This document shows, in pieces, positions 1-30,081 of a stretch of DNA of 30,081 bases. The notes below the pieces were generated by a model, which saw nothing but the letters and a program-made list of their open reading frames with translations, did not search any database and had not been told where the DNA came from. Source of the stretch: a virus; IMG/VR virus record IMGVR_UViG_3300037245_000753, positions 1 through 30,081 of that record, one strand, 5' to 3'. Every line of letters begins with the position of its first letter. Position 1 is the first letter of the stretch. The translations under genes and the position numbers were made by a program.

Positions 1-677
1 CTACTGAGGGTGATGATGTTTGGGGTGGTGGTGGTGTTTATATCTTCTATCCTACGGCAGGTATTGATGTTGATATAGTAAGCACCAATGCAGAGGTTAA
101 TGGGGCTATTCAAGTAACTATACAAGGTCTTGATAGTAATTGGGACCTCCAAGAACAAACCGTTACGCTCAATGGTGTAACGCCCGTACAAGTCCCAACC
201 AATACTTACATTAGACTGTTTAGGGCATGGGTGCATGAAGCTGGAAACCTTAACACTAACGTAGGCGATATAACTGTTTACGCTAGAGCAACAGGAAGCG
301 GTGTGACTATTGGAGATGTGGGTCTCTTTATAGGGGCTAGTGACGGTCAGACTTTACAGACTATTTATACTATTCCGAATAACAAAACAGGATACTTCCT
401 AAAAGGATATGTTGGATTAGCAACCGACGCCAAAACCGCCGAAAACGGCACATTTAGATGGCTGATGAAACTTAATGATGGCGTCAATGGGGCATGGCTA
501 GTCCAAGGAGAAATGGGACTCGTGAACCTTGGGTCTGGAAATTGGCAGTACGAGTATGGTATTCCGGCAGGCCCACTCCCAGAGAAGACAGATATAAGAA
601 TTGCGTTAACCACTGCGTCAGCTACATTCGACACGGTAGGTGGATATGACATATTATTAGTAGACGATGGATTCTAA
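1..677 (+). CDS. virion structural protein, C-terminal part (5' truncated)
   Basis: The frame is open from base 3 to the TAA at 675-677, so the start lies outside the window. About 224 residues remain. They are rich in Gly, Thr, Asn and Val, with short alternating hydrophobic segments and no catalytic motif, as in beta-rich phage tail or fibre proteins. The pattern of repeated NG..PV and IPNNKTGYFLKG-type strands resembles structural proteins encoded late in podovirus genomes. It is followed 10 bases later by another rightward gene. If the genome is circular or permuted, this is the far end of the late block that leaves the window at base 30081 (inference). Exact role unknown. Confidence 0.7.
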   Translation, partial: TEGDDVWGGGGVYIFYPTAGIDVDIVSTNAEVNGAIQVTIQGLDSNWDLQEQTVTLNGVTPVQVPTNTYIRLFRAWVHEAGNLNTNVGDITVYARATGSGVTIGDVGLFIGASDGQTLQTIYTIPNNKTGYFLKGYVGLATDAKTAENGTFRWLMKLNDGVNGAWLVQGEMGLVNLGSGNWQYEYGIPAGPLPEKTDIRIALTTASATFDTVGGYDILLVDDGF

Positions 678-687
678 GGAATAAACA

Positions 688-930
688 ATGCCACAAGCAA
701 CAGTAAGCATATCACAAGGGTTCTGGCAGAGAATAATAGACGCCAACCCAGACATACCTCTTGACGAGGATACCCAAGAGCCTATAATGACAGAGGTTCA
801 GATGGCCAGGAAGCAGATAGGGGAAGTCATTAAAAGGTATGTGATTAAAGACGAAACCAGAAAGGCAAGGCAGGTCGCGCGATCAGCCAGAGTGCCCGTA
901 ACCGAAGACGACTTTAAATTTGAGGACTAA
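688..930 (+). CDS. hypothetical phage protein, 80 aa
   Basis: Starts at ATG 688 with AGGA seven bases upstream. Charged, predicted helical protein with a Lys/Arg-rich stretch near residues 55-70 and an acidic C-terminus. No transmembrane segment or recognisable motif. It lies between the structural gene and a coiled-coil gene on the late rightward transcript, so a virion or lysis accessory role is possible but not shown. Confidence 0.65.
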   Translation: MPQATVSISQGFWQRIIDANPDIPLDEDTQEPIMTEVQMARKQIGEVIKRYVIKDETRKARQVARSARVPVTEDDFKFED

Positions 931-931
931 C

Positions 932-1069
932 ATGGATGAACAAACAGAGACAGAAGCAGAAATCGGCAGACTTTACATGGCACTAGACGGCCTTGCCGTG
1001 CAACGGGCAGAGATTATAGAGTCTCTGCAAACTAAACAGAAGGAACTTAAGGAGATGAGTGATGGCTAA
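932..1069 (+). CDS. small coiled-coil protein, 45 aa
   Basis: Short gene beginning two bases after the previous stop and overlapping the next start by eight bases. The product is acidic at the N-terminus and then almost entirely helical with heptad-like Leu/Ile spacing (residues 10-42). The AAGGAG inside its 3' end is the ribosome site of the next gene, so the two are translationally coupled. Function unknown; an oligomerising partner for the adjacent membrane protein is possible. Confidence 0.6.
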   Translation: MDEQTETEAEIGRLYMALDGLAVQRAEIIESLQTKQKELKEMSDG

Positions 1070-1382
1070 AGAACAATGGCACAGATGGGGACAGACAGCA
1101 GTGACTATAATTACCTTAGCATTTGTCTGCGGTATAACATATAGTCGCATTGAGATTAACACCAGCGACATAACCGATATGGAAGATGATGTTAAGGTTG
1201 TAGAGGGTGACATCCACTCACTCCAGCTAAACCAGCAAAGAGACATTGCGCTCAGAGAGGCACTGTTGAAAACGGCTACTAGGATGGAGGCTAAGATGGA
1301 CAAGATGAGTGACGAACAGAACATAATAAAAGCAGACGTAATTGCCACTAAGATAAAAGTAGAAACCCTAATAAAGGACTAA
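1062..1382 (+). CDS. membrane-anchored coiled-coil protein (inner-membrane spanin or holin-like candidate)
   Basis: ATG 1062 is preferred over the GTG three bases earlier because AAGGAG sits seven bases upstream. Residues about 11-29 form one hydrophobic helix, followed by an extended soluble coiled-coil (residues 33-100) rich in Asp, Glu, Lys and Met. This topology, with a short cytoplasmic tail, one helix and a long periplasmic coiled coil, is that of inner-membrane spanins (Rz type). A lipoprotein gene lies just downstream at 1477. No family signature is visible, so lysis is inferred from architecture and position; a holin or a tail-associated membrane protein are alternatives. Confidence 0.6.
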   Translation: MAKEQWHRWGQTAVTIITLAFVCGITYSRIEINTSDITDMEDDVKVVEGDIHSLQLNQQRDIALREALLKTATRMEAKMDKMSDEQNIIKADVIATKIKVETLIKD

Positions 1383-1384
1383 TC

Positions 1385-1480
1385 ATGCCAACACACACAC
1401 CAAAGGAACGTAAGAAGAACAAGGTTAAGCAGAAAAAGACTAAGGTGAAACAAAAGAAGAATAAGGTGAAAAAGAAATGA
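1385..1480 (+). CDS. 31-aa lysine-repeat peptide
   Basis: Starts at ATG 1385, two bases after the previous stop, and overlaps the lipoprotein start by ATGA. After a ten-residue head, the product is three near-identical seven-residue units, KKNKVKQ, KKTKVKQ and KKNKVKK. More than half of the residues are lysine, and the DNA shows matching 21-base repeats. Very short Lys-rich peptides occur in other phages with unknown role. Possible jobs are DNA or RNA binding, membrane binding or packaging charge balance. The overlap with neighbours supports it as a real gene. Confidence 0.6.
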   Translation: MPTHTPKERKKNKVKQKKTKVKQKKNKVKKK

Positions 1481-1707
1481 GATACATCCTAATAACAATT
1501 CTATTCCTCTGCACCGGCTGCACCACCCTCACCTTCACGTCCCCTACGGGGGCACAGGCGACATACTCCAGGTTCGGCAGCCAAAGCCTTGACGGTGTTG
1601 AAATCGTCCTCAGCGACGGCACAGGGCTGTCCTTTGATAAGCAGAAGGCAGACCCATCGAAGTTTATAGAGGCTCTTACGGAGTTTCTAAAGCAGATACC
1701 AAAGTAG
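1477..1707 (+). CDS. small putative lipoprotein (outer-membrane spanin candidate)
   Basis: 76 residues with a basic start, a hydrophobic core (residues 4-12) and Cys15 in LCTGC, giving a lipobox-like cleavage site. Gly at -1 is good, Cys at -3 is unusual. The mature part is about 61 residues and not proline-rich, unlike classical Rz1. It overlaps the lysine-repeat gene by four bases and is the last gene before the terminator at 1731. With the membrane coiled-coil protein at 1062 it may form a two-component spanin; this is inferred from arrangement only. Confidence 0.65.
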   Translation: MRYILITILFLCTGCTTLTFTSPTGAQATYSRFGSQSLDGVEIVLSDGTGLSFDKQKADPSKFIEALTEFLKQIPK

Positions 1708-1730
1708 ATTTCATCTCCATCCTCCTCTAA

Positions 1731-1769
1731 GCCCCGTGACCGGATAAGTCTGGTTGCGGGGTATTATTC
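1731..1769 (+). terminator. hairpin terminator ending the rightward late transcript
   Basis: CCCCG at 1732-1736 pairs with CGGGG at 1757-1761, with an inner ACC/GGT pairing at 1739-1741 and 1752-1754, followed by TATTATT. It sits exactly between the last rightward gene and the 3' end of the leftward cluster. The U-tract is weak, and the stem may also work in the other direction. Confidence 0.6.
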
Positions 1770-1949
1770 TACCTGCCAAGGGTATCCGTATTCGTCGAAG
1801 TATTTCTTTAGTCCTAAAAATAACCTAAACGTACGGTCTTGCGATATAGGGTAAGCTCCGCCGCAATTATCACTCACCCATAGCGGATTCTCCGAGTCAT
1901 AGTATAAATCAAATGCACCCATTTCGTCTTCAAATACTTTTTCGCTCAT
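1764..1949 (-). CDS. hypothetical protein, 61 aa; last gene of the leftward cluster
   Basis: ATG at 1949 has a good ribosome site (AAGGAAAG). Acidic, aromatic-rich product with many Tyr, Trp and Phe and a single Cys. No motif recognised. It is the distal end of the leftward transcript and meets the late transcript tail-to-tail. Confidence 0.6.
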   Translation of the reverse strand: MSEKVFEDEMGAFDLYYDSENPLWVSDNCGGAYPISQDRTFRLFLGLKKYFDEYGYPWQVE

Positions 1950-2007
1950 CGTTTTCTTTCCTTTCCCATCAGCCCCCTACCTGTAGGGCAGGCAGAGGGC
2001 GAGGCGT

Positions 2008-2229
2008 TTAATCTTCTAGTTCTACAATTTCTGTCCTAGTAACTTCATCTTCTGTGTCTATTGATATAGCAGGAGAAGAACCAGTCGAGGCTATATTGCA
2101 GTTTTCGATTGTTAAATTAGGTGCTTGGTTCAATGCTTTTGCTAATACGTGAACTGCGCCACATAGTTCATTTATAGCATGAAGCCTATCTTCTCTTTGT
2201 ACTGTTACTTTTATAATCTGGTTACGCAT
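2008..2229 (-). CDS. hypothetical protein, 73 aa
   Basis: ATG 2229 preceded by AAAGGAATG. Predicted beta strand at residues 4-12, then a helix (16-34) and an acidic tail ending in EIVELED. No recognised family. A GC hairpin (1975-1988) follows the stop before the next gene. Confidence 0.6.
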   Translation of the reverse strand: MRNQIIKVTVQREDRLHAINELCGAVHVLAKALNQAPNLTIENCNIASTGSSPAISIDTEDEVTRTEIVELED

Positions 2230-2303
2230 CTTTCATTCCTTTCGTGTTTATTATTGCCCCGCCCCTCATCGCGGGGAGGGACGAGGCTTGCCGTAACTAT
2301 AGG

Positions 2304-2516
2304 CTATTCTTGTTCTGGTTCAGGGTCGTCATTTATATCAAGAAATCCCGTAACTACTCCGACAACGGGTATTACAACTCCAATGCCTCTTACTACCTCT
2401 GCTTTTATTGGCGACTCGAAATCGCAGTGACAGAGCTTTACGATATTAGACACGTACCCGTACACGGGCAACAATGCTATTATCACGACTAACAATATCA
2501 ACATCCATACTTTCAT
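2304..2516 (-). CDS. small membrane protein with two hydrophobic segments
   Basis: 70 residues. Residues 2-20 are strongly hydrophobic, and residues 42-60 form a second hydrophobic, Val/Ile/Gly-rich stretch, so it is predicted to be a two-helix or signal-anchored membrane protein with an acidic, Pro-containing C-terminus. Cys29 and Cys31 lie in the loop. ATGA overlap couples it to the upstream zinc-motif gene. Role unknown; superinfection exclusion and holin are possible but unsupported. Confidence 0.6.
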   Translation of the reverse strand: MKVWMLILLVVIIALLPVYGYVSNIVKLCHCDFESPIKAEVVRGIGVVIPVVGVVTGFLDINDDPEPEQE

Positions 2517-2695
2517 TCTACTTCCCTTTCGTCATAAGTTTCGACACGTTGTTGTGCCTTCTTAATTTTATATTTCACCTGCCCCTGACACCAAGGGCAA
2601 GTACCATTATTCCTACACGAAGTATCTATCGCCTTGCACCCGCGATACTTCTTTCTCTTTTCTTTGCCGCTATTTATTGCTTTGTCTAGACTCAT
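2513..2695 (-). CDS. small basic Cys-rich (zinc-motif) protein, 60 aa
   Basis: Contains C20, C27 and the pair CPWC (33-36) in a Lys/Arg-rich background, an arrangement compatible with a single zinc-binding knuckle. It overlaps its neighbours on both sides by four bases (ATGA), so it is embedded in a translationally coupled string. Nucleic-acid binding is plausible; no family recognised. Confidence 0.6.
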   Translation of the reverse strand: MSLDKAINSGKEKRKKYRGCKAIDTSCRNNGTCPWCQGQVKYKIKKAQQRVETYDEREVE

Positions 2696-3399
2696 GCTGC
2701 CTCCCGATTAAAGTAATAATTAACCATGTAATGCAACTGGTCAGGGGTGATCTGGGCGGGGTCGGCTTTAATCTTCTCCATCCAAACATCAGTACATATC
2801 CCATCCACTGCTACGTACTTAATATCCAGCATCTCCGGCCACACCTCCAGCATCACCTCTGCCACAGCCCTGTTACAAATCATCTTAGTCTTGCTCGGCT
2901 TCCAGATATTACGCTTGGAGATGAAAGAGAAGAAGGCTGCGCCCTTGTCGTACTGGATATGGTTGGGGCCAAAGAAACAGCTATTGTCTTTGTATAGATG
3001 TTCGCATCCAGAAACAATAGCCTCGAATGGATTAACGCAACCTCTTAAGCCTAGGGCAATTTCAATCATTTGCCGTCTCATTGAATTGTCCAAGCCCGCC
3101 ATCTCGCAACCCTTCTTAAACAGAACAGCCTCCTGCTCCGCCGTGACAGGGATGTAGACCGTTGACCACCTATAAGGGTGCGAGTAGCCTATCATCTTGA
3201 ACCTTGCCCCGTTACAGCCGCCTGACAGGGTAGAGGAGAAGCTGATGTCGCCGTACCTGTCTGAAAACTCTAACTCCGTATGTAGTCCATTAGTGCGCAT
3301 CACCCTCATCGCCTCGGAGAAGGTGAGCTTGTCGCCGTAGAGCTGCATCATCTTGGCGTTCTTGGTTCTTAGCTTGATGTACTTTGTTTCTTCGCTCAT
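2692..3399 (-). CDS. candidate permuted papain-fold (NlpC/P60 or YiiX-like) enzyme
   Basis: 235 residues, by far the largest gene in this part. A segment with H40 in GLHTELEFSDRYGD is followed by SFSSTLSGG and ARFKMIGYSHPYRW. Later come a YDKGAAFF segment (150-157) and KMICNRAVAEVM with C175. Order and spacing match circularly permuted papain-like enzymes such as YiiX or YaeF, where the His precedes the Cys, and phage proteins with H.E..FSDG...FSS and a C-terminal WFCSE motif. H40 and C175 are the proposed catalytic pair. Substrate unknown; peptidoglycan or acyl/amide bonds are possible. Family assignment is by pattern only. Confidence 0.55.
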   Translation of the reverse strand: MSEETKYIKLRTKNAKMMQLYGDKLTFSEAMRVMRTNGLHTELEFSDRYGDISFSSTLSGGCNGARFKMIGYSHPYRWSTVYIPVTAEQEAVLFKKGCEMAGLDNSMRRQMIEIALGLRGCVNPFEAIVSGCEHLYKDNSCFFGPNHIQYDKGAAFFSFISKRNIWKPSKTKMICNRAVAEVMLEVWPEMLDIKYVAVDGICTDVWMEKIKADPAQITPDQLHYMVNYYFNREAA

Positions 3400-3408
3400 T
3401 CTATCTCC

Positions 3409-3870
3409 TTACACATCAAATAAATGTTTTATGTCTTTAAGTATATCCTTTTCAGCTTCCCACACAACACGACTCACATGCCTACTGAGGCGTTCTGCGG
3501 TTCGTTGTTGTGCCCCATATATCTTCTTCTGGAACACTATCACAAGAGGAGTCTCGTATTGCTCAGTGTACTTACGCATCTTCGTAGCGTCTTTAGTCTG
3601 TAGCCATCCCTTTGTTTCTTCAAACTCCATGTAATCACCTTGGTATTCTATCTTGAAGTCGGGTGTGTAGTTTTTGTATTTAGCCCTGCCCTTGTGGTCG
3701 GTGTACTCTATCTCTAAAGTCTCTTCTTCGTAATACCAATTCTCGATCTCTCCATTGTCCATGCGGAGTTGGCAATATTCTGCCCAGTGGTATTCAAAGA
3801 TAGACCTAAAGTTACATTCATGCCCGTTCATAATCTTAGTGTAACGCTTTACATGTCCAAAGTCTGCCAT
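3409..3870 (-). CDS. PD-(D/E)XK endonuclease (DUF1064 or phage endonuclease-like)
   Basis: ATG at 3870 is chosen over ATG 3891 because it is preceded by AAAGGAAAAG and shares its A with the upstream stop (TAATG). The 153-residue product has the nuclease core in order: FRSIFEYHWAEY with E26, a strand-rich region, YTPDFKIEY with D71, and EFEETKGW with E85 and K87. That is a complete PD-...-ExK site. A Lys-rich helix follows, as in DUF1064-type phage nucleases that act in junction resolution or host DNA degradation. No HNH or zinc motif. Neighbouring genes are unrelated, so the exact substrate is open. Confidence 0.75.
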   Translation of the reverse strand: MADFGHVKRYTKIMNGHECNFRSIFEYHWAEYCQLRMDNGEIENWYYEEETLEIEYTDHKGRAKYKNYTPDFKIEYQGDYMEFEETKGWLQTKDATKMRKYTEQYETPLVIVFQKKIYGAQQRTAERLSRHVSRVVWEAEKDILKDIKHLFDV

Positions 3871-4022
3871 TACTCTTTTCCTTTCAGCCATTTGGCATAA
3901 GTCTCACACCCCAGACAGGACTCTTCCATCGCACAGTTACATGCTCTATCGCAGGGGCAGGGGTGGAGGTCGGGTTTCTTTGTTAGTTCTTCGTAGCTTG
4001 GTATCTTAATTGGTTTCTTCAT
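3870..4022 (-). CDS. small Cys-rich protein, 50 aa
   Basis: Read as ATG 4022 to TAA 3870. Its start overlaps the upstream stop by ATGA, and its stop overlaps the nuclease start by TAATG, which supports it despite its size. The product has C20, C22, C26, C28, C34 and C37 within 18 residues, flanked by Lys-rich ends, so it probably binds one or two zinc ions. Unknown family. Confidence 0.65.
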   Translation of the reverse strand: MKKPIKIPSYEELTKKPDLHPCPCDRACNCAMEESCLGCETYAKWLKGKE

Positions 4023-4387
4023 TTGCTCTCCCCGCTCTTATCGCCGTCCGCTGGGGGGAGGGAGATGGGCTTCCAGAAAAGGACAACATCCCGACTTTCC
4101 CAAAAGTTTTCAGGCTCCGCATAGAACATTCTTGTCGATGGTAGATTATTTGATTCTCTTACTACCTGATAATACCCTGTCTTTTCCGGCGGCCTATCCT
4201 CTACCGACACCCACTCATGCTTGGCAAGCTCTGCCTCAAGCTCGGCAATCCGGCAATCCTTACACACCTTGTCCCTGGTAAGCTTGTAGCTCTTTAAGCA
4301 CCCGCACAGGTTCATGGTGTGGAGATTCTCCGACTTGAGGCAGGAGAGTTCGGCAGTGAGGTTTTTAATTTTGTCGTCTTTATTCAT
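4019..4387 (-). CDS. DUF551-domain protein with N-terminal coiled coil and Cys cluster
   Basis: 122 residues. The N-terminal part has leucine-spaced helices (1-20 and 45-55) around a Cys group (C28, C30, C41, C44). The C-terminal half begins HEWVSVEDRPPEKTGYYQVV and ends FWKPISLPPAD, the signature of DUF551 (W.SVEDRLP...VTHWMPLPEPP), common in phages and of unknown function. The stop overlaps the next start by ATGA. Confidence 0.75.
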   Translation of the reverse strand: MNKDDKIKNLTAELSCLKSENLHTMNLCGCLKSYKLTRDKVCKDCRIAELEAELAKHEWVSVEDRPPEKTGYYQVVRESNNLPSTRMFYAEPENFWESRDVVLFWKPISLPPADGDKSGESK

Positions 4388-4390
4388 TTC

Positions 4391-4600
4391 TTATATCTCC
4401 TTAAGAGAGAGTTCGTATTGTTTACATGACCCTTTGCGGGGAGTGAAGCCGAAAGCTTTTTTAAATTCAGTAACATTAAGGAATAAGAACGCTGGCTTCC
4501 CGTCACTGCTAAAAAAACTCGCATCCTTAGTCTTTGGTTTAGCGTGAGTTCCAGCTATTACATTCTGTTGCCTGTCTCTTGTTATCCATGCTTTACTCAT
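4391..4600 (-). CDS. hypothetical protein, 69 aa
   Basis: ATG 4600 with AAGGAG upstream. Basic protein with a strand-helix pattern at residues 35-50 (FLFLNVTEFKKAFGF) and a single Cys59. No family recognised. It is the first gene after the structured 200-base leader at 4601-4799. Confidence 0.55.
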   Translation of the reverse strand: MSKAWITRDRQQNVIAGTHAKPKTKDASFFSSDGKPAFLFLNVTEFKKAFGFTPRKGSCKQYELSLKEI

Positions 4601-4799
4601 TCTTCTATCTCCTTAAATTTGAGTGACCCCCGAAGAGGCCACCCATGAAAGTTTTACAGCAAGGTAGATTACCGTTACTGTTGTTTTGGCACGCGACCTG
4701 AAAATGTCTTCCCTTTCGTTATGCGTGCCGGTTTAAAGTAAGCACAACCCACACTTCAATCTATGATCGCATAGAAGGTTAATAGTGGGTGCGTGGTTG
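4601..4799 (-). other. 200-base structured gap before gene 4391-4600
   Basis: No credible gene. Read leftward it holds a long hairpin at 4800-4744 (ACAACC/GGTTGT with an inner CTATG-ATCG-CATAG arm), a second stem GGCACGC/GCGTGCC at 4729 and 4688, and a short GTGGCC/GGTCAC hairpin near 4624-4643. The segment TGGGTGGCCTCTT at about 4646-4634 recurs as TGGGCGGCCTCTT at 5503-5491. A regulatory or processing leader is possible. No good promoter was identified. Confidence 0.4.
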
Positions 4800-5282
4800 T
4801 CATTTATTTCTTTTCTCTGAACATTCAGGACATCGGTACTTCTTTTCTTTACCCAGTCCGGTAAACTTAAATCCCGAATGCCAGTCCTTTTTACAATCAA
4901 CACACGCCTTAGAGCTAATCGGCTTATCGTTTTTCTTCTTCCATGTCCTGACGGCAGCTTTCCAATCCTTCATTGCCCCAGTCCCAATCTTCCACCCCTT
5001 CGAGTCGTAGTGATTAAGAAAGTTGTCACAGTCGAGGTCAAACTTAATCGACACTGAATACTCTTTAAGCTCTAGTTGGGTTGGCCTTACGAATCTTGTT
5101 GTCTTTGTCACGGCCTTGTTTATCTTCTTGCACCTGCCACACCACCCACCCGCCTTAACGCTGATATAGTTAGGCTTAATACTAACGTGCAGAGGCGGGT
5201 TGAACCTGCATATACCGTCATAAGACCTGCCTTCGTATTCATGCTTGTATGGGTAGTAGTGTTTGCAGGCTTCACAAGTCAT
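4800..5282 (-). CDS. zinc-ribbon protein with KGWK...MKDWKAAVRTW motif
   Basis: 160 residues in three parts. Residues 1-51 carry C3, C6, C25, C48 and C51 in a CEAC...CRFNPP...GGWCGRC layout seen in small phage zinc proteins. Residues 86-117 read FLNHYDSKGWKIG followed by MKDWKAAVRTW, the motif often found at the C-terminus of phage replication organisers and DnaT-like helicase loaders. Residues 127-154 form a second ribbon (CVDC...CPEC). It is the only replication-like motif seen in the leftward cluster. Whether it acts in replication is inference. Confidence 0.6.
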   Translation of the reverse strand: MTCEACKHYYPYKHEYEGRSYDGICRFNPPLHVSIKPNYISVKAGGWCGRCKKINKAVTKTTRFVRPTQLELKEYSVSIKFDLDCDNFLNHYDSKGWKIGTGAMKDWKAAVRTWKKKNDKPISSKACVDCKKDWHSGFKFTGLGKEKKYRCPECSEKRNK

Positions 5283-5434
5283 CTTCTTTCCCTATTTAAT
5301 ATCAGGATCAAATTATTATCTTCGGCATACTTCACAACCTCACCAACCCTCTGCTTCACCTTAGCATCGAAGTCGGGGCAGGTCTTATGCTTACCCTTAA
5401 CCGTGAAGACGCCGTTTTTGTGCTTAACTTCCAT
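5279..5434 (-). CDS. small hypothetical protein, 51 aa
   Basis: Although the frame stays open to about 5476, ATG 5434 is the better start because AAGGA lies four bases upstream and the region above it folds into a perfect three-way junction. Basic protein with a beta start (MEVKHKNGVFTVKGK) and a helix ending in LILILNRERR. ATGA overlap couples it to the zinc-ribbon gene at 4800-5282. Function unknown. Confidence 0.55.
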   Translation of the reverse strand: MEVKHKNGVFTVKGKHKTCPDFDAKVKQRVGEVVKYAEDNNLILILNRERR

Positions 5435-5450
5435 GTCGTCCTTAAAAGTA

Positions 5451-5503
5451 TGGGCGGCTGGGATAATCCCACACAACGATTGTGCCCGCTAAGAGGCCGC
5501 CCA
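5451..5503 (-). ncRNA. perfect three-way-junction RNA element in a 5' leader
   Basis: On the leftward strand, TGGGCGGC (5503-5496) pairs over eight bases with GCCGCCCA (5458-5451). Between them are an 11-base joining strand (CTCTTAGCGGG), a five-pair hairpin CACAA-TCG-TTGTG (5484-5472) and a directly abutting five-pair hairpin TGGGA-TTA-TCCCA (5471-5459). It ends 16 bases before the start codon at 5434. It may regulate that gene or stabilise the mRNA. It is not a known riboswitch that I recognise. Confidence 0.5.
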
Positions 5504-5508
5504 AAGGG

Positions 5509-5820
5509 TTATTTGTTCCATTGCTTTATTAAATGAGGGTTCTTTAATTTAGCATTAGCAAACACCTCATCGCTTGTCTGTGCGATAGCCTCGACAAAAG
5601 CCTGCAATCTCTCAGTACCACCACGACGCTTTGCTCGGTAAAGAGAGCCGAAGGCGGCGACCTGTATCTTGCTCTTTGTATTATCCTCAGAGCGAACCTG
5701 ATTAATACAGCCCTTTTTGTATCCCTTTTCTGGCCTCTTAAACATCTCGCCATGACAGGATATGTGGTACATATTGCAGTTGTAGCAGATGTCTTGCTTG
5801 TCTTGTAGTTTTTCTGGCAT
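5509..5820 (-). CDS. hypothetical protein with Cys/His cluster, 103 aa
   Basis: N-terminal metal-site candidate: CYNC (12-15), H19, C22, H23 and C38. A basic middle (RAKRRGGTERL) and an acidic helix follow. It probably binds zinc and perhaps nucleic acid. ATG 5820 has a reasonable AAGGAAAT-type site upstream. No named family recognised. Confidence 0.6.
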   Translation of the reverse strand: MPEKLQDKQDICYNCNMYHISCHGEMFKRPEKGYKKGCINQVRSEDNTKSKIQVAAFGSLYRAKRRGGTERLQAFVEAIAQTSDEVFANAKLKNPHLIKQWNK

Positions 5821-5829
5821 TTTATTTCC

Positions 5830-6153
5830 TTATATCAGTTCGTCATCCATCATCATTCGGAATCCATCTCGCAATCTAATTCCGTAAAGCTTGTGCATCG
5901 TAGCGTTCATACGCCTTGTGTCAGCGCCCTTCCTACTAGCTTCACTTCTATCCATCTTTTTCAGGGACGCCTCCAGTTCTGCTCTCGCAGACTTAACTCT
6001 TTCTGGTGTTGTAAAGGTACTGAAACATCTCACGTAAGCCCTTTGGCATCTGGGGCATTTATAGTTGTCATCATTCCTGAAAGACGAATCGACATAAACT
6101 CTATGGTAGCACAGAGAACACATCACTACTAATTTGCCTTCTGGGACACCCAT
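5830..6153 (-). CDS. zinc-ribbon protein with basic helical tail, 107 aa
   Basis: Residues 10-40 form a classic ribbon, CSLC then CPRC separated by about 18 residues. The C-terminal two thirds are basic and helical (RAELEASLKKMDRSEASRKGADTRR region), typical of a nucleic-acid-binding accessory protein. Start ATG 6153 has AAGGGAAAG upstream. A GGCC-TCTT-GGCC hairpin (6178-6189) precedes it in the leader. Confidence 0.65.
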   Translation of the reverse strand: MGVPEGKLVVMCSLCYHRVYVDSSFRNDDNYKCPRCQRAYVRCFSTFTTPERVKSARAELEASLKKMDRSEASRKGADTRRMNATMHKLYGIRLRDGFRMMMDDELI

Positions 6154-6204
6154 CTTCTTTCCCTTCGTTAAAGTGTCGGCCTCTTGGCCTTTAATTTCTC
6201 AACG

Positions 6205-6540
6205 TCACACGTTGGCAAGGTGGCGGTTAATGCTCTGATACCCGTTAAGCTGTGATTGAAGTATCTGAATATTCAGTATTATCGCCTTGTACTTAATTTC
6301 GGCATGGGTTACATCGCCCTTAAGTTCAGCACACCTACCCTTTGCCATTGATTCTATGATCGAGACGGGGTGCCCATCGTGCTTTAAGCTTTCCGTTACA
6401 ATACCCTTGGCTTTTTCATAGGCAACCGTAGCAATAGACAGTTCTTTATTGGCTACAAACTTATTAAGCATTCCACGAAAAGTGTCAAGGGCGTTTATCT
6501 TGGCCTGTATTTTGGTTGCTGTTTCTACTGATTCACTCAT
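6205..6540 (-). CDS. helical hypothetical protein, 111 aa
   Basis: ATG 6540 (MSESVETATK) is favoured over an upstream ATG at 6588 because GGAAGGAAAAG precedes it and its A is shared with the upstream stop (TAATG). Almost entirely alpha-helical, with coiled-coil-like Leu/Ile/Ala spacing and one Cys. No enzymatic motif. Confidence 0.6.
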   Translation of the reverse strand: MSESVETATKIQAKINALDTFRGMLNKFVANKELSIATVAYEKAKGIVTESLKHDGHPVSIIESMAKGRCAELKGDVTHAEIKYKAIILNIQILQSQLNGYQSINRHLANV

Positions 6541-6842
6541 TAGTCTTTTCCTTCCGCTTTGGCGACTAGAGGGTTTATTATATTCCATATCTCAGACGCT
6601 TGCTGTGTTCCTTTGCCGGATATAGTACCAGCAATTTTCTTGATTTCCTTCAACGCCTCATATAGCTCTGGGGCGGAGGCTATGAGGTGGGCGTTGGCTA
6701 ATCCTTCGTCTGCGTCTACGCCTGTTTCGTCGGTCAATGTTCTGAACAATACTGACAGTCCTACTCGCTTCTTATGTATCACTATAGGGGTTTTGTTCTT
6801 TAACACATGGACTTCCCACGGCCCTTTAGTATATTCACTCAT
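6540..6842 (-). CDS. phage protein of the ANAHLIASAPELYEAL family
   Basis: ATG 6842 has GGAG eight bases upstream, better spaced than ATG 6848. The protein opens with YTKGPWEVH and carries ANAHLIASAPELYEALKE (residues about 48-65), the hallmark of a very common small phage family of unknown function (GPW...ANA.LIAAAPDLL). Two diverged relatives appear in the window at 14381-14692 and 18164-18367, so the family is present three times. Confidence 0.75.
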   Translation of the reverse strand: MSEYTKGPWEVHVLKNKTPIVIHKKRVGLSVLFRTLTDETGVDADEGLANAHLIASAPELYEALKEIKKIAGTISGKGTQQASEIWNIINPLVAKAEGKD

Positions 6843-6901
6843 TATCATTACTCCTTAAACTACACCCCCCGCCCGTGAGAGCAGGGGGCTGGTTGGGTTA
6901 A

Positions 6902-7342
6902 CTAGAGAGCGTCGCCTGGAATCCTGTCATCTGGATTGCCATGCGAGAAGTCTCTGGTGTCCTCTTGTTGAGGAGCAAGGTTGTTGTCTGGGGTGAACTG
7001 GGACGGCGGGGCTTGAGCGTCAGCGACTTCCATCTGCTGATATACTCTGATACCGCCTCGCTTGCCTTGATACTCTACTGACATATCATTAAACAGAATA
7101 ATCTGCTTGCCGATCCAGTCATTAGAGTCTTCGCCAAGACCGTCAAAGAATGCGTCCGTGTTCGTTCTGTTGAGGATAAGCGGTTTCCACTCGCCCTCAA
7201 ACGCAACAACCCATCTGAACTCAGGCTTATTCTCTTGCCCAATATCCTTACGTTCGCATCCAGCTACGGTCAACCGTGTTGGCTGGGTTAAATCTGTCTT
7301 CTGAATGTACTTACTTTCTAACATATCGTTTCTTGTTGCCAT
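6902..7342 (-). CDS. conserved phage protein (ESKYLK..DL / LNKTNA..DWIGK family)
   Basis: 146 residues. The ordered motifs MLESKYIQKTDL, FEGEWKPLILNRTN, DSNDWIGKQIILFND and YQGKRGGIRV match a widespread family in Gram-negative phages, beta-rich in its first 110 residues with an unstructured, Pro/Gln-rich tail and no known activity. The small strand-rich domain with an acidic, disordered tail is reminiscent of single-stranded DNA-binding proteins, but that is only a resemblance. Clear ribosome site (AAGAAAGG). Confidence 0.7.
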   Translation of the reverse strand: MATRNDMLESKYIQKTDLTQPTRLTVAGCERKDIGQENKPEFRWVVAFEGEWKPLILNRTNTDAFFDGLGEDSNDWIGKQIILFNDMSVEYQGKRGGIRVYQQMEVADAQAPPSQFTPDNNLAPQQEDTRDFSHGNPDDRIPGDAL

Positions 7343-7389
7343 TTCGTGGCCTTTCTTAAATTAGTTTCGTTTCTTATTCGGTTCGGTTT

Positions 7390-7515
7390 CTATTTAGGTT
7401 TCTGTGTCGGGGCATTCTCCTTATCTATCTCGTATTTATCCCACGCTTCCACCGGCATACGGGGCGGGGGCTTTATGTGGGCGGGGTCGATGTGGTCGTG
7501 GTTGTGGTTACTCAT
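7390..7515 (-). CDS. His- and Pro-rich small protein, 41 aa
   Basis: Read from ATG 7515 to TAG 7390, overlapping the upstream stop by ATGA. The N-terminus has five His in about thirteen residues (MSNHNHDHIDPAHIK), then PPPR and a short acidic helix. Metal binding through the His cluster is possible. Function unknown. About 45 bases of T-rich leader without genes separate it from the next gene. Confidence 0.55.
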   Translation of the reverse strand: MSNHNHDHIDPAHIKPPPRMPVEAWDKYEIDKENAPTQKPK

Positions 7516-7733
7516 AGCTCAACCCTATTATCCTTAGTGTCTTGTTTCATTTCCTGACATGCCTTAACAATAGCTTTTCCATAAGCGGTTAGTTGCTCAA
7601 GATCAGATTCGCTGTCTGGTTGGCTTAGATATACATTCTCGTTAAGATAATCAGTAGCTACTGTCCATCCAGTCCGAGACTCATCATCTGTCGCCGAATA
7701 AGTGTATCCGTTGCATTCTCTTTCAATCTTCAT
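7512..7733 (-). CDS. hypothetical protein, 73 aa
   Basis: ATG 7733 with GGGAAGAAG upstream. Acidic, Tyr- and Thr-rich N-terminus (CNGYTYSATDDESRTGWTV) and a helical C-terminal half with AIVKACQEMKQD. No motif recognised. ATGA overlap with the His-rich gene. Confidence 0.6.
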   Translation of the reverse strand: MKIERECNGYTYSATDDESRTGWTVATDYLNENVYLSQPDSESDLEQLTAYGKAIVKACQEMKQDTKDNRVEL

Positions 7734-7747
7734 TCTTCTTCCCTTTC

Positions 7748-7888
7748 TTAAAAGTTGTAAAATGCCGGCTTCGGCCTTGGCTCTGATTCCGGCTGTTTAG
7801 ATTCTACGCACCGTCGGCACGTCTCTGTTTCAAAGTCGAAGTCATCGAGGTCTGTATCAATGTAGTCTTCGCATTCCTGGCATATCAT
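7748..7888 (-). CDS. small zinc-ribbon protein (MICQECEDYIDTD type), 46 aa
   Basis: CQEC and CRRC (residues 3-6 and 24-27) enclose an acidic loop YIDTDLDDFDFE, a layout seen in many phage mini-proteins with a single treble-clef zinc site. ATG 7888 is nine bases after AAGGA. ATG 7897, three codons earlier, overlaps the upstream stop as ATGA and is the alternative start. Function unknown. Confidence 0.65.
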   Translation of the reverse strand: MICQECEDYIDTDLDDFDFETETCRRCVESKQPESEPRPKPAFYNF

Positions 7889-7893
7889 TACGC

Positions 7894-8139
7894 TCATTCC
7901 TTGTCATCCTTAAAGAAGTCACGGTTAATAGGCTTCCTCGGCTTCGTCGCCGCCACAACCTCTCTACGCCTGATCTCGTCTCTGAATAGGTTCTGGTCAT
8001 CCATTGACGGCTGCGTTTGGTACTGAGGGCCATTCCACGACTTCGTAAGCCTCTTTAGATCGCCAGGCAGGATGTCTTCAAGCTTCATCTCGCCGTGGAG
8101 GTATCTATTGTATAGGATTTGCTTTTGTATGTCAGTCAT
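7894..8139 (-). CDS. hypothetical protein, 81 aa
   Basis: Starts at ATG 8139, sharing its A with the upstream stop (TAATG). Helical N-terminus, a central Gln/Pro-rich linker and a very basic C-terminal third (RDEIRRREVVAATKPRKP). Nucleic-acid binding is plausible; no family recognised. Confidence 0.6.
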   Translation of the reverse strand: MTDIQKQILYNRYLHGEMKLEDILPGDLKRLTKSWNGPQYQTQPSMDDQNLFRDEIRRREVVAATKPRKPINRDFFKDDKE

Positions 8140-8375
8140 TATATATTCCCTAATTGAGTTATCTCTCTTTCAAGGTTATCAATATACTCAGCAGCAAAAT
8201 CCGGCATGTTGTCAATACAAAACTCGCACACGTTCCAGCCAGTGCCATTCCAGTCTTGCTCTATGGTCTGCGTAGGCATGAGCTTAGTGCATTGGTCGCA
8301 GTTCATCGAGGATGGCCTGTGCTTATGGGCTAAGTACTCTCTGTGTTCTTCTGCTCTTTGCTCTGGGTCGCACAT
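8139..8375 (-). CDS. zinc-ribbon protein, 78 aa
   Basis: CDQC and CEFC (residues 26-29 and 50-53) form a ribbon around a Trp/Gly turn, and the C-terminus is an acidic amphipathic helix. ATG 8375 has GAAAGGATAG upstream. Translationally coupled to the next gene by TAATG. Unknown function. Confidence 0.6.
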   Translation of the reverse strand: MCDPEQRAEEHREYLAHKHRPSSMNCDQCTKLMPTQTIEQDWNGTGWNVCEFCIDNMPDFAAEYIDNLEREITQLGNI

Positions 8376-8397
8376 CTCACTATCCTTTCATAAAATA

Positions 8398-8430
8398 CAC
8401 GGCAGGCGACCATACGCCGCTGCTGCCGTG
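8398..8430 (-). terminator. hairpin terminator or attenuator after gene 8440-9192
   Basis: CACGGCAG (8430-8423, leftward strand) pairs with CTGCCGTG (8405-8398). An inner GGCG/CGCC pairing extends the stem, and TATTTTAT follows. It lies ten bases after the stop of the upstream gene and before the next start, so it may act as a partial terminator within the leftward transcript. Confidence 0.6.
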
Positions 8431-8439
8431 CTTTGCTTG

Positions 8440-9192
8440 TTAAACGGTTACGGGTTCGAGGGCGAAGTAAGGGAAATATGGGTTGCACCAATAGGTTTCT
8501 ATTCCGCAATCATGTATCACTTCAATTTCCATAGTATAGTTGCGGTCGAGCGGTACTGTCTGCGTATCTGCCCAGTCCTTCAACCAACCCTGCTCGCCTT
8601 TTTCTGCCTTCCGCACTACCTTAACCTTCGACCCAACTTCAATCCCGTGGTGCTTCACCCACTGGGCTTGTCGCTCTTCATAAGTGCCCGTGAAGGTGGG
8701 CTTAGACTCGGCGGCGAAGTAGGCTTTAAGGGCTTTACCAGCGTCGTCCCAGTTATTAACTGACTGACTGACTCGGCCAATAAGACTTCCATTGCTACGG
8801 CAATCTGTACTCAACCACATCATCGACATTAAGCTGGCTGTGCTAATTTTACTTTTATTGCAGAGTATGACTTTCATTTCGGTGTCATTGCCATTATAGA
8901 AATGCAGACCTATTTCGCCATTATTGCCGTACTCCACCACATCCCCCACTGCCGGTACATATTCGGCGGGGGCAAGGGAGAAATTATGGAAGTTGCCGTA
9001 CCATGAAGATGAATGGCCTGCGCACAGTTTCATCCTGTCGCCTTTAGTGTCAATCTCTACAACTTCTGCCGTCCAGCCAGCTACTTCATTCCTCACCCTA
9101 TCGCCCACCTTGAACTCATGCGGTGTAGGAGATGACGGAGTAAGAGCTTCCGCTGGCAAAGTCGCAATGCAAGAAATACTTTGATCGGCCAT
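8440..9192 (-). CDS. SH3-like/KOW-type two-domain phage protein, about 250 aa
   Basis: ATG 9192 used; a GTG two codons earlier (9198) is possible, and the ribosome site is weak in both cases. Two similar beta-barrel-like segments are visible: FKVGDRVRNEVAGWTAEVVEID (residues about 27-48) with a partner PAVGDVVEYGNNGEIGL, and IEVGSKVKVVRKAEKG near the C-terminus. VGD.V/VGSKV openings followed by hydrophobic strands are typical of SH3-like or KOW folds. No catalytic motif. This is the largest gene of the leftward cluster; its role is unknown. Confidence 0.6.
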   Translation of the reverse strand: MADQSISCIATLPAEALTPSSPTPHEFKVGDRVRNEVAGWTAEVVEIDTKGDRMKLCAGHSSSWYGNFHNFSLAPAEYVPAVGDVVEYGNNGEIGLHFYNGNDTEMKVILCNKSKISTASLMSMMWLSTDCRSNGSLIGRVSQSVNNWDDAGKALKAYFAAESKPTFTGTYEERQAQWVKHHGIEVGSKVKVVRKAEKGEQGWLKDWADTQTVPLDRNYTMEIEVIHDCGIETYWCNPYFPYFALEPVTV

Positions 9193-9215
9193 GTTCACGC
9201 TCTGACCTGGTTTTG

Positions 9216-9458
9216 TTAGCCGGGAAAAGGGCAGGTAACGTCAATCCTCAAACGCCTGTTCAGCGACTGTACGGCCTTGTCGGACTTCAAGCCAGATGCG
9301 AGCTTGCGTTTAACCTGAAACTTAATATCATCTTCGTTAAAGCCAAGAATAGACTCTCTCCAAAGATGCTTGATAGGGTCTTTAACTTCTTTACCCTCTT
9401 CAACTTCAAAATGCTCGACTGCTGTTACTTCAAAAAACTGTGGTCTTGATGTACTCAT
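9216..9458 (-). CDS. hypothetical protein, 80 aa
   Basis: ATG 9458 with AAAGGGATT upstream. An N-terminal strand-rich acidic half (FFEVTAVEHFEVEEGKEV) and a basic helical second half (FQVKRKLASGLKSDKAVQSL). No recognised family or motif. Confidence 0.55.
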   Translation of the reverse strand: MSTSRPQFFEVTAVEHFEVEEGKEVKDPIKHLWRESILGFNEDDIKFQVKRKLASGLKSDKAVQSLNRRLRIDVTCPFPG

Positions 9459-9501
9459 TGTTAATCCCTTTCAAAAGATTAGTGGCATAATTGCCTTTAG
9501 A

Positions 9502-9645
9502 TTAAATGCCTCTGGTGTGACTTGAACACACGACCTGCCGGTTATGAGCCGGACGCTCTACCAACTGAGCTACAGAAGCGGTTTGCCCATTCATCAGCGG
9601 GCTACCTAGTACTTGTTTTAACTTCACTTCTAATTCTGTACTCAT
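9502..9645 (-). CDS. small frame whose 3' two thirds is a tRNA gene
   Basis: ATG 9645 has GGAG eight bases upstream and reads MSTELEVKLKQVLGSP before entering, in frame, the sequence that is also the tRNA; the translation then becomes VAQLVERPAHNRQ-like, the usual echo of a tRNA. The stop is at 9502. Either a short real gene was truncated by insertion of a tRNA, or the frame is only the tRNA leader. Listed as uncertain. Confidence 0.35.
   Translation of the reverse strand: MSTELEVKLKQVLGSPLMNGQTASVAQLVERPAHNRQVVCSSHTRGI
9507..9579 (-). tRNA. tRNA with CAT anticodon (Met, or Ile2 after modification)
   Basis: Complete cloverleaf on the leftward strand: acceptor GCTTCTG pairs with CAGAGGC with one G-U. 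The D arm is GCTC/GAGC around AGTTGGTA. The anticodon stem is CCGG/CCGG with loop CTCATAA (CAT at 9546-9544), and position 27 opposite 43 is a mismatch. The T arm is GTGTG-TTCAAGT-CACAC. The discriminator is A, and CCA is not encoded. With U4-A69 and C5-G68 the known determinants do not separate elongator Met from lysidine-dependent Ile. AUA codons are common in the late genes, so Ile2 would be useful. Confidence 0.93.
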
Positions 9646-9680
9646 AATTCATCTCCATTCTAAGGTTATGCCCGGAGGGG

Positions 9681-9848
9681 CTAGAATAATTTCTCAAGCG
9701 TAGTTTCTATTTCAATAGCATCGTCAAGTAGCGACTGAATGAGAACTTCCGCTTCTTCGTCCGACTGTATCTCAAGTCCCCTTGTTTGCGCTATCATATT
9801 AAGGCTAGTGCATTGCTGTTCTGTTAGATTGACCTTAAAAGTCTTCAT
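9681..9848 (-). CDS. small hypothetical protein, 55 aa
   Basis: ATG 9848 with AAGGGAAG upstream, TAG at 9681. A short N-terminal strand (MKTFKVNLTEQQ) is followed by two helices with acidic surfaces and conserved-looking hydrophobic spacing (EVLIQSLLDDAIEIE). No motif. It resembles small ribbon-helix or antitoxin-like folds only superficially. It is the first gene upstream of the tRNA. Confidence 0.6.
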   Translation of the reverse strand: MKTFKVNLTEQQCTSLNMIAQTRGLEIQSDEEAEVLIQSLLDDAIEIETTLEKLF

Positions 9849-9872
9849 CTCTACTTCCCTTTATTAAGGTTA

Positions 9873-10109
9873 TTATTTATTCCTACGGCTCGCATACTGC
9901 ACTATATCAAATCGAAAGAACCGTGTAAACAGCTGGTAAGCACGAGGCTTGCAGTTATCGGCCACAGGCAAGGGGTGGTGCTTAATATAAGCATCATAGT
10001 ACTTTACCCCGTCATCGTCGACAAGCCCCATACAGGTGAATATACGGCCGTCACAGACAGGCTTGCCCGTGGACTTGCGGAAGGCTAGGAAGGTGTCGTC
10101 TTTAATCAT
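9873..10109 (-). CDS. hypothetical protein, 78 aa
   Basis: Starts by ATGA overlap with the upstream gene. Mixed strand-helix protein with C19, C26 and C53, aromatic-rich C-terminus (YQLFTRFFRFDIVQYA). No recognised family. Confidence 0.6.
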   Translation of the reverse strand: MIKDDTFLAFRKSTGKPVCDGRIFTCMGLVDDDGVKYYDAYIKHHPLPVADNCKPRAYQLFTRFFRFDIVQYASRRNK

Positions 10110-10465
10110 TTCGATTTCCTTTCCAGTCTTATCTTGTTTAGACGTTTGAGTTCGGCGTAGAAGAGGCGGGGGAGCTGGCAGTAAGAATAGGTTTTCCTCA
10201 TACAGTCAAAGTCTTTGTCTATTTTTCTAGCCGGACAAAAGCACCCGTTGTTAATCAAGCCATCTCTCTTACTGTCGTATTCGCAAAAGAAACAATCATT
10301 CATTACCGAATCAGGCTCAGTGACATTCTTCTTCATCCAACTGGCCTTGAGGTGGTAAAGATTAGCACGTACCCATTTCTTACTTTTACCCTTACACTGC
10401 CGACTTATCCACTTCCACATCGCCAAGCACTGTTCCCATGTCTGATCTACTGTTAGTCGCTTCAT
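10106..10465 (-). CDS. Cys-rich (zinc-binding) phage protein, 119 aa
   Basis: ATG 10465 with GGAG seven bases upstream. Opening WEQCLAMWKWISRQ, then a basic helix and a Cys cluster (CFFCEYD, GCFCPA, C88, C96) in the second half. The combination of a WKWI helix with CFFCEY and C..CPA is seen in small phage proteins of unknown function that probably bind zinc. It is the first gene behind the promoter at 10514-10519. Confidence 0.65.
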   Translation of the reverse strand: MKRLTVDQTWEQCLAMWKWISRQCKGKSKKWVRANLYHLKASWMKKNVTEPDSVMNDCFFCEYDSKRDGLINNGCFCPARKIDKDFDCMRKTYSYCQLPRLFYAELKRLNKIRLERKSK

Positions 10466-10489
10466 TTTTACTCTCCGTTAAATATTAAC

Positions 10490-10522
10490 TTACAGGTATA
10501 GTATTACACAGGAATTATAACA
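10490..10522 (-). promoter_or_regulatory. leftward extended -10 promoter with operator-like repeats
   Basis: On the leftward strand TGT-TATAAT (10522-10514) is a perfect extended -10; the -35 is poor. Just downstream lie two CCTGT half-sites (CCTGTGTAATACTATACCTGTAA). TTACAGGTAT at 10490-10499 also occurs at 15656-15665 inside the inverted repeat near the main rightward promoter. This suggests a shared regulator site. Confidence 0.55.
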
Positions 10523-10581
10523 TGCCAAACGAAAAACCTTTATTTAGTGATAATCGAGGAATAGCCTTGAAAATAAATTAA
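10522..10581 (+). CDS. possible 19-aa rightward peptide within the promoter gap
   Basis: ATGCCAAACGAA... preceded by CAGGA at good spacing and ending in TAA at 10581. The start block ATGCCAAAC is the same as in the genes at 16219, 16392 and 27859. It lies in the opposite direction to all surrounding genes, and no rightward promoter is evident, so it may be a remnant or chance. Confidence 0.25.
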   Translation: MPNEKPLFSDNRGIALKIN

Positions 10582-10587
10582 ATACCC

Positions 10588-10896
10588 TTACTTCTTCGGG
10601 CTGTGGTGGGCGAGGGCTTGCTTGGTTCTGTCTAGTTCATCTAATAGCTTACCCGTAGCCCGTTTGCCGAGGCGATAACACACTGACAACTGCTCAACAG
10701 CCTCAAGCCTCTCTCGCAACGCCTCTACCAGCCCGTCGGCGGGGCGGGAGGTGATGTAGTCGCCTAGTACAGTACTAAGCCTTGACCGTAGCTGCTGTGC
10801 CCCTTCATACCTAACTGCGGTGTATACGAGACTGTTTAATAATTCAGCGATCTCATGGTCTTTGAGGTATTGACGGCCTTTTAATTCTTTACTCAT
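10588..10896 (-). CDS. helical coiled-coil protein, 102 aa
   Basis: ATG 10896 with AAGGAAAT upstream. Almost wholly helical with Leu-rich heptads (residues 12-45 and 55-95) and a Lys-rich tail ending HHSPKK. No enzymatic motif. A promoter gap follows its stop. Confidence 0.6.
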   Translation of the reverse strand: MSKELKGRQYLKDHEIAELLNSLVYTAVRYEGAQQLRSRLSTVLGDYITSRPADGLVEALRERLEAVEQLSVCYRLGKRATGKLLDELDRTKQALAHHSPKK

Positions 10897-10929
10897 CTCT
10901 ATTTCCTTTCTTGCCCTGGTGGGGGCGGG

Positions 10930-11145
10930 TTAGCCTCTTTGTGTCTCAAGGGCAATACAGTTGGCAGCCTTAGGCAGAACTTGTAAGGCCGAGCAGAAGT
11001 CACTGGCAGAATGTACGATAATCTCGCCATTGTTACTGAGGCCTATTTGCACCTTATCTCCTTTATCATTGCCTATGAATAACCGTTCACCAGGCTCTAA
11101 TTCTATTGGTTTCTCTATTTGATCCATGCCTTTTGTGTAAATCAT
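10930..11145 (-). CDS. hypothetical protein, 71 aa
   Basis: ATG 11145 has GGAG ten bases upstream. An ELEPGERLFIGNDKGDKVQIGLSNN stretch suggests small beta strands around a turn, and the C-terminus is helical. No family recognised. It begins just after the tRNA-like RNA element at 11181-11400. Confidence 0.55.
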   Translation of the reverse strand: MIYTKGMDQIEKPIELEPGERLFIGNDKGDKVQIGLSNNGEIIVHSASDFCSALQVLPKAANCIALETQRG

Positions 11146-11326
11146 CGTTCATATACTCCATATAAGGTATTAGTATTAAAGAGATAGGCCGAGATTTGCA
11201 CTCGGCATTAGTATTTACCTTTCGGCTCAGTTGGAGGTCAGACTTAAACCAAGATTTAGAATCTTGGGGACGTTCTTGTTCCGGCTCAATCTGCTTTCTA
11301 GCACGACTATCACGTTTACCTGCCAT
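11087..11326 (-). CDS. doubtful 79-aa frame inside the tRNA-like element
   Basis: Very basic, low-complexity product (MAGKRDSRARKQIEPEQERP) with only two bases between AGGA and its ATG. It overlaps the next gene by 59 bases, and most of its length coincides with the structured RNA at 11181-11400. Probably not translated, or translated from within the RNA. Kept because no other gene covers the interval. Confidence 0.25.
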   Translation of the reverse strand: MAGKRDSRARKQIEPEQERPQDSKSWFKSDLQLSRKVNTNAECKSRPISLILIPYMEYMNDDLHKRHGSNRETNRIRAW

Positions 11327-11400
11327 TTCCTGCGAGGTCGAACGCCAGAGCCTCCTACTAACTTTCTGACTAGCTGCGATACCTATTCCGCCACTATCTC
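11181..11400 (-). ncRNA. tRNA-Leu-like RNA split by a long insertion
   Basis: Leftward strand: GAGATAG (11400-11394) pairs perfectly with CTATCTC (11187-11181). TGGCGGAATAGGTATCGCA follows the first strand and matches class II (Leu) tRNA positions 8-26, with a GCG/CGC stem, GAA and GG. GCCGAG-TGCAAAT-CTCGGC next to the second strand resembles a T arm (U55 replaced by G, six pairs). Between them GTTAGTA and GGAGG pair with TACTAAT and CCTCC, and CCAAGATT-CTA-AATCTTGG (11267-11249) is a perfect hairpin. Possibly an intron-bearing or tmRNA-like molecule, or a tRNA relic. Confidence 0.4.
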
Positions 11401-11464
11401 ATGTAAATTATTAACTTTTTATCCCCTTTGCCGTGGGGAGGGGGTTAGGCTTTGCCGATTGAGG
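11401..11464 (-). other. short gap with GC hairpin
   Basis: No gene. Holds CCCC/GGGG at 11423-11426 and 11435-11438 followed, leftward, by TAAAAAG, one of several GC hairpins found after stop codons in the leftward cluster. Confidence 0.4.
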
Positions 11465-11677
11465 CTACTCGTCCTTGAGGAACTCTACTTCGGTCCTGTC
11501 TTTCAAAAATACCTTCTGCTCAAGCTGAACCTTTGATGATGCTACATGCTTGCCGTACATATTGGCGTGTTCTTTCAGGTCAGCGGGTCGCACAAGCCCC
11601 TTCAGTGCGTCCATGTGCAACTTTAACATCATATTGCGGTATTCGGTCATGTTCTTCGGTAATTCGTTCTTAGCCAT
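11465..11677 (-). CDS. hypothetical protein, 70 aa
   Basis: ATG 11677 with AAGGAGACAGAGA upstream, overlapping the previous gene by eight bases. Met/Leu-rich helix (YRNMMLKLHMDALKG), then a mixed charged region with VQLEQKVFLKDRTEVEFLKDE. No motif recognised. Confidence 0.6.
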   Translation of the reverse strand: MAKNELPKNMTEYRNMMLKLHMDALKGLVRPADLKEHANMYGKHVASSKVQLEQKVFLKDRTEVEFLKDE

Positions 11678-12143
11678 TCTCTGTCTCCTTAATAAATCGT
11701 TTCATTTGCAATTCAAGCCTCTTGGCTTCTATTAGTGATTGGGGTATGTCTTTACTGGACAGGCTAGATTTATTACAAATAACGCTATTGACATAGATGT
11801 CATCTAGTTGCTCGCACCTGATTCTTCTCTTTTCCAGTAATTCTTTTTTGTTTTCTTCCCAGTATGCCTTATGCCTATTGTTTATCTTCTGTTTGTACTT
11901 TTCATACCATCTCCTTTTCCCTTGATTAACTTTATCCTTATTAGCGTCCCTGTAGGCTTTTGATACTTTTTTCATTTTATCCTTGTTGGCTTCCCAGTAA
12001 GCTTTTGCCGTCTCTCTCCTCTTGTCTCCATTCGCTTCCCTATACGCCTTTTGTTGCTTCCTGATCTTCTCCTTGTTGCGTTCCCTGTAACGCTTATCCG
12101 ACGCTCTTATTCGCTTTATCCTCTCTTCTTCTGTTAGTGGCAT
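11670..12143 (-). CDS. basic six-repeat helical DNA-binding-like protein
   Basis: 157 residues. Residues 17-106 are six consecutive 15-residue units with consensus KAYxEANKDKxxxxx (for example KAYREANGDKRRETA, KAYWEANKDKMKKVS, KAYRDANKDKVNQGK), extremely Lys/Arg-rich. Such arrays are usual in front of HNH nuclease domains of phage homing enzymes, but here no HNH follows. The C-terminal 45 residues (YVNSVICNKSSLSSKDIPQS then LIEAKRLELQMKRFI) match a small domain found at the end of other phage proteins. A nuclease-less relative that binds DNA is the best guess. Confidence 0.65.
   Translation of the reverse strand: MPLTEEERIKRIRASDKRYRERNKEKIRKQQKAYREANGDKRRETAKAYWEANKDKMKKVSKAYRDANKDKVNQGKRRWYEKYKQKINNRHKAYWEENKKELLEKRRIRCEQLDDIYVNSVICNKSSLSSKDIPQSLIEAKRLELQMKRFIKETENG
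11826..12095 (-). repeat. six 45-base tandem coding repeats
   Basis: The DNA of residues 17-106 of the preceding protein. Units are diverged but keep register at exactly 45 bases, with AAAGC(C/T)TA and AATAAGGAT-like blocks recurring. This points to expansion by internal duplication. Confidence 0.65.
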
Positions 12144-12310
12144 GATGACCTTTCTATATCTCTTAACAGAAACCTTGTCCTATCAATGTGGCCTTCAACG
12201 TGATTGATTCGCCATTGAGTATTCAAACCAGCCCTTGTATTTTGTAATAAGCATTGTTGATTCTCTAATACTTGCACAAGCATCTTATGGTTCATTTCTT
12301 CAAGTGTCAT
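12134..12310 (-). CDS. small helical protein, 58 aa; first gene after the attenuator
   Basis: ATG 12310 has GGAG six bases upstream; TAA at 12134, overlapping the next gene by ten bases. Helical, with MTLEEMNHKMLVQVLENQQ and a His-containing second helix ending in RFLLRDIERS. No recognised family. It is the first gene transcribed beyond the terminator at 12442-12490. Confidence 0.65.
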   Translation of the reverse strand: MTLEEMNHKMLVQVLENQQCLLQNTRAGLNTQWRINHVEGHIDRTRFLLRDIERSSCH

Positions 12311-12441
12311 ATCTTACTCCATAAATAGTGACGGAAGGGGATACCTAATCCCAAGTGAACACATGTTATAACTCAGCTACCAGTCTATTGCATGTCCGCT
12401 TTTTATTCGACCGCCATATTATTAACTTATAAGCAGGCATG
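12311..12441 (-). other. untranslated segment between conditional terminator and gene 12134-12310
   Basis: No gene. Leftward it contains GTCGAAT once more (12411-12405), the same sequence as the terminator loop, and a GGGAT-TAGGT-ATCCC hairpin near 12338-12352. The extra GTCGAAT could compete for the ATTCGAC strand of the upstream RNA. Confidence 0.35.
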
Positions 12442-12490
12442 AAAAAAAGCCCACGGCAGAACACATTCGACTGTGATTTTTCCGTGAGCT
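12442..12490 (-). terminator. strong intrinsic terminator, leftward
   Basis: Nine-pair GC-rich stem (one G-U) closed by a smaller inner hairpin and followed by seven U residues (plus-strand A-run 12442-12448). This is the best intrinsic terminator in the window, placed only about 35 bases after a strong promoter start. Confidence 0.85.
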
Positions 12491-12524
12491 TTGAAGTTGT
12501 CATATTGTCGAATACATTCTGATT
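12442..12524 (-). ncRNA. about 83-nt small RNA or attenuator leader with loop-strand pseudoknot
   Basis: Predicted transcript from about 12524 to the U-run at 12448-12442. TTCGAC (12512-12507) lies single-stranded near the 5' end. The terminator hairpin AGCTCACGG/CCGTGGGCT (12490-12482 with 12456-12448) carries an apical CACA/TGTG helix whose six-base loop is GTCGAA (12471-12466), the exact complement. So the 5' strand can dock onto the terminator loop. It may be an independent phage sRNA, or a switch deciding read-through into the leftward genes, comparable in position to put-type or attenuator RNAs. Not a family I recognise. Confidence 0.6.
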
Positions 12525-12530
12525 ACATAT

Positions 12531-12559
12531 ATAATACACTATAAATTCTGCAAAGTCAA
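12531..12559 (-). promoter_or_regulatory. strong leftward sigma70-type promoter
   Basis: TTGACT (12559-12554), 17-base spacer, TATTAT (12536-12531), in AT-rich surroundings. The -35 overlaps the end of the upstream membrane-protein gene. The block AAATTC..CAAAGTCAA on the plus strand is shared with the promoter at 13639-13666. Transcription would begin near 12524. Confidence 0.75.
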
Positions 12560-12708
12560 GGGCTAATAGCAAAATAAATAAATATTTTTCCAAAATCCAC
12601 CCCAGCCCTGACTCCCTCCCTAACCCACCACACGCCCAAAAGGGCAAGGAGGGCTATTGAAGCGAGCAGGAACAGGGCAAGGAGGGTGTAGCGGAGGGCG
12701 GGGGTCAT
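12556..12708 (-). CDS. small one-helix membrane protein (holin or pinholin candidate), 50 aa
   Basis: ATG 12708 has AAGGAG at ideal spacing and overlaps the 3D-domain gene stop as ATGA. Residues 7-28 are a long Leu/Ala hydrophobic helix after a short basic start, then WWVREGVRAG and a second, aromatic hydrophobic stretch (IFIYFAI) at the end. Being translationally coupled to a cell-wall enzyme makes a role in membrane passage during lysis or entry plausible, but no family is recognised. Confidence 0.65.
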   Translation of the reverse strand: MTPALRYTLLALFLLASIALLALLGVWWVREGVRAGVDFGKIFIYFAISP

Positions 12709-13139
12709 AGCGACTCCTTCGTTGTATAAACTTTAACAAATATATTTTGCCTGCCCCAGTTTAAAGCCTCTTGGTGGGTGGAAAATAGCAGATCGAGCCG
12801 ATTACCTTTAATCAGACCACCTCTATCTTGCACAGTAACAGCCTCACCATAGCCAGGAACGTCCATCACTGTACCAAAGGCGTAATTACGAGGGGCGGCT
12901 ATCAGTTTGCCCGTAGCGGGCTTGCCAGAGGCCGTAATGCCGTCAGCCCATTCACCACAGCAGAGTTCGCAGGGGCAATAAGCACTTACATTCATCTTGA
13001 TAAGGTCGTATGGAGCGGGTTCTTTTACCTCTGTCTGCCGATAGTACCAGCCTTGCGACACCTTGACGCAGCCAAAGCTAACGGCAATGTAGGTCACGGC
13101 AAGGGCAATGCAGATTGTTATTATAGATAGGGTTTTCAT
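12705..13139 (-). CDS. membrane-anchored 3D-domain protein (putative lytic transglycosylase)
   Basis: 144 residues. Residues 4-24 are a signal or anchor helix, and Cys24 lies at its end. The rest matches the 3D domain (double-psi barrel related to MltA and RlpA): NVSAYCPCELCCGEWADGIT, ASGKPATGKLIAAP, FGTVMDVPGYG and VQDRGGLIKGNRLDLLFS, with the conserved Asp residues at D66, D93, D105 and D116. Such enzymes cleave peptidoglycan glycan strands. A signal-anchor version can serve as a secreted endolysin. The ribosome site (AAGGAG) sits just after an intrinsic terminator, so expression may depend on read-through or antitermination. Confidence 0.8.
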   Translation of the reverse strand: MKTLSIITICIALAVTYIAVSFGCVKVSQGWYYRQTEVKEPAPYDLIKMNVSAYCPCELCCGEWADGITASGKPATGKLIAAPRNYAFGTVMDVPGYGEAVTVQDRGGLIKGNRLDLLFSTHQEALNWGRQNIFVKVYTTKESL

Positions 13140-13154
13140 GGTTTCTCCTTAAAT

Positions 13155-13183
13155 AAAAAACCCCCACCTATAAAAGGCAGGGG
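13155..13183 (-). terminator. intrinsic terminator before the 3D-domain gene
   Basis: Leftward CCCCTGCCT/AGGTGGGGG stem (13183-13161, with TG/TG mismatch) followed by TTTTTT (13160-13155). It lies between the lipoprotein stop and the 3D-domain start, leaving only the ribosome site after it, so it separates or attenuates expression. Confidence 0.75.
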
Positions 13184-13197
13184 CTAACCTTGTCGGG

Positions 13198-13449
13198 TTA
13201 TTTAGTCTTAAAAAACTTACGCAAGGCTTCGTCAACCTTGTTGCCTTCGTCGTCATTATTCCGCATGTGCCCAGTTGTAGGGGCGGTTTTCTGGCGTCTG
13301 GACTCGTCAGGGTCGCCAAACGTGCCACCCTTGGCTGTTGTTGCCTTCGGGTAGTACAAGTCGGCTCCTACGCCAACACTGGCACTCCACGAACAACCCT
13401 GCTGCAATACTGTCAGGGCTACTAAAACTGCAATTAATGTAATCTTCAT
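13198..13449 (-). CDS. small putative lipoprotein, 83 aa
   Basis: Signal sequence (residues 1-18) ending LQQGC with Cys19 as lipid site; Gln at -3 is unusual. The mature chain is polar, Gly/Thr/Lys-rich with no fold signature. ATGA overlap with the upstream gene. Close to the 3D-domain enzyme and the one-helix membrane protein, so envelope-directed functions cluster at 12556-13449. Could be an outer-membrane spanin or a superinfection-exclusion lipoprotein. Confidence 0.65.
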   Translation of the reverse strand: MKITLIAVLVALTVLQQGCSWSASVGVGADLYYPKATTAKGGTFGDPDESRRQKTAPTTGHMRNNDDEGNKVDEALRKFFKTK

Positions 13450-13610
13450 TCTACTTTCCCTTTCAAATTAAATGCGTTATATTCCAACTTTTGAATCTTG
13501 GCTATTGCGAACAGCCAAGCCTTACGAAACTCATCTGTGCTTGCGTACCTGTAGGCGACAAGAGCGTCACGCTCACGGCCTTTCCAATATGCTAAGTTCT
13601 TTACAGTCAT
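13446..13610 (-). CDS. small helical protein, 54 aa
   Basis: ATG 13610 with AAGGAAATAGG upstream, TGA overlapping the lipoprotein start. Basic and helical (LAYWKGRERDALVAYRYAS, FRKAWLFAIAKIQKLEYNAF). First gene behind the promoter at 13639-13666. Unknown function. Confidence 0.6.
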   Translation of the reverse strand: MTVKNLAYWKGRERDALVAYRYASTDEFRKAWLFAIAKIQKLEYNAFNLKGKVE

Positions 13611-13638
13611 CCTATTTCCTTTCGATTAGTGAGTTTAA

Positions 13639-13666
13639 AATATTACATGTAAATTCACAAAGTCAA
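13639..13666 (-). promoter_or_regulatory. leftward promoter
   Basis: TTGACT (13666-13661) and an AT-rich -10 (TGT-AATATT, 13644-13639) with 16-base spacing. The stretch TTGACTTTGTGAATTTA is nearly the same as in the promoter at 12559, pointing to a phage promoter family. Confidence 0.6.
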
Positions 13667-13698
13667 ATTATATTCCATTTATTTGTGAAAATCGTGCT

Positions 13699-13872
13699 TT
13701 AAGCTTCCATATCCTTTTTATACTCTTCAATCTCACTCCTGCGCCAGCCCCTACGTCCAGGCTCTTTGAACCGCTTCGGAAACCCTTCATGCCGAGCATT
13801 CCAGAGGTAGACGGTCTTCCAGCACACGCCGAGCAGGGCGGCGACTTCTTTTGCGTTGATGTAGTCAGTCAT
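13699..13872 (-). CDS. AlpA/MerR-type HTH regulator, 57 aa
   Basis: ATG 13872 (MTDYINAKEVAALLGV) is preferred over ATG 13887 because GGAGGGAG precedes it and it overlaps the upstream small gene by ATGA. The product is a single winged-helix of the AlpA or excisionase class: AKEVAALLGVCWKTVYLWNA forms the helix-turn-helix, then FPKRFKEPGRRGWRRSEIEEY the wing and helix. These proteins act as transcription regulators or excisionases. No integrase is seen here, so a regulator of the divergent promoters is the more likely role. Confidence 0.8.
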   Translation of the reverse strand: MTDYINAKEVAALLGVCWKTVYLWNARHEGFPKRFKEPGRRGWRRSEIEEYKKDMEA

Positions 13873-13952
13873 AACAACTCCCTCCAATCAGCCCCGCACA
13901 AGGCCATAACGCCGGCAAGGAGGCCGATAAGGATTGATTTAGCTAGATTCAT
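13869..13952 (-). CDS. 27-aa membrane peptide coupled to the HTH gene
   Basis: ATG 13952 has AAGGAG at seven bases; TGA overlaps the regulator start. The peptide is a single hydrophobic helix (MNLAKSILIGLLAGVMALCG) with an acidic end. Its coupling suggests it is a real mini-gene or a translation leader for the regulator. Confidence 0.5.
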   Translation of the reverse strand: MNLAKSILIGLLAGVMALCGADWRELL

Positions 13953-14142
13953 GGGGTAGCTCCTTAATGACATTTAAAACAGCGTCCCAGAACGCCTTAT
14001 TGAGTTCTCGACGGGCGACATCTTTCGCCTCCCACGTACCAATTCCATACTCAGAAGATGGATCATTATCGTAAGCTTGATAAGCTTCTCTGTAATCGTC
14101 CATCGCTTCCATCAGGTCGGTAACTATAAATTCATCTATCAT
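13939..14142 (-). CDS. acidic helical protein, 67 aa
   Basis: ATG 14142 (MIDEFIVTDLMEAMDDY) is chosen over 14160 because of GGAGG seven bases upstream and ATGA overlap. Helical and acidic with many Tyr and Ala. No recognised family. Confidence 0.6.
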   Translation of the reverse strand: MIDEFIVTDLMEAMDDYREAYQAYDNDPSSEYGIGTWEAKDVARRELNKAFWDAVLNVIKELPHESS

Positions 14143-14384
14143 TTCGCCACCTCCCCGCATGGACGCCAGACAGGGACGTAGACGGTTAAGTCACAAAGAG
14201 ACGATGCCACAAAATAAGAGGGCGAGCCATCCGAGAAATCAACAGTGTTGCCCTTAAGCCTTCTCTCGTAATGTTTCGATAACGTCCTTAAGTGATGGCC
14301 TAAATTAAACGTCTCTCCCTCTCTAATACAAGAGAAGGGCACAGCTTTAAGGTTATGCTTCTTAAGTGTTTGTTTGTCAATCAT
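14139..14384 (-). CDS. hypothetical protein, 81 aa
   Basis: ATG 14384 with GAGGAG upstream and ATGA overlap on both sides. Basic N-terminus, then a CIREGETFNLGHHLRTL segment and a beta-rich C-terminus (YFVASSLCDLTVYVPVW). The strand-turn pattern resembles small SH3-like phage proteins. No named family. Confidence 0.55.
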   Translation of the reverse strand: MIDKQTLKKHNLKAVPFSCIREGETFNLGHHLRTLSKHYERRLKGNTVDFSDGSPSYFVASSLCDLTVYVPVWRPCGEVAK

Positions 14385-14692
14385 TTGGATAACTCCTCGT
14401 ACTTTTCTGTATTCTTTAGCAATGCTCCTGTAACCGTCCAGACTATCTCATTAGCTGAGGTCTGATTGCCTCTAGCTTGCCTGTCAAGAGCTTTAATAGA
14501 GTCCTTCAGCCAGTCAAGTGTCTTGCTGTCTGCCTTAAGGGTGGCGTGGGCGTTGCAGGCGGTGACTAAAAAGTCAGAATTTGCTTCATTGTTTGCGGAT
14601 ACATTAAATAGAATGGTGCCGTCATCGCTTTTAATACCGTCCCACCCGCCAGCCACCGCACATCTATACCAAGGTAATCTATTCTTTTCCAT
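14381..14692 (-). CDS. diverged member of the ANA.LIA.AP.L phage family, 103 aa
   Basis: Contains LPWYRCAVAGGWDGIKSDDG and NNEANSDFLVTACNAHATLK, a weak but ordered match to the GPW...ANA.FIV..CN family also found at 6540-6842 and 18164-18367. First gene of the leftward cluster; ATG 14692 has AAAGGAAAT upstream and a plausible promoter (TTGAAA, TAATCT) further out. Confidence 0.6.
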   Translation of the reverse strand: MEKNRLPWYRCAVAGGWDGIKSDDGTILFNVSANNEANSDFLVTACNAHATLKADSKTLDWLKDSIKALDRQARGNQTSANEIVWTVTGALLKNTEKYEELSK

Positions 14693-14719
14693 TTAATTTC
14701 CTTTCAAGATTATTATTTA

Positions 14720-14748
14720 TTGACAATCATTTCAATTTAAGGTACAAT
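14720..14748 (+). promoter_or_regulatory. consensus rightward promoter of the endonuclease VII gene
   Basis: Perfect TTGACA (14720-14725), 17-base spacer, TACAAT (14743-14748). The start would fall near 14755, so the transcript opens almost exactly with the structured element at 14756. It overlaps the AT-rich leftward promoter region for the gene at 14692. Confidence 0.8.
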
Positions 14749-14755
14749 AAAAAAA

Positions 14756-14810
14756 CCAAAGGCAGGCGGTCTAGGGAGATCGCTTTTCGGGTAACAGCCC
14801 TAGCCTTTGG
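14756..14810 (+). ncRNA. compact structured RNA leading the endonuclease VII gene
   Basis: CCAAAGGC (14756-14763) pairs with GCCTTTGG (14803-14810). Inside, GCGGTC (14766-14771) can pair with GATCGC (14778-14783), leaving loop TAGGGA, whose TAGGG is complementary to CCCTA (14798-14802). Alternatively CTAGGG pairs with CCCTAG directly. So it is either a nested stem or a pseudoknot closed by an eight-pair helix. It ends 28 bases before the start codon. Possible roles: regulation of a toxic nuclease, or a self-cleaving or mobile-element RNA. No known family recognised. Confidence 0.55.
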
Positions 14811-14837
14811 CAATATTCATTATTTAGGGATAATAAC

Positions 14838-15371
14838 ATGAAAAAATGTACTAAATGCCATACCCTGAAACCTTTATCTGATTACTATAAATCACCAAAA
14901 ACGATATGTAAGACTTGTCATATCGCCTTTGCAACAGCCTATAAAAAGCGAAATCCTGATAAGGTATCAACAAAAGAGCAATTTCACGCAATGTATATTA
15001 AAAGGCGAAACAGAAAAAGACTTATAGAACCGCCTAAGAGCCGTAAAAATAAAGGATTTAAGTCTATCTTTACCATAACTAAAACAAACTACGATAAACT
15101 TTCTAAAGAGCAAAATGGGCTATGTTCTATTTGTGGTCAGTCTGAAAAAGTAAGAAAATCAAGAACAAACCCGAAACCAAAAAGACTAGCAGTAGATCAT
15201 TGTCATACAACAGGCCAAATAAGAGGCTTATTGTGTCATGCTTGCAATTCAGGATTAGGCCATTTTAGAGACGATTTAGACTTATTAGCGTCCGCTGCGT
15301 CTTATTTAATCAATACGAAATTATATCCACCTATTAAAGAGCTATTCACGCCAAAAGGTGAAGCCTCTTAA
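14838..15371 (+). CDS. endonuclease VII-like (His-Me finger) nuclease
   Basis: 177 residues. An N-terminal zinc finger (C4, C7, C24, C27) is followed by a Lys/Arg-rich linker, then the recombination endonuclease VII core: C96 and C99 in LCSICGQ, the catalytic LAVDHCHTTGQIRGLLCHAC with D120, H121 and H123, the second Cys pair C133 and C136, N137, and SGLGHFRDDLDLL. Metal-dependent cleavage of branched DNA or site-specific nicking is expected. Free-standing copies in phages act as resolvases or homing endonucleases. AGGGA lies seven bases upstream. Its own promoter, structured leader and higher AT content than its neighbours suggest a mobile gene. Confidence 0.88.
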   Translation: MKKCTKCHTLKPLSDYYKSPKTICKTCHIAFATAYKKRNPDKVSTKEQFHAMYIKRRNRKRLIEPPKSRKNKGFKSIFTITKTNYDKLSKEQNGLCSICGQSEKVRKSRTNPKPKRLAVDHCHTTGQIRGLLCHACNSGLGHFRDDLDLLASAASYLINTKLYPPIKELFTPKGEAS

Positions 15372-15400
15372 CCGCAAGGGCTACCGGCGTTGGGTGGAGG

Positions 15401-15532
15401 TTAAACGAGAACTTCAATACATTCGCAAAGATAATACTTGTAACCATTTACCCAGAACACTTGCAGGGCATCGTGGTCGGTGTCGAAGTATTGTAAATCA
15501 ATCCATCTTTGGGCATCAGTTGAAAGCATCAT
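15401..15532 (-). CDS. small leftward protein, 43 aa, tail-to-tail with the nuclease
   Basis: Read from ATG 15532, with GGAG seven bases upstream (an in-frame ATG at 15538 is too close), to TAA at 15401. Product MMLSTDAQRWIDLQYFDTDH then a Tyr/Cys-rich end (YYLCECIEVLV). It sits behind the promoter at 15571-15599. No family recognised. It favours the leftward reading over a GTG-started rightward frame in the same place. Confidence 0.55.
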   Translation of the reverse strand: MMLSTDAQRWIDLQYFDTDHDALQVFWVNGYKYYLCECIEVLV

Positions 15533-15570
15533 ATTCATACTCCTTTAAACATCATTAACACTACCCTTAT

Positions 15571-15599
15571 ACTATCGGGTATAAACAGCAATAAGTCAA
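15571..15599 (-). promoter_or_regulatory. leftward promoter for gene 15401-15532
   Basis: TTGACT (15599-15594), 17-base spacer, GATAGT (15576-15571). The same TTGACT -35 hexamer is used by the other leftward promoters at 12559 and 13666. Confidence 0.5.
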
Positions 15600-15635
15600 A
15601 CACTATTTACAATAAATTACAATAATAAGGATTAA

Positions 15636-15662
15636 CCTGTAAAAATAATTAAATATTACAGG
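15636..15662. promoter_or_regulatory. 27-bp inverted repeat, operator candidate
   Basis: CCTGTAA (15636-15642) and TTACAGG (15656-15662) form a perfect seven-base inverted repeat around 13 AT-only bases. It lies between the leftward promoter at 15571 and the rightward promoter at 15690. The half-site with flank TTACAGGTAT also occurs at the promoter at 10490. A dimeric repressor site is the natural reading. Confidence 0.6.
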
Positions 15663-15689
15663 TATTTTCGCATAATTTGAGTTTTATGC

Positions 15690-15717
15690 TTGCATCTATT
15701 GGAATAGGTGTTATAAT
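15690..15717 (+). promoter_or_regulatory. main rightward promoter, extended -10
   Basis: TTGCAT (15690-15695), 16-base spacer, TGT-TATAAT with a perfect -10 at 15712-15717. It is the only strong rightward promoter seen before the small-gene, terminase and structural block. Confidence 0.7.
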
Positions 15718-15723
15718 TTATTC

Positions 15724-16066
15724 AGATAGTATCATTATCAACTTAATATAGAGTGCGGTATGATAACAAAACCTTCCCGCCGGTGTCTCAAGAATGCCGA
15801 AAATAGGGATATTGCTCTTTTAGTCTGACAAAGTAGATCATAGCAAGAGACAAGGATTCAAAGTCAGGTGTTAAAAACTACAGAACTGATAACGTGGCCT
15901 TGTTGATCGAATTGCCGAACCATACGTAGGATATTTATATTCTCCAGGCAATAGAGATTAAATCAATAACAACTGCTCATTAAATAGTTAAAGACGCTGA
16001 CCATTGAGATACGTGGTTAGTGACTTGCTTTAAATAGAGAGTTATATAATTACTTAACAGGGTATC
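15724..16066 (+). other. about 340-base untranslated leader
   Basis: No convincing gene between the promoter start and ATG 16067; a 22-codon frame at 15761 lacks a ribosome site. Possible structure includes ATTGCC/GGCAAT around a GGATA-TTTA-TATTC hairpin (15913-15955), and CTGAC/GTCAG crossing ACAAGG/CCTTGT. The length is unusual for this compact genome. Confidence 0.45.
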
Positions 16067-16219
16067 ATGGTTAAATATAAAGTTAAAAAGGCAGCATGGG
16101 AAAAAGAACAGGATAACCATATGTTCAGCATAGAGCGTGAAGGCCGATACGATCAACTGCAAGCCTTAATCAAAGCACAGTCCAAAGATATGAGAACAAA
16201 GTATGCGAGGGCGATCTAA
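16067..16219 (+). CDS. small basic protein, 50 aa
   Basis: ATG 16067 follows ACAGGG; TAA at 16217-16219 shares its last A with the next ATG (TAATG). Lys/Arg-rich helical peptide (KKAAWEKEQDNHMF, QALIKAQSKDMRTKYARA). First gene of the rightward block. Function unknown. Confidence 0.6.
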   Translation: MVKYKVKKAAWEKEQDNHMFSIEREGRYDQLQALIKAQSKDMRTKYARAI

Positions 16220-16392
16220 TGCCAAACATAACATTATCACTAAAAGAATACAACCGCAACACAACCAAGAGCCAATACAAAGAGATAAGTAGATGGTTAA
16301 GGCAGTGCACAAGGATAGTAGAACCACAGGCCATTAGCCGGGCAAGGCAGGTAATGAGCGATCTAATGATATATGGAAGTGCGGTTATTTAA
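16219..16392 (+). CDS. small basic protein, 57 aa (MPN..L..KEY family copy 1)
   Basis: TAATG coupling at both ends. Begins MPNITLSLKEYNRNTTKSQ and is helical and basic throughout. The first 35 bases are very similar to those of the next gene (ATGCCAAACA..CCA/TCACTAA..AAAGAATAC), so the two starts look duplicated. Confidence 0.6.
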   Translation: MPNITLSLKEYNRNTTKSQYKEISRWLRQCTRIVEPQAISRARQVMSDLMIYGSAVI

Positions 16393-16544
16393 TGCCAAAC
16401 AGACCACTAACACCAAAAGAATACGCAGACCAAATGAAATCAAGGTTTATCAATGAAGTACAAAAGGCAGGAATAAGCCCTAATAACAAAACAATCCGCA
16501 ATATCATGACAGAACTAAAGAAGCCAATAACATGCCAACAATAA
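16392..16544 (+). CDS. small basic protein, 50 aa (MPN..L..KEY family copy 2)
   Basis: Begins MPNRPLTPKEYADQMKSRF, paralogous in its start to the gene before it. Stop at 16542-16544, 13 bases inside the terminase small-subunit gene. Helical; perhaps a DNA-packaging accessory because of its position, but nothing specific is visible. Confidence 0.6.
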   Translation: MPNRPLTPKEYADQMKSRFINEVQKAGISPNNKTIRNIMTELKKPITCQQ

Positions 16545-16960
16545 GCGATCCAAACGTAGTAAGAGCAATAGCAAGGTGTTACGTAGCTAATGGGCGTAAA
16601 AGGGGCGAAGCACTGATAGAAGCGGGTTATGCACCTAGATACGCCAATAGCGGACACTGTGCGAAGATATACGATAGAAAAGAGGTACAAGAGGCTATAG
16701 CGGGATATGAGGCAGATATAAGGGTGGATACGGCGACAACGGTGGAATCAGTGCAAGCCATGTATAACAAAGCCTATGATCTAGCAGAAGAGTCTAAGCA
16801 GCCCTCGGCCATGGTATCAGCGGTTACAGGCATTGCTAGGCTCTATGGCATGGATAAGGATACACAGACTACCATCGACAAGCCTAAGGAGTATACTAAA
16901 GAGCAGATAGCTAAGGCCAATAGGGTAAGCATGGTACTACTCAGCAAGGCCCAGGCATGA
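16532..16960 (+). CDS. terminase small subunit
   Basis: 142 residues. The N-terminal half has the helix-turn-helix pattern of phage TerS (VVRAIARCYVANGRKRGEALIEAGY ending in YA, split over residues about 9-37), followed by repeated helices and the VQAMYNKAYDLAEESKQPSA and GIARLYGMDKDTQT segments typical of the oligomerisation core. It binds the packaging start site and regulates the large subunit. It lies about 1.7 kb upstream of TerL with a run of tiny genes between, rather than adjacent as usual. Confidence 0.8.
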   Translation: MPTISDPNVVRAIARCYVANGRKRGEALIEAGYAPRYANSGHCAKIYDRKEVQEAIAGYEADIRVDTATTVESVQAMYNKAYDLAEESKQPSAMVSAVTGIARLYGMDKDTQTTIDKPKEYTKEQIAKANRVSMVLLSKAQA

Positions 16961-17169
16961 CACACACACCGCACAAGGCCCGTAAAGCCACCACCAGCAG
17001 CCAAACGCACAATAAAGGTGTTAGGGCAGGGGTAGAGGGAAAACAGGCCCAGAGGCAGTACAGCAAGCTAGAGATGAGTCGATGGGGAGAACTGGTAGAC
17101 GACTTCTGGAATAGGGCTATGCTGGCATACAGAGAGAAGAGCAAGAAACGGGCAGGGGGGGCTAAATAA
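16957..17169 (+). CDS. basic hypothetical protein, 70 aa
   Basis: ATGA overlap with the small terminase. A disordered basic first half (Thr, Ser, Gln, Lys) and an amphipathic helix (RWGELVDDFWNRAMLAYREK). No family recognised. About 108 bases without a gene follow. Confidence 0.55.
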   Translation: MTHTPHKARKATTSSQTHNKGVRAGVEGKQAQRQYSKLEMSRWGELVDDFWNRAMLAYREKSKKRAGGAK

Positions 17170-17235
17170 TCGGCGTTACCCCCAAGGCAGGGCGAGGCAG
17201 TGTATAGCATAGTGAAGTAACCAGTATATCGAGTG

Positions 17236-17468
17236 GAGCAATAAAAGACAATAGAGGTTCAGTAAAGGAATGAGAATATGAGTATATATGATTCAGTTGC
17301 GATGGTGTTGTTTATTCTGGCTATAGGTCTAATAATCATCCTTGGTATGTTCTTAAAGGCGTATTTCCAAGGCAAGTTGATTAGTGTTGGTTGGGGCCTT
17401 GGCCTTGGTGGTCCTAAATACATTACTCCGTTCGTCACATGGTTTATTAACTAGAGCAATAAAAGACA
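17236..17468 (+). repeat. 15-base direct repeats flanking a membrane-protein gene
   Basis: GAGCAATAAAAGACA occurs at 17236-17250 and again at 17454-17468, enclosing gene 17278-17454 with its leader; the second copy starts on the last base of that gene. The unit looks like an inserted or duplicated cassette. Confidence 0.65.
17278..17454 (+). CDS. small membrane protein, 58 aa
   Basis: AAAGGA lies upstream of ATG 17278. One strong hydrophobic segment (residues 8-28, VAMVLFILAIGLIIILGMF), followed by a Gly-rich, aromatic second half (GWGLGLGGPKY). No known family. Flanked by the 15-base repeats. A holin-like role is possible; its position near terminase genes is not diagnostic. Confidence 0.65.
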   Translation: MSIYDSVAMVLFILAIGLIIILGMFLKAYFQGKLISVGWGLGLGGPKYITPFVTWFIN

Positions 17469-17484
17469 GCACAGGACTAGAACA

Positions 17485-17664
17485 ATGGATGTAACAGACA
17501 CAGCCTCAGATAAGCGTTTCACCTACCATGGTGAGGGTATATGGCGTATGCGTTGGTCTTTCTCTACTCCTTCTTGTTCTATGATTAACGACGATACTGG
17601 CGATACGATGGAGTTTGGTCAGAACTGTATTACGGCAGATGCCTTTCAGGAGATTGTCGAATGA
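17485..17664 (+). CDS. hypothetical protein, 59 aa
   Basis: Starts at ATG 17485, 16 bases after the direct repeat; the ribosome site is weak. Acidic and aromatic, probably strand-rich (YHGEGIWRMRWSFSTPSC). ATGA overlap with the next gene supports it. Confidence 0.5.
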   Translation: MDVTDTASDKRFTYHGEGIWRMRWSFSTPSCSMINDDTGDTMEFGQNCITADAFQEIVE

Positions 17665-17846
17665 CAGATAAATCTATAAACGCGAGTGAGAGGCTAGAAA
17701 TGAGGTTTAATGAGTACAATGGGTGTAAGAAAGCCCTCGGCTGCCCCTGTTTTCGTTGGGGTTGTACATACAACCCTTGTTCTTTGCTCAATATCGCCCC
17801 TGCCTCTGGTATAAACCCTACGCATGGGCTAGAAAGGGCATATTGA
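17661..17846 (+). CDS. Cys-rich hypothetical protein, 61 aa
   Basis: ATG 17661 with AGGAG upstream. Five Cys (C22, C28, C30, C35, C40) within 20 residues around CPCFRWGCTYNPC suggest a small metal-binding or compact fold. Unknown family. Confidence 0.55.
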   Translation: MTDKSINASERLEMRFNEYNGCKKALGCPCFRWGCTYNPCSLLNIAPASGINPTHGLERAY

Positions 17847-17848
17847 TT

Positions 17849-18034
17849 ATGAAGATAATTAGGCAAGGCAATAAGTTTATAATAGACTTCGAGGGACTTG
17901 AGGTTGACTGCGGCGATATGAATGGAACAAATTTACACATTACTGATTTGCTTAACTTTGACAATGTTCTTCGGGTAGAGAATGGTAATTTTAATTTCTT
18001 ACGTTCCGGCCATCCACTAGAAACGAAGGTTTGA
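17849..18034 (+). CDS. hypothetical protein, 61 aa
   Basis: ATG 17849 two bases after the previous stop. Strand-rich small protein (MKIIRQGNKFIIDFEGLEVD) with an acidic middle. Ribosome site AAAGGGC within the previous gene. No recognised family. Confidence 0.5.
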   Translation: MKIIRQGNKFIIDFEGLEVDCGDMNGTNLHITDLLNFDNVLRVENGNFNFLRSGHPLETKV

Positions 18035-18036
18035 TT

Positions 18037-18171
18037 ATGGATGATAATAGATATTTCTTAGTGGGTATATTAAGCGAAGATAATATCATAGACGACCACA
18101 TGGCTTACATGGGTTCAGATGGCATTGTCTACGCTGAAGGTGTAGAAGTGGGGTATGTAGTAAATGAATAG
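18037..18171 (+). CDS. small acidic protein, 44 aa
   Basis: ATG 18037 after GATT, TAG at 18169-18171, overlapping the next start by eight bases. Contains YFLVGILSEDNIIDD and a Gly/Val-rich end. No motif. TTAAGCGAAGA inside it resembles the repeat at the terminase start. Confidence 0.45.
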   Translation: MDDNRYFLVGILSEDNIIDDHMAYMGSDGIVYAEGVEVGYVVNE

Positions 18172-18367
18172 CAGGCTTCCATTTAAGTTAAGAGACGATT
18201 GGAGTATTGAAGACGCTGACGGTGTTCTTGTTGCTATGATGACTCATCCAGCGGGTACGTCAAATGAGATTGCTAAGGCGAATGCAGAGTTTATTGTTGA
18301 GTCTTGCAATAAAACAGATAAGCCGGTTTTCGGCGATGAACAATATCCTAATGAAGATACTATATAG
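18164..18367 (+). CDS. member of the ANA.FIV..CN phage family, 67 aa
   Basis: Begins LPFKLRDDWSIEDADGVLVAM and carries AKANAEFIVESCN, the core of the widespread small phage family also present at 6540-6842 and 14381-14692, here on the opposite strand. Function unknown. Coupled to the preceding gene by overlap. Confidence 0.65.
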   Translation: MNSRLPFKLRDDWSIEDADGVLVAMMTHPAGTSNEIAKANAEFIVESCNKTDKPVFGDEQYPNEDTI

Positions 18368-18386
18368 TTTTTGAGGCGACAAAGAA

Positions 18387-18530
18387 ATGTTAAGTACCGG
18401 CCATAAAGAAGACAGCAGTACATGTGAATACAAACTAGCTCTTTTGGCTATTGCTGATTATCTAGACGTTGCCATTGAAGAGCCTGAGGTTATAAAGCGT
18501 TTGTGGGATAAGATCAGGGAATTAGATTAA
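18387..18530 (+). CDS. small helical acidic protein, 47 aa
   Basis: ATG 18387, TAA 18528-18530, directly abutting the next ATG. One strong helix (YKLALLAIADYLDVAIEEPEV without membrane character) and a C-terminal DKIRELD helix. No family recognised. Confidence 0.5.
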   Translation: MLSTGHKEDSSTCEYKLALLAIADYLDVAIEEPEVIKRLWDKIRELD

Positions 18531-18680
18531 ATGTTAAGCGAAGACACTAAAACAGAATATACAGACGGTATTCGTGCATGGCGTATTTGTGACGACTGCG
18601 ACGAACAGTGCGAAGGTACAGATGAAGATAAAGCTAAATGCGTTAATGATAACCCAGATTGGTTGAATGATAGATGTTAA
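18531..18680 (+). CDS. small Cys-rich acidic protein sharing its start with TerL, 49 aa
   Basis: ATG 18531 immediately follows the previous stop. Four Cys (CDDCDEQC plus C39, then a terminal Cys) in an acidic chain suggest metal binding. Its first seven codons (MLSEDTK) are almost base-for-base the same as those of the large terminase (MLSEDPK), and it overlaps that gene by seven bases. Confidence 0.55.
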   Translation: MLSEDTKTEYTDGIRAWRICDDCDEQCEGTDEDKAKCVNDNPDWLNDRC

Positions 18681-18694
18681 GCGAAGACCCTAAA
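18531..18694 (+). repeat. 21-base repeat at two consecutive gene starts
   Basis: ATGTTAAGCGAAGACACTAA (18531) and ATGTTAAGCGAAGACCCTAA (18674) differ at one base; a shorter copy, TTAAGCGAAGA, lies near 18070. The copies bracket the 18531-18680 gene, as after a small duplication or insertion at the terminase start. Confidence 0.7.
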
Positions 18695-20332
18695 ATTTGT
18701 AATGAGCAAATGATGCAGGCCAACCCCGGTTTCTGGGCGAGTCAATGGGGAATCCGCCTACAGGCAGGTAAGTTTACGTTTAAAGGGTTTGAGTATCAAG
18801 TAGAGTCAATGGCATCTCAAGCGAAGCGTATTTGTTATATGAAGGGTCGGCAGTGCTTTGGAGCTACTACCAATGAGGTATTAAAAGACTTGCATGGTAT
18901 GATAATGGGCAAGTACAAGCTTGGCGTGGCTCACATCTTCCCAACTATGGACGAGGTTGGTGCTTTTAGTAAATCAATATTTAAACCGATGATAGCCGCG
19001 AACAAGACTTCAATAGGTAAGTATGTCAAGAATGTTGCTGGCGGCACTGACACTACCTCTTTGAAGCGTGTTCGTGACTCGATGTTATTTTTGCTAGGCG
19101 CTAGGCTTGGCCAGAAAATTGGCGAAACTGACGAGAGTACCTCTTCAAAGACATCCGCTTTCTCAGCCGATAAGTGTGTGTTCGATGAAGTTGACTTCAT
19201 GGACCCTTCGGCAGTCGTAAAGTATTTAGAGAGTATGAATATGTCTCCTCATAAACATGAGGTATATCTAGGTAATCCGTCCCATGAAGACTTCGGTATT
19301 GACCGTATCTTTAAGCAGTCTGACCAGAGGCATTGGTTTAGAAAATGCTTCCATTGTAATGAGTGGACTTGTGCGGAGTTAAGTTTTCCTGGTTGCGTTA
19401 AGATACGACATGATGGCACTGGTTATGTAGGATGCGATTCATGTGGCCGTGAGGTTCCTGTATGGGCCGGTGCAGGTTCAGCCGAATGGGTTCCTCAAGA
19501 TAAATCTAAAAGTGGTTATATGCACGGCTATAGGGCGTCTCAGTTAATGACACCCTTTACCGACCCTGCTGATATACTTGAGGCATTCGTAAACCCACCG
19601 AATGGCAGGTTAGCTGACGTCTACAGGCTTAAACTTGGGATGGCGTATTCTGATAGGGCTGAGAAACTGACAAGAAACACCGTGTTAGCTAATTGCGGAG
19701 GTTCGTATCCTGCGATTAGTAGTAGAATGCCAACCGCTATGGGCGTTGATGTTGGTAAGATTGGGCATGTCGTAATAGGAATTAAGACCGGACCAGATGT
19801 TTATGAGATACTGCATACCTGCAAGGTTGATTTAATAACAGACGACTTTACTCCTCTCGCTAGACTAGCCGAGAAGTTCAATGTTAAAAGTACAGTCATT
19901 GACAAACTACCTTATGAGTCTATGGCAAGGAAATACCAAAGGTCTCATCCAAATACTTTCCTGTGTCAGTATGGCGACAATCAAGCCGTCGAGAATAACT
20001 TTAACGACAATTCAGGAATAGTAAAGGCTGATAGAACCAGCATTTTCGATAGGACGCATAGCCTTTTAACTAATGGGGGCATTTCTCTTCCTGCCCAATG
20101 CCCAGAGGTAGAAGAGTTTGCAAGGCAGTGTTGTAATACAGCAAAATTTGAAGAGAAGGACAAGAGGACTGGTTCTCCCATTTATAGGTATCGTCCAACA
20201 GGTGACAAGCAAGAACACTTTAGAAATGCTTTGAATTATTTCGTATTGGCGGCAGGAAGAAAAGTATTACCCAAAGTCGGAGAAAGATACAATAGAAAAC
20301 ATCGACAGAAATACGCGGTGAATAATGCCTAA
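18674..20332 (+). CDS. terL: terminase large subunit (ATPase and nuclease, GpA-like)
   Basis: 552 residues. The ATPase half carries a deviant Walker A (KGRQCFGATT, residues 57-66) and a Walker B CVFDEVD (168-174), then a coupling-type motif VYLGNPSHEDFG. A zinc-like quartet follows (C225, C228, C254, C257), as in GpA-type enzymes. The RNase H-like nuclease half begins TAMGVDVGKIGHVVIG with D359 and ends with the conserved HFRNALNYFVLA helix. It translocates DNA into the prohead through the portal and cuts the concatemer. The start is at the second copy of the 21-base repeat. Confidence 0.88.
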   Translation: MLSEDPKICNEQMMQANPGFWASQWGIRLQAGKFTFKGFEYQVESMASQAKRICYMKGRQCFGATTNEVLKDLHGMIMGKYKLGVAHIFPTMDEVGAFSKSIFKPMIAANKTSIGKYVKNVAGGTDTTSLKRVRDSMLFLLGARLGQKIGETDESTSSKTSAFSADKCVFDEVDFMDPSAVVKYLESMNMSPHKHEVYLGNPSHEDFGIDRIFKQSDQRHWFRKCFHCNEWTCAELSFPGCVKIRHDGTGYVGCDSCGREVPVWAGAGSAEWVPQDKSKSGYMHGYRASQLMTPFTDPADILEAFVNPPNGRLADVYRLKLGMAYSDRAEKLTRNTVLANCGGSYPAISSRMPTAMGVDVGKIGHVVIGIKTGPDVYEILHTCKVDLITDDFTPLARLAEKFNVKSTVIDKLPYESMARKYQRSHPNTFLCQYGDNQAVENNFNDNSGIVKADRTSIFDRTHSLLTNGGISLPAQCPEVEEFARQCCNTAKFEEKDKRTGSPIYRYRPTGDKQEHFRNALNYFVLAAGRKVLPKVGERYNRKHRQKYAVNNA

Positions 20333-20510
20333 GAACACAGAACTAATAAAAAAGAAGATAGTAGATACTTATAGAAGGGGTGTGTGTGACCATAACGGAA
20401 ACACTATCCCAAAGCATAAACGCGGCATGTCAGGTAAAGGATGTCACTTCATACATATTAACACGAAGCAATACCGAGACGGGTATGACAAAATAGACTG
20501 GAGTAAATAA
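20325..20510 (+). CDS. basic hypothetical protein, 61 aa
   Basis: Overlaps the terminase stop by eight bases and shares an A with the portal start (TAATG). Very basic, with C21, C45 and several His (KRGMSGKGCHFIHINTKQYR). Conserved placement between terminase and portal is usual for tiny head-completion genes, but the role is unknown. Confidence 0.6.
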   Translation: MPKNTELIKKKIVDTYRRGVCDHNGNTIPKHKRGMSGKGCHFIHINTKQYRDGYDKIDWSK

Positions 20511-22144
20511 TGGCCGACAAAAAGGCACAAGACATCATAGCATTAGAAGAGAGAGAACGAGGCAAGCAGGCTAACTTTAGAAGTCTGTGGCAGGATACCG
20601 CCGACCTCAACTATCCTCGTGAGAATCAGATTGTAGACAAAAACACGCCCGGCCTAGAGAAGATGAACCGCGTGTTCGATACTACTGCTATTACAGAGAG
20701 TCAGAATATGGCGTCTGGTCTTTCTCAGAATCTTGTCCCTCCAGGTCAAAGGTTCTTTGCGCTTAAAGCATCAGACAGAGAAGTGCGTGAGATTGATACT
20801 GTTAAGAGTTATATGAGTAAGGCAACAGAGATAGCCCACGACCATCTATTCGGTTCTAACTTCATGCTTCAATTAGTAGAGACGTTGAGATCGTTGGTGG
20901 TGTTTGGTACTGGAAACCTTTACTCAGAGTTCAATACCGAGATAGTTGGCTTGAACTTTAAAGACTATGCGATAGGAACATACCAGATACTAGAGAACTC
21001 GCAGGGCAGAGTTGATACAATGATACTTAAGTTCCAGCTTACCGCCCGACAAGCCGCACAGGAGTTTGAGAATCCCGGCAAGGCAGTAACAGAAGCTCTA
21101 TCAGATGCAGACTCGAACGAGAAGGAATTTTGGTTTATCCATGTAGTTAGACCACGTAAACAAAGAAATGCTAACTTTACCGATAATCTGAATATGCCGT
21201 TCGAGTCTGTATTTGTTTCTATAAAAGACCAAGAGGTAGTAGACGAGGGTGGGTTTGATGAGTTCCCATACCAAGCTGCTAGATGGTTAAAGTCTTCTAC
21301 TGAGAAGTATGGGCGTGGGATTGGCACAGAACTCCTTCCTCATACAAGAGGACTGAATCAGATAAAGGCAGACTTCAACGAGGTTGGTAATAAATGGTCT
21401 AAGCCGCCAAAGGAAGTATTAGAATCGTTTGAGGGTGAAGTAAATTGCAATCCAGACGCCTTGAACTTTGTTCCAGAGATGAATACGATTAAGGCTATCC
21501 AAGGTGATGCAAGGGGAAGTTTCCCTATCACTAAAGATATTCTTGAGATGGAGAGGCAGACAACTAAAGACGCATACTTCGCAAGTGCCTTCGCTCCTAT
21601 ATCGGGATTAAGCGGGGACAGGCGTGGCACGCTAGAGATTAGGCAGAGAGTATTAGAATCGTTTAAGAAGATAGGTTCTCCTATTGGTCGTATTGAGAGC
21701 GAGTTGTTTACTCCTACTATTGAAAGAGTAGTTTCTTTATTGATAAGGAATGGCAAAATACCACCTCCGCCACCAGAGCTTAGTGGTAAAGGTTTTAAGG
21801 TCGAGTACGTTGGTGCTTTGTCACTTGCGTTACAGAGCGGAGAGGTTGAAGCGTCTCAGCAGTGGATTAGCATTCTTGGCGAGATAGAACTAATAGAACC
21901 GGGCACGAAAGACAATGTAGACTTTGACAGTGCTGTACGAAGGATGGCAAGAACCTTCGGTGTCAACGAAGAAGATATTGCATCCCAAGAAGAGGTTGCT
22001 GAAAAGAGAGAGGCTAGGGCACAGGCACAGCAACAGCAACAGCTAATGGAAGCGGCTCAGGTAGCAGGTCAGGCTAACCAAGGACTGGCTAAGGCGCCAG
22101 AAGAAGGTAGCCCCGGTCAGGTATTGATGGAGGCAGGGGCATGA
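20510..22144 (+). CDS. portal protein (T7-like head-to-tail connector)
   Basis: 544 residues, the usual length for podovirus portals. Matches the Head-tail connector family: FRSLWQDTADLNYPRE, FDTTAITESQNMASGLSQNL, VPPGQRFFAL, LVVFGTGNLYSEF, RGIGTELLPHTRGLNQ and FAPISGLSGDRRGTLEIRQR in order. The C-terminus is a Gln/Ala-rich helix. It forms the dodecameric ring at one vertex through which terminase pumps DNA. Coupled to neighbours by TAATG and ATGA. Confidence 0.93.
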   Translation: MADKKAQDIIALEERERGKQANFRSLWQDTADLNYPRENQIVDKNTPGLEKMNRVFDTTAITESQNMASGLSQNLVPPGQRFFALKASDREVREIDTVKSYMSKATEIAHDHLFGSNFMLQLVETLRSLVVFGTGNLYSEFNTEIVGLNFKDYAIGTYQILENSQGRVDTMILKFQLTARQAAQEFENPGKAVTEALSDADSNEKEFWFIHVVRPRKQRNANFTDNLNMPFESVFVSIKDQEVVDEGGFDEFPYQAARWLKSSTEKYGRGIGTELLPHTRGLNQIKADFNEVGNKWSKPPKEVLESFEGEVNCNPDALNFVPEMNTIKAIQGDARGSFPITKDILEMERQTTKDAYFASAFAPISGLSGDRRGTLEIRQRVLESFKKIGSPIGRIESELFTPTIERVVSLLIRNGKIPPPPPELSGKGFKVEYVGALSLALQSGEVEASQQWISILGEIELIEPGTKDNVDFDSAVRRMARTFGVNEEDIASQEEVAEKREARAQAQQQQQLMEAAQVAGQANQGLAKAPEEGSPGQVLMEAGA

Positions 22145-22356
22145 CGAACCGTTTATATGACCCAAGAAATTTTAGTAAAACGTCGGTATCACAGCATCCG
22201 AAAGTATTACACTTTCAGTATGGTGGAAGCGAAGATGTTTTTAGGTATGTATTAGTTGAACGGATACCGTGGAGTGAAATAAATACTTATACTCGCAGAA
22301 AAGATGGCGAACCAAAAGAAGACGAACTTATACAGAGTAAATACTTAAATGACTAG
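22141..22356 (+). CDS. hypothetical protein, 71 aa
   Basis: ATGA overlap with the portal. Polar, with aromatic strand-like segments (VLHFQYGGSEDVFRYVLVERI) and an acidic/basic mixed tail. No family recognised. Position suggests a head or connector accessory. Confidence 0.55.
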   Translation: MTNRLYDPRNFSKTSVSQHPKVLHFQYGGSEDVFRYVLVERIPWSEINTYTRRKDGEPKEDELIQSKYLND

Positions 22357-22591
22357 AGAAGAAAAAGAACAACAGGTTATACAGGACTTCCAAGAGACGT
22401 TCGCAACAGACCACGGACTAAGGACTCTTGATAGGGTAGCTCTGTTCTGCAAAGAAGACGATGAATGTTACAAGGGAAGTACGAATGATACATTATTTAA
22501 CCTTGGCAAAAGAAGTGTAATACTAATGCTAAGAAAACAACTAAAACGAAAACCTAATATTAAGAAACAGAAAGAGGCCATAAATGAATGA
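22349..22591 (+). CDS. Bbp19-like phage protein, 80 aa
   Basis: Eight-base overlap with the previous gene. VIQDFQETFATDHGLRTLDR followed by TNDTLFNLGKRSVILMLRKQL fits the Bbp19-type family (DF..VF.T..G..VL...; F.EG.R.V.L.L...L), usually encoded between portal and scaffold in podovirus head modules. Helical, function unknown, probably structural. Confidence 0.7.
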   Translation: MTREEKEQQVIQDFQETFATDHGLRTLDRVALFCKEDDECYKGSTNDTLFNLGKRSVILMLRKQLKRKPNIKKQKEAINE

Positions 22592-23444
22592 GGTAGCTGA
22601 AACAACGTCTGAGGGAACTCAGGTAGCGAATGAGACAGTCTCGACAGGTTACATCGGGGACGATGGTAATTTTACGGAAAACTGGATGGAACAAGCTGGC
22701 GTCCCAGAAGAGATGCGAAGCAATCAGACATTGATGACTACAAAGAACGTAGCAAGTATGTCATCACAGTTAATAAACGCTCAGAAGCTTATTGGTAAGA
22801 CTAACAATATGGCAGTCATCCCTACTGAGCAGTCCACCGACTTAGAGAGGGCAGAGTTCAATAAACTATGTGGATGCCCAGACACGCCTGACGAGTATGT
22901 AATTACTCATGCAGAAGGCATGGATAATATTGATGCAGAAGTAGAGACAGGGTTCAAGAACCTTGCTCACTCTCACGGACTCAGGCCAGAGACAGTACAA
23001 GCATTAACAGAACTTGACGACGCAAGAATGCTTGGAATGCAACAGGCTATGGAAGATGCTCAGGTTCAGGCTAAGGCAGATACCGAAGAAGCCCTAAAGA
23101 AACAATGGGGTGCGGCTTACGATGAGAGAATGCACCTTGCAAACCGCATGATTTCTGAAAACGCAACAGACAATAATAAAGAAGCAGTATTGGATGTCAT
23201 AGGGAATAACCCGATAGTAGCAGACTTCCTTGCTAATATGGCAAAGAAGTTCGTAGAACATAAAATTATTAGTGCAGATATTAACACGCCAACGCCATTG
23301 GACGCAAAGGCACAGGCAGACACATTGCGTAATACACCTGGTTATATCAACGGAGAGCTTGCTCAAACAAGTCCGTCACGATACAAACAGATTACGAATG
23401 AAATAACAGCACTAATGGAACAAGCGTACCCCGAAGTTGGGTAA
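22584..23444 (+). CDS. capsid assembly scaffolding protein
   Basis: 286 residues, acidic, mostly helical with long Ala/Gln/Glu coiled stretches (ARMLGMQQAMEDAQVQAKAD) and a C-terminal helix-turn ending in TNEITALMEQAYPEVG. The segment PDTPDEYVI and the ordered helices before the major capsid gene are typical of podovirus scaffolds. It guides prohead assembly and is removed before packaging. Overlaps the preceding gene by eight bases. Confidence 0.8.
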   Translation: MNEVAETTSEGTQVANETVSTGYIGDDGNFTENWMEQAGVPEEMRSNQTLMTTKNVASMSSQLINAQKLIGKTNNMAVIPTEQSTDLERAEFNKLCGCPDTPDEYVITHAEGMDNIDAEVETGFKNLAHSHGLRPETVQALTELDDARMLGMQQAMEDAQVQAKADTEEALKKQWGAAYDERMHLANRMISENATDNNKEAVLDVIGNNPIVADFLANMAKKFVEHKIISADINTPTPLDAKAQADTLRNTPGYINGELAQTSPSRYKQITNEITALMEQAYPEVG

Positions 23445-23474
23445 CTGATAGCCGTAAGGTCAGTAGTCTATCAG
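23445..23474 (+). other. hairpin before the major capsid gene
   Basis: CTGATAG (23445-23451) pairs with CTATCAG (23468-23474) over a 16-base loop, immediately after the scaffold stop and within the 107-base gap before the capsid gene. No U-tract, so RNA processing or mRNA protection is likelier than termination. Confidence 0.5.
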
Positions 23475-23551
23475 ACTTAAATTGAAGACGTTGGTCTCGT
23501 GTGAGGTAGCCATGTTCGACATAAATGTAAAACTAATTAAGGAACAGTATA

Positions 23552-24472
23552 ATGGCTTTAAGTACAGTCACAACTGCCTTTACCGAACAGTATTCGGCAT
23601 TAGTTTACATGCTCTCACAACAGAAAGGCTCGAAATTCCGTGGCCTAGTACGTAACGAGACAGTGAACAGTGCCCGTAATGCCTACTTCGAGAGGCTCGG
23701 CTTGGCTACTGCTCAGGAGATTACAACTCGTCATGGTGACACACCATTGAACGAGATTCCGCATAGTAGACGTAGGCTTACCCCTGCCGACTACAATACG
23801 GCCACTCTCTTGGACAATGCCGATCAACTAAAAATGTTAATCGACCCCAAAAGTCCTTACGCTAACGCACAGGCAATGGAACTAGGCAGGATTCAGGATG
23901 ATATTATCATCGCTGCTGCTCTTGGTTCTGTTTCTACCGGCCAGTCTGGCGGAACTGAGATAGCGTTTAAGGATGATTCACGCAGCATGAATGGCGATGG
24001 AACTATCACGTCTCTTGGTACGCTGGCTTCGGCTGGAACCGAGACTGATATTACCCTTGCAAAGATTCTTGCAATGATGAATCTGTTTAATGAAGAAGAC
24101 GTAGATGCTGACATCTCAAAGAACTGGGCTGTAAGTCCTCGTGAAATCCAGATCATGCTTGACATTACCGAAATCGGAAGTGCTGACTTTAATACAGTCA
24201 AGGCTCTTGCGGCAGGTAAGGTTGACACGTTCAGTGGTTTCAATTTCTTCTGGACAAACCGGCTTCCACTCGATGCGGCTAGTTCAACGACTACCCGTAC
24301 AATCGCATGGGCGCAGGATGGTTTGATTCTCGGAACGGCCGAGAATATCACCAGTAAAATCTCCGAACGAGACGATAAGAACTACTCTATTCAGGTTTAC
24401 GCTGAGCAGAGCATGGGTGCTATCCGTCTTGAAGGAGCTAAAGTTCACGAAGCCCTTATGGACCTCGCATAG
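23552..24472 (+). CDS. major capsid protein
   Basis: 306 residues. Opens ALSTVTTAFTEQYSALVYML, then QQKGSKFRGLVRNETV and FERLG, the pattern of a podovirus major capsid group, followed by TRHGDTPLNEIPHSRRR, a helix-rich spine (YANAQAMELGRIQDDIIIAA) and AWAQDGLILGTAENI. An HK97-type fold is expected. It is preceded by a hairpin and AAGGA, and is followed by a gene and a terminator that would favour high local expression. Confidence 0.85.
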   Translation: MALSTVTTAFTEQYSALVYMLSQQKGSKFRGLVRNETVNSARNAYFERLGLATAQEITTRHGDTPLNEIPHSRRRLTPADYNTATLLDNADQLKMLIDPKSPYANAQAMELGRIQDDIIIAAALGSVSTGQSGGTEIAFKDDSRSMNGDGTITSLGTLASAGTETDITLAKILAMMNLFNEEDVDADISKNWAVSPREIQIMLDITEIGSADFNTVKALAAGKVDTFSGFNFFWTNRLPLDAASSTTTRTIAWAQDGLILGTAENITSKISERDDKNYSIQVYAEQSMGAIRLEGAKVHEALMDLA

Positions 24473-24486
24473 AAAGGTGGTATATT

Positions 24487-25269
24487 ATGACACAACCCGT
24501 AAAAACATACGAACGTGGTATTCTTAATGGTACTACCGAAGAACCTAAGCAGGGTGTCTACGAGACAAGTTCTACACAGAACTATGTCCTTGGAACACGG
24601 CTTACATTGCCTGATGGAAGAGCATTTCGTTATTCTCAGGCTGGTGCAGTTGCTTTAGTTACCGGTAATATCCTAAGTGGAGCCGCTATAAACGGAGCTT
24701 TGACAACCCTCCAAGAGGGTCTTGCTGTAGCTACAAGTGGTGTAATTGGTGACCCATTCGGCTATGCTACTATAAGCACGACAGCACAGGTTGCCGACGC
24801 ATTCCGAGACGGGTACTACTGTATCCAGAACGGTTCAGAGGCACAAGGACGTGGTTCAATGTATCGCATTGGCTCACATGGCGCTTTGACAGTCGCAAGT
24901 AATAAGATACCTTTTGAAGACGAGACGCTTAGAACAGCTACTCTTGCAAGTACAAGTACGATTACTTTGATAGCAAATCCGTATAAGTCCTTGGTTCAGG
25001 CCGCCGCTACTACAGCGGTTGGTGGAATCATGGGCGGTGCGAATACGGCTGTCACTGCAAGCTACTTCTTCTGGTGTCAAACATGGGGTCCGTTTAATGC
25101 GTTGGTTAACGCAACTCTGACCGTTGGTAGGTCACTGTGTAATGGTGTTGCTATTGCAGGTGCTGTTACTTTGGACACCGCTGCTCTTGACGATACTGTT
25201 GTTGGGTACTCGATTGCACCGGCCACGGATACAGAGAACGCTCCTGTATTCCTAACCTTAGCACCGTAA
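24487..25269 (+). CDS. probable head decoration or capsid-associated protein
   Basis: 260 residues, rich in Ala, Thr, Gly and Ser with no charged clusters, predicted beta-rich. AAAGGTGG lies seven bases before ATG 24487. It lies directly after the capsid gene and before a strong terminator, the place of head-decoration proteins in related podoviruses. Blocks such as YVLGTRLTLPDGRAFRYSQAG occur in such virion proteins. No enzymatic motif. Confidence 0.65.
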   Translation: MTQPVKTYERGILNGTTEEPKQGVYETSSTQNYVLGTRLTLPDGRAFRYSQAGAVALVTGNILSGAAINGALTTLQEGLAVATSGVIGDPFGYATISTTAQVADAFRDGYYCIQNGSEAQGRGSMYRIGSHGALTVASNKIPFEDETLRTATLASTSTITLIANPYKSLVQAAATTAVGGIMGGANTAVTASYFFWCQTWGPFNALVNATLTVGRSLCNGVAIAGAVTLDTAALDDTVVGYSIAPATDTENAPVFLTLAP

Positions 25270-25277
25270 CTTTTAAC

Positions 25278-25310
25278 GGGGGCTGGGGTAAACCTCGGCC
25301 CCCTACTTTT
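25278..25310 (+). terminator. intrinsic terminator or attenuator within the late block
   Basis: An eleven-pair stem (GGGGGCTGGGG with CCTCGGCCCCC, tetraloop TAAA) followed by TACTTTT. It sits after the capsid and decoration genes and before the next head gene, so it would let capsid transcripts outnumber tail transcripts. Confidence 0.85.
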
Positions 25311-25323
25311 AAGGAATATAATC

Positions 25324-25860
25324 ATGGGCGAATTAGATACAAAAGTATCTCCATTGAGGACTTTAGTTGTATCTGCCGCTGGAGCAGAAACACGATTACT
25401 TACTGGTGCGACAACGGCATATAATCCCGGTGTTCCATCTGGCACAGATGCACTAAAGCCAAGAGATTTAATTGGCATTCCGTTGGTAGGCGAAGACCCT
25501 ACTTCTACTAAGGCTAATGGTGTAGTACTAACTTGTTATGCTACTGGTACTGACGACAATACGATTGAAATGGAAATCTACGGTATAGCTGATGGCGACG
25601 AAGCTGCACCAGAAAGAATTGCAGACTTAGTATGGATTCTTGGCACTGCCCGCCATACCAGTACGACTATCTTGTGGGCTGATACGTGTACCATTACAGC
25701 CGACTATCATACATCTACTGTAACAAAGGCAGACAGCGGCAATAATGTTATTGCTAAGCTCATGTTTGACACTTCGGGATATAGATACTTGTATGCTATT
25801 GCCTACGGCACGGCCACAGGCGCAGCTACTAATATAACAGTTTTAATGAGATCGTTTTAA
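25324..25860 (+). CDS. structural head protein, 178 aa
   Basis: ATG 25324 with AAGGA upstream. Beta-rich, Thr/Ala/Gly-rich, with an internal repeat of short strands (EMEIYGIADGD, TTILWADTCTITADY). No family recognised; position and composition indicate a virion protein. Confidence 0.65.
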   Translation: MGELDTKVSPLRTLVVSAAGAETRLLTGATTAYNPGVPSGTDALKPRDLIGIPLVGEDPTSTKANGVVLTCYATGTDDNTIEMEIYGIADGDEAAPERIADLVWILGTARHTSTTILWADTCTITADYHTSTVTKADSGNNVIAKLMFDTSGYRYLYAIAYGTATGAATNITVLMRSF

Positions 25861-25879
25861 GATATAACGAAAGAGAAGT

Positions 25880-27199
25880 ATGCCATTACCGACTACAAAT
25901 TTATTAGCAAACTGGCGAGCAGACACTGGTGTAACTATAACAGGTGCAGGTGTATCACAGTGGGAAGACCAGAGCGGCGCAGGGCGTCACCTAATCCAAG
26001 TAACGGATGGCGACAGGCCAAGCGTAAGGGTCAAGACAGGTATCACTAGTGTTTACTTTGATGACGAGTGGATGACTATTCCAGCCACATTATCTGTTGA
26101 TCTGCAAGCACACTCTGTTTTTATAGCGTTTAGAAAAGAAGGCAGCGTTCAGGGGTTCTGGTATCACATAGGCACAACGGCTAATACAGGTTTATATTTA
26201 GGTTCGACGCATCATGTGTACAGTTTCACTGATGGGGATAATGAGGAGACGTTAATAACACCTGGCGATGGAATAGAGTTGATGAATTTTATTCTTGGCC
26301 CGAGTAATGGCATTATAAATCATGGATCAAGTGATGCTACATTACCTGCTAATGCTGTGGGGACAGAAACGGGAGGGTATATAGGCCGATGGACAACTGA
26401 AGGAAGCCTAGTTGCAGATCAATTAGATGTCTACGAAATAGCAATATACGCATCTAATTTAAACGGTACTTTACAACAGGAAGTATCTGATTATTTCGTC
26501 GAAGCGTATGGTGCGTTGGTATTAGATGAACCGACTTACATTGTATTTGAAGGAGACAGCTTAACAGCAGGGCTAGGTCTTACTGATGCTTTCGAGAATA
26601 GGTGGACTCAACAGTTTGCGAGATTGTGTGATAGTCAACCAAAGATGAACAATGTAGCATCGTCTGGACATTCCTTAGAACAAGTATTAGCTGAAGTTGA
26701 TGACCTGTACGGAGTTAATGATTTAATATCTAAGAACACAGATTATACAAATGAGATAGCGATACTCTGGTGTGGAAGTAATGATCTATGGGAAGACAGA
26801 ACTGAACAACAAATCACAGACGACATAGATGCGTGGTTAGCTAGCGTTAATCTTAATGGTGCTACAACAGTTATATGTACGCTAATTGCTAGAACTGATT
26901 TATCTGCACCACAAGAGGCGTTAAGGTTAGTGATAAATACTTACATATTGAATACAGCGGTTGCTGACTATACCGTAGACTTAGCATCAAGAACGGAATT
27001 ATCGGATAGTACAGACCTGACTTATTTTCAAGCAGACGGAACTCATATAAATACATCAGGTGCGGCAGTTGTAGCAGATGAAGTATTTACTGTTTTAGAA
27101 GCGGCAGGTTACGTGAGTGGACCAGAAAGTGGTACTAGCATACCAGGAAGAAGGTCTAGGTATACGTCAAATAATGGCTATAGGAACAGGTATAAATAG
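25880..27199 (+). CDS. virion protein with LamG-like and SGNH/GDSL esterase domains
   Basis: 439 residues. Residues 8-215 resemble a concanavalin-like LamG fold (LLANWRADTG, WEDQSGAGRHL, GGYIGRW). Residues 218-412 are a complete SGNH hydrolase: block I FEGDSLTAG with nucleophile S227, block II G263, block III WCGSND with N301, and block V DGTHIN with D386 and H389. Such enzymes remove acetyl or other acyl groups from carbohydrates. On a virion this fits deacylation of capsule, lipopolysaccharide or exopolysaccharide. The tail ends in a basic stretch. It lies between head genes and tail tube A, earlier than most tailspikes. Confidence 0.85.
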   Translation: MPLPTTNLLANWRADTGVTITGAGVSQWEDQSGAGRHLIQVTDGDRPSVRVKTGITSVYFDDEWMTIPATLSVDLQAHSVFIAFRKEGSVQGFWYHIGTTANTGLYLGSTHHVYSFTDGDNEETLITPGDGIELMNFILGPSNGIINHGSSDATLPANAVGTETGGYIGRWTTEGSLVADQLDVYEIAIYASNLNGTLQQEVSDYFVEAYGALVLDEPTYIVFEGDSLTAGLGLTDAFENRWTQQFARLCDSQPKMNNVASSGHSLEQVLAEVDDLYGVNDLISKNTDYTNEIAILWCGSNDLWEDRTEQQITDDIDAWLASVNLNGATTVICTLIARTDLSAPQEALRLVINTYILNTAVADYTVDLASRTELSDSTDLTYFQADGTHINTSGAAVVADEVFTVLEAAGYVSGPESGTSIPGRRSRYTSNNGYRNRYK

Positions 27200-27232
27200 T
27201 CTTATTACGAAGGAAAGCGAGGCATAACTAAC

Positions 27233-27859
27233 ATGGCTATCAGTAACACGAAAATCTGTAATATGGCACTAGCAAAACTAGGTGCAAAGCGAATCAACAA
27301 CTTTGAAGATTCAACAGAGAGTTCCCCGCAAGCGGTTCAGTGCAGGCTCCATTTTGAGCAGACAAGAGACGCTTTGTTGAGGTCTAACTTCTGGGCGTTC
27401 GCTTCTGGGCGGGCTAAGTTGTCTCAGGACACAGTAGACCCTGACTTTGAATATGACAGTCAATTCATCTTGCCTAACGACTATCTAGCCAAGAAGAGCG
27501 TATGGAGCGGCGATGGCCCTCGCAGGACAAACTTCTCCTACGCTATTGAAGGAGATAGGATTCTTACTAACGAAGGTGAGATAAATCTAAGGTACGTTAA
27601 GAAGGTTACAGACCCTACTAAATTCGACCCATTGTTTATTGAGGTCTTAGTTTTGAAGCTTGCTCTAAAGATGACATCCTTGGCAGGTGCGAATACTAAG
27701 CTATCAGAAATACTCGGTATAGAACTAAGAGGTATCATGCGAAGCGTCAGGACATTCAGCAGGCAAGAGGCAGAGAACATCGGCAGAAAAGACTTGCATA
27801 CATGGAATGATGCAAGATTAACTAATGGCGGCAGAATAGATTCGCAGTTAGGTAGCTAA
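27233..27859 (+). CDS. tail tubular protein A (T7 gp11-like)
   Basis: 208 residues, the usual size. The opening ISNTKICNMALAKLGAKRI, then HFEQTRDALLRSNFWAFA and FILPNDYLAKKS are conserved blocks of the gp11-like tube and connector adaptor family. It attaches to the portal and forms the upper tail. Stop shares an A with the next start (TAATG). Confidence 0.88.
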   Translation: MAISNTKICNMALAKLGAKRINNFEDSTESSPQAVQCRLHFEQTRDALLRSNFWAFASGRAKLSQDTVDPDFEYDSQFILPNDYLAKKSVWSGDGPRRTNFSYAIEGDRILTNEGEINLRYVKKVTDPTKFDPLFIEVLVLKLALKMTSLAGANTKLSEILGIELRGIMRSVRTFSRQEAENIGRKDLHTWNDARLTNGGRIDSQLGS

Positions 27860-28266
27860 TGCCAAACGAAATAGCACAAAATTACAATACAGGCAACACG
27901 CTATACTCATGCAGATGGGATAGTGATGGAGATGTATTCATTACTGATGGTTCTGTATCTGAGGTGTGGGGCACTGGCGGCAGAGATGCTTCTGATTACG
28001 CAGTTCTTATGGCAGAAAATGTGCCTGACGGACACTATATAGGCGACTTCGATACCTCTGGCAATATAACCGCTTCTGGCATATACAAGGTCGCTGTATT
28101 CTTGCAGGTTACCGGAGTTCCATTGGACGCAGACTATCCCTTAAGTCAGGGCGAAATGTCATGGGACGGTGAAGCAGAAATAAGTCTATTTACAATAGAC
28201 GCGAACATTGACATCGTTATTGCATCGGGCAGTATAGTATTAAACAAATACACAGAAGGCGAATAA
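27859..28266 (+). CDS. small structural protein, 135 aa
   Basis: Begins MPNEIAQNYNTGNTLYSCRW; strand-rich with Gly, Ser and Asp (GTGGRDASDYAVLM, GIYKVAVFLQVTG). Between the two tail tubular proteins, hence probably a virion component. Such small beta proteins appear next to tail fibre or tail tube genes in several podoviruses. Stop at 28264-28266, directly before the next ATG. Confidence 0.6.
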   Translation: MPNEIAQNYNTGNTLYSCRWDSDGDVFITDGSVSEVWGTGGRDASDYAVLMAENVPDGHYIGDFDTSGNITASGIYKVAVFLQVTGVPLDADYPLSQGEMSWDGEAEISLFTIDANIDIVIASGSIVLNKYTEGE

Positions 28267-30081
28267 ATGGCTAATATGAAAGTTCCAATAGTATCTCTCA
28301 ATGGCGGTAAAGGTTCGCCGCTGATAGACGTGAGATCAGATACGACGAAGTATCGGTCCCTGTGTAGAGAACTCAGAAATTTTATACCTCGTATCTATGG
28401 CCCCGTTACAAGACGACCTGGAACTCTTGACGTAGCCGGATGCGAAGACAATACAACCAAGTCAAGGCTTGTACCGTTTGTCTTTTCATCTGAAATAGCC
28501 TATGACCTTGAGTTTAGCCAGAACGTATTGAATGTTTATTTCGATAAAGTATTTATTACGACCGTAGCCTCTCCGTACCAAGAGGCAGACTTGTTCCAGT
28601 TGCAATTTAATCAGTCTGCCGATGTGATGTGGATAACCCACCCAGACTACCCGCAAAAGAAACTATCCAGAACCACAGCAACCACATTCACTCTGGAAGA
28701 TATTGTATTTGAAAATGGACCATTCCAGAAGAGGAACGATCTCGAAAACAACGACGGTATAACAATAGGTGTTACCGGATATACGATAGCTACAGCTACT
28801 TTAGGCGACTCCGGATTAGGCATATTCACGATTGCGAGTACTACTGACATATCAGACCAGTTTCCATTGAATCATAGGTTTTACGTTACTGGCTCTTCTG
28901 GCGACCCTAACAATGACGAAGCATATACAGTCCTTTCTTCAAGCTGGGCGGCAGATATACTTACCGTAACCCCTAACGAAGAAGTGCTGACAAGTAATAA
29001 CGATGGCGAGATTATGGTAGACGATGCCACCGTCACCCTCACAGCGTCCTCTAGCACGTTCCAGAACGCCCATGTAGGGACTTTGTTCAAACTTACGAGC
29101 AAACGGCAACAAGTCATCACAAAGGGCATAGTGACAGACGTAGGCGTCATAGGCGAACCGATAGACGTAAAAGACGAGTGGACATTCACTACTACTGGGA
29201 ATTGGGGGCAGACAGTAGAGATTCAGAGGTTGGCCGACGGTACTAATTGGGAAACATTTAGGTCTTATACTTCTACATTAGCGTCAGGCGTAGGGTCGAG
29301 GAATGTCCAGAAGTCTGATACGGAGAAGGATTTAGGCGTTCAATATAGAATGAACGTGATTTCCGTTGACAGTCCAGCAGGCAAGTTAAGCGCGGACATA
29401 ACAGTGAGTACCAGCACACAAGACAGTATATTCAGGGTAACGTCATTCGTGTCTGGAACAGAGGTAAAGGCAACCGCTATTGTTGCAGCCCCCGACAATA
29501 TAGCTACGGTGAGATGGGCGGAAGGCTCATGGTCTGATGTTAGAGGGTATCCGTCGTCTGTGGCATTCTTTGAAGAAAGGATAGTCTATGGATTCTCTAA
29601 TTCAGATCAGCAGACAATATGGCTGAGTGGGACTGGAGACTTTGAAGACTTCGATACCGGAACTAATGACGATAACGCATTTACTCTAAAGGTTCTTACA
29701 GCTAATAGAGGTAGATGGATAAGTTCTATGGATTCTCTAGCTATTGGCATGAGCGGTGACGAGTGGCGGATACGTTCATCTGCCCTCGACCAGCCATTAA
29801 CTCCTACAGATTTCAGCATCAAGAGGCAGACTAAGTTTGGCAGTGCTAAGATACAGGCTATGGCTGTTAATGAGGCTATTATATTTGTTGACTCAGTAGC
29901 AAGAAAAGTAAGAGAATATACGTTTAGCGACCCTAAGCAGAAGTTCGTCTCTCCCGACCTCACCTCTTTGGCAGAGGATATCACAAAGGGCGGGATAACC
30001 AGTATGGCTGTCCAGACCAACCCTGATAATATTATATGGTTCACTATCGCAGAAGCACCATACCTTATCTCAATGACATAC
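28267..30081 (+). CDS. tail tubular protein B / phage stabilisation-type protein (3' truncated)
   Basis: The frame is open for 605 codons to the window edge. N-terminal blocks are characteristic: LNGGKGSPLIDVRSDTTKY, then RNFIPRIYGPVTRRPGTLDV, LVPFVFSSEIAYDLEFSQNV and LQFNQSADVMWITHPDYPQKK. These are the standard beginning of podovirus tube B or nozzle-type proteins (rRpGt, QsaDvm...HPdy). The rest is beta-rich. It forms the lower tail with tube A. ATG 28267 directly abuts the previous stop. Confidence 0.88.
   Translation, partial: MANMKVPIVSLNGGKGSPLIDVRSDTTKYRSLCRELRNFIPRIYGPVTRRPGTLDVAGCEDNTTKSRLVPFVFSSEIAYDLEFSQNVLNVYFDKVFITTVASPYQEADLFQLQFNQSADVMWITHPDYPQKKLSRTTATTFTLEDIVFENGPFQKRNDLENNDGITIGVTGYTIATATLGDSGLGIFTIASTTDISDQFPLNHRFYVTGSSGDPNNDEAYTVLSSSWAADILTVTPNEEVLTSNNDGEIMVDDATVTLTASSSTFQNAHVGTLFKLTSKRQQVITKGIVTDVGVIGEPIDVKDEWTFTTTGNWGQTVEIQRLADGTNWETFRSYTSTLASGVGSRNVQKSDTEKDLGVQYRMNVISVDSPAGKLSADITVSTSTQDSIFRVTSFVSGTEVKATAIVAAPDNIATVRWAEGSWSDVRGYPSSVAFFEERIVYGFSNSDQQTIWLSGTGDFEDFDTGTNDDNAFTLKVLTANRGRWISSMDSLAIGMSGDEWRIRSSALDQPLTPTDFSIKRQTKFGSAKIQAMAVNEAIIFVDSVARKVREYTFSDPKQKFVSPDLTSLAEDITKGGITSMAVQTNPDNIIWFTIAEAPYLISMTY

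Follow-up and report, generated by a model that had tools for sequence, protein, structure and literature searches.

A recurrent phage RNA unit with a pseudoknot-capable terminator looks like an unnamed on/off gene switch

In the lambda PR′-tR′ late leader and in HK022 put, a promoter and a short terminated leader stand before a long operon. Inert mRNAs of the hok type stay untranslated because their 5′ region is engaged in long-range pairing. In E. coli pyrBI, an intrinsic terminator sits inside a 135-bp leader ORF (pyrL) just before the gene, and termination fails when a ribosome is close by (PMC4824070, PMC5021804). AUGs at or near an RNA 5′ end can bind 70S ribosomes directly (PMC9031893). 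IsrK of the prophage Gifsy-1 arises from a phage promoter with two products, a short RNA that ends at a terminator and a longer mRNA made by read-through (PMC4825925). Type III toxin-antitoxin RNAs, such as ToxI and AbiF RCd22, likewise join a structured RNA, a terminator, a gene and read-through (PMC12373285).

Here we analyzed a promoter, a short predicted RNA and a terminator that precede a leftward gene string in a virus record of 30,081 bases (IMG/VR record IMGVR_UViG_3300037245_000753, positions 1–30,081, hereafter the window). From its sequence and that of its relatives, the unit looks like an unnamed phage on/off gene switch. Its parts are listed in Table 1, where strands A and A′ form helix S1, and B and B′ form the terminator stem S2.

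Table 1 Parts of the element and its surroundings in the window
Feature	Position	Strand	Basis or remark
-35 hexamer TTGACT	12554..12559	-	relatives have TTGACA/T/G at the equivalent place
-10 hexamer TATTAT, 17-nt spacer	12531..12536	-	promoter search
Predicted transcription start (~12524-12525)	12523..12526	-	inferred from -10 position
Strand A (CAGAAUGUAUUCGAC), 5′ half of helix S1	12507..12521	-	15-bp pairing with 12471-12457
Mini-ORF AUG-UAU-UCG-ACA-AUA-UGA; stop overlaps (AUGA) the AUG at 12503	12500..12517	-	sequence
Loop L1 (AAUAUGACAACUUC)	12493..12506	-	
Terminator 5′ arm B (AAAGCUCACGG)	12482..12492	-	RNA fold
Loop L2 (AAAAAUCACA)	12472..12481	-	RNA fold
Strand A′ (GUCGAAUGUGUUCUG), 3′ half of S1, abuts B′	12457..12471	-	
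Terminator 3′ arm B′ (CCGUGGGCUUU)	12446..12456	-	RNA fold
T-tract end (7 T including last bases of B′); predicted RNA 3′ end ~12442	12442..12445	-	sequence
45-codon ORF (MTTSKLTEKSQSNVFCRGLFFMPAYK...), putative, open through terminator	12366..12503	-	relation to T-tract as in relatives' leader ORFs
First downstream gene (58 aa), head of leftward gene string	12134..12310	-	starts 135 nt past terminator stem

An earlier note on this DNA had proposed a good promoter and a short RNA ending in an intrinsic terminator, and the sequence supports both. The promoter, TTGACT-17-TATTAT (12559–12531, minus strand), is the second-best promoter-like site between 8 and 18 kb, with 10/12 matches. The predicted RNA of ~83–84 nt has a minimum free energy of −22.7 kcal/mol (z −3.5; 1/200 shuffles as good), its fold contains the terminator stem AAAGCUCACGG/CCGUGGGCUUU, and the whole unit recurs in relatives. 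That this terminator is the best in the window was not established: its hairpin reaches −20.8 kcal/mol, compared with −21.0 kcal/mol for the terminator of an int-alpA RNA (14755–14812) and −17.5 kcal/mol for a terminator at 13159–13185. The complementarity between the terminator loop and the RNA 5′ region that the note had described is present, but its size had been understated as six bases: A and A′ form 15 continuous base pairs, three of them G-U, with A′ inside the terminator loop. When the 33-nt 5′ region was shuffled 20,000 times with dinucleotides preserved, a run of at least 15 bp occurred once and an equally low duplex energy 56 times. When the growing RNA was folded, S1 was favoured until the terminator 3′ arm emerged, after which S2 won with pseudoknots disallowed. 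In this copy, CACA of L2 can also form a 4-bp hairpin with 12465–12462 around GUCGAA. A third GTCGAAT noted past the terminator (12405–12411) does exist, but a role for it, for instance as a P4-like target, is unsupported, as the window contains six copies of the motif, counting both strands, and relatives have no consistent counterpart.

Other features of the window were recorded alongside. An int-alpA RNA (Rfam RF02996, 47.4 bits) with its own terminator lies at 14742–14810 (minus strand) before the gene 14692–14381; it heads the other leftward operon, so both leftward operons are predicted to begin with a short terminated RNA. Int-alpA was not found in 26 relative records, in a search that gave no positive-control match. 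The classical terminator at 13159–13185 (minus strand) stands between the leftward genes 13198–13449 and 12705–13139, and the operon upstream of the element is thus itself interrupted. Inside the leftward gene string are a tRNA gene (9507–9579, minus strand) and, at 11670–12143 (minus strand), a 157-aa protein of degenerate repeats (YREANKDK...); similar repeats occur in proteins of other phages (L002–L018) and, judged by eye, in the gene behind an element of relative L336 (4442).

Using the terminase as an anchor, we collected 27 relatives with 55–79% identity from IMG/VR contigs, and further queries brought the set to ~190 loci (2.1 Mb), fetched contig ends included. All loci were scanned for long-loop terminators whose loop pairs with the upstream 45 nt. 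The window ranked first (15 bp) and L019, its closest relative by terminase (79% amino-acid identity), ranked second (13 bp, CCCGGTTAAAGTA / TGCTTTAACCGGG). The L019 element, on the same strand, heads a leftward gene and follows the promoter TTGACA-17-TATAGT, and it shares no sequence with the window element. The same holds for distant relatives, in which the order promoter, A, B, A′, B′, T-tract is common and the sequences are unrelated. After removal of L303 (225), a promoterless candidate at a contig end, the curated set comprised 21 elements.

Searches by sequence were uninformative in comparison. The element itself had no match in phage records, and 36 relative records gave short chance-level matches only. 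The neighbouring 3D-domain gene, used as an anchor, retrieved no relatives from viral_contigs, and L042, the only relative found through that gene, carries no element after it. The DNA pattern GTCGAATNNNTTCTGCC produced many scattered matches in viral and genome contigs, none of them related, and these loci were reused as background. No convincing element was seen in lambda, UAntarctica or SHOU24 (first 50 kb of the last two), nor in many of the relative contigs, many of which are fragments. Two looser searches were abandoned: ranking by duplex energy, with no demand for contiguous pairs, drowned in GC-rich noise, and a loose promoter-plus-pseudoknot scan was noise-dominated at its threshold, with 275 found against 257 expected. 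Rfam, including C4, IsrK and int-alpA, had no match at 12300–12700, with chance hits only even at E≤10, and none in 12 relative loci, in keeping with the earlier remark that no described family of this form was known. The open-access literature likewise yielded no description of such an element, which is weak evidence of novelty.

We then compared the frequency of the architecture in relatives with that in controls, at thresholds examined after the first examples had been seen. The strict count took terminators with a loop of at least 14 and an S1 score of at least 28 in which strand A closely follows a promoter of at least 9/12. Relatives contained 13 such elements, the unrelated loci (2.0 Mb) contained none, and shuffling the relatives yielded 0.33 per copy. 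Because the unrelated loci are partly GC-rich, the shuffled relatives provide the more suitable control. Lowering S1 to at least 24 gave 18, 1 and 1.0 per shuffled copy, respectively, and a promoter of at least 10 with S1 of at least 20 gave 10, 0 and 0. An earlier, smaller test had found 11/380 terminators versus 1/770. Even under a definition that ignores the terminator, the extreme tail (promoter at least 9, total score at least 55) held 19 real cases and 1 shuffled case.

Orthologous elements indicate selection on S1 pairing in two pairs. Between L329 and L331 (6115), a T-A pair has become G-C through changes on both sides and a C-G pair has become U-G, with 17/17 pairs kept; between L331 (3303) and L396, one T-A pair is absent from both strands in L396. 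The earlier note had regarded a lack of covariation between loop and 5′ strand in related phages as fatal to its reading; what we observed is the opposite, with pairing kept. Across 14 AUG-anchored elements, 121/126 S1 cells were paired, a value reached by 0 of 100,000 partner reassignments, conditional on the elements having been selected for self-pairing. In an element-by-element comparison, S1 self-pairing was best in 19/21 rows and columns. Taken together, recurrence, covariation and enrichment in relatives make it close to certain that the conserved RNA element is real. It is almost negligibly probable that an ordinary end-of-operon terminator and an unrelated promoter happen to be complementary by chance: the terminator does also trail the upstream leftward genes 14692–12556, and such a coincidence is at odds with the covariation and the enrichment.

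The geometry of the two helices is constant. The strands of S1 and S2 are interleaved in the order of an H-type pseudoknot in 21/21 curated elements, all 21 favour S1 for as long as B′ has not been made, and almost all AT-rich members carry a canonical T-tract directly after B′. L1 and L2 are short for helices of 15–20 bp, and S1 and S2 may therefore be unable to coexist fully; a correlation between S1 and L2 lengths, which would have spoken for simultaneous helices, was weak (rho 0.30, p 0.18). With symmetric scoring, and with some selection bias, S1 contained 30 G-U but only 5 A-C oppositions, an excess that points to RNA rather than DNA. The same ratio bears on the idea that A and A′ are inverted repeats acting at the DNA level, as operators or protein-binding sites around the promoter. 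A lies just past the promoter, a typical operator position, and strand A of the window copy holds a near-palindrome, GAAT-GT-ATTC. Nevertheless, elements of one genome differ in sequence and the A-B-A′-B′ order with its T-tract recurs, and we regard the DNA-level explanation as most improbable. In L321 (1378, minus strand) and L322 (290, minus strand), the promoters are nearly identical and the A strands behind them completely different, as though the structured portion had been swapped as a module right at the start codon.

The relatives further revealed a feature that the earlier note had missed, namely an AUG at the predicted RNA 5′ end that opens an ORF running through the terminator. An ATG lies 4–12 nt past the -10 hexamer in 16/21 curated elements versus 12.5% of generic promoters in the same loci (binomial p ~4e-11, for an interval chosen after the first examples and with four members forming two related pairs). 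In nearly all AUG-bearing elements this AUG lies within S1. The frame that it opens continues through the terminator and T-tract in nearly all of the 16, compared with 37% of generic promoters with such an ATG that stay open for 30 codons. The next gene starts 16–23 nt past the stem in 14 of the 15 cases found among the 21 elements. The 5′ AUG, the open frame and the gene spacing had played no part in selecting the elements. Among the exceptions to the start-codon pattern, L019 has an open frame without a start codon at the head, and L291 has UUG only. The stop of the leader ORF falls at or overlaps the next start in L019, L292, L331, L353, L375 and L312, but not in the window, where the ORF ends at 12366 and the gene begins at 12310. 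Nor does it do so where leader and gene are fused, as in L364 (5151), in which the two form one frame of 185 codons in total.

The encoded peptides themselves vary. In the L329/L331 pair, a 9-nt indel leaves the leader frame intact and the amino-acid changes are conservative, and beyond such close pairs there is little amino-acid conservation. We considered and rejected the idea that the peptides form a protein family (Ash/Icd), as they had no Pfam or NCBIfam match; the 45-codon ORF of the window also had no family match. Downstream genes are equally diverse, encoding N6/N4 DNA methylase, HNH_3 endonucleases, DUF1376 and unknowns, and one genome can hold several different elements (L331 and L362; L364 twice; L353 twice). 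In L364, a typical element (5997–6079, plus strand) precedes a gene that carries an IS1595-type transposase zinc ribbon.

Based on these observations, we propose that the element is a pseudoknot-capable, translation-gated transcription attenuator at the head of a gene or operon, a reading that falls just on the probable side. The promoter, S1, S2, T-tract, AUG position, frame and spacing can be read directly from the DNA. The model adds a start site, termination, ribosome loading, read-through and coupling, each of which we infer. A ribosome that loads on the 5′ AUG of the emerging RNA would keep A from pairing and then cover B; with B covered, the terminator would fail and polymerase would read into the operon. 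The leader ribosome would stop at or beside the next start codon, allowing translational coupling. Without a timely ribosome, S1 would sequester the AUG and S2 would terminate, leaving a short, closed, untranslatable RNA. S1 would thus penalise late loading by burying the AUG, and 70S binding at a near-5′ AUG would help a ribosome to load early.

The window copy is an atypical member by its sequence: promoter, S1, S2 and T-tract are all present, the 5′-terminal AUG is absent, and the next gene stands at +135. Conclusions drawn from relatives thus carry less force for it. Translation from its first AUG (12517) would end after five codons at a UGA that shares bases with the AUG at 12503, and the gate might operate through this near-5′ AUG and the AUGA-coupled ORF. 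Alternatively, because the next gene is 135 nt away, this copy may serve mainly as a terminator or a source of short RNA.

The earlier note had left the choice between a free sRNA and a read-through switch. Conserved placement before gene strings favours the switch, and a stable free sRNA, in which the terminated pseudoknot RNA, closed at both ends, acts in trans (on a target in host or phage, or as a protein ligand) and read-through is incidental, seems unlikely. Such an RNA would fit the strong promoter of its own, the length of ~75–110 nt, the two paired ends, the efficient-looking terminator and the distance of the window copy from any close downstream gene. It leaves the 16–23 nt gene spacing and the frame open through the terminator unexplained, and it sits poorly with several different elements in one genome and with a sequence unconserved even between related phages, which offers no shared target or ligand site.

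Privacy of sequence would be expected under another reading, in which the A′ loop of the terminated RNA pairs in trans with nascent A and drives termination, as immunity or feedback in the manner of P4 CI RNA or Gifsy IsrK on their own leaders, and hypervariable A/A′ define specificity groups. S1 sequences are indeed largely private to each element, the architecture is kept while sequence varies, and IsrK shows that a single promoter can give both a short and a long isoform (PMC4825925). We nonetheless judge this very unlikely: S1 is already the favoured nascent fold in cis, so a trans partner must outcompete a nearer one, the relatives show no second target site downstream, and single genomes hold several elements.

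In GC-rich relatives, very strong A-B-A′-B′ structures without a T-tract also follow promoters, at L431 9867, 7534 and 5199 (minus strand), L385 938 (plus) and 6094 (minus), L335 6060 (minus), and L336 831 (plus) and 4442 (minus). An HNH-type endonuclease or DUF1376-like gene begins shortly after most of them, and long ORFs run across several. Termination may therefore not be the conserved function. A pseudoknot that protects the mRNA 5′ end or controls translation, so that 5′ closure or access to the next start is conserved and termination secondary, would account for the long helices and the same gene distance in L431, L385, L335 and L336. It is quite an unlikely account of the whole set, given the canonical T-tract after B′ in almost all AT-rich members; moreover, chance pairing is more frequent in the GC-rich DNA of the T-less cases, some of which, as noted, coincide with long ORFs.

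More broadly, an RNA regulatory family conserved purely in architecture can escape both sequence and covariance-model searches. The search rule is simple and applicable to any genome: a promoter and, behind it, a 5′ strand that can pair with the loop of the terminator that follows. If the proposed attenuator mechanism is true, it would be a compact phage gate coupling transcription to ribosome loading on near-leaderless start codons, and its copies would be small orthogonal attenuator parts, testable in E. coli. A wider and more doubtful conjecture is that a whole phage clade governs many transcription units by copies of a single RNA device, each private in sequence but alike in architecture. 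A 5′-terminal AUG would be locked in a terminator pseudoknot, with expression only if a 70S ribosome catches the emerging RNA. Such a phage-wide regulon would answer to ribosome supply and not to a DNA-binding regulator, and would have travelled with mobile units, for example HNH endonuclease genes.

These features can be set against the described systems. Unlike type III antitoxins, the window and its relatives have a single A-B-A′-B′ unit and no tandem repeats, and the downstream genes are varied rather than one toxin family, with no endoribonuclease or Abi toxin; the absence of repeats and the varied genes together exclude type III antitoxin membership. In contrast to lambda PR′-tR′ and HK022 put, no Q or put-like element was identified here, and we know of no counterpart in lambda to the leader ORF and S1. 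Compared with hok, there is no toxin, the pairing partner lies in the terminator loop, and the proposed gate acts on transcription and not on 3′ processing. IsrK represents the nearest described phage logic. It pairs with a downstream orf45 site, whereas the phage element has both A and A′ within one short RNA and lacks a conserved downstream target. IsrK, P4 CI and C4 RNAs are complementary to a site in their own downstream transcript; the relatives have no consistent downstream copy of A or A′, and the GTCGAAT of the window is only 7 nt. With pyrBI, the element shares the intrinsic terminator within a short leader ORF just before the gene, and would share the dependence of read-through on ribosome closeness. 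The start codon of pyrBI is Shine–Dalgarno-led and not 5′-terminal. pyrBI has no known 5′ pseudoknot, relies on UTP-dependent pausing and occurs once per genome, whereas in the phage element S1 encloses the AUG and several unrelated copies are found per phage.
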